Source of the DNA: Collinsella aerofaciens ATCC 25986 | GTDB lineage: Bacteria > Actinomycetota > Coriobacteriia > Coriobacteriales > Coriobacteriaceae | Length of the DNA: 64,000 nucleotides | NCBI RefSeq assembly: GCF_010509075.1 | Contig: NZ_CP048433.1 | Coordinates: 806,001 to 870,000, forward strand | Reading direction: 5' to 3' | Shown: piece after piece, positions 1-64,000 of the stretch | Layout of the letters: each line of letters starts with the position of its first letter | Numbering within the stretch: the stretch's first letter is position 1 | Position numbers and translations under genes: made by a program | The notes under the pieces: generated by a model | The model's input: the letters and a program-made list of their open reading frames with translations, nothing else | What the model was told of the DNA's origin: nothing | Databases searched by the model: none

Positions 1-1
1 A

Positions 2-739
2 ACACTCGATCTGCGCATAGCCCTGGACTCCCCCGTCAACGGCCAGGGCGTCGTGGGCTCTGTGCTACGCGTGTGCGCTTACGAGTACGCCACCGTCAAC
101 GTAACCTGCACGCAGACGCTCGATGACAGCTGGATCGCACTCGATGACACCGGTCTATTCCTAGACGAGGGCGCGCGCGTCAACGTGCAGCACACCGTCC
201 TGGGTGCCGGTGCCAGCGCCACCGGCCTCGCCGGCGACCTGCTGGGCGACACCGCCAAGGTGACCATCGATACCGATTACCTGGGCGCCCGCGAACAGGT
301 GCACGACTTTAACTACGAGCTGCGCCACCGCGGTCGTAAGACCGAGTGCGAGATCGACGCCAACGGCGTGCTGACTGGCACGTCCAAGAAGGTCTACCGC
401 GGCACCATCGACCTCGTGCACGGCTGCAAGGGCGCAACCGGCACCGAGCGCGAGACCGTGCTGCTCGCCAACAAGGGCGTCGACAACAAAACCGTCCCCG
501 TCATCCTCTGCGACGAGGACGACGTCGCCGGCAACCACGGCGCCACCATCGGTCACGTCCGCGACGAGCAGCTGTTCTACCTCGCCTGCCGCGGCCTTGA
601 CCAAAATGCCGCCGAGGACCTGTTCATCCGCGCCAAGCTGGAGGACGCCGCGCTTTCCGCCACCGACGAGCGCACCCGCGCCGCCGTCGTCCGCCTGGGC
701 AACAACCTGATCGACAACTTTGAAGAGGAGCTCGCATGA
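2..739 (+). CDS. sufD: Fe-S cluster assembly protein, SufB/SufD family (C-terminal part)
   Basis: The reading frame is open from the left window edge, so this is the C-terminal part of a longer gene; about 245 residues are visible. SufD works with SufB and the ATPase SufC as a scaffold on which Fe-S clusters are built in the cytoplasm. The visible part is rich in short beta strands and contains the conserved region in which a histidine-rich segment (near GNHGATIG) is followed by the helical C-terminal tail typical of SufB/SufD. Its stop codon overlaps the sufS start as ATGA, so the two genes are translationally coupled. SufB and SufD are hard to tell apart from a C-terminus alone; SufD is favoured by the position directly before sufS. 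Confidence 0.85.
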   Translation, partial: TLDLRIALDSPVNGQGVVGSVLRVCAYEYATVNVTCTQTLDDSWIALDDTGLFLDEGARVNVQHTVLGAGASATGLAGDLLGDTAKVTIDTDYLGAREQVHDFNYELRHRGRKTECEIDANGVLTGTSKKVYRGTIDLVHGCKGATGTERETVLLANKGVDNKTVPVILCDEDDVAGNHGATIGHVRDEQLFYLACRGLDQNAAEDLFIRAKLEDAALSATDERTRAAVVRLGNNLIDNFEEELA

Positions 740-2061
740 TCGACACCGAGCACGTTAAATGCGATACCTGTACCGCACCGGAGCCTATGGAGCTCGACGC
801 CAGCGACGAGGCCTCGCGCGGCTGGCCTACCGTCGACATCGAGACCAATCCCTACAAGGCACAGTTCCCGCTGTTCCAGCAGCACCCCGAGATCGCCTTC
901 CTCGATAGTGCCGCCACCGCGCAGCGCCCTGCCTGCGTGCTCGACGCCGAGCGCGACTTCTATCAGCGCATGAACGCCAACCCCCTGCGTGGCCTGTACT
1001 CGCTGTCCGTCGAGGCCACTGAGGCCATCGCGAAGGTCCGCCAGCAGATCGCCGACCTCATCGGCGCTCCCCAGGCCAACGAGGTCGTCTTCACTCGCAA
1101 CACGAGCGAGTCGCTCAACCTGGTCGCCAAGAGCTTTGCACCCACGGTGCTCGAGCCCGGTGACGAGGTCGTCATCACCATCATGGAGCACCACTCCAAC
1201 CTAATCCCGTGGCAGCAGGTCTGCCGCAAGACCGGCGCCAAGCTCGTCTACCTCTACCCCACCAAGACCGGCCAGCTCACCACCGAGGAGGTTCTTGCCA
1301 AGGTGGGTCCCAAGACCAAGATCCTGGCCGTGGGACAGGTCTCCAACGTGTTGGGCGTCGAGAACCCAGTCAAGAACCTCGGCAAGCTCGTGCACAAGTA
1401 CGGCGGCTACCTGGTCGTCGACGGTGCGCAGTCGCTGCCGCACATGCCGGTCGATGTGGCCGACCTGGGCGCCGACTTCTTTGCCTTTAGCGCGCACAAG
1501 GCCATGGGCCCCATGGGCATCGGCGTGCTGTGGGGCAAGATGGACCTGCTCAACGCCATGCCGCCAGTGCTTACCGGCGGTGAGATGATCGATTCGGTCA
1601 CCGAGCAGGACGCCGTCTGGGCGCCCGTTCCCGAGAAATTCGAGGCCGGCACGCAGGACGCCGCCGGCATCTTCGCCACGGGTGCGGCACTCGACTACCT
1701 GGTCAACACCGTGGGTTACGAGAACATCCAGGCCCGCGAGCAGGCACTCGTCCACTATCTGATGGGCGAGCTCATGCAGCTCGACTTTGTCCAAATCATC
1801 GGTTCCATCTACTGGGACAACCACCACGGCGTTGTGAGCTTTAACGTCAAGGGAATTCACCCGCACGACGTCGCGAGCATCATGGACATGGACGGCGTCT
1901 GCATCCGCGCCGGCCACCACTGCGCGCAGCCGCTGCTCACCTGGCTGGGCGTCGAGAACCTTGCCTGCTGCCGCGCCAGCGTGGCCTTCTACAACGACAA
2001 GGCCGACATCGACAAGTTCGTCGCCGGCCTGCATCACGTTTGGAGCACGTTCAATGGGTAA
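736..2061 (+). CDS. sufS: Cysteine desulfurase SufS
   Basis: PLP-dependent cysteine desulfurase, 441 residues, that takes sulfur from L-cysteine and passes it to SufU for cluster assembly. The PLP lysine is K255 in the motif FSAHKAMGP and the catalytic persulfide cysteine is C396 in RAGHHCAQPL. EHHSN near residue 151 is also typical of the family. The N-terminus is about 35 residues longer than in most SufS proteins and holds a CxxC pair at residues 9-12 (KCDTC) with no known role. The start at ATGA overlaps the sufD stop, and the 3' end overlaps the sufU start by 8 bases, so the three genes form one operon. Confidence 0.95.
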   Translation: MIDTEHVKCDTCTAPEPMELDASDEASRGWPTVDIETNPYKAQFPLFQQHPEIAFLDSAATAQRPACVLDAERDFYQRMNANPLRGLYSLSVEATEAIAKVRQQIADLIGAPQANEVVFTRNTSESLNLVAKSFAPTVLEPGDEVVITIMEHHSNLIPWQQVCRKTGAKLVYLYPTKTGQLTTEEVLAKVGPKTKILAVGQVSNVLGVENPVKNLGKLVHKYGGYLVVDGAQSLPHMPVDVADLGADFFAFSAHKAMGPMGIGVLWGKMDLLNAMPPVLTGGEMIDSVTEQDAVWAPVPEKFEAGTQDAAGIFATGAALDYLVNTVGYENIQAREQALVHYLMGELMQLDFVQIIGSIYWDNHHGVVSFNVKGIHPHDVASIMDMDGVCIRAGHHCAQPLLTWLGVENLACCRASVAFYNDKADIDKFVAGLHHVWSTFNG

Positions 2062-2488
2062 TCTGTACACCTCCACCACGTTTATGGAGCACAACTCGCA
2101 CCCCGACTATAAGTACGAGATGGATGCTCCCACGCACGAGCACGACGGTATCAACCCCAGCTGCGGAGACGAGCTCACCTTGCAGCTGCGTGTCGAGAAC
2201 GATGTAATCGAGGAAGCCTCGTTTACCGGGCACGGCTGCGCCATAAGCCAGGCCAGCGCCGACATCATGGCCGACCTCATCACCGGCGAGACCGTCGAGG
2301 AGGCGCGTCGCTTGGCGGGACTCTTCCTCGCCATGATCCGCGGCGAGAAGCTCTCCGAGGACGACCTGGAAGACCTGGACGAAGCCGCCCAGCTCCAGGA
2401 CATCTCGCACATGCCCGCCCGCGTCAAATGCGCCGAGCTCGCCTGGCGCACCCTCGACGGCATGCTCGAGGGGCAAACAAACCAGTAG
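2054..2488 (+). CDS. sufU: Sulfur-transfer/scaffold protein SufU
   Basis: A 144-residue IscU-fold protein that accepts sulfur from SufS through zinc-ligand exchange and passes it to the SufBCD scaffold. The three conserved cysteines are visible: C37 (NPSCGD), C62 (GHGCAIS) and C126 (VKCAELAW). The spacing insert between C62 and C126 is the long form seen in SufU and absent from IscU. The start ATG lies inside the last codons of sufS (8-base overlap), which fits translational coupling. It is the last gene of the operon and is followed by a strong hairpin terminator. Confidence 0.93.
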   Translation: MGNLYTSTTFMEHNSHPDYKYEMDAPTHEHDGINPSCGDELTLQLRVENDVIEEASFTGHGCAISQASADIMADLITGETVEEARRLAGLFLAMIRGEKLSEDDLEDLDEAAQLQDISHMPARVKCAELAWRTLDGMLEGQTNQ

Positions 2489-2520
2489 CTTATGCCCCGA
2501 ATCCAAGGGTTTTAATTGCC

Positions 2521-2549
2521 GAGCCGCCCGATACGGGCGGCTCTGTTTT
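2521..2549 (+). terminator. Intrinsic terminator of the suf operon
   Basis: A 9-bp GC-rich stem (GAGCCGCCC / GGGCGGCTC) is followed by a run of five T, 32 bases after the sufU stop codon. Confidence 0.9.
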
Positions 2550-2550
2550 T

Positions 2551-3147
2551 ACCTAATGAGCGCGGTGGCACAAAGTCCGCGCGTCCGGCGCCCCGTCTGA
2601 CATTTGCCACACAGCCAGACGCGAACACGGGCGTTTTCCACAGCACCAAAGGCCTGCGGCAGGGCCCCGGGCCCGCCAAGCAATGCGCCAAGCCCCGTTC
2701 TGCGAAGCTCCGACTCGCTTCGCGCCTGCCGCAGACGGGTCCCATAGGGAGCGGCGTGCATTTTTGCGAGTATTCAGCACGCCAAGCTGTGTGTATACGC
2801 ATCGAAAGCGTTAATCAACATCTTCAGGCGCATATATATTGTGTTTAGAACAAGCATCGCGGTCTGACGGGACGCAGACACGTGCTTCGGGGGCGCAACG
2901 GCAGGGATCAATAGCTTCGGGGTCCGCATGTTGCAAGATTGCGTCGGTGCCGACAGCACCACGATGCTGAAAACTCCGTTTTTTGCACGGCGCAGACGGG
3001 GGTAGGCACGGGCAAACCCGGACTGAGCCGTTATTTTATGCAAGATGGCGATTGTTCTATGCATATTAAGAAGTGCAGTTACCTCACCAAGCTTTTGAAC
3101 GCTGGTTGCGGCGTATGGACGACCCCAGCTGCGGTGAAAAGGCGACC
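2551..3147. other. 597-bp intergenic stretch without a supported gene
   Basis: The open frames here are short, lack a ribosome binding site and resemble no known family. The only local structure seen is a small hairpin, GGTGC-cgaca-GCACC, near 2945-2959, close to an A/T-rich stretch that reads TTTTTTGCA on the + strand. The stretch separates the suf terminator from the 3' end of the transposase-like gene on the other strand. Confidence 0.5.
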
Positions 3148-3960
3148 TTACATCACGTTTCCGCCAGCCCGCATCGCCGTTCGCGCGCGGGCGCGCACGA
3201 TACGAGAGACGGTACTTTTGCCAATCCCGGTATACCGCTCAATCTGGCGCACCGTAAAGCCGGCATTGTTCAATCCAACAATAACAGTATCGCGCTGCGC
3301 CGGCGGTGCAGTTTTAACCCCGTTGAGCGGAACCCCGAGACTCTTTGCCAACTTGCCGGCAAAGGCATTGCGTTCCCACTCTGTCTCTTTCATATCGCAC
3401 AGCGCTGGCTCGCTGCCGTCGGGCGTCGAAAGCGAATAGGCAATAAAGCCCTCGGCAGAACCAAAAAGTTCAAGCACGCAAGAAGGATCAGAAAATCCCC
3501 TCGCGGCATCGGCCGCATCACAGTCGTAAGAGCGTAGATGTTCCGCAAAGCTGCTCCAGGGATAACGCTCAATGAGACCGATGCCCACCTCCTGCGGATC
3601 GGCGTGTACGGAGCGAATAGCCTCCATCACCTGCCAGTCGGTATCGAGCGAGCGCCGGTCAAAACGGTTCTGGAACAGATGGCCCGTGCGCCCCGTGCGT
3701 TTATTGAACCGCCGCGCGTACGTCAAAAGCAGCCGGTGCATCGCCGCGCTCATCGCGTCCTCGTAATCTGCAAGCACCAGACGCACGTGATTGCCCATAA
3801 GGCACCAGGCGATAACCGTCACGCCCGCCTTGCGGCAGCACTCACGCATCAGCTCCAAGAACTCCCACCGGTCCTCATCGCCCTCAAAGATGAGCTGCTT
3901 GCCCGTACCGCGGGCACAGACATGGTAAAAGCCGGTAACCGTTCTCCAAACGCGCTGCAT
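3148..3960 (-). CDS. RAYT/IS200-like transposase family protein with missing catalytic residues
   Basis: A 270-residue protein of the Y1 (HUH) transposase superfamily, REP-associated (RAYT) branch, followed by a C-terminal helix-turn-helix (SVSR-like region GIGKSTVSRIV). The start is the ATG preceded by AAGGAACGCC; upstream in-frame codons lack a ribosome binding site. Family members carry a His-hydrophobic-His motif in NHVHL and a nucleophilic tyrosine in a RYIHxNPVR motif. Here the first motif reads NHVRLV and the second reads RSVHADPQEV, so the second histidine is arginine and the tyrosine is serine. It may therefore be an inactive or domesticated DNA-binding derivative. No terminal inverted repeats were found, so it does not look like a freshly inserted element. 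Confidence 0.75.
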   Translation of the reverse strand: MQRVWRTVTGFYHVCARGTGKQLIFEGDEDRWEFLELMRECCRKAGVTVIAWCLMGNHVRLVLADYEDAMSAAMHRLLLTYARRFNKRTGRTGHLFQNRFDRRSLDTDWQVMEAIRSVHADPQEVGIGLIERYPWSSFAEHLRSYDCDAADAARGFSDPSCVLELFGSAEGFIAYSLSTPDGSEPALCDMKETEWERNAFAGKLAKSLGVPLNGVKTAPPAQRDTVIVGLNNAGFTVRQIERYTGIGKSTVSRIVRARARTAMRAGGNVM

Positions 3961-4363
3961 GGCGTTCCTTTCGCCGGGATCTGCTTGCCATCCAATACAG
4001 CACGATTGAAGCGTGCCATCAAAACATTCACGCAAAACAATACACTCGCGCGGCCAAAGGCAGTAATCAGGCGGCGAACGGCACCGTTGCAACAGGTCAA
4101 CCCCTGCAACGCTTACAAGAGCTGACCAAAAGCTTGCCCAAGAAGGACCCCCTCTACGGAAGTTCACGACCACAGAACATAGAGTTAAACCGTTTCAATT
4201 AAAACTTCCGGACTTCCCGCTACGAAAACTGAGCCGTTCGCCGAATATTCCGTGCATTTCGCGGTATTATAGGGGCTGCATGTCATGTCCCTTTCGAAGG
4301 GTCGCCCGGCAATCGCCAGCCACGACCCCCAGACGGGACGCCAACACGATAGAGAGGAGAGGC
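3961..4363. other. Divergent intergenic region upstream of the GGGtGRT operon
   Basis: About 400 bases between two divergently read genes. A possible -10 box TATTAT lies at 4265-4270, about 94 bases before the start of the GGGtGRT operon, but no good -35 box is seen at normal spacing, which would fit an activator-dependent promoter. The left part, 3961-4173, still has an open frame on the minus strand ahead of the transposase-like gene and is probably untranslated leader. Confidence 0.4.
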
Positions 4364-5098
4364 ATGCAGTACTCACAGGAAGTGGAGAACATGTGCCCCG
4401 TTGCCAAGGGTGCATACCACGGCCCCGCACCCATCCCTGAGGAGGGCAAGTGGGTCCAGGCTAAGGAGATTTCCGACATCTCCGGTCTTACGCACGGTGT
4501 GGGTTGGTGCGCACCTCAGCAGGGCGCCTGCAAGCTCACGCTGAACGTCAAGGACGGCATCATCGAGGAGGCCCTCGTTGAGACCATCGGCTGCTCGGGT
4601 ATGACCCACTCTGCCGCCATGGCTTCCGAGATCCTTCCCGGTAAGACCATCCTCGAGGCCCTCAACACCGACCTCGTCTGCGACGCCATCAACGTTGCTA
4701 TGCGCGAGATCTTCCTGCAGATCGTTTACGGCCGCAGCCAGACCGCGTTCTCCGAGGGCGGCCTGCCCGTGGGCGCCTCCCTCGACGACCTCGGCAAGGG
4801 CCTTCGCTCTCAGGTCGGCACCATGTTCGGCACCAAGGCCAAGGGCGCTCGTTACCTCGAGCTCGCTCAGGGCTACGTCACCCGCATGGCTCTCAACGAC
4901 AAGAACGAGATCATCGCATTCGAGTTCCTGAACCTCGGCAAGTTCACCGACGCCGTCAAGGCCGGCAAGACCCCCGAGGAGGCCATCGCTGGCGCTATGG
5001 GCCACTATGGTCAGTGGGAGAACGCTGCCAAGTACATCGACCCGCGCACCGACGAGGAGACTCACTCCGTCGCCAGCGTGTTCCCGGTTCACGAGTAG
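4364..5098 (+). CDS. NifU/IscU-like iron-sulfur scaffold protein, partner of GGGtGRT protein
   Basis: A 244-residue protein whose middle part resembles the N-terminal NifU/IscU domain: GCSGMTHSAAMASEILPGKT lines up with the GC-S-xx-A-S segment of scaffold proteins. Further cysteines stand at the N-terminus (MCPVAKG) and in GWCAPQQGACK, so it may bind a metal or cluster. Its start is fixed by the AGGAGAGGC ribosome binding site. It is followed at 18 bases by the GGGtGRT gene, a pairing widespread in anaerobes. The biochemical role of the pair is not known; the scaffold relation and the nearby suf operon make an Fe-S link plausible but unproven. Confidence 0.75.
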   Translation: MQYSQEVENMCPVAKGAYHGPAPIPEEGKWVQAKEISDISGLTHGVGWCAPQQGACKLTLNVKDGIIEEALVETIGCSGMTHSAAMASEILPGKTILEALNTDLVCDAINVAMREIFLQIVYGRSQTAFSEGGLPVGASLDDLGKGLRSQVGTMFGTKAKGARYLELAQGYVTRMALNDKNEIIAFEFLNLGKFTDAVKAGKTPEEAIAGAMGHYGQWENAAKYIDPRTDEETHSVASVFPVHE

Positions 5099-5116
5099 AA
5101 AGGGAGGGAAATAACT

Positions 5117-6121
5117 ATGACTGTTACGTTCGAAGGTTACGAGCGCCGCGCTGACAAGATCAACAAGTGCCTCGCCGACAACGGCATCGCCTCCCTCGAG
5201 GAAGCTCTGCAGATCTGCACCGACAAGGGCTTCAACCCGCGTGAGATCGTCAACAACACCCAGTCCATCGCCTTCCAGAACGCCGAGTGGGCCTACACCC
5301 TCGGTTGCGCTCTCGCTGTCAAGCGTGGCGCCAAGTCCGCTTCTGAGGCTGCCGCCATCATCGGCGAGGGCATCCAGGCCTTCACCGTTCCCGGCTCCGT
5401 CGCCGAGGACCGCAAGGTCGGTCTGGGCCACGGCAACCTGGGCGCTATGCTGCTCTCCGACGACACCGAGTGCTTCGCCTTCCTGGCCGGTCACGAGTCC
5501 TTCGCTGCCGCTGAGGGTGCTATCGGCCTGGCTCTGAACGCCAACAAGGCTCGCAAGAAGCCGCTGCGCGTCATCCTCAACGGTCTGGGCAAGGACGCTG
5601 CTCAGATCATCGCCCGCATCAACGGCTTCACCTACGTGAAGACCCAGTTCGACTACTTCACGGGCGAGCTCAAGGTCGTCGAGACCATCCCCTACTCCGA
5701 TGGTCCCCGCGCCGCCGTCAACTGCTACGGCGCCGACGACGTCCGCGAGGGCGTTGCCATCATGTGGCACGAGAACGTCGACATCTCGATCACCGGTAAC
5801 TCCACCAACCCCACGCGCTTCCAGCACCCCGTCGCTGGCACCTACAAGAAGGAGCGCCTCGAGGCTGGCAAGAAGTACTTCTCCGTCGCTTCTGGTGGCG
5901 GCACTGGCCGTACCCTGCACCCGGACAACATGGGCGCCGGCCCTGCCTCTTACGGCATGACCGACACCATGGGCCGCATGCACTCCGACGCCCAGTTCGC
6001 CGGTTCTTCCTCCGTGCCTGCGCACGTCGACATGATGGGTCTCATCGGCATGGGCAACAACCCCATGGTCGGTGCCACCGTCGCCTGCGCTGTCGCCGTC
6101 GAAGAGGCCCTCAAGGCCTAA
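5117..6121 (+). CDS. GGGtGRT family protein
   Basis: A 334-residue protein that carries the family-naming motif SGGGTGRT at residues 259-266, followed by LHPDNMGAGPASYGMTDTMGR. Two more glycine-rich segments (LGHGNLGAML at 103-112 and NGLGKDAAQI at 155-164) suggest a nucleotide- or cofactor-binding fold. The ribosome binding site AGGGAGGG lies 10 bases before the start. It is the second gene of a two-gene operon with the NifU-like protein and is followed by a terminator. The family has no established reaction. Codon use is strongly biased towards C-ending codons, as in highly expressed genes. Confidence 0.85.
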   Translation: MTVTFEGYERRADKINKCLADNGIASLEEALQICTDKGFNPREIVNNTQSIAFQNAEWAYTLGCALAVKRGAKSASEAAAIIGEGIQAFTVPGSVAEDRKVGLGHGNLGAMLLSDDTECFAFLAGHESFAAAEGAIGLALNANKARKKPLRVILNGLGKDAAQIIARINGFTYVKTQFDYFTGELKVVETIPYSDGPRAAVNCYGADDVREGVAIMWHENVDISITGNSTNPTRFQHPVAGTYKKERLEAGKKYFSVASGGGTGRTLHPDNMGAGPASYGMTDTMGRMHSDAQFAGSSSVPAHVDMMGLIGMGNNPMVGATVACAVAVEEALKA

Positions 6122-6156
6122 TCGCGCCCGCGCGATGCTCAGATAGTTGAGCTTTG

Positions 6157-6190
6157 GAGCCGCTACCTTTCGAGGTAGCGGCTCTTTTTG
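6157..6190 (+). terminator. Intrinsic terminator of the GGGtGRT operon
   Basis: An 11-bp stem GAGCCGCTACC / GGTAGCGGCTC with a TTTCGA loop and a five-T run follows the stop codon by 36 bases. Confidence 0.92.
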
Positions 6191-6377
6191 TTTGCGCTGG
6201 CGCAGGGTATCTAATGCCGATATATCAGCTGGGGCGAAATACGAGATGTGAAGAGATGGAGCGTCAGAGCGTCCATGACGCCCACCTGCCATATTTGCCC
6301 TTTACCGATTTGACGGGTCTTTGCGGCCCCATTGCCGATCACCCGTGCGACAATGCGCCGGACGAGAAAGGAATCCG

Positions 6378-7904
6378 ATGGAATCGACTGATGTACTGGT
6401 AATTGGATCTGGCATTGCGGGCCTTTGTGCCGCCATCGAAGCGGCACGCACGGGTGCAACCGTCACTGTGGCAAGCGCCGGCAAGACCATGAGTGGATCG
6501 AGCTTCTTCCCGGGTACCTGGGGCCTCGGCCTCATCGGTCCCGTCGACGAAGACGACGAGCAGGACCTCATCGACACCATCCAGACCGTCGGCGGCGGTG
6601 TCGCCGACCCCGAACTCGTCCAAACGTTCGTCCACGGCATTCCCCAAGCGATTGACTGGCTCGAGCAAGACCTGGGCGTTGAGCTCCAGCGTCCGCAAAG
6701 CGCCAAGAGTGCTCAACAAAAGCAATTTATCCCCTGCTTTGACCGCAAGACGCGCATGTGGCGCGGCCTCACCCGCAAGCCCCTTGAGGACGCTCTGACG
6801 ACCTGGATCGAGTCGCTCGGCATTCGCCTACTCCCCCGCCATGAGCTTATCGACCTTGTTGAGGACACGAACGGCAGAATAACCGGAACCGTACTCTACG
6901 ACCTTACCGAAAATCGAATCGTGCCCTTTGCTGCCAAGGCCACGATCATCGCAGCCGGTGGCACAGGCGGCCTGTTCGAGCGCAGCCTTACGTCGGCTGA
7001 TGTGCTCAGCTCCTCGCAGGCCATCGCACTGGCGCACGGCGCAACACTTACTAATATAGAGTTCATGCAGATGATGCCCGGCTTCATCGAGCCCAGGCGT
7101 AACTTGGTCTTCAACGAGAAAACCTGGCGCTACGTGCATGTAGACCAGCCGGTAGATATTGCCGACGACAAGCTGAACGACCTGCTCGAGCAGCGCTCTG
7201 GATATGGTCCCTTCACGTCACGCTTGGCCTCCCGCGCTATCGATCTCGTCATCGATCAGGCAGGTGTCGAAGGCCTGGCACTCCACTACGACTTCCCCCG
7301 CGAGGATGTCCCAGAGTTTGTGCAGACCTTTGCCACCTGGCTGCAAGACGAGCACGGCATCGCCCCGACTGACGAGATGCGCGTTGCGATGTATGCCCAC
7401 GCCGCTAACGGCGGCATCAAGATCGATAAGACCGCGCACACGGGCGTTGAGGGCCTCTACGCTTGCGGCGAGGCGACAGGCGGCATGCACGGCGCCGACC
7501 GCATTGGTGGCTTATCAAGCGCCAACGGCATCGTATTCGGACGTATCGCGGGCGCATCGGCAGCCCTCACAGCGCAGAAAGAGCCTGAGGCGGCCCTGAA
7601 GGCGGATATCACCCTCCCCCAGTACGGCATTGCCACAACAGATGCCGAACGCCTGACACACAGCCTTAGGCACACGATGAGCACCTTTTGCATGATCAAC
7701 AGGACCGAAACAGGCCTATCCGAGGCACTACACGAGCTTGAGGGCTTGAAGACGGAGGCAACGACCTTGAGCACACAGAAAGCCCAGGACAGCGAAGTCG
7801 CAGCCCTCGCCCGCCTGCAATCGCAGATTCAGCTGGCACAGGAAATGGTCAAAGCCATGCGCAAGCGGACCGAAAGCCTGGGTTCGCACTATCGAGCGGA
7901 CTAA
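6378..7904 (+). CDS. FAD-dependent oxidoreductase (fumarate reductase / L-aspartate oxidase-like flavoprotein)
   Basis: A 508-residue flavoprotein. The N-terminus has the dinucleotide-binding motif VIGSGIAGLCAAIEA (GxGxxG at residues 9-14), and the C-terminal FAD motif is GMHGADRIGGLSSANGIVFG, as in succinate dehydrogenase, fumarate reductase flavoproteins and NadB. The start ATG at 6378 has AGAAAGGAATCCG upstream; the longer open frame begins without a ribosome binding site. No signal peptide or heme-binding motif is seen, so it is probably cytoplasmic and soluble. The C-terminal helical part (after residue 430) is the usual three-helix bundle of the family. The substrate cannot be told from sequence; it stands alone, with no nadA or nadC next to it. 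Confidence 0.8.
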   Translation: MESTDVLVIGSGIAGLCAAIEAARTGATVTVASAGKTMSGSSFFPGTWGLGLIGPVDEDDEQDLIDTIQTVGGGVADPELVQTFVHGIPQAIDWLEQDLGVELQRPQSAKSAQQKQFIPCFDRKTRMWRGLTRKPLEDALTTWIESLGIRLLPRHELIDLVEDTNGRITGTVLYDLTENRIVPFAAKATIIAAGGTGGLFERSLTSADVLSSSQAIALAHGATLTNIEFMQMMPGFIEPRRNLVFNEKTWRYVHVDQPVDIADDKLNDLLEQRSGYGPFTSRLASRAIDLVIDQAGVEGLALHYDFPREDVPEFVQTFATWLQDEHGIAPTDEMRVAMYAHAANGGIKIDKTAHTGVEGLYACGEATGGMHGADRIGGLSSANGIVFGRIAGASAALTAQKEPEAALKADITLPQYGIATTDAERLTHSLRHTMSTFCMINRTETGLSEALHELEGLKTEATTLSTQKAQDSEVAALARLQSQIQLAQEMVKAMRKRTESLGSHYRAD

Positions 7905-8065
7905 GCCGAGCACCCCTCCAGAGCAGAACACAACTTCTCGATATTAATGGGTCCCGTGAGCTCAAAGCGACACAGGGCCCATTCGTGTCCGCGCGGCCAA
8001 ATATACTCATTCTGAATACGGAGTCGACATAGTCCACGTAGACAAACGAACAGAAAGGAAGAGAT

Positions 8066-8926
8066 ATGGACAGCAGGGATATCGAGAAATGGCGTGTCGA
8101 ACTTGACAGCTACGCCCATGTAGAAGACGGCGTTGAGTATTGGCTCGCACGCGATTTAATGGAACCCCTCGGATACACCCAATGGCGTAATTTTGAGACT
8201 GCAGTTAAGAGATCCATGGCATCGTGTGACACCAATAAAATGCCTGTTGCCGCCCATTTTGCTGAGGCCAGCAAAATGGTAGATGCCGGCATCGCCAAAC
8301 GAGCCGTAAAAGACTACAAGCTGACGCGCTACGCATGCTATTTAATCGCCCAAAACGGAGACCCAAACAAGCCCGAAATCGCACTCGCACAGGCGTACTT
8401 CGCCGTGCAGACACGCCGTCAGGAGCTCATAGAGCAGCGCTTCGCAGAGATTCAGCGCTTGCAGGCGCGCCACTCGCTATCCGATTCAGAGAAACAGCTC
8501 TCGGGTATTGCGTTCAAACGCGGCGTGGACTCCAAAGGATTCGCGATCATCAAGTCGAAGGGCGATGAAGCGTTATTCGGCGGCAGAAGCACGGCGGAAA
8601 TGAAGCAGCAGCTCGGCGTACCCAAGAGAGCGGCATTGGCGGACAGGTTAGCCGATGTCCTCATCAAAGCAAAGGACCTTACGAACTCGATGACGGCCTT
8701 CAACGCCGAGGAACACGACCTGTACGGCCTGGACCAGATCAAGCAAGAGCACGTCGAGAACAACACAAGCGTGCGTGGCAGCCTCATCGACCGCGGAATT
8801 GTCCCCGAGAACCTACCGCCTGCCGAGGATACAAAAAAGCTCGAGCGTCGCGTGAAGACAGACGAGAAGAAACTCAAGGAGGGTACTGACGGTTTTACCG
8901 ATCCCCAGGGTAGGCTCGATCTGTGA
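8066..8926 (+). CDS. dinD: DNA damage-inducible protein D (DinD-like, BRO-N domain)
   Basis: A 286-residue protein with a BRO-N-type domain at its start ([19 protein letters not shown]) and the conserved DinD segment around [14 protein letters not shown]. coli DinD, of similar size, is SOS-induced and inhibits RecA-mediated strand exchange. The start has AGAAAGGAAGAG upstream. It ends 262 bases before the prophage attachment site and is followed directly by a repeated tRNA-tail segment, so it may have arrived with an earlier element at this site. No clear LexA box was recognised upstream. Confidence 0.85.
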
Positions 8927-8943
8927 AAGCGGCTGTGCCCTTT

Positions 8944-9029
8944 CGGGTTCGACCCCATGCGAGGTCAACAAAAAACGACCAGCCTGAGCCAGTCGCTTTA
9001 ACAATCTTTGGGTGGGCCGTCAGGGGGTC
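8944..9029. repeat. Direct repeat, copy 1, carrying a tRNA-Lys 3'-end fragment
   Basis: This 86-bp segment is over 90 percent identical to 9120-9206. It contains a tRNA-type terminator hairpin (CGACcagcctgagccaGTCG next to an A-run, read on the minus strand) and the last 18 bases of tRNA-Lys. After position 9029 the sequence leaves the tRNA abruptly. It looks like a scar of an earlier duplication or integration at this tRNA. Confidence 0.8.
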
Positions 9030-9119
9030 AGCCTGCTGCGCAGGCGGTCGCTGCGGCGCTTTGCGCCTTGCGCGCTGCGCTGGCAAATGCTTACGCATTT
9101 CCTCAGCTCCGCGCCCCGA

Positions 9120-9206
9120 CGGGTTCGACCCCATGCGAGGTTAACAAAAAAGCGACCAGCCTAAGCCAGTCGCTTTAACATGCTTTGGGTGGGCCGTCAG
9201 GGGGTC
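9120..9206. repeat. Direct repeat, copy 2, running into attL
   Basis: Partner of 8944-9029. This copy holds the terminator hairpin that once followed the chromosomal tRNA-Lys gene on the minus strand and continues without a break into the 46-bp attachment core. Confidence 0.8.
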
Positions 9207-9233
9207 GAACCCTGGACCTTGGGATTAAGAGTC
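9188..9233. repeat. attL: 46-bp attachment core, displaced tRNA-Lys 3' end
   Basis: Identical over 46 bp to 48021-48066, where the same bases form the 3' half of an intact tRNA-Lys gene. At attL the tRNA sequence stops at base 9233 and continues into unrelated phage sequence. The identity is lost on both sides of the core. Confidence 0.95.
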
Positions 9234-9357
9234 TTGAACGTGATGTTATGGCGTGCCTTGTAGCAGCAAAATCGCAGGTAGTTATGTTTCCACACGCTCT
9301 CACCGCACTGAAACTGCATTGCAGAACGGATATTGACGGATATCCGGCAATGCATAA

Positions 9358-9389
9358 AGCCCCTCCCCGGCAGTTGCCGGGGAGGGGCT
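9358..9389 (-). terminator. Terminator of the leftward late operon
   Basis: A perfect 15-bp stem AGCCCCTCCCCGGCA / TGCCGGGGAGGGGCT with a 2-base loop is followed on the minus strand by TTTATGC. It lies after the last lysis gene and before attL, where the late transcript should end. Confidence 0.85.
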
Positions 9390-9396
9390 GCATCTA

Positions 9397-9507
9397 TCAA
9401 TTTCTAGAGTCTTTTTGGCTGCCGACGCGCACGATTGCCCATCCGAGAAGACCGGTCAGCAGTCCTGCAGCAGCGCCGACAATAAAACAGATATCAAATG
9501 GATTCAT
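9397..9507 (-). CDS. Small membrane protein at the end of the lysis cassette
   Basis: A 36-residue frame (MNPFDICFIVGAAAGLLTGL...) with one transmembrane segment at about residues 7-27 and a short charged tail (GSQKDSRN). It follows the endolysin gene by 8 bases and lies just before the operon terminator. It could be a second holin-like or antiholin protein. The Shine-Dalgarno match is weak (TAGGTG), so the gene call is uncertain. Confidence 0.5.
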   Translation of the reverse strand: MNPFDICFIVGAAAGLLTGLLGWAIVRVGSQKDSRN

Positions 9508-9515
9508 ATGCACAC

Positions 9516-10469
9516 CTATCGATAGAGTTGCTTGACGAGCGCTTGGCCAATGGCGACGTTGGTATCGCGGCCCTGGTATCCGTCCGCACCCGATGATCCG
9601 CACGAGATACCTTGAGCGATGAGCCACTGCTGGTGTTTGAAGACCGTTCCCGAACCCATCTGTCGCGCCTGAACACCGCCGACCACGGGATAGACTTTGC
9701 ATCCGACCTTGTCCTGCAGGGCGCGGACGGCATTCGAGCCAACCCCGCCCTTGACGTACTCGATTACGCCGCGGTCGCATGCCCAAAGGTATCGCTCATT
9801 CGCCGGCCATTGACCGGAGATCACGCCATCGGCAGTCGTGCCGAGCTGGCGTTGCAGCTCCTTGGCCATCTTCGGGCCGAAATATCGCGTGTCTCCGAGG
9901 CTCGGGACCGTATTGTCCGCGACTTCGGTATTGGACCCGTTTAGCGTCTTTCCGTCGCCAAGCCAGTAGAGCGTGCCGTCCCATGGGTAGCTGTAGTACG
10001 CCTTGATGTTGGACTCGCGCCCGGTCTGGTCGCCCTTGGTGCCGGTGACGGTCCCCTTTTCAGAAATGGAGAATTGAGCCAAGAGGTCGCCGCGAGCTGA
10101 TCCATAGGGAGAGACGCACACGGCGGTGTGGCACTTCTCGTTGAGGTAGATGTCTCCACGCTGGGCGGACTTGACGCCCATCTTACGCCAGCCGAATAGG
10201 CCCGTCTTGAGCAGCTGCTCCCGCATGTTTCCGGTATACGAGGCTCCGAAGGTATTGACGCCGACCGCGCGGAGGGCGGTCACTACGGCCGAGGAACAGT
10301 CGCGATCGCCACCGGCAATAGTGACGGTGGTGCCGTCGGACAGACAAATCGTCTCGGTCGTTCCGTCCCCCATGCGGTTGGCCTGCGAGTATCCGTGACC
10401 GCCGCCCCCATCATGGGAGACGAGGTGTTCCATGACCTGCGCGAAGGCCTCGCGCTGTGTGATGGCCAT
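9516..10469 (-). CDS. Phage endolysin (NlpC/P60- or CHAP-like cysteine hydrolase)
   Basis: A 317-residue lysin. The N-terminal catalytic domain (about 1-170) has a cysteine in GGDRDCSSAV and a histidine in EKCHTAVCV, the arrangement of papain-like cell wall hydrolases that cut peptidoglycan peptides. A linker follows (residues 175-190), then a C-terminal half with a peptidoglycan-binding-like segment (FGPKMAKELQRQLGTTADG) repeated in part (ALQDKVGC...QWLIAQGISC). No signal peptide is present, so export would need the holin encoded just upstream. The start codon is 4 bases after the holin stop. Confidence 0.85.
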   Translation of the reverse strand: MAITQREAFAQVMEHLVSHDGGGGHGYSQANRMGDGTTETICLSDGTTVTIAGGDRDCSSAVVTALRAVGVNTFGASYTGNMREQLLKTGLFGWRKMGVKSAQRGDIYLNEKCHTAVCVSPYGSARGDLLAQFSISEKGTVTGTKGDQTGRESNIKAYYSYPWDGTLYWLGDGKTLNGSNTEVADNTVPSLGDTRYFGPKMAKELQRQLGTTADGVISGQWPANERYLWACDRGVIEYVKGGVGSNAVRALQDKVGCKVYPVVGGVQARQMGSGTVFKHQQWLIAQGISCGSSGADGYQGRDTNVAIGQALVKQLYR

Positions 10470-10472
10470 GGC

Positions 10473-10748
10473 CTACTCAACCGCCTTGGCGTCATATGCG
10501 GCATGGGGCTCGCTGTACGACATGGCACGCTTCGAGTCCGACGCGCCCTTGGTGGTCGGATCGACGATCACGCCGAAGCCGGCGAGAACGGTCAGGATGA
10601 TTCCGACGAGCTGGATGAGCGACCCCTGGGAGATAGGCGCCACGACTCCGAGGATTCCGAGCACCTGATAGGCTGCGCTGATTACGGTGGCGGCCAATGC
10701 CGCGAGCGTCTGCTTATTCTTGAAGCGAAGGGCCCAGTTGATTTTCAT
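10473..10748 (-). CDS. Phage holin (phi LC3 type)
   Basis: A 91-residue protein that opens with the family-typical MKINWALRFKNKQT, followed by two membrane segments at about 14-38 and 43-62 and a hydrophilic C-terminus. Holins of this type collect in the cytoplasmic membrane and open it at a set time so that the endolysin can reach the wall. The gene lies directly upstream of the endolysin gene. Ribosome binding site AGGAG, 7 bases before the start. Confidence 0.88.
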   Translation of the reverse strand: MKINWALRFKNKQTLAALAATVISAAYQVLGILGVVAPISQGSLIQLVGIILTVLAGFGVIVDPTTKGASDSKRAMSYSEPHAAYDAKAVE

Positions 10749-10758
10749 TTTTCAGCTC

Positions 10759-11070
10759 CTAATCTGACCCGCCGATACCGTGATGCAAGTCGTAATTCTT
10801 CTCGACGCGGTCGAGCCGGCTGAACAAGGTGATGACCTGTTGCTCGACTTTCGTGAGGCGCTCGCCGTGGTCGTCGAGCTTGCGGTTGATCTCCTTGACG
10901 CCGTCCTTGATCTCGCTCGTGTCGCCGCAAAGGCTGTCGAGCTTGTCTTCGGTCCGCTGCTCCTTGGCAGACGATGTTTTGGATACGGAGACGCGCCCGA
11001 TGAAGAACGTGACAATCACAACGGCGGCCGAGAGGACCGACGTTGCCTCCCCGATGCTCAGCACCGGCAC
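10759..11070 (-). CDS. Membrane-anchored coiled-coil phage protein (XhlA-like)
   Basis: About 103 residues, starting at a GTG two bases after the XkdX stop. An N-terminal membrane helix (VLSAAVVIVTFFIGRV) is followed by a charged coiled coil (EQRTEDKLDSLCG ... ERLTKVEQQVITLFSRLDRVEKNY). Size, place before the holin, and layout match XhlA-type lysis helper proteins, though XhlA normally carries the membrane helix at the C-terminus. Confidence 0.6.
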   Translation of the reverse strand: MPVLSIGEATSVLSAAVVIVTFFIGRVSVSKTSSAKEQRTEDKLDSLCGDTSEIKDGVKEINRKLDDHGERLTKVEQQVITLFSRLDRVEKNYDLHHGIGGSD

Positions 11071-11071
11071 C

Positions 11072-11254
11072 CTAAACCTCCTCCGCGTACTCTTCTCCGA
11101 CGATCTCCTCATATTCGTCGCATGTGATCCACTTGCAGTCCACGGCTCGATGCACCATGGCCTTGGTCCAGAGGCCGCGCTCGTAGTAGCGCCTCACCTT
11201 GTCATAGTTCTTCGAGTGCGCCGCCGTGGTTGCAGCCTTGACGCGTACCGCCAT
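11072..11254 (-). CDS. XkdX family phage protein
   Basis: A 60-residue protein with the family pattern YYERGLWTKAMVHRAVDCKWIT-CDEYEEIVGEEY. XkdX proteins are encoded between tail fibre and lysis genes in many Gram-positive phages; their function is not known. Its ATG overlaps the stop of the preceding gene as TAATG. Confidence 0.8.
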   Translation of the reverse strand: MAVRVKAATTAAHSKNYDKVRRYYERGLWTKAMVHRAVDCKWITCDEYEEIVGEEYAEEV

Positions 11255-11580
11255 TACTGTTCACCCCCGACCGTCATCATCAGGTAGTCGATGTTTGCCG
11301 TGTTGGTCTCGGTTTGGCTGGGCTCGGCGACCTTCTCGCGCATCTGCTCAAGCAGCTTGTCCACGTCCGGGGCCTCACCCTTTCCGTAGGCGGCGACGGC
11401 CGCGGTGTAGGCGAGCTTTCGCGCCTTCCGCTCAACGTACTCGTCATCGTCGATAACGCCCGCGTCGTGCGCCGCGTCGGGGTCGCCGATCTGCGACAGC
11501 AGATCGCGCAGGGCGTTGACCTCGGCCATGGTGCCGTCTTGAAGCTCGTTGGGGCGCGGCATGTCTTCCTCAGTGTCCAT
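11254..11580 (-). CDS. Phage protein of unknown function
   Basis: A 108-residue acidic protein. The start is chosen at the ATG preceded by AGAGGAGTCCGC. The C-terminal half is helical and charged. Place (between fibre/DGR and XkdX) resembles the small BhlA/XkdW-like proteins of other phages, but no family was recognised. Confidence 0.6.
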   Translation of the reverse strand: MDTEEDMPRPNELQDGTMAEVNALRDLLSQIGDPDAAHDAGVIDDDEYVERKARKLAYTAAVAAYGKGEAPDVDKLLEQMREKVAEPSQTETNTANIDYLMMTVGGEQ

Positions 11581-11664
11581 GCGGACTCCTCTCTTGTCGG
11601 GGAATGTGTCGCCATCGTATTGGCGCCGTGAGATTGCCGGGCCGCTTCGATGGGCGCAAAGAAA

Positions 11665-11688
11665 GAAGGCGCGCCGCGGCACGCCTTC
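11665..11688 (-). terminator. Terminator after the reverse transcriptase gene
   Basis: Stem GAAGGCG / CGCCTTC around a GC-rich self-complementary core, followed on the minus strand by TTTCTTT. It lies 10 bases after the RT stop and would separate the DGR unit from the lysis genes. Confidence 0.75.
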
Positions 11689-11698
11689 GATGCTTCTG

Positions 11699-12943
11699 TT
11701 ATTTCGCGGCCGCTTCGCTTAGGCCGCTGCTTTGAGTTGCCGGTTCTCCGCTATTGCGAGGGCTTGCCTCCGCTTGAATCGTCCCTCGGGTTGGCCTGCA
11801 TTGAGCACCCCCCTCCCGCGCGAGATTTTCGAACAGGCTGTGGTACAGCGCGTCCATGGCCAAAACGCTGCGGTGCGCGTCCAGCCGCTTCATGCCGCCG
11901 CGCCAGCTCTGGTAGCTCCGCTCAACCTGCTCGGGGGTCATGACGCCATCGGCGACCATGCGGGCCATCTTCTTCAGCTTGCGGCGCTCGCGCGTGATGG
12001 AGTCGCGGCACGGCTTCACGACTATGCGGCCCGTCTCCGTGTAGAAGATGCGCTTCTTCAGCCACGTGAAGCCGCGCGACAGCTTCACCACGCGGGTCTT
12101 GCGCGGGTTCAGCTCTATGCCCAGCTCGGCGCACTTGCGCCCTATCAGCAGCAGGCACACCTGCAGGTACTCCTTGCTCTCGTGGATCAGGTAGAAGTCG
12201 TCCATATAGCGCCCGTAAGACTCGGGGCGCAGCATCTCCGTCACATAGTGGTCGATGCGGTTGGGGTGGGCCACGGCGCATATCTGGTTCGGCTCGCTGC
12301 CCAGCCCCAGGCCCACATCGCCCTGCGCGTCTATCAGGCGGTGCTCCAAGGCGACCACGCGCGGATCTAGCAGCGCGGAGGCCACCTGGTCTTTGACGGG
12401 TTGGTGCGCTATGCGCGCGAAGTAGTCGGAGAAGTCGCCCAGGAGGATGTAGCCCTCGCGGCCGTGCCGCCTCCAGTGATCGGCCAGGTGGCGCTTGAGC
12501 AGCTTCAGGGCGTAGTCGGTGCCGCGCCCCTTTATGTTGGCGGAGTTGGCCGTTATGAGTGTCGGGACTATCGCGGGTACGAGGGCGTTCTGAGAAAGCG
12601 ACTTCTGAATCACTCGCTCTGGGAAGTGCACGGCGCTGATGTGGCGCAGCTTGCCGCGCTCCCACAGGTCGAAGCGGATGAAGCCCCGGCATATGTCGCG
12701 GCCCTCCAGAAGGTCGTTCCTCGATTTGACCGCGTTTCGCAGATAGTCCTTCATATAACGCTGCGTGGAGGACTTCCACATCACGCCGCCCGCCGCCTGC
12801 TTCGATGCCTTGCACAGGCTGTTGAGGTCGGCCACGGTATCAAGCGTGCACGCCTTGACGCGCTCGGCCTTGGCCCGCGCGCGCCTCTCCTCGCGGCGCT
12901 TGCGGCGCGCCGCCCGCCTTTGCTCGGAGTTCACAGGAGGCAC
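11699..12943 (-). CDS. DGR reverse transcriptase
   Basis: A 414-residue RNA-directed DNA polymerase. The polymerase active site is YMDD at residues 246-249 (GRYMDDFYLI), with the first catalytic aspartate in LLGDFSDYF (D170). The segment before YMDD that reads [LIV]GxxxSQ in most DGR enzymes reads GLGSEPNQI here, so serine is replaced by asparagine. The N-terminus is very basic (RRAARRKRREERRARAK), as expected for binding template RNA. No maturase, integrase or protease domain is attached. In a DGR this enzyme copies the TR transcript with errors at adenines and the cDNA replaces VR. It lies 204 bases after the TR in the same orientation. The start is a GTG; a second GTG nine bases on is possible. 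Confidence 0.93.
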   Translation of the reverse strand: MPPVNSEQRRAARRKRREERRARAKAERVKACTLDTVADLNSLCKASKQAAGGVMWKSSTQRYMKDYLRNAVKSRNDLLEGRDICRGFIRFDLWERGKLRHISAVHFPERVIQKSLSQNALVPAIVPTLITANSANIKGRGTDYALKLLKRHLADHWRRHGREGYILLGDFSDYFARIAHQPVKDQVASALLDPRVVALEHRLIDAQGDVGLGLGSEPNQICAVAHPNRIDHYVTEMLRPESYGRYMDDFYLIHESKEYLQVCLLLIGRKCAELGIELNPRKTRVVKLSRGFTWLKKRIFYTETGRIVVKPCRDSITRERRKLKKMARMVADGVMTPEQVERSYQSWRGGMKRLDAHRSVLAMDALYHSLFENLAREGGAQCRPTRGTIQAEASPRNSGEPATQSSGLSEAAAK

Positions 12944-13146
12944 CCCGCGCGGCTTGCAATGTGGCTCTGGCAGCCGCTTGAGGTATGGCCATGAAACGCG
13001 GCGAAGCCACGGAGCGCCGCGCCATGCAAGCAGCGTCCGGCCACCCTCGCGGGGTGCGTATTTACGGGCGCATGCCCGACGGTCGCGCCTTCCTTCCTCT
13101 TCGCGCTCTGCTTTCGGCTCTGGGGCCTACTCGGTCTGGCAATAAG

Positions 13147-13275
13147 GGAATCCGGGGCGGGGGCGAACCCAGACGTTCGTCGCGGAGTTGTAGTTGGCAT
13201 TGCCGTTGTTGTTGACGTAGCACACGTTGGACGACGAGCCACCCATGACGGAACGCAGCCACCAGTTGTACCGAT
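13147..13275 (-). repeat. DGR template repeat (TR)
   Basis: A 129-bp segment aligned without gaps to 13885-14013 (constant offset 738). It lies between the Avd and RT genes and is not part of a gene. Read in the VR frame it is full of AAC/AAT codons (nine asparagine codons in 43), the usual design that lets adenine mutation reach many amino acids. The end towards lower coordinates carries the GC-rich block CGCCCCCGCCCCGG, which corresponds to the initiation of mutagenic homing element (IMH*). Confidence 0.95.
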
Positions 13276-13298
13276 ATACAAGGCGGGACCGCCGTCCA

Positions 13299-13769
13299 TT
13301 ATAGCGAACGCAGGCGCTCTAGCTCGGCCTCGGCCTCGGCTATGCGCTCCTCGGTGGACTTCTTGCCGGTGACGCGCACGTTCTTGCGCGCGCCCTTCAG
13401 CAGCCTGATCTCCTCCTCGACCATGGCCGCCAGCTCCTCGAAGCGGTTGGCGTTCACGGGCAGGCCGATATCCATGAGGCACTGCATGTCCAGCATAAGC
13501 TGCTCGCAGTCCGCTATGGCCAGCGTCAGGTAGCGTTTCCTCTCCAGCGCGTTGAACGAGCTGTTGGGGTAGAAGCAGTCGGCGCGGTTGATGTTGTACA
13601 CGATGCCGCGCGCCGTCTCCACGGTCGGCACCGCGTTCAGCAGCCTGTAGGCCTTGGGCACTACCGAGGAGGACGCCATCAGCTTATTGACCTCCACGCG
13701 GATGGCGATGGCCTGCGTGAAGAACTTGTACTCGGACACCTCGCGGTTGCGCTGGTAGACGCCGCTCAC
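13299..13769 (-). CDS. avd: DGR accessory variability determinant (Avd-like four-helix protein)
   Basis: A 156-residue, mostly helical protein placed between VR and TR, the normal place of avd. Avd proteins form a positively charged barrel that binds RT and is needed for mutagenic reverse transcription. Helical blocks run over about residues 12-35, 55-80, 85-110 and 115-156, with the typical basic stretch LLKGARKNVRVTGKKS. The start is a GTG with a perfect AGGAGG five bases upstream; the upstream part of the open frame overlaps VR in another frame and is not coding. Somewhat longer than the usual 120-130 residues because of a charged C-terminal helix. Confidence 0.85.
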   Translation of the reverse strand: MSGVYQRNREVSEYKFFTQAIAIRVEVNKLMASSSVVPKAYRLLNAVPTVETARGIVYNINRADCFYPNSSFNALERKRYLTLAIADCEQLMLDMQCLMDIGLPVNANRFEELAAMVEEEIRLLKGARKNVRVTGKKSTEERIAEAEAELERLRSL

Positions 13770-13802
13770 GTGCACCTCCTGGGGAAACTGGCGAAAAACC
13801 CG

Positions 13803-13845
13803 GCCCGCTTCGCGGGCAGGAGGCGACCGCGCGAGGCGGTCGCCT
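13803..13845 (-). other. Twin hairpins downstream of the VR (DGR cruciform and/or terminator)
   Basis: Two hairpins in tandem: AGGCGACCGC-gcgag-GCGGTCGCCT at 13821-13845 and GCCCGC-ttc-GCGGGC at 13803-13817. They begin 29 bases beyond the target stop codon. On the minus strand the second has a GAA loop and is followed by a T-run. In the Bordetella phage DGR a hairpin shortly after the IMH increases homing; these could act the same way, or end the target transcript, or both. Confidence 0.65.
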
Positions 13846-13873
13846 AGAAGCAGAGTATAGAGCACTCGGCTGG

Positions 13874-14782
13874 CTAGCCGACGAGGAAGCCGGGGCGGGG
13901 GCGAACCCAGACGTACGTCGCGGAGTCGTAGCGGGCAATGCCGCCGCTGCTGACGTAGCACACGCCGGACGACGAGCCACCCACGACGGAACGCAGCCAC
14001 CAGTGGCACCGATTTCCGTTGACTCGGTGCGCCGTGTCTCGGAACAGGTCAAACTGGCAGTCGAAGCCCACGCTGTAGCCTTTCGTCCCCCACACGGGGC
14101 AGCCGTACACCTCCATCTCCGACAGCGAGAACACCTTGCCGATATCCTGCCAGCTCCACGAGTTGGAGTCGTTGAGCGCGCCGCTGGCGCTGTAACGCTC
14201 CTCCAGCAGGACGCGCTGGGTCAGCAGGTACTTGGTCAGCCCCTCGGGCAGGCAGGCCTCGAAGGCCGTCTCCCACGCCTTGAGGTTGCTGTTGGGGTAG
14301 GGGCATTTCTGGTCGGCGGTGCCCTGGTTCGTGTTGGTGGTGTTCCACATCAGGAAGCTGTCGTTTGCCACGCCTGTCACGGATTTTGCCACGGCCACGG
14401 GGGCGGACGCCACGAACGCGACGTGGTGCCCCTTGCTGTTGTCGCCGCAGTACAGGTACGGGTCGATGTGGGCCAAAAGGAAACGCACGGACTGCTGGGC
14501 GGCGACGGCGGATGCGCTCACGAGGGGCACGTCCAGGTAGTCGCCCACGCGAAGGCCCGCGAAGTTGCCGGCCGCCGCTCGCTTGTGCAGCGCGTCGTAC
14601 ACGCTGCCGCTGCCGATCTCTCCCGCCAGGATGGTGGCGATGTTCTGCCCGCCGTACTTGCCGATTTGGCCCTGGCGGTTGTACTCGGCGTTGTTGAGCG
14701 CCGTCTGCGCGTTGCTGCGCGCGGTATCGTCGATGACGTTGAGCGACTGGCCGCCGACGACCAGTGTCTTTGCATTTGCCAT
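13874..14782 (-). CDS. DGR target protein, probable receptor-binding tail protein with C-type-lectin-like fold
   Basis: A 302-residue protein whose C-terminal end is the variable repeat. The C-terminal domain (about 165-302) has the features of DGR-diversified C-type-lectin/formylglycine-like folds: WWLRS, a GGSSSG loop, VCYVSSGG, and VWVRPRPGF at the very end. The N-terminal part (1-60) has a low-complexity start with N/Q-rich helices (SNAQTALNNAEYN) that may attach it to the tail. Cysteine-containing loop residues occur at KCPYPN, YGCPVWG and FDCQFD. It is encoded immediately after the tail fibre gene in the same direction, so the likely role is binding the surface of the host cell. Confidence 0.9.
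   Translation of the reverse strand: MANAKTLVVGGQSLNVIDDTARSNAQTALNNAEYNRQGQIGKYGGQNIATILAGEIGSGSVYDALHKRAAAGNFAGLRVGDYLDVPLVSASAVAAQQSVRFLLAHIDPYLYCGDNSKGHHVAFVASAPVAVAKSVTGVANDSFLMWNTTNTNQGTADQKCPYPNSNLKAWETAFEACLPEGLTKYLLTQRVLLEERYSASGALNDSNSWSWQDIGKVFSLSEMEVYGCPVWGTKGYSVGFDCQFDLFRDTAHRVNGNRCHWWLRSVVGGSSSGVCYVSSGGIARYDSATYVWVRPRPGFLVG
13885..14013 (-). repeat. DGR variable repeat (VR)
   Basis: The 129-bp partner of TR, covering codons 257-300 of the target gene. It differs from TR at 15 positions; all are T on the + strand of TR, that is adenine in the coding sense. They change 11 residues (for example Asn to His, Gly, Ser, Ile, Arg, Asp, Tyr) and leave one silent change in the last variable glycine codon. 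104 non-adenine positions are all unchanged. Confidence 0.96.
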
Positions 14783-14791
14783 TTATCCTCC

Positions 14792-15430
14792 TTAGGCAAG
14801 GGTTACCGTGCTGCCCGAGACCGAGCACGTGCCGCCGAACGACACCGTGTCGCCGGACACCGACGCCTTGGATGCCGGGCAGTAGACGGTCCCGTCCATG
14901 TAGATGAACTTCCCCGTCGCGTCGGCGAGCATCGTCGCGAGCTGGCCGTTCTGACGGCGCAGCTCCGCGATATCGGATTCGCCGCCGGCGCCCTGCGCCA
15001 CCGAGCTCGCGATCTGCAGCGCCTGGTTCGCGGCGGCCTCGGCATGAGACGCCGCGCCGTTGGCCGCGGCGGCCGCATTGCTCGCCAGCGCAGTCGAGGC
15101 GCTTGCGGTATCGTTCGCGGCATTCGCCTTCTGAACGGCGGCGTTGGCGTTCTCGGTGGCAGTCGAGCACTTCGCGGCGGCCGTTCTGGCAGCTCCGGCG
15201 GCGACTTTGGCGTCATATGCCTGGGTCTTTGCGGTGCCTGCGGCGCTGCTCGCCAGCGACGCGGCGCTCTCGGCCCTCTTTCGCGCCGCCTCGACTTCGT
15301 CGTAGTTTGCCGGGCGGAACAGGTAGGTGGTGATGCTACCGTCGCTCTCCGTCACGTCGAGGCCGTCGATATAGTCGTCCTCCCCGATCTTCACCTCGTA
15401 GACGGCGGACCCGTCGCTGTTGTTGGCCAT
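14792..15430 (-). CDS. Tail fibre protein with alanine-rich coiled coil
   Basis: A 212-residue protein. After a 40-residue N-terminal head (EVKIGEDDYIDGLDVTES), residues 45-140 are a long alanine-rich helix with heptad-like spacing (AESAASLASSAAGTAK, ANAAVQKANAAND), typical of trimeric phage fibre shafts. The C-terminus (residues 175-212) is a short beta-rich cap. It ends 10 bases before the DGR target gene and probably forms the stalk on which the target protein sits. Confidence 0.75.
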   Translation of the reverse strand: MANNSDGSAVYEVKIGEDDYIDGLDVTESDGSITTYLFRPANYDEVEAARKRAESAASLASSAAGTAKTQAYDAKVAAGAARTAAAKCSTATENANAAVQKANAANDTASASTALASNAAAAANGAASHAEAAANQALQIASSVAQGAGGESDIAELRRQNGQLATMLADATGKFIYMDGTVYCPASKASVSGDTVSFGGTCSVSGSTVTLA

Positions 15431-15467
15431 GCGGATTCCCTTCCGCGGGCCTGCGCCCGCACGATAA

Positions 15468-15713
15468 TCAAGCGATGATCCCGATCGCCGTCCAGAGCGG
15501 CGGCGACCCGATGAGGATGGCGCGCTGACCGGGCGCCGCGCCCCGACAGGACGTCGTCATGCAGATGCCGGCGACAACCGAGCCCCCGATGCGCACGTCG
15601 ACGGTCCTGGAGTCCGCCGCGACGACGGTGCCGTAGGCGATCGAGACGCCGGGCGCCGAAGGGCCGGCGACGATATCGGCAAGGTCCGCGGCCAGGGACG
15701 GCATGGCGCTCAC
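15468..15713 (-). CDS. Small tail/baseplate protein, probable OB-fold
   Basis: An 81-residue beta-rich protein (SIAYGTVVAADSRTVDVRIGG...GQRAILIGSPPLW). This pattern of a 'property of the medium' barrel is found in baseplate spike or hub OB domains. Its start overlaps the stop of the preceding tail gene by 4 bases. Confidence 0.55.
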   Translation of the reverse strand: MSAMPSLAADLADIVAGPSAPGVSIAYGTVVAADSRTVDVRIGGSVVAGICMTTSCRGAAPGQRAILIGSPPLWTAIGIIA

Positions 15714-17284
15714 GAGGCATCACCCCTCATGTACATGCGGAGCTCGATCCTCATGGGGCATCCCATCGAGAGCTCGAGGTCCATCTTCCGGATGCAGGCG
15801 CGGGCGAGCTCGATCCCGACAGACGGCAGCCTGATGGCGCACGCCGAGTAGACGTCCGCCGACGGGTTGAAGATCGCCGTGATGATCGGGCGGCGGATGA
15901 CCGAGCACTCGGTGGCGAGCAGGCTCGCCGCCTTCTCGTTCGCAGCCTCGACCGCGAACTGCGTTGCCACAACGCCCTCCTCGACCTTGACCTGCGCTAC
16001 GTCGATGTACGATCCGGTCGGCGCGCTAGCGGCAAGGTAGATGTAGCCCGCGCTGTATTCCTCGGACTTGGCCGGGGTGGCCGTGAGCGACAGCCTCGTC
16101 CAGCCTGGCCCGATGGCGACCGTCGCGGTCTCTCCCCCGTCGTCCTCGCGCCAGATTGGCTGGACCCTCACCTGCACCCTCTGCGACGCGTAGAGGTAAA
16201 CGGACTCGGTGTACGGCTGGCCCTTCTTGAGGAATATCTTGTCCTGGGCGATGCCGATCTCACCGGAGCCCGACCCCTTCGTGATGCGGATCGCCTGGCT
16301 GATGCCGCCGATCGGGCACCCGGAAACGCCGACGGTCTCGATGGTCCCCCCGCCGCCACTGCACCTGAAGGTCGCGCTGTCGTGGGTGCCGTCTCCGGCG
16401 AGCGGGTAGGAGCCGCCGGCGATGACGCTCTCCCCTGACGGGAGGTCGCTGTACTGGTACCGCTTCACGATGCGGCGGCCCGTGGAGACGGTCGACCACT
16501 CGCTCTGCGGGCTGTCGTCCGAGGCCGTTCCCCTGACGCTCTCGCCCTGGGTAGCGAAGTCGACGTGCACCACGTTCACCGCGTCGAAGTCGTCCTGCTC
16601 GTCGGTGAGGTCGGGAAGCACCCGGCAGTCCTCGCCCTCTGAGAAGGTGTGGTCGATCGGCCTCGCCGCCGGTTCCAGGTAACGCCTGAACAGCACGCGC
16701 CCGTAGGCGTCGGTCGACGCGCTCCTGAATCCTGCAGCGGAGAGCAGCCTATTGACCGCGCCCAGCTTGTTGTCCGGCGTGTCCGCCGTGGCGGCGATCC
16801 CGAAGACCCATGCCGTCGACAGCGTGTAGTCGCTCGGCTCCGCGACCACCTCGAGCCCGCACCCCTCCGCGATCGCCTTGGCCGCGGAGACCGCGTTTGC
16901 GCCGGCTGGCACGGTGTACGGCTCGTCGAAGTCGTCCTTCGCGAGGTCGTGGAGTCTGCCGTAGAGCGTCGCGATGCCGGTCGCCACCTCGCCGCTCACC
17001 GTGCGGGACGGCGTCGAGCACTCGAAGGTCCCCAGGCACACGGTGCGCGACGCGCCCGAGATCGGGTCCTCCGCGTCGAGGTAGATGCGCACGAAGTCGT
17101 TGCCCATGTCGAGCCTGCCGACGTAGTCCAGCGATGCGGACTCATAGGTGTCCGTGTCCTGGTTGCGGCTGATGCTCCCGCCGGTGAAGCACTCGATGGC
17201 GCCGGTCTCCAGGCCGGTCGACCGCGAAACGCGGGCGTACCGGTAGGAGGTCCTGAACGACGCGAGCCAGATATCATCCGACAC
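15710..17284 (-). CDS. Tail-tip/baseplate hub protein with carbohydrate-binding-like domain
   Basis: A 524-residue structural protein. Residues 1-240 look like the hub part of siphovirus tail proteins (VSRSTGLETG...VTYGRLHDLAKDD, then a repeated AVNRLLSAAGF region). Residues about 290-430 form a beta-sandwich with the layout of a carbohydrate-binding module (GGGTIETVGVSG...YLYASQRVQVRVQPIW...AGYIYLAASAPTGSYIDVAQVKVEEG). The last 90 residues are again tail-like. Place between the FnIII tail protein and the fibre gene supports a tail-tip role. Confidence 0.7.
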   Translation of the reverse strand: MSDDIWLASFRTSYRYARVSRSTGLETGAIECFTGGSISRNQDTDTYESASLDYVGRLDMGNDFVRIYLDAEDPISGASRTVCLGTFECSTPSRTVSGEVATGIATLYGRLHDLAKDDFDEPYTVPAGANAVSAAKAIAEGCGLEVVAEPSDYTLSTAWVFGIAATADTPDNKLGAVNRLLSAAGFRSASTDAYGRVLFRRYLEPAARPIDHTFSEGEDCRVLPDLTDEQDDFDAVNVVHVDFATQGESVRGTASDDSPQSEWSTVSTGRRIVKRYQYSDLPSGESVIAGGSYPLAGDGTHDSATFRCSGGGGTIETVGVSGCPIGGISQAIRITKGSGSGEIGIAQDKIFLKKGQPYTESVYLYASQRVQVRVQPIWREDDGGETATVAIGPGWTRLSLTATPAKSEEYSAGYIYLAASAPTGSYIDVAQVKVEEGVVATQFAVEAANEKAASLLATECSVIRRPIITAIFNPSADVYSACAIRLPSVGIELARACIRKMDLELSMGCPMRIELRMYMRGDAS

Positions 17285-19601
17285 CGTTGGGCTCCCTCCA
17301 TCGCTCCCTCTTCGTCGATACGGACACCCTGTAGTCCTCGGGCGCGCACCTGGTGAGCGTCCCCGTGACGGCGGCGAAGCCGCGGTCGCCCAGATGGGGT
17401 CGCACCCAGGCGCTTCCGTAGCGGCCGAACAGGCCGCGGACGCGCAGGTAGTCGTCCTCCTCGATCGTGAACTCCATCGACTCCTTCATCGAGAGGTTGC
17501 CGCTCTCGAACCCCATGGGCAGGCCGCCGCCGACGAAGTGGAACTGGTCGCGCTCGCGCTCGGGGCTCGCCGAGTACTGCGGCGGGCCGCCCATGTTCCT
17601 GTCGCCCACGACGACCTCGGAGGCGTCCGGCCCGAAGTTGAGGGCGAACCCGTCGCACGGGCACACGGTCCCCACCTCGGTCGTCGAGGTGGTTCCGGAG
17701 GCCGCGTAGCCGCGCGCGACGTAGGAGAACCCGACGTTGAGCGGCGGCAGGCGGTCGATGACGCTCTGCCCGGACTTGAGGCCGCTCGCGAGCAGGAGCC
17801 TCGAGCCGTCCGCGAGTACGCGCTCGATATCGAACGAGGCGCACGGCGGGAGGCTGTGGACGGTTGCGCGCGTCCCCTTTATGGACATGCCGCCCCTGAT
17901 GCGGATGTTGCCCTCGGGCGTCATGGCCATGGGGCCGCGCAGCTTGTGGTCCCTGACGGAGAACTCCGAGATGCCGTCGCGCACCGTGACGACGGCTGCG
18001 AGCGCGTCGCTGTAGGAGACGTTGACGATGGGCGTGGCGGGCACGAGCCAGTCGGTCGAGAACGAGCGGGTGACGGTCGTGGACAGGCTCGAGCCGCCGC
18101 GGACGGTGAGCTCGAGGACGTACGCGGACCTGTTCTCCAGGCCGGAGGCGATCTCGTGCGACCGCGCGCCCGCGGCGACCGATGTGTCGATGACCGCGGA
18201 GCCGCCGCGCAGCAGCCTCAGGCGCTGGTAGGTGATGCCGGTCTCGTCGACAGCGGCCCAGGCGGCGCGCAGCGGGAGCTCGACGACGGCCTCGCCGTCC
18301 TCCGCGGGGGTCGTGAAGAACGCCTGCGGCGGGTCGGCGACCCTGAACACCGCGTACTCCGACCACGCTCCCCATGAGGGGTCGGCGCCCTTGGTGCGGA
18401 CGCGTAGCCGGTAGGTGCCCTTCGCGGACAGGCTCAGGGATGTCGTCGACGCGGGCCCGGTGATGTGGTGCGGGACGGTCTTGCCATCGGGCCCGACCAG
18501 CTCAATCTGCGCCGCCGTCTGGGCTGTCCCGTCGGGGTGGTTCCGCGTCCAGCCGATGGTCGCCGTCGACCCAGTCGGGTAGGCGGGGTCGACCCCGGAG
18601 ACGGCGGGCGCGTACGGCGGGCAGATCGTCGCCACTGCGTTGGATGCCGTCCACGCGGAGAAGACGGTGTCCCCCGCGCCCGCCACGGGCTCCTCGCGGT
18701 AGGTGCGGACCTCGTAGACGACCTTCTCTCCCGCCACGGCAGACGGGTCGGTCATGGTCCAGACGCCCGGCTCCTGTCTGTCGGCGGTAAGGGCGCGGGG
18801 CTTGTAGGTCCTGCCGCAGTCGGAGGTCGCGCGGACATCGAAGCCGCTAATCCAGAACGGGATATCGGGACCCCTGACGACCAGCGAGACCTCGCCGTCG
18901 CCGGAGCGCGATAGCGAGACCGATGCCGGTGGGGAGGGCGTCTTGTAGACGCGCACGGAGCTCGTTCTCTCCGACGTGCCGCCTCGCCAGCGCGCCCTTA
19001 CGTCGTAGTCGTAGTAATTGTTTGCCGATGTCGACGTGTCGCGCCAGTTGGAGATCGTGACGCTGTTGTAGGGGTTCTCGGTGTCGCCGCCGTTGGTATG
19101 GCGGTAGACGTTGATGCCGTCGTAGTACTTCCTAGCATCGTCGTCCGGGTGGTTGACCCACTCGAGCTCGGTTGTCCCGTCGGTCGAGCGCGTGACCCTG
19201 AGGTCGGTCGGGGCCGCGGGCTCGTATGCCGGGACCTTGCCGATCCTGGCGCCCTCGCCGCAGGAGGTCGTCGCGCCGACCCCGCCGTAGCCGTTGACTG
19301 CCACGGACTCGGTGTACGCCTCGACCCAGACGTCGTAGTCGTTGTCCTTGCGCTCCGCGTCGGTGTACCCACTGACGGTGACGGCGCGCTTCCAGGAGGA
19401 GGTCGTGTAGCCGTCGCCCGACGCGCGCCAGACGCCGCCGACCTTGACGTGCAGGCGCACGCCGTAGTAGTACCAGTCTCCGAAGTCGACGGTGGCGGTC
19501 CAGTAGATGCGGGCCGTGGTGTCGTTCACGTTCGACACGGACGTGGAGAGGTTGACGGTGTAGTACGTCACGCCTCCCCTGGTCGTCTGCGCTGATGCCA
19601 C
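17274..19601 (-). CDS. Tail protein with fibronectin type III repeats
   Basis: A 775-residue protein built of several FnIII-like beta-sandwiches (for example the blocks ending in PTDLRVTRSTDGTTELEW, PPASVSLSRSGDGEVSLV and YAPAVSGVDPAYPTGSTATIGW), a layout used in siphovirus tail tips and thought to bind carbohydrate weakly. The last 180 residues differ and contain a cysteine pair (TVCPCDG). It follows the tape measure gene, where the distal tail protein is usually encoded. Confidence 0.75.
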   Translation of the reverse strand: MASAQTTRGGVTYYTVNLSTSVSNVNDTTARIYWTATVDFGDWYYYGVRLHVKVGGVWRASGDGYTTSSWKRAVTVSGYTDAERKDNDYDVWVEAYTESVAVNGYGGVGATTSCGEGARIGKVPAYEPAAPTDLRVTRSTDGTTELEWVNHPDDDARKYYDGINVYRHTNGGDTENPYNSVTISNWRDTSTSANNYYDYDVRARWRGGTSERTSSVRVYKTPSPPASVSLSRSGDGEVSLVVRGPDIPFWISGFDVRATSDCGRTYKPRALTADRQEPGVWTMTDPSAVAGEKVVYEVRTYREEPVAGAGDTVFSAWTASNAVATICPPYAPAVSGVDPAYPTGSTATIGWTRNHPDGTAQTAAQIELVGPDGKTVPHHITGPASTTSLSLSAKGTYRLRVRTKGADPSWGAWSEYAVFRVADPPQAFFTTPAEDGEAVVELPLRAAWAAVDETGITYQRLRLLRGGSAVIDTSVAAGARSHEIASGLENRSAYVLELTVRGGSSLSTTVTRSFSTDWLVPATPIVNVSYSDALAAVVTVRDGISEFSVRDHKLRGPMAMTPEGNIRIRGGMSIKGTRATVHSLPPCASFDIERVLADGSRLLLASGLKSGQSVIDRLPPLNVGFSYVARGYAASGTTSTTEVGTVCPCDGFALNFGPDASEVVVGDRNMGGPPQYSASPERERDQFHFVGGGLPMGFESGNLSMKESMEFTIEEDDYLRVRGLFGRYGSAWVRPHLGDRGFAAVTGTLTRCAPEDYRVSVSTKRERWREPNGVG

Positions 19602-19604
19602 CTG

Positions 19605-22600
19605 CTACCCCCTTCCGGTCCTGACGGTCCTCTTGAGTTCGGAGACCAGCGCCCTGAGCGCCTCCGCGACGCGCTCGTCGACCTCGAGGGCCGACCCGTC
19701 GAGGTAGATGTTGTAGACGTCGCCGCGCTGGCCCCCGAGCTTTGCCATCTGCTCGGCGATGGTCGCCGCGAACGGCTCCGAGTACTTTCGGTTGGTGAGC
19801 GGCACGATTGCCTCGGCGCCGTCCTCGCCCACCCAGTCGAGCGGGTAGCCGGTCACCGGCGCGTCGACGATGGCTCCGTGCGCGTGCATGCGGATGCCGC
19901 CATCGGCGTGCCGTATGCCGCCTGCGGCCTTCTCGTTGCGCGTCCTGTTGACGGTCACGTAGGTCGTGGTGATCGTCGCCGACCTTGAGTGGAACGGCTC
20001 GTTCATCACCGCCTGCATCGCAGACTGGCACTTCGGCAGCGTCCCGTAGCTCGCCTTGGCGGTCATCTCCTTGCTCTTGAGCTTGGTGCCGTTGAGCTTG
20101 TCCACCGAGGTCTGCGCCCTGTCGACTTCCTTCTTGTCGACCTTTGTCTTGGCGCTCTTGGACTGGAGAGCCGTGCCGTTCCAAGTCACGAGGTTGCCCT
20201 GGGCGTCGCGCAGGTCGCCGACGCTCACGTCGACGACGCCGTTCTTGTCCATCAGCTGCGAGCCGTTCCAGGTGTAAACGTTGCCCTGGGCGTCCATGAG
20301 CTGGGCCTGGTTGACGGTAACGTTGCCGTTCTTGTCGACGATGGGCTGCGCGTTGTAGTTCTGGACGGCCCACACCATCTGGTCGATGTTGCCGTTGAAG
20401 TTGCTTGCGAGCGCGGCGAGGTTGGCGGAGCCGATGCTGTTGAGCGTCTCGGTCGACACGCCGGCGGCGGCGCAGGCGTCCGAGAACGCGCCGAAGTCGA
20501 TGTTCTCCTTCGAGAACGCCTTCTTGAGCTTGCCGCCCATGTCCTCGAGCGCGGCCTGGATCTGGCTCGCCGCGCGGACCGTCGAGGCGGCGCCCTCGTC
20601 CATCGAGACGCCCCACCCGTCGAGGTCGTCGACGATGGAGCGGGCGGTGCCGTCGTAGTCCTGCGCCAGCTTGGCGAGCTGATCGTCGCTGAGGCTCGCC
20701 AGCTGCTCGGTGTCGACACCGAGCTGCGTGAGCGATCCGGAGACGGCGGACAGGGTCTCGCCGTTGGCCGAGAGCTGCGCCTGGAAGAGCGTGAGCTGCG
20801 CCTGGGCGAAGTGCTCGAAGGTGCTGCCGGCCTCCTGCGTGGTCAGGCTTGCGTCGCCGAGCTTGCCGTTGAGGACGTCGATGCTCTCCGAGGCGGAGTC
20901 GAACTGCTTCTTTGCCTCGTTGTACTCCCTGCCGACCTTCTCGGTGCAGGCGAGCGCCTCGAGCTCTCCCTTTGAGAGCTCCGGGTAGCTCTTCGCCAGC
21001 TCCTTGAGGCGGTCCTGGTAGGGCTTCGTCTTGGAGGCGAGCGTGTCGGCCGCCTCGGACTGGGCCTGGTACGCCTCGGTGAGGTTCGCCGTGAGGGCAC
21101 TCACCTCGGCGTCCTTCTTCTTGGAGGCGACGAGCTCGTCGATGGACTGCTTGAGGTTCTTGACGTTGCCGTCCGCGTCGACGTACTTCCCGTTCGCCAC
21201 GTCCTGCGCCGAGATGTTGAGCCCGAGCTGGTCGTTGAGCAGCTGCAGCGCCCATGTGAGCCTGCCCTGTGCGTCGGTGGACAGGTCGGTCTTGCCGGCG
21301 TAGTTGTCGATGATCTGCTGCGCGGTGTTGAGCTGCGCGATCTGCGACTCGGCCGCCCTCGTGTTCTCGTTCATGGCGTCGACGTGCTTGCCGATCGATT
21401 CTGCGAGCTCGTCGACGGACATCGCCGAGAATGAGGACTTCTTGCCTACATTCTCGACCCTGCCGGCGTAGGACTCGAGCGCCACGGTGTTTGAGGCCGC
21501 GTCGACCAGGCCAGTCGTGGCCTTGTTCAGGGCGTCCGTGCGGGCCTGCCACTCGACCTGCTTCTCGATGAGTATGCCGATGCCGGCGGCCGCGACGGTG
21601 CAGCCGATTGCGACCGGGTTGAAGCCGACGCCCACCGCCTCGAGCGCCTCGGCGAACGTGCCGGCGCCTCCGCGGGCGAGCTTGAACGCCTCGGTTGCCT
21701 TGCCCACGCCGCTCGCGACGCCGGAGAGGACTGGCACCGCCTTCTGCCACGCCGCGATGCCCGCCGCCCCCGAGACGATCTCGGGCGCCAGGCTCTTGAA
21801 CCCGCCGTAGAGCTGCTTGACCATCGGCATCGACGCCGAGACGCCGCCGTTGACGACCTTGAAGAAGCCGTTCACGGCGCCCTTCGCGTCGTCGAGCACC
21901 CCGGCGATGTTGTTCCTGCCGATCGACTCGAGCGTGCCGGTGACGCCCTTTGTCACGGCGTTCGACATGTTCTGGACGCTCGTCTGGACGCCGCCGGCGG
22001 CGGTCTCGGCCTGGTCCCTGAAGGACGCGAAGCTCGCGCCGCCCTGCGTGTCGAGCTCGACCATCTTGTCCATGAGCTGGTCGAGCGTGATGGTCGGGTC
22101 CTTGCCCCCGCCGCCGAGCGCTGCGTACAGGTCGTTGGCGTTTGCCGTGGGGCCGAGCATGGATTTCGCCAGCTGGTCCATCTGGCCCGGCGCGGCCGTC
22201 GTCAGCGAGCGCCAGTCCTCCATCTCGGGCTTGCCCTTGGAGAGGATCTGGCGGAACTGCTCCATCGCCGCCGAGCACAGCTGGGTCGAGCTGCCCGAGG
22301 CGATGAGCATGTCGTTGAGCGCGAGGCCGACGTCGGTGGCCTTGTCGAGGTCCCCGACCGTGGCGGTGATGCCCTGGACGACCGAGACCATGTCGTCGAG
22401 CCTGGTGGGCAGGGTCGACAGGCGGTCGGACATCTTGCCGATCGACGCGTTGGCGGAATCAGCTGAGTACCCGAGGGACTGCATGACCTTCGGGTAGTTG
22501 TTGAGCGTGTCGAAGCGGCTGATCGCCGACCCGACATGGGACGAGATGGAGTCCATGGCCTTCGACGTGAGCGTCGAGAAGGCGCCTATCATCGCGCCGG

Positions 22601-22763
22601 AGCCGGCCAGCCCCTTCCCGAACCCGGAGCCCGTGCTCTTGCCGAGGCTGGAGCCGGACTTGCTCGCCTGCCCCTCGCACTTGCCGAGCGCGGACTCGAC
22701 CGACTTGGTAAGGTTGTCGAACCTGGGGACGATCAGCAGGTCCGCGCGTCCGATCTCAGCCAT
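19605..22763 (-). CDS. Tape measure protein
   Basis: A 1052-residue protein with the conserved tape-measure N-terminus (SALGKCEGQASKSGSSLGKSTGSGFGKGL and VQGITATVGDLDKATDVGLALND). Hydrophobic segments lie near residues 385-410, and long helical stretches cover residues 440-760. The length of this protein sets tail length and it is injected with the DNA. It is by far the longest gene of the prophage and follows the tail chaperone genes, as in most siphoviruses. Confidence 0.95.
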   Translation of the reverse strand: MAEIGRADLLIVPRFDNLTKSVESALGKCEGQASKSGSSLGKSTGSGFGKGLAGSGAMIGAFSTLTSKAMDSISSHVGSAISRFDTLNNYPKVMQSLGYSADSANASIGKMSDRLSTLPTRLDDMVSVVQGITATVGDLDKATDVGLALNDMLIASGSSTQLCSAAMEQFRQILSKGKPEMEDWRSLTTAAPGQMDQLAKSMLGPTANANDLYAALGGGGKDPTITLDQLMDKMVELDTQGGASFASFRDQAETAAGGVQTSVQNMSNAVTKGVTGTLESIGRNNIAGVLDDAKGAVNGFFKVVNGGVSASMPMVKQLYGGFKSLAPEIVSGAAGIAAWQKAVPVLSGVASGVGKATEAFKLARGGAGTFAEALEAVGVGFNPVAIGCTVAAAGIGILIEKQVEWQARTDALNKATTGLVDAASNTVALESYAGRVENVGKKSSFSAMSVDELAESIGKHVDAMNENTRAAESQIAQLNTAQQIIDNYAGKTDLSTDAQGRLTWALQLLNDQLGLNISAQDVANGKYVDADGNVKNLKQSIDELVASKKKDAEVSALTANLTEAYQAQSEAADTLASKTKPYQDRLKELAKSYPELSKGELEALACTEKVGREYNEAKKQFDSASESIDVLNGKLGDASLTTQEAGSTFEHFAQAQLTLFQAQLSANGETLSAVSGSLTQLGVDTEQLASLSDDQLAKLAQDYDGTARSIVDDLDGWGVSMDEGAASTVRAASQIQAALEDMGGKLKKAFSKENIDFGAFSDACAAAGVSTETLNSIGSANLAALASNFNGNIDQMVWAVQNYNAQPIVDKNGNVTVNQAQLMDAQGNVYTWNGSQLMDKNGVVDVSVGDLRDAQGNLVTWNGTALQSKSAKTKVDKKEVDRAQTSVDKLNGTKLKSKEMTAKASYGTLPKCQSAMQAVMNEPFHSRSATITTTYVTVNRTRNEKAAGGIRHADGGIRMHAHGAIVDAPVTGYPLDWVGEDGAEAIVPLTNRKYSEPFAATIAEQMAKLGGQRGDVYNIYLDGSALEVDERVAEALRALVSELKRTVRTGRG

Positions 22764-23129
22764 CCGTCACCTCCACCCACTCGGTGTTCTCGATGCGGGC
22801 GCGGACCGATGCCGCGCGCTCTGCCGCGGCGCCGGCGGCGGCCACGTCCCGCGGGCGGGGCACCCTCGGGGCTTCCGATGCCTTGCCGCCGCACAGCGCG
22901 GTCGCCGCCGCGTAGACGCTGTCCACGATGTCCGCCGCCAGGTGCTGCTCTCGGGTCCAGCTGCGCTCCGGGTGGAGGGCCGCCACGGTGAGCGAGCCGT
23001 CGGGCAGCGTCCTCACGAGGTCGTACGCCTCGGCGGTGCCGACCTCGTCGTAGCAGCAGCCGTAGTAGGCCCTGAAGTCGTGCCTGAGCAGGGGCAGGTG
23101 ACGATCCTCGAGGTCGGCGAGCTCTAGAA
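22756..23129 (-). CDS. Tail assembly chaperone, frameshift extension (gpT part of gpGT)
   Basis: This frame is open from the slippery site to 22756 but has no start of its own near its beginning; it becomes part of a 252-residue fusion when ribosomes slip by -1 on gpG mRNA. The extension begins KLLELADLEDRHLPLLRH and contains the conserved FRAYYGCCYDEVGTAEAYDLVR block. It ends 8 bases inside the tape measure gene. In lambda-like phages the fusion protein recruits tail tube subunits to the tape measure. Confidence 0.85.
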
Positions 23130-23513
23130 GTTTTTTAGTTCGGCCGAGTAGAGCAGCTTGTTGTATGCGTAGCCCAGCGCGTCGTCGTCCTGCGTGCCGT
23201 CATCCTCGGTCACGGCCTCCATGAGGCTCGCGTACTGCTCGTCGCCTAGGAGGAAGCGGAACGCCCCGTCGAGCTCCTCAGTCGTGCGGTCCTCCTTGTT
23301 CATGGCATCGATGAAGCGGCGGTCGTGCGCGCGCTTGACGGGGATGCTCATGGCGATGCCGAGCACGGTCAGCTCGGCGCAGTGGCCGCGCTTCTGCTCG
23401 ATGAGCTTCGCCTTGTCGGCCGCCGTCTGCGCGGCGGCGGTCGTGAAGCCGAGGACCTTGGCGTACGCCTCGAGCTCGCCCTCGTCCATCATTGCCAGGT
23501 AGTCCTTGTTCAT
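23124..23513 (-). CDS. Tail assembly chaperone (gpG-like)
   Basis: A 129-residue helical acidic protein encoded between the tail tube and tape measure genes, the fixed place of gpG. It ends with LKNF and a stop just after the slippery heptamer. Free gpG coats the tape measure during tail assembly; the ratio to the fused form is set by frameshifting. Confidence 0.82.
   Translation of the reverse strand: MNKDYLAMMDEGELEAYAKVLGFTTAAAQTAADKAKLIEQKRGHCAELTVLGIAMSIPVKRAHDRRFIDAMNKEDRTTEELDGAFRFLLGDEQYASLMEAVTEDDGTQDDDALGYAYNKLLYSAELKNF
23130..23136 (-). promoter_or_regulatory. -1 programmed ribosomal frameshift site
   Basis: The minus strand reads A AAA AAC in the frame of the upstream gene, the classic slippery heptamer. 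The zero-frame stop codon TAG follows two codons later, and the -1 frame stays open for 124 codons. Confidence 0.88.
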
Positions 23514-23532
23514 CTTTCCTCCCAGATAAAGG

Positions 23533-23557
23533 GCCGCCCCGGCAAAACCGGGGCGGC
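23533..23557 (-). terminator. Strong hairpin between tail tube and chaperone genes
   Basis: Stem GCCGCCCCGG / CCGGGGCGGC with a 5-base loop. On the minus strand it is followed by CCTTTAT, a weak T-run, so it may be an attenuator that lowers downstream tail gene expression after the abundant tube protein. Confidence 0.6.
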
Positions 23558-23576
23558 GTTCTCGTTATGGCCCTGC

Positions 23577-24209
23577 CTACGCGGCGGGCTTAGCGCGGTA
23601 GATGTCGAACAGCGGCTTGCCCGCGGTCTTGAGGACCGTGAAGGTGAAGCCGTACTGGACCAGGCCGCCGGGCTTGTGCTCGACGTCGTCGTAGGAGTCG
23701 ATGGAGACGCGCGGGATGACGGTGCGGCGCAGGTTGCCCGTGTCCTCGAGCTCGTCGATGACGAGCGGGACGCGCACGTCGGAGTTGGCGATGACCTTGA
23801 TGTGGCTGAACGTTCCGTCCTCGTTCGTCTCGACGTTGCCGGCGCCGTAGCGCAGCTTGGCGACGGAGGAGCGGACGGACTCGATGAAGACCATCTTGTA
23901 CTGGTGCTTCTCCTCGGAGACCTTGGTGAGCACGATGGACTGGTGCCAGCCCTTGAACTCGTTGACCGTAACGCTCTTGGATGCCGTGAAGCCGTCGGGC
24001 GACAGGTCGCCCAGCGATACGAGGTCGGTGAGCGTGGAGATCTTGGTCGCGGCGTCGGTCGGGAGCGTCGGGTTGGCCTTGAAGCTCGTGTACACGCAGC
24101 CGCCCTCGACGGGCGAGCCGGTGGTGACGAGCGAGGGGTCGATGTCGTTTGCGGGAGTCGCGTCCTCGGAGGCGAGGGCGATCTTGCCCTCCTCGTTGTT
24201 AGGTGCCAT
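23577..24209 (-). CDS. Major tail tube protein
   Basis: A 210-residue protein with the beta-rich layout of tail tube subunits (VTVNEFKGWHQSIVLTKVSEEKHQYKMVF, IKVIANSDVRVPLVIDELEDTG). Place between the neck genes and the tail chaperones fixes the role. It is followed by a hairpin that would favour high production of this abundant subunit. Confidence 0.8.
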   Translation of the reverse strand: MAPNNEEGKIALASEDATPANDIDPSLVTTGSPVEGGCVYTSFKANPTLPTDAATKISTLTDLVSLGDLSPDGFTASKSVTVNEFKGWHQSIVLTKVSEEKHQYKMVFIESVRSSVAKLRYGAGNVETNEDGTFSHIKVIANSDVRVPLVIDELEDTGNLRRTVIPRVSIDSYDDVEHKPGGLVQYGFTFTVLKTAGKPLFDIYRAKPAA

Positions 24210-24578
24210 TTATCCTTCTTTCGGTTGGAATGTCTTCAGTCGGTACAGCGCGTACCAGCGCGGGGACCGGGCGACGTAGTCGTAGTCGGTCCGCATCTCG
24301 AGCTCCTCGCAGGCGCAGAAGCCCCGCGTGAACGGCAGGCGCGACATGGCGTCGCCCACGCGCTCGGCGAGCCCCTCGGCCTCGGCCTCGGTGGGCGCCC
24401 ACATGAGCACCTCCACCTGCGGCGAGTCGACGAGGGCGTCCTGCCGCGCGCCCCCGCACCGGCGGACCACGACGACGGTCCCCGGCCGTTCCCCGGGCAG
24501 GTCGACCCGCACGGGCACGCCGCCCAGGGCGGACTCGAGGATCTCCCTGAGCTCGCCCATCACGTTGAGTCTCGGCAC
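24210..24578 (-). CDS. Probable tail terminator / neck protein
   Basis: A 122-residue protein with a mixed alpha-beta pattern (LESALGGVPVRVDLPGERPGTVVVVRRCGG...VEVLMWAPTEAEAEGLAERVGDAM) that matches tail terminators which cap the tail tube. It sits directly before the tail tube gene, the usual place. Confidence 0.65.
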   Translation of the reverse strand: MPRLNVMGELREILESALGGVPVRVDLPGERPGTVVVVRRCGGARQDALVDSPQVEVLMWAPTEAEAEGLAERVGDAMSRLPFTRGFCACEELEMRTDYDYVARSPRWYALYRLKTFQPKEG

Positions 24579-24587
24579 GTTCCCTCC

Positions 24588-24911
24588 TTAGAGCAGGTGG
24601 TCGAGGGTGTGGTTGCGGTTCTGGTCGAATGCGCCGGCCGGGGTCGCGGCGCGAACGACGCCGAGGGTGTCACAGGAACCCGACTTGACGACGCCCACGT
24701 AGGGGGCGCTGTCGAATGTCCCCGGGTATTTCTTCTCGAGGGACCTGCGGTAGCCCGACGGCACGTGGTGCGATGCGGCCTCGGCGTTGGCCTTCGCCGC
24801 GAGGCGGGCGGTCTCGGTCGCCACCCAGGCGCGGACGCCCGCGCCCTTCGTGACGGCGATGACGCCCGCGTCGCTGTGGACGAAGCGCCCGAACTTGATC
24901 TTGTCAGCCAT
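24588..24911 (-). CDS. Neck / head-tail joining protein (HK97 gp10-like)
   Basis: A 107-residue protein starting MADKIKFGRFVHSDAGVIAVTKG. Size and order (third gene after the capsid) match the neck protein of the HK97 gp10 type. Its start overlaps the stop of the previous gene by 8 bases. Confidence 0.55.
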   Translation of the reverse strand: MADKIKFGRFVHSDAGVIAVTKGAGVRAWVATETARLAAKANAEAASHHVPSGYRRSLEKKYPGTFDSAPYVGVVKSGSCDTLGVVRAATPAGAFDQNRNHTLDHLL

Positions 24912-25254
24912 GGACCCTCCCCGCCGTCGCCGTCATGTTCCACGCCGTGGGGCAGGGGTTCGTAATGTCGGGGGAACCGACCACCAGCAGCGCGGTATCG
25001 GGGTCTGCGGGCATGCCGCGCCCCGTCAGGGCGATGCGGCAGCGCGCCAGCGGCGGCCCCGCGTACGTCTTGGGGAACGCGATGGAGTAGCTTGCCACGA
25101 TGCCTTCCGGCCGGACGGCGTCCCCCGCGTCCGAGCCGGCCAGGGGCCGCACGAGGCACCCCGGGACGACGGTGGGCTCCCACTCGACGGTGGGCTCTCC
25201 CATGGCGTCCCTGCCCGTCTCCGTGCTCGACAGCACCGTCACCTCCTCGCCCAT
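24904..25254 (-). CDS. Probable head-closure protein
   Basis: A 116-residue beta-rich protein. The start is the ATG in TGATG that overlaps the stop of the preceding connector gene. A beta barrel pattern (EEVTVLSSTETGRDAMGEPTVEW...GCLVRPLAG) is typical of head-closure proteins of the SPP1 gp16 type, which fits the neighbouring SPP1-like portal gene. Confidence 0.6.
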   Translation of the reverse strand: MGEEVTVLSSTETGRDAMGEPTVEWEPTVVPGCLVRPLAGSDAGDAVRPEGIVASYSIAFPKTYAGPPLARCRIALTGRGMPADPDTALLVVGSPDITNPCPTAWNMTATAGRVHG

Positions 25255-25673
25255 CACGGCCTGCGCCCGTAACTCGGGCACACGGTGCCGATGCGCTGGC
25301 CGCGCCCGAGGAGCCTCTTGAGCGCGGCGAGCGTCGAACGGTCGAAGTAGGCCGTTCCGCTCGGGTTCTGGTAGGTAAAGCTCCCCTGGAACCCGTTGGC
25401 CGTGAAGCTCGACTGCGAGACGCCGGTGAGGTCCTCCACGCCCATGGGCGCGCAGGCCGGCTGGACCAGCTTCTTGCGGGTCGCGTCGGTCACCAGGTCG
25501 CGGGCCAGCTCCCTGGCATCGCCCGTCAGGGAGCGGAAGCGCGGCATGCCGAGGGTCGCGCGGAGCTTGGCACTCTGCCGCGACAGCTCGGCCGCGACGC
25601 GTTCCTCGTCGCTCGCCGCGTCCCCCGTGTCGATGCGGTACTCGTCGACCGTAGCGAACGCGTAGTCGTCCAT
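25254..25673 (-). CDS. Head-tail connector (adaptor) protein
   Basis: A 139-residue protein, helical in the first half (DEERVAAELSRQSAKLRATLGM), with a conserved ending (SSFTANGFQGSFTYQNPSGTAYFDRSTLAALKRLLGRG) typical of the phage Gp19/Gp15/Gp42-like adaptor family. It is the first gene after the capsid gene. Confidence 0.7.
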   Translation of the reverse strand: MDDYAFATVDEYRIDTGDAASDEERVAAELSRQSAKLRATLGMPRFRSLTGDARELARDLVTDATRKKLVQPACAPMGVEDLTGVSQSSFTANGFQGSFTYQNPSGTAYFDRSTLAALKRLLGRGQRIGTVCPSYGRRP

Positions 25674-25683
25674 GCTGGCCTCC

Positions 25684-26622
25684 TTACTTGGCGGTGATGG
25701 TTCCCTTCACGATGTAGTCCTTCACCTCGGGGAAGAACGTCGCGCCGGCGAGCACGTTCGTCTCGACGGACACGTGGTCGTACGCCGGGGTGTGCGCGAC
25801 GCCGATCAGGCCGGAGTCGGATACCGTGTACGTGAGGCCCGAGGTCGCGAGCTCGCCGAAGTCCACGCCGAAGATGCGGATGTTGTCGGCGGGGGTGGCG
25901 ATCATGGTTCCCTTGGCGACCTGGTTGGTCAGGAAGACGCCCGAGAGGCCCAGGAAGTTCTCGAGGTAGGTGAGGCCGAACAGGTTCTGGTCGGTGATGG
26001 TCGCGTTGCCGAGGTAGTCGGCTGCGTCGTCTCGGTTGATGAAGTGGACGACGCGCTCGGCGGCGTCGCCGTTGGTCTCGAGGGTGTTGCCGAGCTTGGC
26101 GTCGACGGCCGCGGCGCAGGCCTGCAGGCCCTTGCCGGTCGCCGTGCCCGTTCCCTTGAGCAGGAAGGAGAAGAACTGCGAGACGATGCTGCGGCGCACG
26201 AGCGAGGCCATGTGCTTGTCGGTCTTGAGCACGGCGTTGACGTAGCCGGACTGCTGGATCGCCTTGTGCGTGGTCATGCGGCGGTACGGGAAGGCCTCGG
26301 CCTCGCCCACGGGCTCGTAGGTGGCGGTGAACTTGGACAGCGCGACCTCGTCGCCCTCGACGTAGGCGGTGCCGGAGCTGGAGCCCAGCTGGACGGCGGT
26401 ATCGCCGGTGGCGGACTCCTTGGATCCGGCGGTCTTGGAGTTGTTGAGCTCGCCGGCCACCTTGAGCATCTTGAGCGTGGTGCCGGCGGCGATGGTCTCG
26501 GCGCCGAAGATGCCGAGGACCTCGAGCAGTCGGTCGAGGTCGCCCTCGAAGTTGCGGATGAACTCCTGGTCCATCGAGGCGTTGATGGCCGTGGAGTCGG
26601 AGATGTTTGCGGGTACGGGCAT
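25684..26622 (-). CDS. Major capsid protein
   Basis: A 312-residue protein encoded after the scaffold gene. It has the HK97-fold pattern: an N-terminal arm, a long helix (MASLVRRSIVSQFFSFLLKGTG), and a P-domain/E-loop region around VQLGSSSGTAYVEGDEVALSKF. No N-terminal protease-cleavable delta domain is seen, which fits the separate scaffold gene. Confidence 0.85.
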   Translation of the reverse strand: MPVPANISDSTAINASMDQEFIRNFEGDLDRLLEVLGIFGAETIAAGTTLKMLKVAGELNNSKTAGSKESATGDTAVQLGSSSGTAYVEGDEVALSKFTATYEPVGEAEAFPYRRMTTHKAIQQSGYVNAVLKTDKHMASLVRRSIVSQFFSFLLKGTGTATGKGLQACAAAVDAKLGNTLETNGDAAERVVHFINRDDAADYLGNATITDQNLFGLTYLENFLGLSGVFLTNQVAKGTMIATPADNIRIFGVDFGELATSGLTYTVSDSGLIGVAHTPAYDHVSVETNVLAGATFFPEVKDYIVKGTITAK

Positions 26623-26635
26623 GTTTGCCCCTTTC

Positions 26636-27196
26636 TTACTTGTAGAGGTCCATGTGCGCGGCGCGGGCCATGATGCGCTTGGCGGGGTCCTTGATGGACT
26701 CGATGGACTCCTTGTTCACTTTCTTGCCTCCGCCGGAGCCGCCCTTGTCGAGCGGGTATCCGGGCTGGCGCGACTCGGCGAAGTCGGCGACGGCCTTTGC
26801 CGATGCCGTCATCGACTCCTCGTCATCGCCGTGGATGAGCGCGGACGGCACGCCGGTGGCCTGGGACACGCGCGCCAGCGTACGCTCGCGCTCGCGCTCG
26901 GCCTCGGATGCGGCGAGGCGGCCCTTCAGGTCGTTGAGCTCGTCGTTGAGGGACTCGACGGTGGGCGTCTGCGCGCCCTGTGCGTCCCACAGGTCGGCCT
27001 TGCCTTTGTTCTCCTTGGCCCGGGCCTCCCACTTGCGGGACTCCTTCTTGAATCGCTCGGCCTCGGCCTTCCAGTCGATCGCTGCCGGCTCCTGTGGGGC
27101 CCCGGATCCTTGGTCGCCGCCGGGCTCCGCCGGCGCCGCCGGCTGCGGGGGCTCGACGGGATCGGTCACGTTGTTGGCTTGCTGCTGGGTAGGCAT
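26636..27196 (-). CDS. Scaffolding protein
   Basis: A 186-residue protein with a proline/glutamate-rich disordered start, a charged coiled coil in the middle (WKAEAERFKKESRKWEARAKENKG, LNDELNDLKGRLAASEAERERE) and a basic C-terminus, the usual layout of capsid scaffolds. The start is the ATG preceded by GGAAGGAGTGCAAG. It lies between minor head and capsid genes. Confidence 0.82.
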   Translation of the reverse strand: MPTQQQANNVTDPVEPPQPAAPAEPGGDQGSGAPQEPAAIDWKAEAERFKKESRKWEARAKENKGKADLWDAQGAQTPTVESLNDELNDLKGRLAASEAERERERTLARVSQATGVPSALIHGDDEESMTASAKAVADFAESRQPGYPLDKGGSGGGKKVNKESIESIKDPAKRIMARAAHMDLYK

Positions 27197-27271
27197 CTTG
27201 CACTCCTTCCGGCCCCGTGCGGGGCTCGCTTCGCGCCTCCGTGCGGCGGCGCTGGCGGTGTTTTGGCATGG

Positions 27272-27303
27272 AAAAGGCCGCCTCCCGTGCGGGCTGCGGC
27301 CTC
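27272..27303 (-). terminator. Terminator or attenuator before the scaffold gene
   Basis: On the minus strand AGGCCGC...GCGGCCT forms the base of a hairpin with an inner CCCG/CGGG stem, followed by TTTTCC. It lies in a 185-bp gene-free stretch (27197-27381) between the minor head and scaffold genes that is otherwise without recognised features. Confidence 0.65.
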
Positions 27304-27381
27304 GTGTTCCTGCCGGCGCGTTGCGTGTCTTCGCCGGCGACGCTTGATGGCGCGTCGCGCCCGCCCTCCCACGGGGCGTCC

Positions 27382-28263
27382 TCACTTGGCCGAGAGCCTC
27401 TTGCTCACGCCCGCCGCGGTCTGCGCGAGCGACTTGGCGTAGGGGCTCCCCGGTTGGAAGCCCATTGCCAGCCCCGCCCTGTTCGCGGTGGCCATGCGGG
27501 CCTTGAGGTCGTCGGGGGACGATGCCCCCTCCATGTACCTCTGGATGTCGCCGATGCTCCCGAACCTCTTCCCGTCAACGAATGCGGCGACCACCTTGCC
27601 GCCCCTGCGGTGGCCGCGCGATCCCGTGCGGCGGGAACCCCATTCGGGGTGCTTAGCGCGGTACTCGTCGTAGAGCGCCGCAGGGTCGTAGCCGTCGAGC
27701 GCGGGGCTGTCGGAGAAGTCGGCGACCGGTATGCACCTGCAGCTCGGGTGGCGCTCGGCGCCGGCGGTCGCCGAGCTCTTGAAGACGAAGCCGCGCGACC
27801 CGATCATCCGGCACCAGTCGCACGCGCCCGCGTGCGGCACCAGCGCCCAGCGCGGGTGCGCGGGGTCGGCCATGGCGTTGCCCTGGATCGTGGCGTCCGC
27901 GTAGCCCATGGCGCGCTGCACGGCCCTCGCCGCGAGGGCGGCGGCGGTCGCGGAAGTCCGCAGCGCCTCGTCGACGTCGCTCGCGAGGAGCCCGCCGTGG
28001 CCGGGGTCGAACTGCCGCGGCTCGTATCCCTGCGCGGGTCCCGCGCCCGAGCGCATGGCGGCGTAGAACTCGACGGCCGCGGCGGCCGCGAACGAGCCGA
28101 ACTTGGCAACGAGCGCGGCGTAGGTGCGGGACAGCGCCCGGTAGAGCTCCTCGCCGTAGAGGCCCGCGCACTCGTCTATCGCCTGCGCGACAGCCGCCTG
28201 CAGCAGGTCGGCGTTTATCCCGAGCGCGCGGGCGTAGCGGTCGAAGTCCCCGCGCGGTATCAC
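27382..28263 (-). CDS. Minor head protein (SPP1 gp7 / MuF-like)
   Basis: A 293-residue protein. The middle carries the cysteine/histidine motif CDWCRMIGSRGFVF...RHPSCRCIPV, which is shared by minor capsid proteins of this group. The start is a GTG that overlaps the portal stop as GTGA. Such proteins enter the procapsid with the portal and may be injected with the DNA. Confidence 0.8.
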   Translation of the reverse strand: MIPRGDFDRYARALGINADLLQAAVAQAIDECAGLYGEELYRALSRTYAALVAKFGSFAAAAAVEFYAAMRSGAGPAQGYEPRQFDPGHGGLLASDVDEALRTSATAAALAARAVQRAMGYADATIQGNAMADPAHPRWALVPHAGACDWCRMIGSRGFVFKSSATAGAERHPSCRCIPVADFSDSPALDGYDPAALYDEYRAKHPEWGSRRTGSRGHRRGGKVVAAFVDGKRFGSIGDIQRYMEGASSPDDLKARMATANRAGLAMGFQPGSPYAKSLAQTAAGVSKRLSAK

Positions 28264-29771
28264 TCCGCCTCACCGCCGGCTGGCGGCAGGGCCGCGGCCC
28301 TCGCGGCCTCGATGGCCATCGTGTCGGCCATGGCGTTGAGCGACGCGATGGCGCCGCCCTGCTGCTTTTCGCGCTCCAGGCGGTCGATGGTCGGTTGGGA
28401 CAGGCCCACGCCCTCGTAGTAGACGCGGGTGCCCACCATGCTCTCGTCCGCGGCGCCGAGCTTCGTCCAGGCGTCGGCGCGCGCGGCGATGGTCGGCATC
28501 GAGGGGTCCTTGAAGCATGCCTGGACGGCGCACTGCTCGTCGGTGAGCCTGGTTATCGGGACGTCGTCCTTGACCGCCATCATCATCTGCGCGATCGTCT
28601 CGAGCGCCTCGGCGTTGTGCTCGTTGATCTGCTCCACCTCGAGGATGAGCGGGTCGTTCGCCGCGCCCAGGGCGTCCGAGGACGTGTAGGTGTTCGACAG
28701 CACGCCCAGCTGCGCCAGCGGCACGTTGGTCGCGCCGGAGAACCGCTGCGCGTCGTTCTCGAACACGCGCGTGAAGTTGTCGGCGGTCGGTGCGGCGAAC
28801 TGCCCCACGGTCGGGACGTCGCCGTCCTCGTCCTTGGTGATGGCGAGGAACGACCCGACGTATGCGTTGAACTTGGCTATGGGCGACGGCACGCTGTCTC
28901 CGCCGCCCTCGTCCTCGCCTTCGTCCCCGTCCCCGTCCTTCACGGAGAAGAGGTCGTCCTTGGCGCCGAGGATGTATCGCTGCGGGAACGTGAAGAACTC
29001 CGCGCCGACCTCCATGCGCAGCACGTCGCGCATGGCCTTGTCGACGATGCCCCGGACCTCGGGCGTGAGCATCGAGTGGCCGAGCGGGCGGTCGGGGTCG
29101 GGGTCGTAGGTGAGCACCTCCATGAGCGGCCGTCCCATGGGATTCGGCTCCACCACGCAATCCCACTCGTAGGGTCCGCCGCCCGAGCCGATGCGCACCA
29201 GCGTGAGCACCGCGTCCCGGAAGTGGCACACGTAGCGGGAGGCGTTGCCCGACCGATCGACGTCGGCGAGGACGACGCCGCAGCGGATGCGGCCCTCGTC
29301 CTTGTCCCACAGGCAGCAGAACTGGTTCGCGCTGAACACGCGCACCATCGACGCGGGCTGGCCCGGCCTGCCCTTCATGACGGTCATGGCCGACACGCCG
29401 TAGGTGAGGGCGCTCGAGCACGCCTGCCGGTAGAGCGACCTCAGGCGGTTCTCGCGCACGAGGCGCTTGAGGTCCTGGTCCTCCGCGCCGTCGAAGACGA
29501 AGCCGTCGAAGACGGAGCGCACGGAGTGCGCCTTGATGGCCTTGGCGCACCACCCGGTGACGCAGTTGACCGTCTCGAGCATGGGCGGGATGGAGATGCC
29601 GAGGCTCTTCATCTCGTTCTTCATGTCGTAGTAGCGCTTGAGGACGGTGTTGCGCGCCGACACGTCGCCCCAGGTGTCGAACATGTCCTCCACGGCGGCT
29701 CGGTACGGCTTGGGGACGGCGTCGAGGTTCGGGGTCTCAACGGAGGTCCCACGCCCAATTCTCTGGATCAC
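28260..29771 (-). CDS. Portal protein (SPP1 Gp6-like)
   Basis: A 503-residue portal protein starting at a GTG that overlaps the terminase stop as GTGA. Typical segments are ETVNCVTGWCAKAIKAHSVRSVFDG, LTYGVSAMTVMKG and the later EVEQINEHNAEALETIAQMM helix. An acidic insertion (DGDGDEGEDEGGGDS) stands at about residues 280-294. The dodecameric portal is the DNA entry channel and the seat of the terminase. Confidence 0.9.
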   Translation of the reverse strand: MIQRIGRGTSVETPNLDAVPKPYRAAVEDMFDTWGDVSARNTVLKRYYDMKNEMKSLGISIPPMLETVNCVTGWCAKAIKAHSVRSVFDGFVFDGAEDQDLKRLVRENRLRSLYRQACSSALTYGVSAMTVMKGRPGQPASMVRVFSANQFCCLWDKDEGRIRCGVVLADVDRSGNASRYVCHFRDAVLTLVRIGSGGGPYEWDCVVEPNPMGRPLMEVLTYDPDPDRPLGHSMLTPEVRGIVDKAMRDVLRMEVGAEFFTFPQRYILGAKDDLFSVKDGDGDEGEDEGGGDSVPSPIAKFNAYVGSFLAITKDEDGDVPTVGQFAAPTADNFTRVFENDAQRFSGATNVPLAQLGVLSNTYTSSDALGAANDPLILEVEQINEHNAEALETIAQMMMAVKDDVPITRLTDEQCAVQACFKDPSMPTIAARADAWTKLGAADESMVGTRVYYEGVGLSQPTIDRLEREKQQGGAIASLNAMADTMAIEAARAAALPPAGGEAE

Positions 29772-31195
29772 AGTGTCCTCTGCTTCCTGCGCGGGTTGCG
29801 CTTGGTGGTCCTCGCGCCCCACAGCGCGAGCGAGCAAGATTCGAGCGGCTCGGGCGGCACGGTCGCGTCCTCGGGGGAGCCGAAGCCCCATCCTCCCCTG
29901 GACCCGATCTTCCTGCGGACGCACTTCCTCGCCGACTCCTCGAGGGTCGGGTCGTAGGTGTGCGCGAGCGTGCCGTCGTTGAGCGCGTCCACGAAGCCGA
30001 CCGCGGCGGCGACCACGTCGCGCGTCTGCGGCCTCACGACGTAGCCGCGCGGCGGCTTCATCTCCGCGAGGCGGTCGATGAGCGCGTCGGCGCCCGACAT
30101 GCCGTCGATGACGACGACCGACGCGGTCGTGCGGCGGTCGTAGAGCCACTCGGCGAGCTCGCGGGCGCCGCCCGCCGTCGTTCCGACCCTGATGAGCTCG
30201 ACGGCGGCCTTGCCCTTGAGCGCGCGCTGGCCGAGCTTGCAGCCCGACAGCGCGTAGGTCGACCCGTCCCTCGAGAACTTCACCCCGAAGGCCTTCTTGC
30301 CGCGGTACCGGTCGCCGATGGCGTCGATGAGGGCGGCGCCCCACGATTCCCGCGGGATGGCCCTCGTGAGCATGGCGGCCGGGCTGAACCAGCCCAGGCG
30401 CTCGTGGGCGAAACCGGTGATCGAGCCGCCGGCGAACTCCGTGCGGGTGAAGTCGAGCGACAGGATGATGCCCATGCTCGGGTTCGATTCGTAGATGAGG
30501 TCCACCACGTCGTCGAACGTGGCGTCCTGGCGCGGACACTCGTCCGTGGCCCACGAGCACCACTCGGTGCTCGGGATGTCGCCGGCTAGGATGGCCGCGC
30601 GCGTGCGCGCGAACACGGTGCCGGGGCAGTCCTCGTTGGGCGGCGTGCCCGTGTAGATGATCTGGCGCTCTCCGGTCGCGGACGCGGCGAGCGTGTACAT
30701 GATGGCGTCGTACTGGGAGTCGGTGAGCTCCTGCGCCTCGTCGAACACGACGAGCTGGATGTCATCGAAGCCTCGCGCGCTTCCGTTGGTGCGCGCCGAG
30801 AACTTGATGGAGCCGCCGTTGGTGAGGTAGATGGCCTCCTCGCCGTTCGTGCGGCGGATCCTCTCGACGAGGCACGAGAGCTCGGGGTGCTCCTTGTCCG
30901 TGAAGTAGCGGACGAGTCGGTTGAACGCCTTCTTGGCGGTCTTCACGCGGTGCGCGGTGTGGAGGATGTGCCAGCCGCAGACCGCCAGGCGGAACACCTC
31001 GTATATCTCGATGACGGCGTTCTTGCCGTTCTGGCGGGGCACGTCCAGGCCGCACGTGACGTAGGCGGGGCGGCCCTCGGCATCGCACGCGCACCAGTCG
31101 GACAGAACCAGGGACTGCCACTCGATGGGCTCCATGCCCAGGTCCCCGCCGAGCTCGGCGGCGTCCTCGCCCTCGGAGTAGGCGACCTCGCCCAC
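29768..31195 (-). CDS. terL: Terminase large subunit
   Basis: The DNA-packaging ATPase and nuclease, about 475 residues. The Walker A-like motif is VPRQNGKN (about residues 52-59) and the Walker B is LVVFDEAQE (148-156); the C-terminal nuclease domain includes VVVIDGMSGAD and ends with a basic tail. The start is not certain: the GTG at 31195, seven bases after the small subunit stop, is preferred because longer frames overlap the small subunit gene heavily. Confidence 0.9.
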   Translation of the reverse strand: MGEVAYSEGEDAAELGGDLGMEPIEWQSLVLSDWCACDAEGRPAYVTCGLDVPRQNGKNAVIEIYEVFRLAVCGWHILHTAHRVKTAKKAFNRLVRYFTDKEHPELSCLVERIRRTNGEEAIYLTNGGSIKFSARTNGSARGFDDIQLVVFDEAQELTDSQYDAIMYTLAASATGERQIIYTGTPPNEDCPGTVFARTRAAILAGDIPSTEWCSWATDECPRQDATFDDVVDLIYESNPSMGIILSLDFTRTEFAGGSITGFAHERLGWFSPAAMLTRAIPRESWGAALIDAIGDRYRGKKAFGVKFSRDGSTYALSGCKLGQRALKGKAAVELIRVGTTAGGARELAEWLYDRRTTASVVVIDGMSGADALIDRLAEMKPPRGYVVRPQTRDVVAAAVGFVDALNDGTLAHTYDPTLEESARKCVRRKIGSRGGWGFGSPEDATVPPEPLESCSLALWGARTTKRNPRRKQRTL

Positions 31196-31202
31196 GGCGA
31201 CC

Positions 31203-31586
31203 CTATACCGCGGCTCTTGCCTTCCGCGCCTCGTGGCGCTCGGCGATCGAGAAGAGCTTGGTCTGGACGCTCCTGACATCTGGCACCCCCTCGTGGCCGT
31301 CGGTTATGCCGAGCTGCTTGTTGAGCTGCCTGATCTCCGCCGACGCGGTCTTCAGGGTCGCTATCTGAGGGAATGACTTCAGGTCCCCCATGTCGTTCTG
31401 GTAGGCGGTCTGCTCGCCGAAGCTGTCGAGCTCGTCCTGGGCGAGCTCGACGATCTTGTACCACTGGCAAAGCAGCGCGAGCGTCGGCGCGTCGGCCTGG
31501 GTGAACGAGCGGCCGGCGGTGAGCTCGTCCCACTTGGCGCTCTTCACGGGGTCGCCGGCGACCGCGGCGGGCTTCTCGAGGGGCAT
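31203..31586 (-). CDS. terS: Terminase small subunit (P27 family)
   Basis: A 127-residue helical protein with the P27-family pattern (FTQADAPTLALLCQWYKIVELAQDELDSFG...PQIATLKTASAEIRQLNKQLGIT). The start is the ATG preceded by GGAGGTGGCGG. It recognises the packaging site and feeds the large subunit encoded directly downstream. Confidence 0.87.
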   Translation of the reverse strand: MPLEKPAAVAGDPVKSAKWDELTAGRSFTQADAPTLALLCQWYKIVELAQDELDSFGEQTAYQNDMGDLKSFPQIATLKTASAEIRQLNKQLGITDGHEGVPDVRSVQTKLFSIAERHEARKARAAV

Positions 31587-31606
31587 CCGCCACCTCCAAT
31601 CGGCAT

Positions 31607-31630
31607 AAAAAAGCCGCCCCGAAGGACGGC
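31607..31630 (-). terminator. UUCG-loop terminator after the tRNA-like element
   Basis: On the minus strand GCCGTCC-TTCG-GGGCGGC is followed by TTTTTT. It lies five bases beyond the tRNA-like element and 20 bases before the small terminase start. Confidence 0.88.
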
Positions 31631-31634
31631 CGTC

Positions 31635-31702
31635 GGTAAGCACCCGGATTTGAACCGGGGTCTCCTCCATCAAGGGCACTCCAGGCTGTGCTATGTCTTA
31701 CC
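31635..31702 (-). ncRNA. tRNA-like element upstream of the terminase genes
   Basis: A 68-base minus-strand segment that folds like a reduced tRNA: acceptor stem GGTAAG/CTTACC (6 bp), D-like arm GCAC-AGCCTGGA-GTGC, and a perfect T arm CCCGG-TTCAAAT-CCGGG. The anticodon arm is degenerate (only 3-4 pairs around TTGATGG; GAT would be the anticodon) and no CCA is encoded. The 5' end overlaps the last codons of the upstream gene and the 3' end is followed by a terminator. It may be a decayed phage tRNA or an RNA with a structural or regulatory role. Confidence 0.6.
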
Positions 31703-32083
31703 TTGCTTGTATTGTTCCCAATCAGACAGAACCCTGTCAACCATTTTTCGCTCGTCAGTCGACAGGCGCATCGGTTTGCCGTTGGGGGAGCCCTCGTTGT
31801 GCAGGTAGCCGACATGCGTATGGGGAGACATCCCGTGGTGGTCAGCTAGGTCTATCTGCTTGCTGCGCTTGCTCTGATTGTCGAAGTATACGACCGACTT
31901 CACCTCGCCACGATCAACGACGGCATATACCCTTCCGTGCGTCATCGTTTCCATGAGGGTCTCGGAGCTCTTGCTGTTTTTCTGAACGTATCTAACGTTC
32001 CCGACGGTCAGTACCGAATGGTACTGGCTGCCGTAGGCATTTCCAGATTTGCTAGTTCCGCTTGAAGCGCCCCTGCCGCCCAT
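31691..32083 (-). CDS. Phage protein with MGGRG N-terminus, possible BECR-type nuclease-like domain
   Basis: A 130-residue protein that begins MGGRGASSG, followed by a beta-rich domain (YHSVLTVGNVRYVQKNS...VYAVVDRGEVKSVVYFDNQSKRSKQIDL) and a conserved ADHHGMSPHTHVGYLHNE segment with several histidines. The histidine-rich pattern recalls phage-encoded barnase/EndoU-like (BECR) domains, but this is only a suggestion. Its last codons form the 5' strand of the tRNA-like element. Confidence 0.55.
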   Translation of the reverse strand: MGGRGASSGTSKSGNAYGSQYHSVLTVGNVRYVQKNSKSSETLMETMTHGRVYAVVDRGEVKSVVYFDNQSKRSKQIDLADHHGMSPHTHVGYLHNEGSPNGKPMRLSTDERKMVDRVLSDWEQYKQGKT

Positions 32084-32467
32084 TTACAGTGCTCTTCCTG
32101 TTCGCCAATCGATTCCGCGCCTCGTCAGCACGCGTCTCGCCGCCTGGACCGCCGGGTTCTCGGGCCTGCCTTGCGCAATCTTCAGGCGCTTCTCCATCTC
32201 GGTTGGCGGGCGCACCTTGCCGGAATCAACGAGCGCTTTGTATTCAGTTCTGGCCGCCTCACGCTTCCTCTCGTATTCGGCGCGAGCATGCGCGGCTTCC
32301 TTCTGACGGCGCTCAGTCTGGCGCTGCGTCTCGCCGTGCGGAATCTTCATCTTGTCATCCATGTATCCACTCAATGGGTCACGGACACCCATGAGTCCCA
32401 TGTATTCGTCAAGGCTCATGACTTTGGCGCGCGATGAAGTCATCGAGCTTGAGCCCCTACCTCCCAC
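32084..32467 (-). CDS. Phage protein with MGGRG N-terminus, helical
   Basis: A 127-residue protein. The GTG at 32467 is chosen because it gives the start MGGRGSSS, matching the next gene's MGGRGASS, and because the ribosome binding site lies within the upstream gene. The body is a long charged helix (QTERRQKEAAHARAEYERKREAARTEYK). Function unknown; it overlaps the upstream gene by 11 bases. Confidence 0.6.
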   Translation of the reverse strand: MGGRGSSSMTSSRAKVMSLDEYMGLMGVRDPLSGYMDDKMKIPHGETQRQTERRQKEAAHARAEYERKREAARTEYKALVDSGKVRPPTEMEKRLKIAQGRPENPAVQAARRVLTRRGIDWRTGRAL

Positions 32468-33473
32468 GGAAACCGCCTCCCTTGTACTCGACGACCTCGC
32501 AGCCGCCGAAATCGAATCCAATGTCGCCGCCGTAGAGCAGCACGCGCGCGGGCTCCAGGCGGCTCATTGCCTCCGCCATGCCCTCGCGCCAGACGGCCAG
32601 GGCGTTCTCGTCCCCCTTCACGCCGACGGTCGACACGGCGACGGTCGAGCGGCGCGGGACGCCGTCGAACGCGAAGCGGAAGCTCCGGCGCTGCGCCCAC
32701 GACAGGGTCGGGACTACACGGAGGCCCTGCTCCTGCCACCAGTGGCCGAGCGCCTGGGAGCGGTAGCGGTTCCACCGCTGCATGGCATCGGGCATGTCGA
32801 GGTAGAGCGAGAAGTCGGGCGTGAGGACGCAGTCGAAGCCGCGCAGGCACTCGAGGTAGGCGGCGGGGCGTGCCCACACGCGCTCGAACTGGTAGTCGTC
32901 GATGAAGAAGTGGCAGCAGCGGCCGGCCTTGTCGGCCTCGGGGGCGCTCTTGGCGTAGTTGAACCCGATCATGTCCGCCGGCTTGGCCATGCACCGCTTC
33001 ATGCGGGGCATGCCGTCGCGGCCGCAGTCGGATCGGCTGACGAGGCGCAGGTTGTACGCGTCGTCCGTCCTCAGGCGCTCGTGGCCGTAGTCGAGCCGCT
33101 TGCTCTTGAAGTCCAGCCCGAACCGCGACATGTCGAAGTCCTTGAGGCTGCGGACCTCCTCGCGAAGCATCGACTTGTTCCAGGTTGCCACCTCGCCGGT
33201 CTTGTTGTCGGCGATGCGGAAGGCCTTGATCTGCTCGTCGGTCAGGTCGTCGCAGTACTCGATCTTGGAGTCGGGAATCTCGTCCCACCCCAGGCTTCTG
33301 CACGCCTCGACGCGGGTGTGCCCCCATACAATAACCGGGCGCTCGCGGCTCTCCAGGCCGATGGTCCCGCGCAGGCCGAACTCCTTGATTGAGTCGGCGA
33401 CCACGGGGACGGCGGAGGCGTTGTGCCGCGCGTTTCGCTCATATGGGACGATATCGTGTATCTTCACGTACAC
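32457..33473 (-). CDS. ParB-like N-domain fused to DUF4417-type domain
   Basis: A 338-residue protein. Residues 1-110 are a ParB/Srx-type domain (IHDIVPYERNARHN, VIVWGHTRVEACRSLGW). The C-terminal half has the DUF4417 pattern (VLTPDFSLYLDMPDAMQRWNRYRSQALGHWWQEQGLRVVPTLSW). The combination occurs in phages near HNH and terminase genes; its role is unknown, perhaps DNA modification or packaging site handling. A 150-bp gap rich in palindromes lies upstream. Confidence 0.75.
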   Translation of the reverse strand: MYVKIHDIVPYERNARHNASAVPVVADSIKEFGLRGTIGLESRERPVIVWGHTRVEACRSLGWDEIPDSKIEYCDDLTDEQIKAFRIADNKTGEVATWNKSMLREEVRSLKDFDMSRFGLDFKSKRLDYGHERLRTDDAYNLRLVSRSDCGRDGMPRMKRCMAKPADMIGFNYAKSAPEADKAGRCCHFFIDDYQFERVWARPAAYLECLRGFDCVLTPDFSLYLDMPDAMQRWNRYRSQALGHWWQEQGLRVVPTLSWAQRRSFRFAFDGVPRRSTVAVSTVGVKGDENALAVWREGMAEAMSRLEPARVLLYGGDIGFDFGGCEVVEYKGGGFRGR

Positions 33474-33559
33474 ACCCGCCTAGTTTTTCTCGGTTTAGCT
33501 GCGGTTTTTGCTTGACTTCCGTAAAAAAGCGTATTCGGGGGTATTGCGGCCCTGGCGCG

Positions 33560-33581
33560 GGATGGTGGCCTGCCACCATCC
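33560..33581. repeat. 22-bp near-perfect palindrome between HNH and ParB-like genes
   Basis: GGATGGTGGC-ct-GCCACCATCC, a 10-bp perfect stem with a 2-base centre. A second inverted repeat, GACCCC-cgt-GGGGTC, begins seven bases later. Both lie in the noncoding gap 33474-33622, close to the packaging genes. Confidence 0.7.
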
Positions 33582-33622
33582 GGCAAAAGACCCCCGTGGG
33601 GTCGAGTGCCGCAACGCATCCC

Positions 33623-34030
33623 CTACCATGAGGTCGTTTGCCGCGGCTGCTTCTCGGGCACGGACGGGGGGCCAATAACGGAGGCGCGATCGTCCTTGAG
33701 CGCCTTGCACAGCGCGACGAACGTCTCGGGCGAGTTCCAGGCGGCGCGGCGCACGGCGAGCGCGGACCGTACGGCCGAGACCTCGGCGACGCTGCGGGCG
33801 CGGCGCCAGTTGTTGCAGCAGCGGTGCGCGGCGGCGACGTTGTCGCGGTCGAAGGGCGATCCGCCGCGGCTGACCGGGACGAGCTCATCGCACTCGAAGG
33901 CCCGGGGGTCGCCCGCAGGCACCCCGTAGTCTATGGGTAGCCCACATATCCAGCAGGGCCTACCCTGCGAGCGGAGCCACCGCACGACATGGCGGCGGCG
34001 GGCGCCGTTGGCCTTACGAGGGTTGCCCAT
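33623..34030 (-). CDS. HNH endonuclease
   Basis: A 135-residue HNH nuclease with zinc-binding cysteines (CWICGLP, HRCCNNW) and the core ECDELVPVSRGG...DNVAAAHRCCNNWR. HNH proteins encoded near terminase genes take part in cos-end formation and packaging in many phages. It follows a small gene at three bases. Confidence 0.9.
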   Translation of the reverse strand: MGNPRKANGARRRHVVRWLRSQGRPCWICGLPIDYGVPAGDPRAFECDELVPVSRGGSPFDRDNVAAAHRCCNNWRRARSVAEVSAVRSALAVRRAAWNSPETFVALCKALKDDRASVIGPPSVPEKQPRQTTSW

Positions 34031-34033
34031 CCC

Positions 34034-34243
34034 CTACCACTCTACCGGGGAGCGCCCTCGGTTGGACATGCACGCCTCGATGCCCCCGTAGCGCAGCGCC
34101 TCCAGGCGTACGCCCCCGGCACCCCCCGGTCGGCGGCGGGCCGTCGCCGTGACCCCCAGGGCGCGACGGAACGCCCACGCCATGACCGTGTCGTGGTGGC
34201 GGGCGGATCGCGCGATGTACTCTCGGCTGACCACGGGCATCAT
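34034..34243 (-). CDS. Small basic phage protein
   Basis: A 69-residue arginine-rich frame (REYIARSARHHDTVMAWAFRRALG) that ends 3 bases before the HNH gene start. No family recognised. The ribosome binding site is weak (AGGGGATG), but the tight spacing to the HNH gene suggests it is real. Confidence 0.45.
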   Translation of the reverse strand: MMPVVSREYIARSARHHDTVMAWAFRRALGVTATARRRPGGAGGVRLEALRYGGIEACMSNRGRSPVEW

Positions 34244-34396
34244 CCCCTATTGAATTAAACGTAATAGAAAGGCCGGAGTCCCTGAACTGCTGAAGGGAAC
34301 CCCGGCCACTCATCTGTGCTTCCACGCACATCCGACCCGCACACCGCGCGGGCGGCGCTGCGAATCGACACCCTAGTTATATCCCAATCGCAACGC

Positions 34397-34496
34397 GCAA
34401 CGGCACGCAATCGCGCGCAATTGTCGGCAATCGTATGCAATCACGCGCAATTGTCGGCAATCACATGCAATAGTTGGCAATCACGCGCAATGGCAC
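34397..34496. repeat. Ten GCAA(T) repeats at an exact 10-bp period
   Basis: GCAA occurs at 34397, 34407, 34417 and so on to 34487, ten times without a gap; from the second on it is followed by T. The five bases between vary, although TTGTCG and TCACGC each recur. A 10-bp period is not a multiple of three and no gene covers the region, so it is not a peptide repeat. It lies in a 318-bp gene-free stretch (34257-34574) between hicB and the HNH/terminase operon. Confidence 0.9.
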
Positions 34497-34574
34497 TCGA
34501 TAGCGAACCAAGAGAAAGGCCCCGACCGCACATGGCGATCGGGGCCGACATGCTGACGCGAACCAGCACTTGTA

Positions 34575-35027
34575 TTATACGGCGACGGGAGCCTCTTTCG
34601 GGCGCCCGGCCTTGGGTGAATCGGCAAGTCTGGCCTCGACGGAGGCCTTGGACACCATGCGCTTGGTACCGTCCCTCCACGAGTCAAGCAACCCCGCGCC
34701 TATCAGCTGCGACACCCTCGCCGAGCTGACGCCGAGCATGCGGGCGGCATCTGCGGCAGTGACGGCGGGAATGTCACCGAGCTCGCGGCTGACGGCGACG
34801 GCGATGATCTTGCCCCCGTTCTGCGGCTCATGACCGAAGTCGGGCGCGGGAAGGTCGACCCCGCCCATGAGGTGATCGTCGACCATGCAGGCGAGGTAGT
34901 CGGCCGCGCTCGCGACGGCATCGTTCAAGTCGGACCCGAACGTGCCGCCTCCTCCGAGCGAACCACACGGCACGGCATCGACCATGCCACCCGAATCAAA
35001 GAATTCGAATTCCCATACGTAAACCAT
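34575..35027 (-). CDS. hicB: HicB-like antitoxin with C-terminal DNA-binding domain
   Basis: A 150-residue protein. The N-terminal half has the partial RNase H-like fold of HicB (YVWEFEFFDSGGMVDAVPCGSLGGGGTFG...LNDAVASAADYLACMVDD), and the C-terminal half is a helix-turn-helix (AADAARMLGVSSARVSQLIGAGLL) with a basic tail. It would block HicA and repress its own operon. It begins 51 bases after hicA and has an AAAGGAGACG ribosome binding site. Confidence 0.82.
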   Translation of the reverse strand: MVYVWEFEFFDSGGMVDAVPCGSLGGGGTFGSDLNDAVASAADYLACMVDDHLMGGVDLPAPDFGHEPQNGGKIIAVAVSRELGDIPAVTAADAARMLGVSSARVSQLIGAGLLDSWRDGTKRMVSKASVEARLADSPKAGRPKEAPVAV

Positions 35028-35078
35028 TCACGTCTCCTTTGCGTGGGTGATGCAAGACGTAGCCCCAAAGGGGCGGGG

Positions 35079-35249
35079 CTAACGAAGCCCCGCCTGTCTC
35101 AAAATCCTCTTGGCTATCTGGTCCTCGATCTCTCTGTGGCGCTTCACCAGCACGAGCTTGTCGCCCTTGACGAACTTCTCGTGGTTGGTGCCGCCCCTGG
35201 AGATAAAACCGGCTTCCTCGAGGATGCGGACTAATTCGCGTCTCTGCAT
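35079..35249 (-). CDS. hicA: HicA-like mRNA interferase toxin
   Basis: A 56-residue protein: MQRRELVRILEEAGFISRGG, then TNHEKFVKGDKLVLVKRH and a basic helical end. The size, dsRNA-binding-like pattern and the histidine in GGTNHEKF match HicA toxins, which cut mRNA independent of translation. It is easily missed because of its length. The ribosome binding site AGAAGGTGAC precedes the ATG, and a hairpin (GGCGGGGCT / AGCCCCGCC) covers the stop codon. Confidence 0.85.
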   Translation of the reverse strand: MQRRELVRILEEAGFISRGGTNHEKFVKGDKLVLVKRHREIEDQIAKRILRQAGLR

Positions 35250-35276
35250 GTCACCTTCTTTCTATCGACAGTTATA

Positions 35277-35294
35277 TATTAGCATATCCTAATA
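35277..35294. promoter_or_regulatory. Probable HicB operator / hicAB promoter region
   Basis: Inverted repeat TATTAG-catatc-CTAATA, 28 bases upstream of hicA, inside a very A/T-rich segment (35265-35330) that stands out in this GC-rich prophage. It is a natural candidate for autoregulation by HicB. Confidence 0.6.
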
Positions 35295-35327
35295 GTTATT
35301 ACTATATAAATCTTAGCTATCATTAAG

Positions 35328-35780
35328 TTATATCTCGGCAGCTCCTCGCCCTTGTCGCGCACGGGCGAGGCCGGTTAGGTTCACCCAGTCAAGAGCCGCA
35401 GACAGGTCCGCCTGTATGGACCTCACCGACACCCCCAACGTCCCCGCGATCTCCTGCAGTGTGCGGTCCTCGCAGTAGCGCAGCTCCAGCACGTCGCCCC
35501 AGCGCTTGCCCGGGTTGGCCGAGCGCACGCCCGCGCACAGCTCGCGGCCCCGCTCCACCTCGTGCCGGAGCTCGGACAGCTCGGCGCCGCTGCGGCGCTC
35601 GTAGTCTATGCGGTCGTCGGTGGACCTCATGAAGTCCGTGCCGTGCGCACCCTTGCCCACGGCATCGTAGCGCTGGGCGCGCACCTGCTCGCGCGCCTGC
35701 ATCGACTCGATGACCGCCAGTCTGCGGTCGATGCCGCGCTGGGCGGCCCGTACGGTGTCTAAGTATTCCCTTGCGTCCAT
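35328..35780 (-). CDS. Sigma-70 region 4-like phage transcription regulator
   Basis: A 150-residue protein with a helical N-terminal half and a C-terminal region 4-like helix-turn-helix (ELRYCEDRTLQEIAGTLGVSVRSIQADLSAALDW). Such proteins (ArpU/RinA or DUF1492 type) switch on late genes in Gram-positive phages. It stands at the boundary between early and late genes, which fits. The start has GGGAGGTCAC before it. Confidence 0.75.
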   Translation of the reverse strand: MDAREYLDTVRAAQRGIDRRLAVIESMQAREQVRAQRYDAVGKGAHGTDFMRSTDDRIDYERRSGAELSELRHEVERGRELCAGVRSANPGKRWGDVLELRYCEDRTLQEIAGTLGVSVRSIQADLSAALDWVNLTGLARARQGRGAAEI

Positions 35781-35843
35781 GTGACCTCCCGCGTGGTACC
35801 ATGCTCTACGCCACATAGAGGATGCCGGGAGGCGTCTTTGCCA

Positions 35844-35875
35844 AAGGCCGCCGGCGCTCCAACGCCAGCGGCCTT
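35844..35875 (-). terminator. Terminator at the end of the early operon
   Basis: Stem AAGGCCGC.GGCG / CGCC.GCGGCCTT between the last zinc-finger gene and the sigma-like gene. T-runs are short on both strands, so strength is uncertain. Confidence 0.6.
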
Positions 35876-35899
35876 AATTATATATCTACCTGCGGAAAC

Positions 35900-36148
35900 T
35901 CAATATCTCATCGCGACCTCGCGGCGCATGGCCATGATCTCGTCGTGCGCCGGGCCCGTGGGCGCCAGGTAGCGGTCGACCTTGTCGCGCTTCGGCCTAG
36001 CGCCCCTGCGCCGGGCCTCCTTCGCGCGGTCCTGCTCGTGCTTTCGCCGGCAGTCCTCCGAGCAGTACTTGGCCTTCGGCGCCTGCGGGATGAAGATCCC
36101 CCCGCAGACCGCGCAGCTTCTCTCCTGCACGTCCCACATCACGGTCAT
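35900..36148 (-). CDS. Small zinc-finger protein (DUF2116-like)
   Basis: An 82-residue protein with CAVCGGIF-PQAPKAKYCSEDCRRKH, a four-cysteine zinc finger, followed by a basic helix. The ATG at 36148 is preceded by AGGAGGTCGATAAG and overlaps the stop of the tiny gene upstream. Confidence 0.7.
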   Translation of the reverse strand: MTVMWDVQERSCAVCGGIFIPQAPKAKYCSEDCRRKHEQDRAKEARRRGARPKRDKVDRYLAPTGPAHDEIMAMRREVAMRY

Positions 36149-36249
36149 CTTATCGACCTCCTGCACCTGCGGGCGCGGCGCGCCTCGATGCTCTTGCGCA
36201 CGCGGCGGTTCTCGATAATCATCCGCCGCAGCTGCTCAAACAGCCTCAT
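36145..36249 (-). CDS. Tiny basic protein, paralogue of the one at 36583-36666
   Basis: A 34-residue frame starting MRLFEQLRRMIIENRRVRK, nearly identical over 17 residues to the gene at 36583-36666. It is linked by ATGA-type overlap to the zinc-finger gene downstream. Presence of two coupled copies supports translation. Confidence 0.55.
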   Translation of the reverse strand: MRLFEQLRRMIIENRRVRKSIEARRARRCRRSIR

Positions 36250-36269
36250 CGCTTAGCCTTCCTCGTCGG

Positions 36270-36590
36270 TCATTCTCCCACCACCTCTGCTCCGCAGTTG
36301 GGACAGTATTTAAACGGCTCCCATGGTCGGTTAAATGTCGTCCGGCACCTGTCGCATCGAACGCTGTCCTCGAACTCGTGGTCCGTCTCGCTGATATGGC
36401 ACGTCGGGCGGTCGATAAGGTCTGCAAGGGCCGCGTACGTCTCGTTCTCAACCTCGTGGCTGAACTTGCCGGCCACCTCGACACCGACAGAGTTTGCAAT
36501 TACATCGAGTGAATCAACGTGACAGTATGCCCCGGTCGATGCTTCGCGCAACTCGGCCACCGCTCGTCTGCGCTCTTCTTCGTTAATCAT
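36270..36590 (-). CDS. Zinc-ribbon phage protein
   Basis: A 106-residue protein with an N-terminal helical half and a C-terminal zinc ribbon: VRCDRCRTTFNRPWEPFKYCPNCG. The ATG overlaps the stop of the upstream tiny gene. No enzyme domain is visible. Confidence 0.65.
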   Translation of the reverse strand: MINEEERRRAVAELREASTGAYCHVDSLDVIANSVGVEVAGKFSHEVENETYAALADLIDRPTCHISETDHEFEDSVRCDRCRTTFNRPWEPFKYCPNCGAEVVGE

Positions 36591-36666
36591 TAAGTACCTC
36601 CGCTTCCTTTATGCGCACGCGGCGGTTCTCAACGATCATCCGCCGCAGCTTTTTAAACAACCTCAT
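36583..36666 (-). CDS. Tiny basic protein, paralogue of the one at 36145-36249
   Basis: A 27-residue frame beginning MRLFKKLRRMIVENRRVRIK, with ATGA overlap to the gene before and ATG overlap with the gene after. The DNA around it (including the upstream CTTAGCCTTCCTCG segment on the + strand) is repeated at the second copy. Confidence 0.5.
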   Translation of the reverse strand: MRLFKKLRRMIVENRRVRIKEAEVLND

Positions 36667-36875
36667 CGCTTAGCCTTCCTCGACCTCTTGAGCGCGCGGG
36701 CCCGGTCGCGCTCCAACGCGCTCGCCCTTCGCTCCGAATCCCTAATCTCCCTCGCCGACACGCTCGGCGCGTCTGCCCTGCCGTGAACGAGCGCCCGGCG
36801 CGCGGGGCCCGAAATCAGATCGGGCACCATGCGCCAGGCGGTCGCGCGGAACAGCTCGGCCGCCGAGCGGATCAA
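36663..36875 (-). CDS. Small arginine-rich protein
   Basis: About 70 residues from a TTG start that overlaps the upstream stop as TTGA, preceded by GGAGAGGAGC. The C-terminal half is a very basic helix (RERRASALERDRARALKRSRKAKR in pattern). Function unknown. Confidence 0.5.
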   Translation of the reverse strand: MIRSAAELFRATAWRMVPDLISGPARRALVHGRADAPSVSAREIRDSERRASALERDRARALKRSRKAKR

Positions 36876-37135
36876 AGCTCCTCTCCGCAGAACGGGCAGT
36901 ACTTGATGTCCTCGATGTAGGCGTTCGCCGTCACGTCGGCGCCGACGGTCTCTCCGCACGAGCCGTTGACTGAGACGTCGAGCTCCACGCTGGTATCCAG
37001 CTCGACCCTGACGATCGGCTCGCCGTCGTATCGGCGCGTCAGGGCCATGGAACCCACAGACCAGCTTCGGACGTCTCGGCCAGGCGCAGAGTGGATGGAG
37101 GCGATGCGTGAGCCGCCGCAGAAATAGCAACTCAT
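36872..37135 (-). CDS. Zinc-ribbon phage protein
   Basis: An 87-residue protein with CYFCGG at the start and YCPFCGEEL at the end, two CxxC halves of one zinc ribbon separated by a beta-rich middle. Overlaps its neighbours by 4 bases on both sides. Confidence 0.65.
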   Translation of the reverse strand: MSCYFCGGSRIASIHSAPGRDVRSWSVGSMALTRRYDGEPIVRVELDTSVELDVSVNGSCGETVGADVTANAYIEDIKYCPFCGEEL

Positions 37136-37314
37136 TCGCCCTCACCTACCAGCCTGCTTAAAAGACGCTCCATGCTCTCATCGCATATTGCGAGCGTGGC
37201 CACCTCACCAGCCCAGACCTTTCTGCCTGCAACGTTGACGAATGAGATCTTGTCCATGTTGACGATGTACCTGTAGCCATCGTCGTCGTATAGCTCAATG
37301 AAATCTCGGCTCAT
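37132..37314 (-). CDS. Small phage protein of unknown function
   Basis: A 60-residue protein (MSRDFIELYDDDGYRYIVNM...) with a beta-rich start and helical end, coupled by TAATG and ATGA overlaps to its neighbours. No family recognised. Confidence 0.6.
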   Translation of the reverse strand: MSRDFIELYDDDGYRYIVNMDKISFVNVAGRKVWAGEVATLAICDESMERLLSRLVGEGE

Positions 37315-37679
37315 TAAAGCTCGCCCCCATTCCAGCCGTCGGGCATGTCCTCGATACGGCGTTTCGTCCTATACGTGCGCACGGTGGTAATCTCGAGCTC
37401 GAACGCGCGCTTGCACTCAGGGCACACAACCTCTTCATCGTCCTCGTCGTAATACCACGGGTCATCGATGGAACTCTCGCAGTAGGGGCAGATCAGGCGT
37501 TCCTCAGCGCACTGTTCGTTCTCCCATTCCCTCTCGATACGGGCCTTCCTTAGGCACTCGTCACATACCGAGTATCCCGACTCGCCGAGAATGCCAGCCA
37601 TCGGATGCGAGTACTCCCTATAGTTCGGAGTCGGCTTCCCGCACCAAGAGCAGGTGTACATCTTTGGCGCTTCACTCAT
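37314..37679 (-). CDS. Phage protein with two zinc ribbons
   Basis: A 121-residue protein with three to four CxxC knuckles: CSWCGK, CDECLRK, CPYCESS and CPECKRA. Start at the ATG that overlaps the upstream stop by 4 bases. Probably a nucleic-acid or protein binding adaptor; no catalytic motif. Confidence 0.65.
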   Translation of the reverse strand: MSEAPKMYTCSWCGKPTPNYREYSHPMAGILGESGYSVCDECLRKARIEREWENEQCAEERLICPYCESSIDDPWYYDEDDEEVVCPECKRAFELEITTVRTYRTKRRIEDMPDGWNGGEL

Positions 37680-38248
37680 TTCTCGCTCCCTTCCTCCTTG
37701 ACCTCCGCCTGTAGGAGGTCCCGCAGGGTGCCGATGCGCTCGATCGCGTCGTCCGGCGTGTGCCCGTCCCACTCGGGCGCTCGGTCGAGCACCCTGCACG
37801 GGAACATGTCCCAGTAAGGCTCGACATCGTAGTGGTAGGTGGCGGGGCCGGCGGGCGTGTCGATGCCCACGATGAACATACCGTCGTACATCGTCCCGTC
37901 ATGGTGGTGGAGAGACTTCCACGAGAGCCCGCGGAACATGGTCACGATCACCGAGAACAGCACCGCCCGGTGGTGGTAGAGCTCGTCGAACGTGTGGTAT
38001 CCGTCCGACGTGGAGCCCGTGACGGGCTCGGGCTCTATGAGCCGGACGAGTTCACGCACCTCATCGATGTAGACGTTCACAATGCCGCCGACATCACGGG
38101 ACGGATGAAGCCCGAGCGCATACAGGACATCCTCCCCGTCGGTGACGCTCGTGACAGTCGGCCACGCGAAGGGGTTTTCTACGGTCTCGACTTTGAGGCC
38201 CCGCATGAGCCTCTTAACGTCCTTGAACCACTCGTTTCTGTCTCTCAC
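37676..38248 (-). CDS. WDGH-domain phage protein
   Basis: A 190-residue protein starting at a GTG that overlaps the previous stop as GTGA. The C-terminal half shows the conserved phage pattern DGYHTFDELYHHRAVLFS...SWKSLHHHDG...YDGMFIVGID-TPAGPATYHY...PEWDGHTPDDAIERI. The family is named for its WDGH motif and has no assigned biochemical role. The repeated histidines suggest metal binding. Confidence 0.75.
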   Translation of the reverse strand: MRDRNEWFKDVKRLMRGLKVETVENPFAWPTVTSVTDGEDVLYALGLHPSRDVGGIVNVYIDEVRELVRLIEPEPVTGSTSDGYHTFDELYHHRAVLFSVIVTMFRGLSWKSLHHHDGTMYDGMFIVGIDTPAGPATYHYDVEPYWDMFPCRVLDRAPEWDGHTPDDAIERIGTLRDLLQAEVKEEGSEK

Positions 38249-38451
38249 TTCGTGCTCCAATCCTTCTCGATCTCCTTCTCCTGCGCGACCATGATCAGCG
38301 CCTTGTTGAGGTATCGCCTCGCCTGGCGCAGCTCGCCGCAGATGTCGCACCCCTGTCGCAGCCTGTCGCACTCCCTGAGCGACCTCTTGGCGTCCTCGAG
38401 CCTGCCGATGGCGAGGTCGATCCAGTCGGCGGGTCCGTACGCGTAGCTCAC
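38245..38451 (-). CDS. Small helical phage protein
   Basis: A 68-residue helical protein with a GTG start overlapping the upstream stop. A cysteine pair (GCDICGEL) stands in the middle. Function unknown. Confidence 0.55.
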   Translation of the reverse strand: MSYAYGPADWIDLAIGRLEDAKRSLRECDRLRQGCDICGELRQARRYLNKALIMVAQEKEIEKDWSTK

Positions 38452-38771
38452 CGCGACTCACCCCTCACGCCGAAGATGTCGGCCAGGATGTCGCCCGGCG
38501 ATGCCACGAACGGCTCGGGGCTGATCGGGTCGTAGGTCACCTCGAGGTAGTTCGGGTAGCCGATCGTCACGCCCGTGGGCTCGCGCCCCGGAAGGAGCTG
38601 GTAGCCCCAGGCCACGCTCACCCTGTGCTCGTCGAGGATGGTCTCGGTGCGCTCCACGCGAAACCTGTAGCCGCCCACCCGCTCCGTGTCGTACGTGTCG
38701 TCGGCCCAGGGAATCCGATGCCTGTCGAGGGCGTCCCGGTAGGCCCTCATCACCGCTGAGATCTCGGTCAA
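38448..38771 (-). CDS. Phage protein of unknown function
   Basis: A 107-residue protein, beta-rich in the middle (GGYRFRVERTETILDEHRVSVAWGYQ). Translationally coupled to the next gene by GTGA overlap. No family recognised. Confidence 0.6.
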   Translation of the reverse strand: MTEISAVMRAYRDALDRHRIPWADDTYDTERVGGYRFRVERTETILDEHRVSVAWGYQLLPGREPTGVTIGYPNYLEVTYDPISPEPFVASPGDILADIFGVRGESR

Positions 38772-38800
38772 AACCTTCTCACTCTCCTATCTCAAAAGAA

Positions 38801-39136
38801 TTAGGCGTTCTTTGCCGCGGGGACTCCCCCGCCGGCGCCGTTTCCGCCCTCTAGCGGCGGGAACCCCATCGCCTGCTGGCCCAGCTGCCCCGCCGGTGTT
38901 GGCACACTTTTGGCATACCTCCAGCTCGGCTTCTCGCCCCTCGCGATGGCGGCGATGTCCATCCGCAGTTCCTCCTTGGCGCGCTTGCGGGCGCGGTACT
39001 CGTCGAGCTTCTGCTTCTTGGCCAGGCGCGCGCCCTCGTCGGCGCTGATGACGTTGGCCATGTAGATCCGCGTCACGTCGAGCGGCCGGCCGGCTGCGGG
39101 GTCGAAGCCGTCGAGCATCTCCCTGAGGGTGATCAT
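38801..39136 (-). CDS. Phage protein of unknown function
   Basis: A 111-residue protein with a charged central helix (RLAKKQKLDEYRARKRAKEELRMD) and a glycine/proline-rich C-terminus. The ATG overlaps the stop of the preceding DUF6291-like gene, so it may act with that protein. Confidence 0.6.
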   Translation of the reverse strand: MITLREMLDGFDPAAGRPLDVTRIYMANVISADEGARLAKKQKLDEYRARKRAKEELRMDIAAIARGEKPSWRYAKSVPTPAGQLGQQAMGFPPLEGGNGAGGGVPAAKNA

Positions 39137-39834
39137 GCCGACTCACCCAGCTCCCGCTCGAGGGCGGCGATGACGTCGTCCTCGGTCTCGGCGGGCTTCC
39201 ACACCGCCGCGCGCTCGACCTCCTGCGAGGTCTGCCCGCCGCGGGCCTTGCGCTCGGCATCGTAGCCGCGCTCGCGGTCAGACCAGATTCGGGCGACCGG
39301 CTCCCACTTCGCGATGGGGAAGCCCTGCCTGGTCCAGCCGTTGGACTCGTAGTAATCGAAGAACTTGCTGGCGCTGCCGCGCAGGCAGTTCACCGCGAAG
39401 TACGTCTTGACCTCCTCGAGGGTCGGCGGGACGAACTCGGCGCCCCCTCCCCCTTCGTTTTCACAATCTGAGGGGTTAATCCAGACTCCTAACTCCTCTT
39501 CCCCTTCCTCTTCCTCTTCGCTTGCGCGTTTGCTCTCTGGTTTGCTTTCCGTTTTGCTCGCGCGTTTGCTCTCTGGTTTGCTTTCCGTTTTGCTCGCGCG
39601 TTTGCTCTCTGGTTTGCCCTTGCTCAGCCCGCCCTTCCTTCCGGCCTCCGCCCTGGCGCGGCTGTTCTCGAGGACCGGCATGATCATCGTGATGGCCATC
39701 CGCTGGGCGTCGGTGCGCGGCTCGGGCGCCTCGCCGGTCACGAGGTAGCGAACCATCATGCCGAGCAGCTCGTTGCTCTCGCGCCTGTTGCCTAGGCACA
39801 GGGCGCCATCCACGAGGGAATCAAGTATCGTCAT
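39133..39834 (-). CDS. DUF6291-like phage protein, candidate replication protein
   Basis: A 233-residue protein. The N-terminus (MTILDSLVDGALCLGNRRESNELLGMMVRYLVTG...ENSRARAEAGRKGGLSKGK) matches the DUF6291-type phage domain; the middle is a tandem 12-residue repeat (SKTESKPESKRA) and an acidic run; the C-terminus has a helical domain typical of phage replisome organisers (VKTYFAVNCLRGSASKFFDYYESNGW). It is the best candidate for a replication initiator in this prophage, but this is inferred from layout. Confidence 0.6.
   Translation of the reverse strand: MTILDSLVDGALCLGNRRESNELLGMMVRYLVTGEAPEPRTDAQRMAITMIMPVLENSRARAEAGRKGGLSKGKPESKRASKTESKPESKRASKTESKPESKRASEEEEEGEEELGVWINPSDCENEGGGGAEFVPPTLEEVKTYFAVNCLRGSASKFFDYYESNGWTRQGFPIAKWEPVARIWSDRERGYDAERKARGGQTSQEVERAAVWKPAETEDDVIAALERELGESA
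39524..39620. repeat. 36-bp tandem repeat, 2.7 copies, inside the DUF6291-like gene
   Basis: Two identical 36-bp units (39524-39559 and 39560-39595) followed by a partial third. Each unit encodes 12 residues of the lysine/serine/glutamate linker, so copy number changes would keep the frame. Confidence 0.9.
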
Positions 39835-41020
39835 CCGTATCACCTCCGCAGATCGAATCGGTAAAGGCCGCGGCGGCGGCCTGGTCGCGGCCCGGCATGA
39901 CCGAGCCGTAGATGTCGAGCGTCGTCTTGACGCTCGCGTGCCCCAGGCGCTCCTGGATGGTCCTCATGTCGAACCCGTTCATGAGCAGCCACGAGGCATG
40001 CGTGTGCCGCAGGGAATGGAACACCGTCTCCTCCGGCAGCCCCAGGTCCCTCACGAGCGACTTGAAGCGGCTCGTCACGGTGCTCGGGCGCGCGATGGCT
40101 CCGGCGGGCCCGAAGGTCACCACCAGCGCCGTCGGCCCCTTGCGCGCGAGCCACGTGTCCTGCCAATCCAGGTGGCGCTGCAGCTGCGCCTCCACCGCCG
40201 GGGCGAGCGCCACGTTGCGCACGCGCCTGCCCTTGGTGTAGGCCTGCCGGTGCAGCTCGGGGTGCTCGACCGCCTGCCCCACGACGTGCAGGTCGTGCAG
40301 GGCGCGGCGCCAGTCTCGGCGCTGCAGCCCGCAGATCTCCCCGCAGCGAAGGCCGGTGTTGAGGGCGAGGTAGACCGCTAAGGCCTCGGTGCGCCGCGAG
40401 ATGTTGGCGCCCGAGGCAGATCGCGAGGACATGGCGGAGGCCAGCGCCCGGGAGAGCTCGTCGGTGTCGAGCTCGGACAGCGCGAAGGGCTCCACGGGGT
40501 CGGGCGAGGGCGCGGGCACGTCGAGCATGATGTCGCGGCCCAGCGCCGGTCGCCACGAGCGGTAGGCGCCCTTGAGGAGCGCGTGCATCTTGAGCAGCGT
40601 CTTGGGCGACAGCCCCTTGCCGCTCCTGGGGGCGAGCAGCATGCGGTACGCCGCCGACACGTCCCAGGGCTCAAGCTGGTCGTAGGGAAGCCGCCCGATG
40701 GTCGGCTCCACCATCGTCCTGACGACGCTGCGGTACGTGGCCACCGAGTTGTCGGACAGGCCGTTGACGGGGTCGGAGATGTACGTCTCGAGCATCGAGG
40801 ACAGGCGCTTGGAGCTGTCCCGTGCGGAGGAAGGGTCGAACGTCGCCGCCCACCTGTCGCACTCGGCCTGGGCCTGCTCGCGCGTCAGCTCCGCGTCCCA
40901 CGACCTGTACGGCCTGATCCGCCTGCCCGTGACGCGGTCGGTGCCCATGTAGGGGCGGGCGAACCAGCGCCCGTCCGCCCCGCGCTGCACGACCGCCCGT
41001 CGCTCGCTAGATGTCGGCAT
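39821..41020 (-). CDS. Second tyrosine recombinase
   Basis: A 399-residue tyrosine recombinase with an N-terminal arm-binding domain, a SAM-like core-binding domain (about 72-165) and a complete catalytic set: R225 (NTGLRCGEI), H335/R338 (FHSLRHTHA), H361 (LGHAS) and Y371 (LDIYGS). It lies among early genes, far from both att sites, in the lytic direction. The ATG at 41020 lies inside the last codons of the previous gene. Possible roles are a second integration system, multimer resolution, or remnant of a module exchange. Confidence 0.85.
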   Translation of the reverse strand: MPTSSERRAVVQRGADGRWFARPYMGTDRVTGRRIRPYRSWDAELTREQAQAECDRWAATFDPSSARDSSKRLSSMLETYISDPVNGLSDNSVATYRSVVRTMVEPTIGRLPYDQLEPWDVSAAYRMLLAPRSGKGLSPKTLLKMHALLKGAYRSWRPALGRDIMLDVPAPSPDPVEPFALSELDTDELSRALASAMSSRSASGANISRRTEALAVYLALNTGLRCGEICGLQRRDWRRALHDLHVVGQAVEHPELHRQAYTKGRRVRNVALAPAVEAQLQRHLDWQDTWLARKGPTALVVTFGPAGAIARPSTVTSRFKSLVRDLGLPEETVFHSLRHTHASWLLMNGFDMRTIQERLGHASVKTTLDIYGSVMPGRDQAAAAAFTDSICGGDTDDDT

Positions 41021-41363
41021 CGACGCCCAGCTCCGCCGCCATGTCGCGGATCTCCCTGCACGCGTCCAGGTCGGTGGTCTGGATGCTGTCGGCGTGCCCA
41101 TGGGGGTTGGCGCCGAGCGCGGCGATGAGTACGAGCTTGCGCGCGTTCCTGTCCGGGACGCCCGCCTGGCTGAAGGCCGCGCAGAGCGTGTCGGTGCACT
41201 CGCAGGCGAGCGCGAACAGGTCGCTGATGTCGGTCGGGCCCACGAAGCATGAGTCGCCGGAGCCGTCCCCTTTGGCGGTCGTGACCGTCGCGCAGCGGCA
41301 CTCGAAAGCGCGGGCCTCGCCGCACGCCTCGACCGTCACCCTGACCCTCTTCTCGCTACTCAT
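41007..41363 (-). CDS. Phage protein of unknown function
   Basis: A 118-residue protein rich in cysteine in its first half (ACGEARAFECRC, DSCFVG, ACECTDTLC). Its start overlaps the ParB-like gene by 8 bases and its end overlaps the second recombinase gene. The second half is helical (RKLVLIAALGANPHGHADS). Confidence 0.6.
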   Translation of the reverse strand: MSSEKRVRVTVEACGEARAFECRCATVTTAKGDGSGDSCFVGPTDISDLFALACECTDTLCAAFSQAGVPDRNARKLVLIAALGANPHGHADSIQTTDLDACREIRDMAAELGVDADI

Positions 41364-42609
41364 CCTTCTCCTCCTCAAAACTCGCCTGAACCCTCTCCAT
41401 GAGCCACACGTCCTCCTCGCCGGGCTCGAAGCCCACGGAGCAGAAGACGTCATAGTGGTCGAGCCACGCCTCCGCGTCGTCGCCGCCCCAGCGGTTGTTG
41501 AGCTGGGCCATGTCCTTGGCCGCCGCCATGAGCCAGCAGCCGGCCTCGTACTCGCTGGGCCTGCACGCCTTGAGGTTGCGGGCGAACTCGTCGCGCACGG
41601 CACCGAAGCGCTCCTCGTTCTCGGGGTTGCTGTCGCCGCCCATCGCCACGAGCAGCGCGGGCGGGTCCTCGCGGCCCACGCGCACGCACATCATGAGGTC
41701 CTTGGACATGGCGAAGGCGCCGGACGCCACGAAGCCGATCAGGCTCCTGTACAGCCCCTCGAGCGCCGCTTTCTCGCGCGCGGCCTCCTGCTCGGCCCGG
41801 ATCTCCTCCTCGGTCTTCTCGGGCTCGGCGCCCGAGCCGGCATTCGGCCCGTAGAGGTCCCAGTAGCTGCCCTTCAACACGGCAACGGTGCCGGCGGGGA
41901 ACTCCTGCCCCTCGAGTTTCTGGGCGGCGAGGCCGACATGGACCCAGTCCGTGTAGATGAACCCTTCAGGCTGCTCCTTCACGACCGGGATGCCAGCGTC
42001 GCCGAAGGCGTCGTAGTCCTCGGCCTTGGCCTCCTCGCGCTCGACGCGGCGGCGGATGCTGTCGGCCTTGCCGGCCCAGCCGTCACCGGCCGCCAGCACG
42101 GCCTCGACGTCCTTCTCGTCCTCGAAGGCGCTCGCGGCCTCGAGCTGCTCCAGCGTCACCTGCACACCGGCGTCGATGCGACCGCGCAGCTTGCGCGCGG
42201 CGCGGATCTGCCCGGCGGTGGCGCGGCTCGCGCGCTCGATGCGCTGCTCGTCGACGCCCAGCACGAGCATCTGCTGCACGCCTCGTGCGCGCTCGGCCTC
42301 GGTCAGCTGGCGCTTGTCGTCGGTGGCGAGCATGGCCACGAGCTCGTTGGCCTCGTCCATGCTCTCGGCCACCAGCGCGGACACCTCGCGGTCCTCCCCG
42401 TAGATCGAGGACAGCGCGCGGTATCGGCGCTCGCCGTCCACGATGCGGTAGACGTTGCCGTCCGCCACCACGACGACTGGGTTCAACGGCTCGCCGCCGG
42501 TCGCCTCGATGCTGCGGGCCAGGGCGCCGATGTCGCCGAAGTCCTCGCGCGGGTTCTGCTCGCTGGGCCTGATGTCGCCCAGGCGCACAGACTTCTTCTC
42601 GAATTGCAT
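41356..42609 (-). CDS. ParB-like nuclease-domain protein
   Basis: A 417-residue protein. The N-terminal ParB domain is clear (IRPSEQNPREDFGDIGALARSI, VYRIVDGERRYRAL), followed by a helix-turn-helix region (TEAERARGVQQMLVLGVDEQRIERASRATAGQIRAARKL in pattern) and a long helical C-terminal part. Without a ParA gene nearby, a role in partition is unlikely; many phages carry such proteins as regulators or nicking enzymes. Confidence 0.82.
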   Translation of the reverse strand: MQFEKKSVRLGDIRPSEQNPREDFGDIGALARSIEATGGEPLNPVVVVADGNVYRIVDGERRYRALSSIYGEDREVSALVAESMDEANELVAMLATDDKRQLTEAERARGVQQMLVLGVDEQRIERASRATAGQIRAARKLRGRIDAGVQVTLEQLEAASAFEDEKDVEAVLAAGDGWAGKADSIRRRVEREEAKAEDYDAFGDAGIPVVKEQPEGFIYTDWVHVGLAAQKLEGQEFPAGTVAVLKGSYWDLYGPNAGSGAEPEKTEEEIRAEQEAAREKAALEGLYRSLIGFVASGAFAMSKDLMMCVRVGREDPPALLVAMGGDSNPENEERFGAVRDEFARNLKACRPSEYEAGCWLMAAAKDMAQLNNRWGGDDAEAWLDHYDVFCSVGFEPGEEDVWLMERVQASFEEEKDE

Positions 42610-42619
42610 ATCTAACCTC

Positions 42620-42778
42620 CTAGTAGTACATCCCGCTCGGCGCGGTCCCCTCGATGGCGCCGGCGACGGCGATCAGGCCGATGAGCGCCACGGCGCACAC
42701 CACGCTGCGAACGCGCTCGGGAAGCGAGTCCCACCACGCGCCGAGGCGGCAGCCCGCCTCCCAGACCAGGTCGCCCAT
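42620..42778 (-). CDS. Small membrane protein
   Basis: A 52-residue frame with one transmembrane helix at about residues 26-43 (SVVCAVALIGLIAVAGAI). Its ATG overlaps the stop of the preceding gene as TGATG. Function unknown. Confidence 0.55.
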   Translation of the reverse strand: MGDLVWEAGCRLGAWWDSLPERVRSVVCAVALIGLIAVAGAIEGTAPSGMYY

Positions 42779-43008
42779 CACGCCACCCGCCTCGGACGGC
42801 GCGCCGGAACGCAGTCGGGCGAGGGCAGCGCCGGCACCGCGCCGCGCGCCATGATGGCGGCATCGATGTCCTCGCTGCGCACCACCTCGCGTGAGCTGCT
42901 CGGGTTGAGCGACGGGTAGCGCGGTATCACGCCCTGCATGACCATCGCGCGGAACGTGACGTTGTCGCAGCAGGCGTAACGCGCGCCCTTGGCTATCGAC
43001 ATCCACAT
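42778..43008 (-). CDS. Excisionase-like small DNA-binding protein
   Basis: A 76-residue protein whose pattern (ARYACCDNVTFRAMVMQGVIPRYPS...SREVVRSEDIDAAI) matches winged-helix Xis/MerR-like proteins: helix-turn-helix, then a wing, then a D-E-D-I helix. A basic tail follows. The start has AAAGGAGAAGGCC. The 225 bases upstream form a series of hairpins. Confidence 0.6.
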   Translation of the reverse strand: MWMSIAKGARYACCDNVTFRAMVMQGVIPRYPSLNPSSSREVVRSEDIDAAIMARGAVPALPSPDCVPARRPRRVA

Positions 43009-43052
43009 GGCCTTCTCCTTTCACATGTAATAGGGCCAATCCCTTGCCGGAG

Positions 43053-43221
43053 GGCTGCACCGATAGATGCAGCCGGAGGGCGCTCCCCCGCCAAAGGGAG
43101 CGGTGCCGCCGCCCCGCCAAGTCGGCGGCGGACACCTTGCGGGCCGGATGTAGGGGTCCGGCCCCGTCGCGCCACGGGCCCCGCGGAATGGGGGCGGTAC
43201 GGAACCCGTGGCGCGACGGGG
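43053..43221 (-). ncRNA. Array of five GC-rich stem-loops in the leader of the excisionase-like gene
   Basis: Five consecutive inverted repeats fill this noncoding stretch: GGCTGCA/TGCAGCC (43053-43074), CGCTCCC/GGGAGCG (43081-43102), GGTGCCGCCGCC with its complement (43102-43136), GGGCCGGA/TCCGGCCC (43141-43164), and a 17-bp perfect stem 43162-43178 with 43205-43221. The last two compete for four bases. None has a T-run, so they are not ordinary terminators. The stretch lies between two leftward genes and ends 45 bases before the start codon of the excisionase-like gene. Confidence 0.65.
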
Positions 43222-43233
43222 GCGGGCCAGCCG

Positions 43234-43302
43234 TCAGCGGCGCATGAGGCCGAGTCCGACCCCGAACAGGAACGCGAAGGAAAGTGCGAGAATGAAACCC
43301 AT
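43234..43302 (-). CDS. Tiny single-helix membrane peptide
   Basis: A 22-residue frame, MGFILALSFAFLFGVGLGLM plus two arginines, entirely hydrophobic, with an ideal AAGGAGG six bases before the ATG. It stands alone upstream of the hairpin array and divergent from the gene at 43330. It could be a small toxin-like or leader peptide. Confidence 0.5.
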   Translation of the reverse strand: MGFILALSFAFLFGVGLGLMRR

Positions 43303-43329
43303 GGGAACCTCCTTGGAAGGGAATTGAAG

Positions 43330-43794
43330 ATGAACAAGACACTCAAAGCCGCGAAGGAGAACATCGACCTGCTGATCACCATCGCCGGCGCGGTCGGGTT
43401 CGGCTCGATCGCCGCGATGGCCGAGGACGTGCGCATGGTGGTCGCCGAGCACCCGGCCTCGTGCCTCCTCCTGACCGGCGCCGCCGCCATGCTCGGGTAC
43501 GCGACCGCGCGCGTCGTCTCCGCGAGGAGCTCCTGGGCAAAGCGCAGGAGGATGGACGACCGCCTCTCCGCCGTATTCCTCGGCATGTCGAGGAGGCGGA
43601 AGGAGCTGGTGTCCCGTGCGCTCGACGAGGGCTCCGTCAGCCTCTCCCCGCTCGATGCCGACGCCCTCGCGCTGTGCGAGCTCGGCATCTTCGGCACGCC
43701 GCCGGTCGGCTCGATGCTCACCGCGACCGACTTCTCCATCAGGCCCGCGGTGGTCAGGGCGATCGCCGGGCACCGATCCGAGTGGCTCGCCTAG
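43330..43794 (+). CDS. Rightward membrane protein, candidate lysogenic conversion gene
   Basis: A 154-residue protein read against the direction of all surrounding early genes. Two membrane helices (LLITIAGAVGFGSIAAM and CLLLTGAAAMLGYATARVV) are followed by a cytoplasmic helical domain (SWAKRRRMDDRLSAVFLGMSRRRKELVSRAL). A GGAAGGG ribosome binding site lies upstream. Its stop overlaps the stop of the convergent gene by 4 bases. Orientation suggests expression from the prophage state; a superinfection-exclusion role is possible but not shown. Confidence 0.6.
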   Translation: MNKTLKAAKENIDLLITIAGAVGFGSIAAMAEDVRMVVAEHPASCLLLTGAAAMLGYATARVVSARSSWAKRRRMDDRLSAVFLGMSRRRKELVSRALDEGSVSLSPLDADALALCELGIFGTPPVGSMLTATDFSIRPAVVRAIAGHRSEWLA

Positions 43795-43943
43795 CGCTCG
43801 CAGAGCGACCAAAGCGCCCACGCCGCGATGAACGGCACGGCGGCCGAGAAGCACACCCGCGCGAGGCCGTAGGCCCCCTGCGCGGTGCACGCCCACCCCG
43901 CGACATCCATCACGACGGCCGAGGCCAGCAGCGCCCGGGTCAT
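43791..43943 (-). CDS. Small two-helix membrane protein
   Basis: A 50-residue frame with hydrophobic segments ALLASAVVMDVAGWA and GLARVCFSAAVPFIAAWALW. The ATG overlaps the upstream stop as ATGA. Confidence 0.5.
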   Translation of the reverse strand: MTRALLASAVVMDVAGWACTAQGAYGLARVCFSAAVPFIAAWALWSLCER

Positions 43944-44215
43944 TCGCGACCGCGGCCGAACGGCCACTCGCCCGGCGCGGGGTCGATCTCCATGACGTCG
44001 TAGGCCACCGGGTCGAGCGACTGCCTGCGGTCGAGCGCGACCAGGCGCGCGAGGTAGGCGACGTCGCCGACCAGGACGTGCTTGCGGAACGCGTAGCGCG
44101 CGTCCGCCAGGAACTCGAACATCTCCGTGTGCCACACGGCGTGCTCGTCGGCCCACGTGACCATGCCGCCCAGAGTCGTGATGTCGTCTGGCAGCTCGTA
44201 ACTCTTGCCTGTCAT
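43940..44215 (-). CDS. Phage early protein of unknown function
   Basis: A 91-residue protein (SYELPDDITTLGGMVTWADEHAVWHTEMFEFL...) with a helical middle. Ribosome binding site GAGGAAGAGGA. No family recognised. Confidence 0.6.
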   Translation of the reverse strand: MTGKSYELPDDITTLGGMVTWADEHAVWHTEMFEFLADARYAFRKHVLVGDVAYLARLVALDRRQSLDPVAYDVMEIDPAPGEWPFGRGRE

Positions 44216-44247
44216 TCCTCTTCCTCCAGATCATCCATGGACACGCC

Positions 44248-44514
44248 CTACCATTCCTCGTCGAGAGAGGGCACGCGCACGAGCATGTCGCCGCTCCACC
44301 GGTAGCCCTTCCCCTTCACCCTGATGGTTGCATCGCTGAAGGCCGAGTAGGCCCAACCGTGGAGCTCTCCCAGCTTGGCCGTCGAGGTCTCGACGAGGTC
44401 GATATCGAGGTCCTCGGGAAAGAGAAACTCCGCCCGGATCCTGTGCCTGAGGCTCTCCTCCGTCTCGTAGAGGATGCCGTCCCTCTCCCTGAACGTGAAC
44501 ACCTGGTCGATCAT
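44248..44514 (-). CDS. Phage early protein of unknown function
   Basis: An 88-residue protein, second gene of the leftward early operon after the Cro-like gene, with an AAAGGAGAAGG ribosome binding site. No family recognised; rich in acidic residues in the middle (FPEDLDIDLVET). Confidence 0.6.
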   Translation of the reverse strand: MIDQVFTFRERDGILYETEESLRHRIRAEFLFPEDLDIDLVETSTAKLGELHGWAYSAFSDATIRVKGKGYRWSGDMLVRVPSLDEEW

Positions 44515-44551
44515 GACCTTCTCCTTTCAGCAGTTCGTTAGCGCGCCGCGT

Positions 44552-44779
44552 CTACGCGGCCTCGTCAGTGTTCCAGCCCATCAGGTCGTTGGGCGTGCAT
44601 CCGAGTGCCTGGGCGATGGCGTAGGCCTTGTCGACGCCCGGGACCATCGAGCCGTTCTCGTAGCCGATGATCGAAGATGCCGAGAGCCCCGCCTTGTTGG
44701 CCAGCTGCTCCTGCGACATATCAGCGCGAGCGCGGGCGGCGCGCAAGTTCGCGCCAAACTCGTCCTTCGAGAATTTCAT
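44552..44779 (-). CDS. Cro-like XRE-family regulator
   Basis: A 75-residue helix-turn-helix protein (MSQEQLANKAGLSASSIIGYENG). It is the first gene of the leftward early operon, divergent from the repressor gene, and sits directly downstream of the operators. It should repress the repressor gene and favour lytic growth. Confidence 0.85.
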   Translation of the reverse strand: MKFSKDEFGANLRAARARADMSQEQLANKAGLSASSIIGYENGSMVPGVDKAYAIAQALGCTPNDLMGWNTDEAA

Positions 44780-44798
44780 CTCTTCCTCCTTCTGAAAT

Positions 44799-44814
44799 AG
44801 GGAACTTCTTCCCT
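44799..44814. promoter_or_regulatory. Operator O1
   Basis: Perfect inverted repeat AGGGAA-cttc-TTCCCT, just downstream of the expected start point of the leftward promoter. Confidence 0.8.
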
Positions 44815-44825
44815 GTGCAAATCAG

Positions 44826-44853
44826 AGTATAGGGAATCTTTTCCCGATTGCAA
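44826..44853 (-). promoter_or_regulatory. Leftward early promoter
   Basis: On the minus strand: -35 TTGCAA (44848-44853), 16-bp spacer, -10 TATACT (44826-44831). Operator O2 fills the spacer exactly, so a bound repressor would exclude RNA polymerase. Confidence 0.82.
44831..44846. promoter_or_regulatory. Operator O2
   Basis: AGGGAA-tctt-TTCCCG, one mismatch from the O1 consensus, between the -35 and -10 boxes of the early promoter. Confidence 0.8.
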
Positions 44854-44869
44854 TAGCAAACTAGGGCTT

Positions 44870-44899
44870 TTCTTGCCTTTTCTTTTGTGTATCTATAGA
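44870..44899 (+). promoter_or_regulatory. Repressor gene promoter
   Basis: -35 TTCTTG (44870-44875), 18-bp spacer, -10 TATAGA (44894-44899), 37 bases before the repressor start codon. A weaker match than the leftward promoter. Confidence 0.55.
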
Positions 44900-44904
44900 A
44901 TCCT

Positions 44905-44920
44905 CGGTAAATACTTCCCT
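44905..44920. promoter_or_regulatory. Operator O3
   Basis: CGGTAA-atac-TTCCCT, an imperfect copy of the same operator with a perfect right half, just after the -10 box of the repressor promoter; suited for autorepression. Confidence 0.65.
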
Positions 44921-44935
44921 ATATTGGAGGTGACG

Positions 44936-45319
44936 ATGAACCTAAAACTTAAGCAGGCTAGGAAAGAAAACGGATATTCACAGGCCGATCTGGCAGACGC
45001 GTTGAACGTTGATATCAAAACGGTAGGTAACTGGGAACGAGGGAAAACTCTTCCCGATATTGAGCAGCTCTGGAAATGCGCGAAGATTCTGCACACCGAC
45101 CCCAACGACCTGCTCGGATGGTACGAGGAGCATCCCGAGGACAGGCCGACGGTGCCGGCGGGCGCGGAGGGCGAGCTGATCGCCTGCTACCGGCAGAGCA
45201 CCGAGAAGAGGCGCTCGAAGATCCTGGAGACGGCACGCGACCAGGCCGAGCTGTCCCAAGCTCAAGCTGCGGCGCCTGAAGGCGAAGGGCTGGAAGCGGA
45301 TCAAGTAAGGTCCGCGTAG
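44936..45319 (+). CDS. C1-type phage repressor (XRE family)
   Basis: A 127-residue protein with an N-terminal helix-turn-helix (YSQADLADALNVDIKTVGNWERG). The start is the ATG with GGAGGTGACG upstream. The C-terminal part is short, with no LexA-type peptidase motif, so RecA-driven self-cleavage is unlikely and induction may need an antirepressor. A fifth operator-like sequence with a 5-base spacer (AGGGAA-aactc-TTCCCG, 45040-45056) lies inside the gene. Confidence 0.85.
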   Translation: MNLKLKQARKENGYSQADLADALNVDIKTVGNWERGKTLPDIEQLWKCAKILHTDPNDLLGWYEEHPEDRPTVPAGAEGELIACYRQSTEKRRSKILETARDQAELSQAQAAAPEGEGLEADQVRSA

Positions 45320-45342
45320 ACATCCAGCGGAAAGGAAGATAT

Positions 45343-46347
45343 ATGGAAGACCCCATCCAGGCCGAGATAATCCTGTACCAGTCCGAGGGGACAAACGTGC
45401 CGGTGCAGGTCTACTACAAGGACGAGACCCTTTGGGTCTCGCAGGCGGCGATGGCCGAGCTGTTTGACGTCACCGTGCCGACAATCTCGGCGCACCTGAA
45501 GAACATTTATGACAGCGGAGAGCTGCAAAAGGCCAGCTCAACTAGTTTTTTAGAAATTTTCGAAAAAACCTCCAAGGGAGGCAGGCCGAAGACTTTCTAT
45601 AACCTCGATGCGGTAATCGCCGTCGGGTACCGCGTCAACTCGATGCGCGCGACCCGCTTCCGCCAGTGGGCGACGGCGACCCTCAAGGAGTACATCACCA
45701 AGGGATTCGTCCTCAACGACGACATGCTCAAGAACGGCCGGCCTTTCGGCAAGGATTACTTCGACGAGCTGCTCGCCCGCATCCGCGACATCCGCGCGAG
45801 CGAGCGGCGCGTGTGGCTCAAGATCACCGACATATTCCAGGAGTGCAGCTTCGACTACGACAAGGACTCGACCATGGCCAAGAACTTCTACGCCGCGGTC
45901 CAGAACAAGATGCACTACGCCGTCACCGGGCACACCGCGGCCGAGATCGTCCAGGGGCGCTCCGACCCGTCCAAGCCCAACATGGGGCTCACCTCATGGA
46001 AGGGAGGCCCCGAGGGCCGCATCCACTCCTCGGACGTCACCGTGGCCAAGAACTACCTGTCCGAAGACGAGATCAGGCAGCTGAACCGCCTCGTCACGAT
46101 GCTGCTCGACACGCTCGAGGACAGGGCCGAGCGGCACGTCCTTACGAGCATGGAGGACTGCGAGCGCCTGCTCGACGGCTTCCTGACGTTCAGCGGGCGC
46201 GAGGTGCTCAAGGGCCTCGGCAACCGCAACAAGAAGACGGCGGACAAGATCGCCAAGGAGCGCTTCCACGAGTTCCAGAAGCTCCAGGACAAGACCTACG
46301 AGAACGATTTCGAGCGCATGGCGAAGCGCCTGAACGGCAAGGCATAG
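45343..46347 (+). CDS. RhuM family protein
   Basis: A 334-residue protein of the virulence RhuM family (YYKDETLWVSQAAMAELFDVTVPTISAHLKNIY, then ...VGYRVNSMRATRFRQWAT and RVWLKITDIFQECSFDYDKDS). The N-terminus is a Bro-N/KilA-like DNA-binding domain. It is co-transcribed with the repressor (24-base gap) and so expressed in the lysogen. Its cellular role is unknown; such genes are common cargo of prophages and islands. Confidence 0.85.
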   Translation: MEDPIQAEIILYQSEGTNVPVQVYYKDETLWVSQAAMAELFDVTVPTISAHLKNIYDSGELQKASSTSFLEIFEKTSKGGRPKTFYNLDAVIAVGYRVNSMRATRFRQWATATLKEYITKGFVLNDDMLKNGRPFGKDYFDELLARIRDIRASERRVWLKITDIFQECSFDYDKDSTMAKNFYAAVQNKMHYAVTGHTAAEIVQGRSDPSKPNMGLTSWKGGPEGRIHSSDVTVAKNYLSEDEIRQLNRLVTMLLDTLEDRAERHVLTSMEDCERLLDGFLTFSGREVLKGLGNRNKKTADKIAKERFHEFQKLQDKTYENDFERMAKRLNGKA

Positions 46348-46381
46348 CGGGCGCAGGGGCCCATCAAAGCGCCAGTTATTC

Positions 46382-46409
46382 CCCATTTTCGCGGGGTCAC
46401 GAAAATGGG
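46382..46409. repeat. Inverted repeat between RhuM gene and integrase
   Basis: CCCATTTTCG-8 bases-CGAAAATGGG, a perfect 10-bp arm pair. No T-run; it may be a protein binding site at the integrase promoter. Confidence 0.65.
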
Positions 46410-46492
46410 CGACGGCTTGACCGCGCCGACGGCAAACGGTAATTTGGACAGCGGTATTGACGCGGGGACCCCACGGGGCTCGCGTCCAAAGG

Positions 46493-46524
46493 AAAGGCGG
46501 CTGTCCCAGGGGGCGGCCGCCTTT
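46493..46524 (+). terminator. Terminator of the repressor-RhuM operon
   Basis: Stem AAAGGCGGC / GCCGCCTTT followed by CTTCGTT, upstream of the integrase gene. Confidence 0.65.
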
Positions 46525-46621
46525 CTTCGTTATCAAGACATAAAGAAACCCCGTGCGGCAATCTTGGCGGATCCGCACGGGGCATGCCCTCCGGCAAATA
46601 AGGGAAAGGCAGGACCATTAT

Positions 46622-47860
46622 ATGGCAACCAGTGAGAACTCAAGGTCAAAACTCGGCTCCAAGCGCGAGGTCGCGCCCGGCAAGTGGGTGATCCGCGTGC
46701 AGGCGGGCTTCCGCGCGGACGGCCATGTGCGGCGCGTGTCGCGCACCGTATACGGCACCGAGACCGAGGCCGATATCGCCATCGCCCAGCTCGCACAGGA
46801 ACTGGGCGTGTCCCAGGCGGCGCACGCGGGCGTGACGCTCGACATGTACTACTGGGGCGTGTTCCGCGACTCCCCCAGCACCCGCGGCAAGCCGCGCTCC
46901 CGCGCGAGCCTACGCGAGTACGACAGGCAGATGTGCAACTACATCTCCCCCGTCCTGGGGAGCATCGACATCTCCGAGATAACCCACGACATGATGCGAA
47001 GCTGCATCGAGCGCTCGGGCGCGCCGGCAAAGACCAAGACCACGCTTCGCGCCGTCATGCGCCGCGCCTTCGACGACGGCTGGGTGACGGTGGAGCCCTT
47101 CCGCCGCCGCGTCATCGCGCCCAAGGCCAAGCAGGCTCCCGTGGAGCCGTGGAGCATCCCCGAGGCCGCCGAGGCGCTGCGCAGGCTCGCCGCCAGCGAC
47201 GACCGCGCCGATCTGGTCATGAACGCCTACCTCATCCTGGGCCTGAGCGGCCTGCGCAAGGAGGAGGCGTTGGCCGTGCGCCCGTGCGACCTCAAGGTCA
47301 CCACGACCTACGACTTCGCCACGGGCAAGCCGACCGTCTCGGAGTACATCGAGGTCTGCCGCGCGTACACGGACGAGGACGGCGTGAAGGAGACCAAGAA
47401 CGCCCATTCCGTGCGCACCGTGCCGGTTTTATTGGCGGGCCGCGAGCGCCTGCACCAGATCATGGACGAGCTGCGTCCGAGCATAACCGTCGAGGGCGGC
47501 ACTTCGGTTACGGAGCAGGTGCGGGAGTGGAGCGGGCAGCGCATCGTGAACATGCGCGGCGACAACCTCGTGCGCGCCTGGCGGCGCATGTGCGTACGCC
47601 ATGACCTGCGGTATATCCCGCCCAAGGCCCTGCGCCACACGTCCGAGACCATCATGGCGGCGACCGAGGTCGACCCCCTGAGCATTATGGATTTGCACGG
47701 CCATACGGACCTGGGGACAGATTACCGCCATTACATAAAACCGGGCCTCGCGGAGCGCGAGAAGGCCGCCAGGCAGGTCGGGCGCGCCCTGCAGATCGTC
47801 GAGGGCGGCAGCGCGGACGGCGGTTTTAATGTCACCGGTCGCAGCGCCGAGACGCTCTAA
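46622..47860 (+). CDS. int: Phage integrase (tyrosine recombinase)
   Basis: A 412-residue integrase next to attR. Domains: arm-binding N-terminus (about 1-65), core-binding domain (75-165) and catalytic domain (175-400). Catalytic residues are R212 (GLRKEE), R338 (KALRHT), H361 (HGHTDLG) and Y371. The first histidine of the usual HxLRHT box is K336 here. Start ATG at 46622 with AGGACC upstream; an earlier in-frame start is less likely. It should catalyse integration into the tRNA-Lys 3' end. Confidence 0.9.
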   Translation: MATSENSRSKLGSKREVAPGKWVIRVQAGFRADGHVRRVSRTVYGTETEADIAIAQLAQELGVSQAAHAGVTLDMYYWGVFRDSPSTRGKPRSRASLREYDRQMCNYISPVLGSIDISEITHDMMRSCIERSGAPAKTKTTLRAVMRRAFDDGWVTVEPFRRRVIAPKAKQAPVEPWSIPEAAEALRRLAASDDRADLVMNAYLILGLSGLRKEEALAVRPCDLKVTTTYDFATGKPTVSEYIEVCRAYTDEDGVKETKNAHSVRTVPVLLAGRERLHQIMDELRPSITVEGGTSVTEQVREWSGQRIVNMRGDNLVRAWRRMCVRHDLRYIPPKALRHTSETIMAATEVDPLSIMDLHGHTDLGTDYRHYIKPGLAEREKAARQVGRALQIVEGGSADGGFNVTGRSAETL

Positions 47861-47899
47861 ATTGCATTTTCTAGGTCCACTACCTACAAAATGAATAAA

Positions 47900-47933
47900 A
47901 CGCCCCCTGCCGCGCATAAACGGCAGGGGGCGT
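47900..47933 (-). terminator. Strong hairpin after the integrase gene
   Basis: Stem ACGCCCCCTGCCG / CGGCAGGGGGCGT, 13 bp, with a TTTTATT tail on the minus strand. It would stop transcripts coming from the tRNA side and may also end the integrase message. Confidence 0.75.
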
Positions 47934-47980
47934 AAAACGCGAACGGTAACGGACGGTTATGATTCGACTCTTCGGTAAAC

Positions 47981-48009
47981 AAAAAAGGTCAGCGCCGAAG
48001 CGCTGACCT
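47981..48009 (-). terminator. Phage-supplied terminator of tRNA-Lys
   Basis: Stem AGGTCAGCGC / GCGCTGACCT with a 4-base loop, then TTTTTT on the minus strand, 11 bases after the tRNA 3' end. It replaces the original terminator now found beyond attL. Confidence 0.9.
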
Positions 48010-48019
48010 GCGTGTTCTT

Positions 48020-48095
48020 TGGTGGGCCGTCAGGGGGTCGAACCCTGGACCTTGGGATTAAGAGTCCCCTGCTCTACCAACTGAGCTAACGACCC
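48020..48095 (-). tRNA. tRNA-Lys(CTT), restored by the prophage
   Basis: 76 bases with encoded CCA. The anticodon loop CTCTTAA gives CTT. The 3' 46 bases after the anticodon stem are the attachment core and come from the phage. Compared with the second copy the T loop has one change (TTCGACC instead of TTCGAAC), which is also present at attL. Confidence 0.93.
48021..48066. repeat. attR: 46-bp attachment core within tRNA-Lys
   Basis: Identical to 9188-9233. Integration here keeps the tRNA gene whole. Confidence 0.95.
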
Positions 48096-48138
48096 AAAGC
48101 TAAAGTCCGTTATGGCGGACTTTAGAGAAGATATCGTG

Positions 48139-48214
48139 TGGTGGGCCGTCAGGGGTTCGAACCCTGGACCTTGGGATTAAGAGTCCCCTGCTCTACCAAC
48201 TGAGCTAACGACCC
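48139..48214 (-). tRNA. tRNA-Lys(CTT), second copy
   Basis: 76 bases with CCA, the same anticodon arm as the first copy and a standard TTCGAAC T loop. It lies 43 bases upstream of the first copy in the same direction. Confidence 0.95.
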
Positions 48215-48236
48215 GATATCAACACGAAGCAAGAAC

Positions 48237-48314
48237 TGGGGTGGGTAAAGGGACTCGAACCCTCGACCTACGGGACCACAACCCGTCGCTCTAGCCAACT
48301 GAGCTACACCCACC
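48237..48314 (-). tRNA. tRNA-His(GTG)
   Basis: 78 bases including the extra G at -1 paired to C73 and the CCA end. The anticodon loop TTGTGGT gives GTG. Confidence 0.95.
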
Positions 48315-48479
48315 GTGTCCTGTGCGCTTCGCGCTCGACTATTATTGCAAGGAACGCCACGCGATGCAAGCCCCAATTTTCAAGAATTTTGAAAAGAGTT
48401 TTTCGAGCGCGTTTCGAGCAATTCCCACCGGTTCCATAGGAGTAAACTTGCCCCACTGCAAATCCTCGAAAGGACCGGC

Positions 48480-49661
48480 ATGAAAGAACTCTCCAACCGC
48501 ACGGCAACATTTACCGATTCGGTCATCCGCCGCATGACACGCATCTCCAATAAGTACGATGCCGTCAATCTCTCGCAGGGCTTCCCCGACTTCGATCCTC
48601 CGGCGCAGCTGCTCAACAGCCTGAGCACCATCGCCGCCGACCCCAAGCCGCTCTACCACCAGTACTCCATTACCTGGGGCTCCCAGGCCATGCGCGAGGC
48701 GCTCGCCGCCAAACAGGAGCACTTTATGGGCATGCCGATCGACCCCAACCAGAATATCGTGGTCACCTGCGGCTCCACCGAGGCCATGATGGCCGCCATG
48801 ATGACGGTTACGAACCCCGGAGACAAGGTCGTCATCTTCTCGCCGTTCTACGAGAACTACGGCGCTGACACCATTCTCTCGGGTGCCGAGCCCATCTATG
48901 TGCCGCTCAACCCGCCCACATTCGACTTTGACCGCGAGGCGCTCGAGGCTGCCTTCCGCGACAACGACCCCAAGGCCATCGTCCTGTGCAACCCTTCCAA
49001 CCCCTGCGGCAAGGTCTTTACGCGCGAAGAGCTCACCTTTATCGCCGACCTGTGCAAAAAGTACGACGCGTACTGCATCACCGACGAAGTCTACGAGCAC
49101 ATCGTCTACGCGCCCCATGAGCACGTCTACATGGCCACGCTGCCCGGCATGTTCGAGCGAACCATCAGCTGCAGCTCGCTGTCTAAGACGTACTCCATCA
49201 CCGGCTGGCGTCTGGGCTACACCATCGCCCCGGCCCAGATCACCGAGCGCATCAAGAAGGTCCACGACTTTCTCACCGTGGGTGCCGCCGCTCCCCTGCA
49301 GGAAGCCGTTGTCACCGCCCTCAACTTCGACGACAGCTATTACGATGAGGTCCTCGACCTCTACACCGCCAAACGCGACCTGTTCTGCCAGGGGCTCGAT
49401 AGCATCGGTCTTGAGCATAACGTGCCGCAGGGCGCCTACTACGTCATGATGGACATCTCTGAGTTTGGCTATGACAGCGACCTCGAATTCTGCGAGGACC
49501 TCGCATCCAAGGTGGGCGTGGGCGCCGTGCCCGGCTCGAGCTTCTTCCGCGAGCCCGTCAACCATCTGATTCGTTTCCACTTTGCCAAGCGAGACGAGAC
49601 GCTCAACGCGGCGCTGGAGAACCTCAAGTCCCTGCGTGATAAAATCAAACCGCGCGGGTAA
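48480..49661 (+). CDS. Class I PLP-dependent aminotransferase
   Basis: A 393-residue aminotransferase of fold type I. The PLP lysine is K236 in SSLSKTYSITGWRLGY; NPSNPCGKVF (171-180) and the C-terminal arginine in HLIRFHFA are the usual substrate-binding parts. The closest groups are aspartate/aromatic aminotransferases and kynurenine or methionine aminotransferases; the exact amino acid cannot be told. It is a single-gene unit with its own terminator. Confidence 0.88.
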   Translation: MKELSNRTATFTDSVIRRMTRISNKYDAVNLSQGFPDFDPPAQLLNSLSTIAADPKPLYHQYSITWGSQAMREALAAKQEHFMGMPIDPNQNIVVTCGSTEAMMAAMMTVTNPGDKVVIFSPFYENYGADTILSGAEPIYVPLNPPTFDFDREALEAAFRDNDPKAIVLCNPSNPCGKVFTREELTFIADLCKKYDAYCITDEVYEHIVYAPHEHVYMATLPGMFERTISCSSLSKTYSITGWRLGYTIAPAQITERIKKVHDFLTVGAAAPLQEAVVTALNFDDSYYDEVLDLYTAKRDLFCQGLDSIGLEHNVPQGAYYVMMDISEFGYDSDLEFCEDLASKVGVGAVPGSSFFREPVNHLIRFHFAKRDETLNAALENLKSLRDKIKPRG

Positions 49662-49689
49662 GGACGGCCCGGCAACTAAAGTAACTAAA

Positions 49690-49730
49690 GAAGCCCCGCA
49701 CCGCCCGCCGCGTTGCGAGGCTTCTTTTTA
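49690..49730 (+). terminator. Terminator of the aminotransferase gene
   Basis: Imperfect stem GAAGCC.CGCA.CGC / GCG.TGCG.GGCTTC followed by TTTTTA. Confidence 0.88.
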
Positions 49731-49802
49731 TAGCGCTTTCTTAAATGGTTTAGAGCTCTATACTTTAGTCATGGAGCAACTCGTCCCAGAGAGAGGAATA
49801 TT

Positions 49803-50693
49803 ATGGCAGAGCAGCAGCTTATCGGAGCGCTCGAGGCCGGCGGCACCAAGATGGTCTGCGCCACGGGCTATGCGGACGGCACGGTCCTGGAGCGTGAGCA
49901 GATCGCGACCACGACCCCGCAGGAGACCGTCGAGGCCGTCAACGCGTGGTTTGCCGACAAGGGCATCGCCGCGCTGGGCATCGGCGCCTTTGGCCCCACC
50001 GCAGTCAACCCTGCCTCACCCCAATACGGCAAGATCCTGGAGACGCCCAAGACGGCATGGCGCTACTTTGATCTGCTGGGCACTATCCAAAACGAGCTCA
50101 ATATTCCCTGTGGCTACGACACCGACGTCAACGTTGCCTGCTTGGGCGAGGTCACCTTTGGTTGCGCCCAGGGCCTCACCGACGTGGTCTACCTGACCAT
50201 CGGCACCGGCGTGGGCGCCGGCGTGCTCTCGGGCGGTAAGCTCGTGCACGGCATGATGCATCCCGAGGCCGGCCACATCCTGGTCACGCGCGACCCGCGC
50301 GACACCATCGGCGAGCATAGCGCCTGCCCCTTCCATGACAACTGCCTCGAGGGCCTCATCGCCGGCCCTGGCGTTAAAAAGCGCTGGGATGGCAAGAGCG
50401 CCGGAGACATGGCCGATGACCCGGAGGCCATGGACCTGCTCGCAGGCTATCTGGCACAGGCGCTCATGACCTACACGCTGTGCTACGCACCGCAAAAGAT
50501 CATCATCGGCGGCGGCGTGGCCGACCACACCCCCATCGTGCCGCTCGCACGCAAAAAGTGCGCCGAGATGCTCAACGGCTATATCGTCACGCCCGAGGTC
50601 AACGACATCGATTCCTATATTGTCAACAACAGCCTCGAGGGCAAGCAGGGCATCATGGGCTGCCTGGCCCTGGGCGCACAGGCGCTTCAGTAG
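49803..50693 (+). CDS. ROK family sugar kinase (fructokinase-like)
   Basis: A 296-residue ROK kinase. ATP-binding motif EAGGTKMVCA at residues 11-20, catalytic aspartate D108 in DTDVNVACLGE, phosphate loop TIGTGVGAG, and a zinc site formed by H158 (AGHI) and ACPFHDNCLEG (C175, H178, C181). EAGGTK and the PEAGHILV variant are typical of ROK fructokinases rather than glucokinases. AGAGAGGAATATT precedes the start. No sugar transporter gene lies next to it. Confidence 0.85.
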   Translation: MAEQQLIGALEAGGTKMVCATGYADGTVLEREQIATTTPQETVEAVNAWFADKGIAALGIGAFGPTAVNPASPQYGKILETPKTAWRYFDLLGTIQNELNIPCGYDTDVNVACLGEVTFGCAQGLTDVVYLTIGTGVGAGVLSGGKLVHGMMHPEAGHILVTRDPRDTIGEHSACPFHDNCLEGLIAGPGVKKRWDGKSAGDMADDPEAMDLLAGYLAQALMTYTLCYAPQKIIIGGGVADHTPIVPLARKKCAEMLNGYIVTPEVNDIDSYIVNNSLEGKQGIMGCLALGAQALQ

Positions 50694-50775
50694 CAGACGC
50701 ACCCACAGGGCGTGGCGCGCTCGGCAAATCCAACCTACGGAACGACGCCACCACGCCTCATATAAGCCCTCAAAT

Positions 50776-50823
50776 AAAAAAGGCCGCCTAGGACCAAACA
50801 ATACGTCCTAGGCGGCCTTTTTG
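50776..50823. terminator. Bidirectional terminator between ROK kinase and VanZ genes
   Basis: Perfect 14-bp stem AGGCCGCCTAGGAC / GTCCTAGGCGGCCT with A-run before and T-run after. The stop codon of the convergent VanZ gene lies inside the stem. Confidence 0.93.
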
Positions 50824-51257
50824 GCGCACATCAGCGACCGTAAGAGATATCGGAGCACAACGCCCGTTGCCGCTCCACAGCAGTCGATCATCACATCGGT
50901 GATCATGCCGGCGCGTCCCGGCACAAAGAGCTGAATCGTCTCGTCGATCGAGGGAATCAGCAGCAGGAACACCGCCGTGGGCAGCAGCACGTCAAAGGTG
51001 CGCCGCCCCTCAAAATCAAAGGCGTGCGTTGCCAGGATGCCGAGCACCATATACTCGGTAAAATGCGCGCACTTGCGAACAACAAAGTTGGTCACCCATT
51101 CATATGGAAGTCCCACGCCGTGCAGGAAACCGCGGATAGCTTCCATGACCGTTAGGCTCAGCGAGCCCGACCCCGAGCCGGGAACCAGCGAATTGCCCCA
51201 GATCAAGAGCGCCATCAGGCAGGTTACAACCGCCCATTTTCGATTGATCTTAACCAT
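50808..51257 (-). CDS. VanZ family membrane protein
   Basis: A 149-residue protein with four membrane segments and the VanZ motifs VRKCAHFTEYMVLG and DETIQLFVPGRAGMITDVMID. VanZ of enterococci gives low-level teicoplanin resistance, but most chromosomal relatives have no known role. Start 7 bases after the stop of the next gene upstream, so the two are probably co-transcribed. Confidence 0.87.
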   Translation of the reverse strand: MVKINRKWAVVTCLMALLIWGNSLVPGSGSGSLSLTVMEAIRGFLHGVGLPYEWVTNFVVRKCAHFTEYMVLGILATHAFDFEGRRTFDVLLPTAVFLLLIPSIDETIQLFVPGRAGMITDVMIDCCGAATGVVLRYLLRSLMCAKKAA

Positions 51258-51264
51258 GCAGAAG

Positions 51265-52665
51265 TTATGCCTCCGCGCGGAGCGGCGCGAAGCTGGCGGT
51301 ACCGCCCTCGATAACGCTCAGATAGGCACGGCCCGTACGCTTGGCGGTTGAGGACTGCAGGCGCTCGATCTCTTCCTCGAGGATCTGATTGACGCGCTCG
51401 TGACGACGATTTTCCATAATGCCGGCGGCAATAGCCTCGGCCCGCTCGATGCTCTCGCGCGAGATACGGGCGGTATCCTCGGGGAACACAGCGCTGTGAC
51501 GGCCGACATAGGCGGGGGCAGCAGGCTGAGGGGCATCGACGGGAGCGGGCGCTGCAACAGGAGCGGGCTCGTCAATCTCATCCAGAATCGCGGTGGCGGC
51601 GGCCCACATGTCCTCGTGGCCCGAGTAATCGGCCATGGGAACATCAACCTCGAGCGAGGCGTCCGGAAGGTCTCCGGTGTCGATGCGATCTTGGGCATCA
51701 ATCGATGCGGTGATGGCTGCAGGCTCATCGAGGTCATCGAGATCGATGTCCGCGGCACCGGAGATGATAGGCATGCTGGCGAGGTTTGCGTTGTACGGCG
51801 CAGCCTCAGCCGCCTGCTGCTGGGCAGGAGCGCCCCAAAGCGAGCTTTCGGCGGCACGGCGGGCGGCAACGGCCTCCTCGTCCGCGGCCATGGCTTCATC
51901 AACGTACGAATTGTCGGCAGAAGCGTTCGCGTCCGCCGAGGTAGCGCTGTAGGCGTTATTGGCTGCCGCGTTGGCGACGAGTGCCACGAAAGCCGCCGTG
52001 CTGCCCGCAGGGGCGGCCTGGGAGCCAGACACGGCGCGTGCCGCGGCGGCGATGTCGTCGCGATTGAAGGAGCCGGTCTGCCCGCCGTTGGTGAGCTCGT
52101 CGATGGCGACTTGATAGACGTCGCGCGAGTGTGCAGGGTCGCAGCTCACCGGCGAATCGTCGTCGAGCATACTGTCGATCATGGACCAAGCCTCGTCCTC
52201 GTCCATAGCATCTGCGGCTCGAGCGATGGTAGGGACACCATCATCGGCATGACGGCGCTGGAACGCACCAGTCAGGCCGGAAAGGAATGCCGAGGTAGAC
52301 TGCTCCGCCTGAGCCTGAGAAGCAGAAGTCGCAGCGTAAGGAGTCGCATCCTGCTGCTGAGCTGGAATCGAGGCGGTCTTGAACTCGCTTTGATGCTGAT
52401 TGAGATTGGCGGCACCGCCCATGGCATCGGGCTGGAACAGACGCTCTTCACGCTGCGCACTGTACTCGGAGATACCCAGCGAGGCGGCATAGATACCCAC
52501 GCCCGCCACCGCACCCACGGCGAAGGGAACCGCACCCGCCACGACCGTCTCGTTCACCGACGAAAACGGCAGCGTCGCGGCATACATAACCACGGGAGCG
52601 GCAAGGCCGATCCCGCACGAAAGTCCGGCAAGGACTGCTCGTTGTGTTGCATCAGAAGAAGCCAT
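51265..52665 (-). CDS. Membrane protein with long Ala/Asp/Glu-rich tail, unknown function
   Basis: A 466-residue protein. Two membrane helices lie near the N-terminus (LAGLSCGIGLAAPVVMYAATL and VVAGAVPFAVGAVAGVGIYAASL), followed by about 370 residues of low-complexity acidic sequence and a conserved-looking C-terminus (ENRRHERVNQILEEEIERLQSSTAKRTGRAYLSVIEGG). The start is the ATG preceded by GGGGAGAGCTC. The tail is probably cytoplasmic. Nothing similar was recognised; it may be specific to this lineage. Confidence 0.65.
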   Translation of the reverse strand: MASSDATQRAVLAGLSCGIGLAAPVVMYAATLPFSSVNETVVAGAVPFAVGAVAGVGIYAASLGISEYSAQREERLFQPDAMGGAANLNQHQSEFKTASIPAQQQDATPYAATSASQAQAEQSTSAFLSGLTGAFQRRHADDGVPTIARAADAMDEDEAWSMIDSMLDDDSPVSCDPAHSRDVYQVAIDELTNGGQTGSFNRDDIAAAARAVSGSQAAPAGSTAAFVALVANAAANNAYSATSADANASADNSYVDEAMAADEEAVAARRAAESSLWGAPAQQQAAEAAPYNANLASMPIISGAADIDLDDLDEPAAITASIDAQDRIDTGDLPDASLEVDVPMADYSGHEDMWAAATAILDEIDEPAPVAAPAPVDAPQPAAPAYVGRHSAVFPEDTARISRESIERAEAIAAGIMENRRHERVNQILEEEIERLQSSTAKRTGRAYLSVIEGGTASFAPLRAEA

Positions 52666-52978
52666 GAGCTCTCCCCATCTTCCAGCACCCAAATCGCATC
52701 ATTCAGTTGGCTGCGCGAGAGAAGATGAAGCGGGGCTATGCCCCAAAGCAACGGTATATGGTTCGTTTCATCTGCGTTTTCCGTCGCGAAGCTTAAAAGC
52801 TATTATGCGAAACCGCCCTGTCGATTGCAAGCGACGATGTCGGATTGAAACGGGAAACCTGCTGCTTGCAAGTCTTATGGTCAAAAATAAGTGCGAAGCG
52901 GCGATATAGAAAAGGGCCGAGGCTCAAAGCCCCGACCCTTTATCGCATTGATGATTAACGCTGCGTGTGGATTACAAC
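52666..52978. other. Intergenic region between rho and the membrane protein gene
   Basis: 313 bases holding the rho terminator (52912-52941) and an A/T-richer segment before it that may contain the promoter of the membrane protein gene. No other gene seen. Confidence 0.5.
52912..52941 (-). terminator. Intrinsic terminator of rho
   Basis: On the minus strand AGGGTCGGGGCT-TTG-AGCCTCGGCCCT is followed by TTTTC, 38 bases after the rho stop. Confidence 0.88.
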
Positions 52979-55552
52979 CTAGAACGTCTGCTCGTAGTCG
53001 CTGTGCTTTTTGGCCGAACGCACCAGGAACTCCTGGTTGGTGTTGGTGCCCTTAAGACCCTTGATAAACGATGCGGCCGCGCGCTCGGTGTTGTTCATGC
53101 CGGCAAGAATGCGACGCAGGCCAAAGACAAACGGACGCATCTGCTCGTCGACCAACAGGTCCTCGTTACGCGTGCCGGAGGCAACGGGGTCGATAGCCGG
53201 GAAGATGCGGCGATCGGCTAGGTCGCGGTCAAGCTTGAGCTCCATGTTGCCGGTGCCCTTGAACTCCTCAAAGATGACCTCGTCCATCTTGGAACCGGTG
53301 TCGATGAGGGCAGAGGCCAGGATGGTGAGCGAGCCACCGTTCTCGATATTACGGGCTGCGCCCAGGAAGCGCTTGGGCGGATACAGGGCCGCCGAATCGA
53401 CGCCGCCCGAAAGGATGCGGCCTGAGGCGGGCGCCGCCAAGTTGTAGGCGCGGGCAAGACGCGTGATGGAGTCGAGCACCACCACGACATCGCCGCCCAG
53501 CTCCACGATGCGCTTGGCGCGCTCGATGACGAGCTCTGCCACACGAGTGTGGTTGTCGGCGGGCATATCGAAGGTCGACGCAACAACCTCGCCCTTGATG
53601 GAACGCTGCATATCGGTAACCTCTTCGGGGCGCTCGTCGACGAGCAGGCAGATGAGGTGCACCTCGGGGTTGTTAATCGAGATAGACTGGCAGATCTTCT
53701 TGAGGATTGTGGTCTTGCCGGCCTTGGGCGGGGACACGATCAGGCCACGCTGACCCTTGCCGATCGGCGACACGATGTCGATGGCGCGACCGGTAATGGA
53801 GTCCTTGCCATGCTCCATGCGCAGCGGCTCGTTGGGATAGACCGGGGTGAGGTCACCGAACTTGGGGCGGTTGCGAATCTGCTCGGGGTCTAGACCGTTG
53901 ACGGTCGTGATTTTGGCGAGGCCGGCGCGCTTGTCGCCGCCGCGCGAAGGACGAAGCGAGCCCTCGATGACGTCGCCCGTGCGCAGACGCGCGGAGCGGA
54001 TGAGGTAGGCGGGCACGAAGGCGTCGTCGTTGGACTTCATGTAGCCATGGGCGTGGATGATGCCGGAGCTGTCCGGGCGAATCTGCAGAATGCCCTTGAT
54101 GTCGCGGAAGCCCTCGGCCTTCGCAGCGGTGACGTAGATCTCTTCGACGAGCTCGGCTTTCTTCTTGCCGGTCGTCTCGATCTCGAACTCCTTGGCCTTC
54201 TCGCGCAGTTCGGCGACCTTCATGGCAGCGAGCTCCTCGCGCGAAAGCGTGGGCTCGGTGGGGGCGGCGTTGCGCTCCTTGTTGCGCTGTTTGCGATCGC
54301 GCTGACGGTTGCGACGGTCGTTGTTGCGCTCGTCCTTGCGATCGTTGCGCTCCTCGTTGCGCTTGTGCTGGCGACGGTTGGAACGAGTGCCGTCTTCGCC
54401 CTCAGCGGGGGCGGCACCATCGGTTGCGGCGGCGCCGGCATTGGCCGCAGCGGCGTCATTGGCCTCGGCGCCGGAATCAATCTGCGCTTCGGCATCAGCC
54501 TGCTGCTCGGACGCCTTGGCCTTAGCGGACTTCTTACGACCGCGCTTGGGCTTCTCGGACGCAGGCTGTTCGACGTCCTGGGACTCAGCGGCATCAATCG
54601 ATGCATCGGCGGTCGTCTCGGCGGAATCCTCGGACGCACCCTTCTTGGCAGCCTTGGCCTTGAACGTGCGCTTAGCAGCAGTACGATGGCTGCGACCAGG
54701 GCGGACGTCGGCGGGCTCGACATCAGCAGAAACGGCCTCGGAAGTCGTAGCATCCTGGACGGGCGCGTCGGCAGCGGTTGCAGGCTCGGCGGTCGCCGCA
54801 GCATCCCGAGCGGCGGCGGCTGCGGCTGCGGCCTTCTCGGCCTCGACGAAAGCCTTGGGCTTGCGACCGCGACGGTGCGGGCGCAAAGCCGGATCGACAA
54901 CGGGAACTTCGCTGGCCTCGGCAGGCGCAGCGGGCTCAACAGGCGATGTGCCCTCCCCTGCCGCGGAACGGACCGAAGCCTCAGCGAGCTCGGGGGTTAC
55001 CTGATCGGCAACCTGCTCGGCCTTAGCAGCCGTGCGACGGCGTGTGCGCGGTACCGGCTTCTCGGTTGGCTGGTCGGCGACAGGGGTCTCGGTGGCGGCA
55101 GGCGTCTCGGGCACAGACGGAGCTGCAAGCTCGGTCAGAGCCGCGGCCTCGCGCTCGGCAGCACGACGGCGGGCGCGCACCACCTGAGCCTCGCTAATCT
55201 GCGCCAACGCACGTGCCTGCGCGACCTCATCGGAAATCGGCGCCGAGGAGTCAGCTGCAACGGTGCGCTTGGCGCGCGTCGTGCGCGCGGTACGGCGCTT
55301 GGGCTTGGTGACCTCCTCGCCGTCAGCGGCAGGCTTGGCCGCGCGGCGCGTGCGCTTGGGCTTTGCCGGAGCAGCCTCCTCACCAGTTGCAGACACGGCC
55401 TTCTCAGCCGCTACAGGCGTAGGCGTCGAAGCAGCCTTAGGCGTCTCAGGAGCCGAGGCTTGCGCGGGCGCCGCGACCTGGTCCGACGCAACCGGTGCAG
55501 CGGGAGCGGCTTGCGTCGTCGTTATTTCGTTTTCTTGCTGTTGATCAGACAC
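52979..55552 (-). CDS. rho: Transcription termination factor Rho with extended N-terminus
   Basis: An 857-residue Rho. The last 420 residues are the standard factor: Rho N-domain (SREELAAMKVAELREKAKEF), RNA-binding cold-shock domain (GIIHAHGYMKSNDDAFVPAYLI), P-loop PPKAGKTT near residue 608-615, Walker B VVVLDSITRLARAYN near 690, and the Q- and R-loop regions. The first about 430 residues are low complexity, alternating Ala/Pro/Glu stretches with basic blocks (KPKRTRRAAKP, RHRRGRKPK-like), ending in an arginine/asparagine-rich block (RNDRKDERNNDRRNRQR). Such inserts occur in actinobacterial Rho and are thought to bind RNA or drive condensation. Confidence 0.95.
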   Translation of the reverse strand: MSDQQQENEITTTQAAPAAPVASDQVAAPAQASAPETPKAASTPTPVAAEKAVSATGEEAAPAKPKRTRRAAKPAADGEEVTKPKRRTARTTRAKRTVAADSSAPISDEVAQARALAQISEAQVVRARRRAAEREAAALTELAAPSVPETPAATETPVADQPTEKPVPRTRRRTAAKAEQVADQVTPELAEASVRSAAGEGTSPVEPAAPAEASEVPVVDPALRPHRRGRKPKAFVEAEKAAAAAAAARDAAATAEPATAADAPVQDATTSEAVSADVEPADVRPGRSHRTAAKRTFKAKAAKKGASEDSAETTADASIDAAESQDVEQPASEKPKRGRKKSAKAKASEQQADAEAQIDSGAEANDAAAANAGAAATDGAAPAEGEDGTRSNRRQHKRNEERNDRKDERNNDRRNRQRDRKQRNKERNAAPTEPTLSREELAAMKVAELREKAKEFEIETTGKKKAELVEEIYVTAAKAEGFRDIKGILQIRPDSSGIIHAHGYMKSNDDAFVPAYLIRSARLRTGDVIEGSLRPSRGGDKRAGLAKITTVNGLDPEQIRNRPKFGDLTPVYPNEPLRMEHGKDSITGRAIDIVSPIGKGQRGLIVSPPKAGKTTILKKICQSISINNPEVHLICLLVDERPEEVTDMQRSIKGEVVASTFDMPADNHTRVAELVIERAKRIVELGGDVVVVLDSITRLARAYNLAAPASGRILSGGVDSAALYPPKRFLGAARNIENGGSLTILASALIDTGSKMDEVIFEEFKGTGNMELKLDRDLADRRIFPAIDPVASGTRNEDLLVDEQMRPFVFGLRRILAGMNNTERAAASFIKGLKGTNTNQEFLVRSAKKHSDYEQTF

Positions 55553-56002
55553 AGTGTTTGCTCAACTTTCTTTTCAAGCCCTGTGATCACATGCTCCCTG
55601 CATAAACCTTCAGGGCGGCTAAACAGTCTAGCTCCGTCAAAAACCGACGGACATCATTGATCTGTATCGAGATATTTGCGTCATATACGCAGCGTTAGTG
55701 TAACACAACCGCCGCCACCTGCAACTTAGTCATTGGGGACGTTCTTAAACGACTATTCAAAAGGGACACTCTTTGGTTTACCGCCCACAAATCTGACTGC
55801 CTCCGCCAAAACTATGGCGGTTTACTACGATGAATCGCTCAACCGCGACCACTCCGAAACTTGTTGAACTAAAACCGCAGGTAGATGCCCTGCACTTTTT
55901 AGCTAAAAGCCGGCGTGGTTGGAATATCTCAATTCATCGTAGTAAACCGGCATAGTTTCGTATTTCCAGCAGTTCCAAATTCGTCAATACGTCGGCGTTT
56001 GC
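55553..56002. other. Intergenic region between argS and rho with repeat element
   Basis: About 450 gene-free bases. It contains the GGGGACGTTC/GGGACACTC motif (55735-55775) and a 150-bp inverted-repeat element (55809-55958). The rho promoter is expected near 55600-55700 but was not resolved. Confidence 0.6.
55809..55958. repeat. Inverted-repeat intergenic element
   Basis: Outer arms of 26 bp (55809-55834 and 55933-55958) match at 25 positions when reverse complemented and contain GGTTTACTACGATGA. A smaller stem, GCAGG-tagatg-CCTGC, lies in the middle. It has the build of a small nonautonomous palindromic element. Confidence 0.8.
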
Positions 56003-56036
56003 AAAAAAGCCCGACCTCCGTGGGAGATCGGGCTTT
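56003..56036 (-). terminator. Intrinsic terminator of argS
   Basis: Stem AGCCCGATCTCC / GGAGGTCGGGCT with a CACG-type loop, then TTTTTT on the minus strand. Confidence 0.92.
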
Positions 56037-56081
56037 CAAGGCTTAGTTAAACCAAGTCTGTACGGTCAAATGACCCGCAGA

Positions 56082-57935
56082 TTACATCTGCTCGGGAGCG
56101 GAGACACCAACAAGGGTGAGCACCAGGGCGAGCGTCACGCGGACGGCATCGCAAGCGGCCAGACGGGCACGCGAAAGCTCGGGGTCGACGGGACGGCCCT
56201 CGCTCGGCAGCACCTGGCAAGCAGCATAGAAGCTGTGGAAGTCGCCGGCAAGCTCCTCGGCAAAGTGCGTCAGACGGAACGGGGCGCGATCACGAGCGCA
56301 GCTGGCGATGAGGTCGGTGAGCTCGTTGAGCTTACGCGAAAGGGCAAGCTCGGTCGGGTCGGTCAGCAGCGAGTAATCGACGTTCTCACCGATGGCCTTG
56401 GCGGCGACGGCCTTCATGCCCATCTCGTCAGCCTGCTCGGGCGTAACGTCAGCGGCACGGCGCAGGATGGAGCACACACGGGCGTGAGCGTACTGCACGT
56501 AGTACACCGGGTTGGAGTTGTCGCGTTTCTTAACGGCCTCAATATCGAAGTCGACCATCTGGTTGGAGCTCTTGGAGATGAGCGTATAGCGAGCGGCATC
56601 GGAGCCGACCTCGTCGACAAGCTCCTGCAGGGTCACCATGGTGCCCTTGCGCTTGGACATACGGACGGGCTTGCCGTTGCGCAGCAGGTTGACGAGCTGG
56701 CCCAGCAGAACCTCGAACTTGCCGGGGTAACCCAAGGCATCGCAGACGCAGCGGACACGCTCGATGTAGCCGTGGTGGTCGGCGCCCCAGATGTCGATGA
56801 CGTGGTCGACGCGCTGGAACTTATCCCAGTGATAGGCAACGTCGGAGGCGAAGTAGGTGTACTCGCCGTCGGACTTGATCAGGACGCGGTCCTTGTCATC
56901 GCCCAGGTCGGTGGAGCGGAACCACAGGGCGCCGTCCTTGGTGTAGAGATAGCCCATCTTGTCGAGCTTCTCAAAAGCGCGGTCGACGGCAGAGGTGCCG
57001 GCGGTCTCGCCCTCGGTGTCCTTCACGTACAGCGAACGCTCGGAGTACCAACGATCGAAGTCGCAATTGACGGCGTGGCAGAGGTCGCGCATGTTGTCGA
57101 CCATCTTCACATAGCCGCGCTCGCGGAAGCTCTCCATGCGCTCCTGAGGATCGGCGTTGACCCACTTGTCGCCGTCAGTGCGCCAGAACTCGGCGGCCTC
57201 GTCGATGATGTAGTCGCCGCCATAGGAGTCCTTGCCAAGGGTCTCGGCAAAGTTATCCTGGTACGGATGAGTCTCGGGATGCTCGTCGTTCTCGTCGGCA
57301 ACAAAGGCGTCGCGGTCGGCAATCAGCAGTTTGTGAGCCTCGTCGATATCCACGCCCTGCTTGGCGATGATGTCGGCAAGCTGCATATAGCGCGTGCTGA
57401 TGGAGTTGCCGAAGGTGTTCATCTGAGAGCCGTGGTCGTTGATGTAGAACTCACGCTGGATGTCGTAACCGGCGTGGTCCATAACACGGCAGAGCGAATC
57501 GCCCAGCGCGGCCCAGCGGCCGTGGCCGATGTGCATGGGGCCGACGGGGTTGGCGGAAACGAACTCGACCTGGGTCTTCAGGCCACCACCGACGTTGGAC
57601 TTAGCGAAGTCCATGCCCTTCTCGCGAGCCTCGCCAAAGATGGCATTCTTGACGGCAACGGAGAGGTAGAAGTTGATGAAGCCGGGGCCTGCGATCTCGA
57701 CCTTCTCGATCGCGGGGTCCTCGGGCATATGGGCAACGATGGCCTCGGCGATCTTGCGCGGGGCGCAATGGGCCAGCTTGGCGGACTTCAGGGCCATGGT
57801 AGAGGTCCACTCGCCATGAGAAGTGTCAGCCGGTCGCTCGATAGCGCAATCGTCAAGTTCAAATGCGGAAAGGTCGCCGGCCTCCTGGGCCGCAGCAAGC
57901 GCAGCGCGTACCAGCTCTTCAATCTTCTCGGGCAT
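56082..57935 (-). CDS. argS: Arginyl-tRNA synthetase
   Basis: A 617-residue class I synthetase that charges tRNA-Arg. Visible parts: Arg-specific N-terminal domain (1-110), HIGH motif in GPMHIGHGRWAALGD, KMSK-type motif as MSKRKGTMV, and the C-terminal anticodon-binding domain ending in ALVLTLVGVSAPEQM. The ATG at 57935 with AAGGAGGATCT is chosen; upstream codons in the same frame lack a ribosome binding site. Confidence 0.96.
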   Translation of the reverse strand: MPEKIEELVRAALAAAQEAGDLSAFELDDCAIERPADTSHGEWTSTMALKSAKLAHCAPRKIAEAIVAHMPEDPAIEKVEIAGPGFINFYLSVAVKNAIFGEAREKGMDFAKSNVGGGLKTQVEFVSANPVGPMHIGHGRWAALGDSLCRVMDHAGYDIQREFYINDHGSQMNTFGNSISTRYMQLADIIAKQGVDIDEAHKLLIADRDAFVADENDEHPETHPYQDNFAETLGKDSYGGDYIIDEAAEFWRTDGDKWVNADPQERMESFRERGYVKMVDNMRDLCHAVNCDFDRWYSERSLYVKDTEGETAGTSAVDRAFEKLDKMGYLYTKDGALWFRSTDLGDDKDRVLIKSDGEYTYFASDVAYHWDKFQRVDHVIDIWGADHHGYIERVRCVCDALGYPGKFEVLLGQLVNLLRNGKPVRMSKRKGTMVTLQELVDEVGSDAARYTLISKSSNQMVDFDIEAVKKRDNSNPVYYVQYAHARVCSILRRAADVTPEQADEMGMKAVAAKAIGENVDYSLLTDPTELALSRKLNELTDLIASCARDRAPFRLTHFAEELAGDFHSFYAACQVLPSEGRPVDPELSRARLAACDAVRVTLALVLTLVGVSAPEQM

Positions 57936-58277
57936 AGATCCTCCTTGTGTTAAAGCCCCCGAGCTCTTGGTCACTCGTAGGGCAAAAGCCAGAGTTTGTA
58001 GCACTCTATCACAAGCGACGGGCACTGTCGCAGGGTAAAGCCAATCGATATTGCATATGCACAAAATTGACTACAGCTTGTATGGAGTCACTCAAAGATG
58101 CCAGTCTGCCTGCAGATTATGCAGGCGTTGAAAATGCATAAAGGTGTGAATGAGCTGCGCCTGTTATCGAATACTCTTACCTATCGGAGTTGTGTGCTTT
58201 TCCTGCATAAAGTAAGGGTTTGCGCACGTCAGCGTGTTATTCTAGACATACGTAAATTCGTATAAGTTGGAGGTAGC
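57936..58277. promoter_or_regulatory. Divergent promoter region of argS and the CarD-like gene
   Basis: 342 bases between divergent genes, A/T-richer than its surroundings. Candidate boxes TATTCT (about 58239) and TAGACA (about 58243) lie before the CarD-like gene, without a clear -35 at normal spacing. No leader hairpin or T-box-like element was recognised for argS. Confidence 0.4.
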
Positions 58278-58763
58278 ATGTTCTCAATCGGTCAACACGT
58301 CATTCATCCGGGTCAGGGAGTCTGCACCGTCGTCGGTTTTAGGGACGACACACCGCAGCCCATGCTACTGCTCGAGACCAAGCAGGGACATGCGCAGACG
58401 ATCCTCATGTACCCCGTGGCGCAGGCCGACCGTTTGCACGCCGCCATCTCGCAGCAAGATGCCGAGCACCTGCTGAGCCACTATGACGAGCTGGAGTGCG
58501 ACACCTTTACCGAGCGCAACAGCTCGCTTGAGGAGACGCACTTTAAGCAGCAGCTCAAGCTGGGTGCGCCCGAGACGGTCCGCGTGGCAAAGACCATGAT
58601 GCACCGCATTCGCCAGGCCGAGGAAGCTGATAAAAAACCCAGCTCCTACTACATGCGCGTACTCAAGGAGGCCAAACGCCGCTCCATCGAGGAGTTCGCC
58701 GTGGCCCTTGGTGTCACCGAGGAGGCCGCCGAAGCCCGCCTAGCCCAAGCCGCCCTCAACTAA
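58278..58763 (+). CDS. CarD family transcription regulator
   Basis: A 161-residue protein. The N-terminal RNA polymerase-interacting domain shows the CarD/TRCF pattern (MFSIGQHVIHPGQGVCTVVGF), and the C-terminal part is helical (AKTMMHRIRQAEEADKKPSSYYMRVLKEAKRR). CarD stabilises the open complex at many promoters, including rRNA promoters. GGAGGTAGC precedes the ATG. Single-gene unit with its own terminator. Confidence 0.88.
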   Translation: MFSIGQHVIHPGQGVCTVVGFRDDTPQPMLLLETKQGHAQTILMYPVAQADRLHAAISQQDAEHLLSHYDELECDTFTERNSSLEETHFKQQLKLGAPETVRVAKTMMHRIRQAEEADKKPSSYYMRVLKEAKRRSIEEFAVALGVTEEAAEARLAQAALN

Positions 58764-58780
58764 CCCATCCGCGCCAAAAA

Positions 58781-58820
58781 CCACCACAAAGGGAACAGGC
58801 ACCTTTGTGGTGGTTTTCTT
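58781..58820 (+). terminator. Terminator of the CarD-like gene
   Basis: Stem CCACCACAAAGG / CCTTTGTGGTGG with TTTT after it. Nearly the same sequence as the terminator at 59491. Confidence 0.93.
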
Positions 58821-58871
58821 GTTCTAGTAGTATTCATTCTTATCGATACCCACGAGCACAAGGAGTCTCTT

Positions 58872-59471
58872 ATGGCAGAGCCGCTTACCGCCGGAATCAC
58901 CCGCGACCGCGCGTTCGAACTGCTCAATGAGCACAACAAGGACCCGTTCCATATCACCCATGGCGAGACGGTCGAGGGCACTATGCGCTACTTTGCGCGC
59001 GAGTTCGACCCCGAGAACGAGGAGTTTTGGGGCATCGTCGGTCTGCTGCACGACCTGGATTGGGAGGAGCATGAGGACGACCCCATGAACCACACCATCT
59101 ATGCTGCCAAGATTCTTAAGGATGAAGGTGCGTCTCCCGAGCTCATTCGCGCCATCCAGACGCACACGTCGGACTTCAATACCTCGCTGCCCAAGCCCGA
59201 GCTGCAGATGGAAAAGATCCTGTTTGCCTGCGATGAGCTCACCGGCCTGATCGGCGCTGCAGTCATCATGCGCCCGAGCAAGAGCGTTATGGACTTTACG
59301 ACCAAGTCGCTCAAGAAGAAGTTCAAGGACAAGCGCTTTGCCGCCGGCTGCTCGCGCGACGTGATTTCGCAGGGCGCCGAGATGCTGGGCTGGGAGCTTC
59401 CTGAGCTCTTCGACCGCACCATCGCAGCCATGCAGTCCTTCGCCCCCGACCACGATACCTTCCAGGCCTAA
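58872..59471 (+). CDS. HD-domain phosphohydrolase-like protein
   Basis: A 199-residue HD-superfamily protein. The first metal histidine is in THGETVEGTMRYFARE, the HD pair in VGLLHDLDWEE, and later histidines in HTIYAAKIL and IQTHTSDF, with an aspartate in CDELTGLIG. Function is probably a small-molecule phosphohydrolase; the substrate is unknown. Single gene between two twin terminators. Confidence 0.85.
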   Translation: MAEPLTAGITRDRAFELLNEHNKDPFHITHGETVEGTMRYFAREFDPENEEFWGIVGLLHDLDWEEHEDDPMNHTIYAAKILKDEGASPELIRAIQTHTSDFNTSLPKPELQMEKILFACDELTGLIGAAVIMRPSKSVMDFTTKSLKKKFKDKRFAAGCSRDVISQGAEMLGWELPELFDRTIAAMQSFAPDHDTFQA

Positions 59472-59490
59472 CCGCCCGCGCCACTTAAAA

Positions 59491-59528
59491 CCACCACAAA
59501 GGGGAAAGGCACCTTTGTGGTGGTTTTT
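59491..59528. terminator. Bidirectional terminator between HD gene and proA
   Basis: The same CCACCACAAAGG / CCTTTGTGGTGG stem as at 58781, with a T-run on the plus side and an A-run (AAAA) before it that serves proA on the minus strand. Confidence 0.9.
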
Positions 59529-59541
59529 GTTTGCGCGGACG

Positions 59542-60828
59542 CTAGGGGCGGACCTGGCCGGTGCCGCGGAGCTTGTATTTGTAGGTGGTGAGGGCCTCGG
59601 CGGCAAAGGGGCCGCGGGCGTGGAGCTTTTGGGTCGAGATGCCGATCTCGGCGCCCAGGCCAAACTCGCCGCCGTCGGTAAAGCGCGTGCTGGCGTTGGC
59701 ATATACGGCCGAGGCATCGACCGCATCCAAGAAGCGCTCGCAGGCGTCCACGTCCTCGGAAATGATGGCCTCGGAATGCATGGTACCGTAGCGGTTGATG
59801 TGCGCGATGGCCTCGTCCTCGTTTGCCACGACCTTCACGCTCATCTCGAGCGCCAGGTACTCGCGACCCCAGTCCTCCTCAGTCGCGGCGACGTAGTCAT
59901 CGCCCTCTACAAAGCCGGCGTCGGCGCACGCGGCGCACGTGGCCTCGTCGCCGTGAATGAGCACGCCGTGGTCGTGCAGCACGGCAACGACCGCAGGCAA
60001 AAACGCATCGGCCACAGCACGGTCGACCAGCAGCGACTCGGCGGCATTGCACACGCCTACGCGCTGGGTCTTGGCATTAACGATAATGTTGAGCGCCTTA
60101 TCAAAGTCGGCGGATTCATGCACGTAGATGTGGCAGTTGCCCGTGCCCGTCTCGATCACCGGCACAAGCGACTCGCGCACGCAGCGCTGGATCAGGCCTG
60201 CACCGCCGCGCGGAATGAGTACGTCGACAATGCCGCGGAGCTTCATGAGCTCGCCAGTGGCCTCGCGGTCGGTGGACTCGATCATCGACACGGCCTCGCG
60301 CGGGAAGCCCTTGGCCTCGAGCGCATCGGCCAGCAGCTCGGCAATCATGGCACACGAGTGATAGGCCAGCGAGCCGCCGCGCAGAATGCAGGCGTTGCCG
60401 GTGCGGATGCAGATGCCCGCGGCATCGGCCGTCACGTTGGGGCGCGCCTCATACACTATGGCGACCAGACCCAGTGGCACACTCACGCGGGTCAGGTCCA
60501 CGCCGCTTGCGAGTATACGGTGGTCGAGCACGCGGCCCACGGGATCGGGCAGCTCGGCGAGCTTTTCCAGGCCGGCGGCCATGCCCTCGACGCGCTCGGG
60601 CGTCAGCAGCAGGCGATCGAGCAGTCCGGCCGAGGTACCCGCATCGCGCGCAGCGGACATATCGAGCTCGTTGGCGGCGACGATGGAGTCGACACCGTTG
60701 CGCAGTGCTGCGGCCATGGCGCGCACGGCCTCCTGGCGCTGCTCATCGCTCGCCGTGGCAAGCGAGGCCGACGCTGCCTTGGCGGCAACGGCAAGATCGT
60801 GGACATACGTGGCTATATCGACCGACAT
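59542..60828 (-). CDS. proA: Gamma-glutamyl phosphate reductase
   Basis: A 428-residue enzyme of proline synthesis that reduces gamma-glutamyl phosphate with NADPH to glutamate semialdehyde. The catalytic cysteine is C260 in RVGVCNAAESLLV; EARPNVTADAAGICIRTGN and PRGGAGLIQ are typical of the family. Length is normal. It is separated from proB by a divergent peptidase gene, whereas in most bacteria proB and proA are adjacent. Confidence 0.95.
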   Translation of the reverse strand: MSVDIATYVHDLAVAAKAASASLATASDEQRQEAVRAMAAALRNGVDSIVAANELDMSAARDAGTSAGLLDRLLLTPERVEGMAAGLEKLAELPDPVGRVLDHRILASGVDLTRVSVPLGLVAIVYEARPNVTADAAGICIRTGNACILRGGSLAYHSCAMIAELLADALEAKGFPREAVSMIESTDREATGELMKLRGIVDVLIPRGGAGLIQRCVRESLVPVIETGTGNCHIYVHESADFDKALNIIVNAKTQRVGVCNAAESLLVDRAVADAFLPAVVAVLHDHGVLIHGDEATCAACADAGFVEGDDYVAATEEDWGREYLALEMSVKVVANEDEAIAHINRYGTMHSEAIISEDVDACERFLDAVDASAVYANASTRFTDGGEFGLGAEIGISTQKLHARGPFAAEALTTYKYKLRGTGQVRP

Positions 60829-60940
60829 GGGCGGCCCTTTCTCCTAGAAGTTTGCAACCATGGTAGCCGATTTGCGCATGGCCTCGCCCGCGGCGGTAGA
60901 ATTGGTCAACCCGAAACACCGCAACGAACGGAAGTCTCAC

Positions 60941-62359
60941 ATGGCCCTCATCACTTCGTACCACGTCCCCGGCCTTTACGTCGAGGACCACAGCATCGAC
61001 GTCCCCCTTGACTGGCGCGGCCTGGAGCCGATGCTCCTGGCCGTCGGCAGCACCATGCGCCGCGGCGCTATGCCGGCACCCATCGCCGGCGCGCCCGAGA
61101 GCATCAAGCTCTTCTACCGCGTGGTTTGCGCGCCCGACCGCATCAACGACGATCTGCCACTGCTCCTGTTTTTGCAGGGCGGCCCCGGCGGCGAGAGCCC
61201 GCGTCCGCTGACGCCCACAAGCGACGGCTGGATCGAGGAGGCCGTCAAGCACTTCCGCGTGGTCCTTCCCGACCAGCGCGGCACCGGACGCAGCAGCTGC
61301 GTGGACGGGCGCACGATTGCCGCCTTGGGCGATCGCGCCGAGGCAGCAGGCGCCAATGCGGCCCGCTCGCAGGCGGACTACCTCAAGCGCCACCTCGCCA
61401 GCTCCATCGTGCGCGATTTTGAGTACCTGCGCCTAGTGGGCTTTGGAGGCAAGCCGTGGGTCACGCTCGGCCAAAGCTACGGCGGTTTTTTGACGCTGAG
61501 CTACCTGTCGCTCTTCCCCGAGGGCGTGGCGGCGAGCTTTACCTGCGGCGGAATCCCCCACGTGCCGGCGAGCGCAAGCGAGGTCTACGCGCACACCTTC
61601 CCGCGCATGGCCGCCAAGACGCAGCAGTATTATGACCGCTACCCCGCTGACGTCGAGCGCGTGGCAGCCCTGGCCGATGCGCTCGAAGCCCAGAAGCCCG
61701 TGCTGCCCGACGGCTCGCCGATGACAGTCGAGCGCCTACAGCTCATGGGCAGCGACTTTGGCATGAAGCCGAGCTTTGAACGCATGCATTGGATTATCGA
61801 TCACGCTTTTGTTGATGGCGACGGCACGCTGACCTGCGACGCCTCGGTATCTGACAGCTTTTTGATGCGCGCCTTCGAGCGCACCAACACGCGCACGAAT
61901 CCGCTGTACTGGACGCTGCAGGAGTTCATATACGCCGACGGTGACACTATGCCCATTGGCTGGGCCGCGGCTGAAGAGAAGGCTCACCGCACCGAGTTCG
62001 ACACCCTCGCGCGCCCGCTCATGTTTACCGGCGAGGCCATGTTCCCGTGGATGTTCGAGCAGATGCCCGAGCTCAAGCCCTTCAAGCCCGCCATGGACCT
62101 GCTGATGGAAGACACCAGCTGGGACAAGATCTACGACCCGCAGCGCCTGGCCTACAACGAAGTGCCGCTCCAGGCCGCGGTGTATTTCGACGACATGTAC
62201 GTGGATTCGGGCCTGCAGCTCGATACGCTCAGCCGCGTGGGCAACTCGCATGCCTGGGTGACCAACGAGTTCGAGCACGACGGTCTGCACGGCAGTGTGG
62301 TGTTCAAGCACCTCTTCGACGAAGCACTCAACCGCGGAGACCTGCGCCGGATCTTCTAA
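60941..62359 (+). CDS. Alpha/beta hydrolase, prolyl iminopeptidase-like
   Basis: A 472-residue serine peptidase. The oxyanion motif is LQGGPGGESPRP (78-89), followed by DQRGTGRSS, and the nucleophile is S179 in LGQSYGGFL, the pattern of proline iminopeptidases, which remove N-terminal proline from peptides. A late histidine near GNSHAWVTNEFEHDGLHGS completes the triad. The start is the ATG at 60941; an upstream in-frame start would overlap the proA promoter. Place between proA and proB fits a link to proline supply. Confidence 0.87.
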   Translation: MALITSYHVPGLYVEDHSIDVPLDWRGLEPMLLAVGSTMRRGAMPAPIAGAPESIKLFYRVVCAPDRINDDLPLLLFLQGGPGGESPRPLTPTSDGWIEEAVKHFRVVLPDQRGTGRSSCVDGRTIAALGDRAEAAGANAARSQADYLKRHLASSIVRDFEYLRLVGFGGKPWVTLGQSYGGFLTLSYLSLFPEGVAASFTCGGIPHVPASASEVYAHTFPRMAAKTQQYYDRYPADVERVAALADALEAQKPVLPDGSPMTVERLQLMGSDFGMKPSFERMHWIIDHAFVDGDGTLTCDASVSDSFLMRAFERTNTRTNPLYWTLQEFIYADGDTMPIGWAAAEEKAHRTEFDTLARPLMFTGEAMFPWMFEQMPELKPFKPAMDLLMEDTSWDKIYDPQRLAYNEVPLQAAVYFDDMYVDSGLQLDTLSRVGNSHAWVTNEFEHDGLHGSVVFKHLFDEALNRGDLRRIF

Positions 62360-62360
62360 C

Positions 62361-62413
62361 AAAGGAGTGTCCCCACCTGCCGGCACAAAAGGAACGTCCC
62401 CAAGTGCCGGCAC
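62361..62413. repeat. Intergenic motif related to 55735-55775
   Basis: On the minus strand it reads GGGGACGTTCC, a spacer with GTGCCGGCA, and GGGGACACTCC. GTGCCGGCA-like inverted bits occur twice. The same two blocks occur upstream of rho. Confidence 0.65.
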
Positions 62414-62414
62414 G

Positions 62415-62458
62415 AGAAAGACAGCGCTGCGGGAAACGATCCGCAGTGCTGTCTTTCT
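62415..62458. terminator. Bidirectional terminator between peptidase gene and proB
   Basis: Stem AAAGACAGC.CTGCGG / CCGCAG.GCTGTCTTT, 15 of 16 paired, between convergent genes. Confidence 0.9.
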
Positions 62459-63586
62459 TTATGCAAATACGATCAAGTTATCCCTGTGTATCGCCGGCTT
62501 CTCGGCCAAGTTAGCGAGCAGGCGGTTGCTGGCGATCTGGTCCTGGCGGCGGCCGGCAGCAAGCTCCAGCACGTCCGAATCGGCCTCGGCGATACCGCGG
62601 GCGACGACCATACCGCTCGGGTCGCACACATCGAGCACATCGCCCTCGGCAAACTGGCCATCGACCTCGCGAATACCCACCGCAAGCAGAGAAGAGCCAC
62701 GGCTGACCAGCGCCTTCGCAGCACCATCATCGACCGTCACCGAGCCATGCGCCTTGTCGCCCAGTGCGATCCACAGCTTGCGGGGTGCGATGTCCAGACG
62801 CTCCGCCGGCGGATCGAACAGCGTGCCCACGCTCTCGCCGCGGGCGAGGCGCACGAGCGCATCGGGCTCCTCGCCCGAGCAAATCACGCTCTGAATGCCC
62901 GCCGTCATCAGGATGCGGCTCGCGCGAATCTTGGTAATCATGCCGCCCGTGCCCACCGATGTGGAAGAATCGCCCGCCGAGGCAATAATCTTGGCATCGA
63001 TCTTATGCACGACAGGAACAAACTCGGCCGTGGGGTCCTCATGCGGATTGGCAGTATAGAGGCCATCGATGTCCGAGAGCGTCACGCACAGATCGGCAGA
63101 AACCAGGCAGCTCACAAGCGCCGCCAGTGTGTCGTTGTCGCCAAACTTAATCTCATCGACGGTAACGGTATCGTTCTCGTTGACGACCGGCACCACGCCA
63201 AGCTCCACGAGGCGCAGCAGGGCGTCGCGCGCGTGCAGGTAAGACGTGCGGCGGGCCGTATCGTGGCGCGTGAGCAGCACGAGCGAGGTGAGCAGGTCGC
63301 GCGCATGGAACTCCTCGTCGTAGGCCGACGAGATGATGCACTGACCAGCCGAGGCGCAAGCCTGCAGGCTCGGCAGGTCGCCGACCGGCTTGCGGTCGAA
63401 GCCCAGCACGGGATAGCCACAGGCGATAGCGCCCGAGCTCACCACGACCAGACGCCAGCCGAGCTTGCGCAGCGCTGCGGCCTGATCGGCAAGCCCGCCG
63501 ATAAAGGAGCGGTTGACCTTGCCGTCAGTGCCCACAACCGTGGACGAACCGATCTTTACCACCATCGTTTTATAAGAAGTCGTCAT
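62459..63586 (-). CDS. proB: Glutamate 5-kinase
   Basis: A 375-residue kinase that makes gamma-glutamyl phosphate, the first step of proline synthesis. The amino acid kinase domain covers about 1-260 (VVKIGSSTVV, VVVSSGAIACG, NENDTVTVDEIKFGDNDTLAA, GTGGMITKIRAS), and a C-terminal PUA domain follows (KAHGSVTVDDGAAKALVSRGSSLLAVGI). Proline feedback inhibition is typical of this enzyme. The start has no strong Shine-Dalgarno match. Confidence 0.95.
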   Translation of the reverse strand: MTTSYKTMVVKIGSSTVVGTDGKVNRSFIGGLADQAAALRKLGWRLVVVSSGAIACGYPVLGFDRKPVGDLPSLQACASAGQCIISSAYDEEFHARDLLTSLVLLTRHDTARRTSYLHARDALLRLVELGVVPVVNENDTVTVDEIKFGDNDTLAALVSCLVSADLCVTLSDIDGLYTANPHEDPTAEFVPVVHKIDAKIIASAGDSSTSVGTGGMITKIRASRILMTAGIQSVICSGEEPDALVRLARGESVGTLFDPPAERLDIAPRKLWIALGDKAHGSVTVDDGAAKALVSRGSSLLAVGIREVDGQFAEGDVLDVCDPSGMVVARGIAEADSDVLELAAGRRQDQIASNRLLANLAEKPAIHRDNLIVFA

Positions 63587-63665
63587 ACGTCAAACCAATC
63601 AACTGTTCAGCGAACGGCCGAGCTGGCGGCCAAGGGAGCGTGACTCGCCCCTACCACCCAAGAAA

Positions 63666-64000
63666 TTAGTGAGCCCAGGGAAAGGCAGAAGCCGCGGCCA
63701 TGTTCTTGCGCACGAGCTCGTCGCGCACCTGAGCCAGGCCCTGCTCCATGCCCACCACATAGGTCTGCGGGTACAGGAAGCGCTTGAAAGCTGCGTCCAG
63801 ATGATCGAGCGCCCAAGCACAGCGCTCGCGCGCGTCCTGGATGCTCTCACGCGGAGCCACCGCACTGCCATCGCGCACGATCGGCACCAGCAGCTCGCGA
63901 TACTCAAGTTCGGACACGTCGGTCACCAGGGCGGCATCATTCACGGCCACGAGGGTATTGCCGCGCGCGGCGCCCTCCCCCGCCAGATGGTCCTCGTCGT
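63666..64000 (-). CDS. pncB: Nicotinate phosphoribosyltransferase, C-terminal part
   Basis: About 110 residues are visible; the frame is open to the right window edge, so the N-terminal part lies outside. The ending (LVPIVRDGSAVAPRESIQDARERCAWALDHLD...RFLYPQTYVVGMEQGLAQVRDELVRK) matches the conserved tail of PncB of the Gram-positive type, which salvages nicotinate for NAD. Assignment rests only on this end. Confidence 0.7.
   Translation of the reverse strand, partial: DEDHLAGEGAARGNTLVAVNDAALVTDVSELEYRELLVPIVRDGSAVAPRESIQDARERCAWALDHLDAAFKRFLYPQTYVVGMEQGLAQVRDELVRKNMAAASAFPWAH

What the first reader, a model, noticed from the sequence alone, without database searches (positions are those of the whole stretch)
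11699..14782. Complete diversity-generating retroelement in a Collinsella-type prophage
Seen: RT with YMDD, an Avd-like gene, TR 13147-13275, VR 13885-14013 at the 3' end of a tail-linked gene, and hairpins after VR, in the order target-VR-avd-TR-RT. TR and VR align over 129 bp without gaps and differ only at 15 of 25 adenines (coding sense); none of the 104 other positions differs. Known: this pattern defines DGRs, first shown in Bordetella phage BPP-1. Inference: the element is or was recently active and alters the receptor-binding tip of the phage.
Basis: partly seen in the sequence, partly recalled or inferred. Interest (0 to 1): 0.88.

Follow-up and report, generated by a model that had tools for sequence, protein, structure and literature searches.

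The report
Prophage element rewriting its own gene
A virus sleeping in the genome of a gut bacterium carries a complete, well-known kind of machine that randomly rewrites one small part of a probable tail gene; it is a clear new example, and an RNA catalogued only as 'RT-2' sits exactly where the machine's guide RNA should be.

Summary
Confirmed: a complete diversity-generating retroelement (DGR) in a 38.8-kb Collinsella-type prophage, ordered as in phage BPP-1 (target-VR, accessory gene, TR, RT). TR and VR match over 129 bp and differ at 15 of 25 adenines and 0 of 104 other bases. A Collinsella aerofaciens strain has the identical TR but a VR differing at 12 positions, all TR adenines. In seven targets, this one included, residues from TR adenine codons differ in 74% of pairs, against 4% for other VR codons. 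So mutagenic homing has run recently; present activity was not tested. Refinements: the 3'-most adenine change is fixed (TR A, VR C in 9 of 9 close elements), so 14 of 24 is the better count; a hairpin overlaps the stop codon just after VR. The accessory gene matches no Avd family itself, but is homologous to genes in the same slot of other DGRs. Less ordinary: the TR-RT spacer is Rfam RF03077 'RT-2 RNA'. Searched by RNA model in Coriobacteriia genomes, it gave 23 loci: all have a related RT downstream, 22 a TR upstream. RT-2 is probably a DGR spacer RNA. Verdict: new member of a known kind.

The parts
11699..12943 (-). DGR reverse transcriptase, 414 aa, YMDD
   Evidence: Pfam RVT_1 43.2 bits; 26% identity to Brt of BPP-1 over 343 positions, E 1e-17; best solved-structure match 8ub7_A E 9.8e-13; dN/dS 0.15-0.35 against six relatives
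12920..13144 (-). spacer RNA between TR and RT: Rfam RF03077 RT-2 RNA, 2 nt after the end of TR
   Evidence: 135.5 bits against gathering score 40, whole model 1-222
13147..13275 (-). template repeat (TR)
   Evidence: 129 bp ungapped match to VR; identical in L083
13152..13165 (-). 14-bp all-G/C run of TR, (GC)14-like, followed by the fixed A at 13151
   Evidence: read; the terms (GC)14 and IMH from PMC3240598, passages
13299..13769 (-). Avd-type accessory protein, 156 aa
   Evidence: profile match to genes in the same slot of other DGRs, 97.4%, E 9.1e-12; no Pfam match
13803..13817 (-). terminator-like stem-loop with T run between target and avd
   Evidence: 5 such sites in the region on both strands, 3.2 expected by shuffling
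13821..13845 (-). second hairpin, 10-bp stem, 39 bp after VR
   Evidence: read; similar stems in relatives there; not tested statistically
13866..13881 (-). hairpin 3 bp after VR, 6-bp stem, loop AGCC, overlaps target stop codon; candidate target-recognition hairpin
   Evidence: 0 of 100 plain shuffles as good here, 3 of 100 for the nearly identical flank of L083; relatives
13885..14013 (-). variable repeat (VR), near the 3' end of the target gene
13890..13903 (-). 14-bp all-G/C run of VR, followed by the fixed C at 13889
   Evidence: read
13874..14782 (-). target gene, 302 aa, DUF6273, VR at the C-terminus
   Evidence: Pfam PF19789 32.3 bits, cut-off 23.5
9188..9233 (.). left attachment repeat (46 bp)
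   Evidence: exact direct repeat of 48021-48066
48021..48066 (.). right attachment repeat, 3' part of tRNA-Lys 48020-48095
   Evidence: undivided site in 13 of 43 genus genomes

Best explanation
A DGR of the BPP-1 type. The TR is transcribed together with the folded spacer (RT-2 RNA); the RT with its accessory protein copies TR into cDNA and misreads adenines; the cDNA replaces the 3' end of the target gene from the G/C-rich run upstream, helped by a hairpin just after VR. The 14 mutable codons of TR (AAC, AAT, TAC, ATG, ACG) can give about 3e13 proteins and no stop codon. The target most likely sits on the phage tail and binds host receptors. Shown here: the adenine-only TR/VR pattern, the same TR with a different VR, concerted TR-to-VR change at other bases, an open RT frame under purifying selection, a prophage with both attachment sites. 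Inferred: the biochemical steps (from BPP-1), the receptor-binding role and present activity.
For: Adenine-only differences, 15 of 25 against 0 of 104. Identical TR and 12 VR differences, all at adenines, in C. aerofaciens L083. In nine chosen elements, 431 of 442 pairwise non-adenine TR differences (31 positions; comparisons not independent) are mirrored in the two VRs, as TR-to-VR copying predicts. Residue differences among 7 of 16 aligned targets: 0.74 at 14 adenine codons, 0.04 at 28 other VR codons, 0.105 in residues 1-256. No stop reachable in TR codons. Of 153 loci found by RT similarity, 118 have an adenine-biased pair (the finder demands the bias, so this is a count, not a test). Gene order as in BPP-1. 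In Eggerthella lenta, same class, VR change in culture is reported (PMC8778435, passages).
Against: The accessory protein has no match to bAvd. The hairpin loop AGCC is outside the GRNA consensus of PMC3240598 (passages); over 59 distinct elements, stems after VR are not stronger than after TR by rank test (p 0.37), though 6-bp stems are commoner after VR (13 against 3). Target model too weak to show a C-type lectin fold. No read-level evidence of ongoing change.
Confidence: 0.96

Rival explanations
1. A DGR that is now silent: it diversified in the past, but this copy no longer works.
For: A relative, L104, has lost part of avd, TR and most of RT by deletion and keeps target and VR; in L199 the TR itself looks diversified. 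No direct evidence of present activity.
Against: RT, accessory ORF, TR, spacer RNA and target are all open or whole here; RT under purifying selection.
Confidence: 0.25
2. An old duplication of a gene end, with differences from ordinary mutation or recombination between relatives.
For: Two near-identical 129-bp stretches in one prophage would look like this at first.
Against: Zero of 104 non-adenine differences, found by direct alignment. The same pattern in 22 of 23 loci fetched with the spacer RNA, 299 of 594 adenines and 7 of 2248 other bases changed (the pair finder demands the bias).
Confidence: 0.01
3. The target is not a tail receptor binder but another displayed protein (for instance for adhesion to mucus or to other cells).
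For: DUF6273 occurs in several DGR target types, some with Ig-like domains (PMC10743442, PMC11792537; passages).
Against: It lies directly after tail genes and before lysis genes, as mtd in BPP-1; the short form resembles the published single-domain tgt2 type (234 and 294 aa) rather than the Ig-bearing one.
Confidence: 0.2

Closest known systems
Bordetella phage BPP-1 DGR (mtd-avd-TR-brt)
   Same: Same order, VR at the 3' end of the target, TR/VR differences beyond adenines only at the very 3' end, hairpin after VR, structured spacer RNA between TR and RT, tRNA attachment site and lysis genes on the RT side.
   Different: RT 26% identical; target and accessory protein not matched by profile comparison; spacer RNA is RF03077, not RF03022; hairpin loop not GRNA.
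Eggerthella lenta prophage DGRs (PMC8778435, passages)
   Same: Same bacterial class, prophage, mtd-avd-TR-ert layout, repeats of about 130 bp.
   Different: Not compared by sequence under that name; VR change in culture was reported there, not here.
DUF6273 DGR targets of gut phages: tentaclins and tgt2 (PMC10743442), Faecalibacterium phages (PMC11792537); abstract and passages
   Same: Target domain DUF6273 with VR at its C-terminal part.
   Different: Here one 302-aa target with one VR; the nd4 and nd12 systems of PMC10743442 have two targets, one of them (tentaclin) with Ig-like domains.
Roseburia phage Shimadzu (LR596903)
   Same: Best named phage: RT 53.8% identical over 82% of the query, target 33.0% over 73%.
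   Different: Different host; two diversified proteins are reported there (PMC11792537, passage), one found here.

Membership tests
Diversity-generating retroelement | Reverse transcriptase of DGR type beside the repeats | tested here: met
   RVT_1, YMDD; similar to Brt of BPP-1. No tree was built.
Diversity-generating retroelement | TR and VR that differ (nearly) only at TR adenines | tested here: met
   15 of 25 adenines, 0 of 104 others
Diversity-generating retroelement | VR inside a protein-coding target, TR noncoding | tested here: met
   VR ends 11 bp before the end of ORF 13874-14782; TR lies between avd and RT. Overlapping chance ORFs are listed there too.
Diversity-generating retroelement | Information passes from TR to VR | tested here: met
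   Concerted non-adenine change, 431 of 442 comparisons; same TR with different VRs
Diversity-generating retroelement | G/C run (IMH) at the 3' end of VR and TR | tested here: met
   CGCCCCCGCCCCGG in both; definition from PMC3240598, passages
Diversity-generating retroelement | Hairpin/cruciform after VR | tested here: inconclusive
   6-bp stem at 13881-13866, 0 of 100 plain shuffles as good (L083: 3 of 100); loop AGCC outside the GRNA consensus; no clear excess over TR flanks in 59 elements
Diversity-generating retroelement | Accessory protein Avd (many, not all, DGRs) | tested here: inconclusive
Diversity-generating retroelement | RT-dependent adenine mutagenesis in living cells | not testable with these tools
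   needs culture
Rfam RF03077 (RT-2 RNA) | Sequence and structure match above gathering score | tested here: met
   135.5 bits, cut-off 40, full length
DUF6273 / C-type-lectin-fold DGR target | Pfam PF19789 match | tested here: met
   32.3 bits, cut-off 23.5
DUF6273 / C-type-lectin-fold DGR target | C-type lectin fold with VR on its surface | tested here: inconclusive

The most novel reading that the evidence does not exclude
RF03077, which the Rfam output names only 'RT-2 RNA', is the spacer (RT-recruiting and priming) RNA of a DGR branch found in Coriobacteriia genomes and in viral contigs of unnamed host: the counterpart of RF03022 'Phage_DGR' at the same place in BPP-1. An RNA search can then find DGRs without repeats or proteins.
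Probability: 0.85. Interest if true: 0.5.

Novelty: new member of a known kind. Interest (0 to 1): 0.42.

Why it matters
Collinsella is a common human gut genus (recalled). Of 4 papers holding both 'diversity-generating retroelement' and 'Collinsella', 2 were listed, neither with a title about a Collinsella DGR; no paper held 'Collinsella', 'prophage' and 'retroelement' together. The library is partial, so this is no proof of absence. The element adds a clean natural comparison: identical TR with different VRs, a relative that lost the machinery, and a genome with a second, distinct DGR. Tying RT-2 RNA to DGRs would give a function to a catalogued RNA and a handle on how the RT is recruited outside BPP-1.

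Full report
The element. On the minus strand the order is target gene with VR at its 3' end (13874-14782), accessory gene (13299-13769), TR (13147-13275), spacer, RT (11699-12943). TR and VR align over 129 bp without gaps and differ at 15 of 25 adenines (10 G, 3 C, 2 T) and at none of 104 other positions. No further copy exists in the window; in the 2.46-Mb genome only two weak 15- and 20-base matches appear besides TR and VR. The RT matches RVT_1 above its cut-off, Brt of BPP-1 at 26% identity and, among solved structures, 8ub7_A best (that this is the BPP-1 enzyme is recalled, the table says only 'Reverse transcriptase'; its chain length, 328, equals that of Brt).

The prophage. Genes matching terminase, portal, protease, major head, tail tube, tape measure, tail proteins, then the target and DGR, holin and endolysin lie in order (not every ORF was scanned). 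A 46-bp exact repeat (9188-9233 and 48021-48066) coincides with the 3' part of tRNA-Lys, so the prophage is about 38.8 kb. The joined empty site is found undivided in 13 of 43 genomes of the genus (12 over the whole 160 bases, one over bases 4-160; 89-98% identity), and split in two in this genome. The nearest relatives by DNA are Collinsella aerofaciens strains: L083 97.7% over 12.5 kb and L086 98.0% over 13.6 kb. The genome itself is unnamed; Collinsella is inferred.

Evidence for homing. L083 has the identical TR; its VR differs from ours at 12 positions, every one a TR adenine, while TR differs at 0. The target gene before VR differs at 29 of 769 positions and the RT at 52 of 1241. Among nine chosen Collinsella-type elements, where two TRs differ at non-adenine bases the two VRs follow their own TR in 431 of 442 comparisons covering 31 positions (pairwise, not independent). 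Among the exceptions is L085, whose VR keeps other bases at two sites in its 5' half; this would fit incomplete conversion of the 5' part of VR, or exchange with the second element of that strain (L083). Residues encoded by the 14 mutable adenine codons differ in 0.74 of pairs among seven targets (this one included; 16 were aligned), other VR codons in 0.04, residues 1-256 in 0.105. No stop codon can arise by changing adenines of the TR codons, and the theoretical repertoire is about 3e13 proteins.

Refinement of the count. The 3'-most differing adenine (TR A, VR C) is identical in 9 of 9 close elements. It lies 3' of a run of 14 G/C bases. In BPP-1, TR and VR also differ at several bases at the very 3' end; that these are the fixed IMH differences is recalled, the terms (GC)14 and IMH are from PMC3240598 (passages). 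So 14 of 24 adenines is the better measure of diversification. In the more distant element L011 the corresponding VR base is T, so the mark is not universal.

Hairpins. A 6-bp stem with a 4-base loop starts 3 bp after VR and overlaps the stop codon; in BPP-1 the stem likewise begins at the mtd stop codon. None of 100 plain shuffles of the flank did as well, 3 of 100 for the nearly identical flank of L083. Relatives have other stems at the same place, for instance GGCTGA-TTTA-TCAGCC in L005. But the loop does not fit GRNA, and over 59 elements the rank test between VR and TR flanks is not significant (p 0.37), although stems of 6 bp or more follow 13 VRs and 3 TRs, and 15 VR against 6 TR flanks beat 95% of shuffles. 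A second, longer stem lies 39 bp after VR and a terminator-like stem follows; either could contribute.

Accessory protein. By itself it matches no Pfam family and not bAvd. Its alignment matches that of proteins in the same slot of more distant DGRs on viral contigs (97.4%, E 9.1e-12). One homologue, L177, has a sub-threshold match to 23S_rRNA_IVP, E 0.061. It is Avd-type by position and homology to slot-mates; the fold was not tested because the job did not finish.

The spacer RNA. The 203 bases between TR and RT are well conserved; a consensus fold of ten sequences has 48 pairs, 10 with at least one two-sided compensatory change. The stretch matches Rfam RF03077 (RT-2) end to end at 135.5 bits. 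Of 17 RT-similar loci with RT-2, 16 have a called TR, and the RNA starts 2 to 22 bases after it; in L068 no pair was called. I then searched whole genomes with the RNA model rather than with RT or repeats: 7 of 43 genus genomes and 19 of 396 class genomes have it (strict filters, sampled genomes), 23 distinct loci in all, this window among them. In 23 of 23 a relative of this RT lies directly downstream, and in 22 of 23 an adenine-biased TR/VR pair is present with TR ending 0 to 13 bases before the RNA; 299 of 594 adenines and 7 of 2248 other bases are changed. Two cautions: the name RT-2 suggests that the family was collected near RTs, so RT adjacency is partly built in, and the pair finder demands adenine bias; the fit of TR position is the real test. 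Several of the 23 are close relatives. The exception, L199, does have a repeat pair, but its TR-side copy seems diversified too. In BPP-1 the same place holds RF03022, named Phage_DGR, and passages of PMC12875486 say that this spacer folds, recruits RT-Avd and primes cDNA. So RT-2 is most likely the spacer RNA of another DGR branch. The Rfam 15 paper lists it as RT-2 in a table (PMC11701678, passage). Searches for a published link found none, but the founding paper is not held, so I do not claim that the link is new. RT-2 is absent above the cut-off in 34 of 51 RT-similar loci scanned, so it marks one branch.

What is known. DGRs are a large known class (for instance PMC8144416, passages). DUF6273 targets are published (PMC10743442, PMC11792537; abstract and passages), and VR change of a DGR in Eggerthella lenta, same class, is reported (PMC8778435, passages). 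Word counts in the main text: 'Collinsella' and 'Coriobacter' 0 in PMC3521204, PMC4159848 and PMC6642488, 'Coriobacter' 0 in PMC8144416, 'Collinsella' 0 in PMC12629997. The finding is a new member of a known kind, with the RT-2 link as the part worth following.

Noticed in passing
L180:5858-7372 (own genome, C1 about 285857-287371): A second, distinct DGR in the same genome: TR and VR of 113 bp, 15 of 21 adenines changed and 0 of 92 others. Target ORF of 541 aa lies among ORFs that look by eye like portal and head genes, no accessory gene seen; no RT-2 RNA; RT match sub-threshold, 24.5 bits.
   Followed up: partly
L104:8841-10847: A C. aerofaciens relative lost part of avd, TR and most of RT in one deletion of about 1.5 kb; target and VR remain, VR differs from this TR at 13 adenines and nothing else. 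A natural frozen VR.
   Followed up: partly
L199: TR-side copy next to RT-2 RNA seems itself diversified: 14 differences in 124 bases, 6 A->C and 8 others, 5 of them towards A, while the A/C mark at the 3' end is kept. Possible self-hit of TR.
   Followed up: partly
L084:8932-18114: Two DGRs with converging RTs on one contig, each with RT-2 RNA; ORFs between them look lysis-like by eye (not searched). Perhaps neighbouring prophages.
   Followed up: no
L018:7764-9745: A second accessory-like ORF, RT-2 RNA and RT follow the first DGR directly, without a detected second repeat pair.
   Followed up: no
L085:8931-9797: VR carries, at two non-adenine sites in its 5' half, the bases of the TR of L083 rather than of its own TR; both elements come from one strain, so exchange in trans or partial conversion is possible.
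   Followed up: no
window 9011-9029: A 19-bp piece of the same attachment sequence lies just outside the left end, as from an older integration at this tRNA.
   Followed up: no
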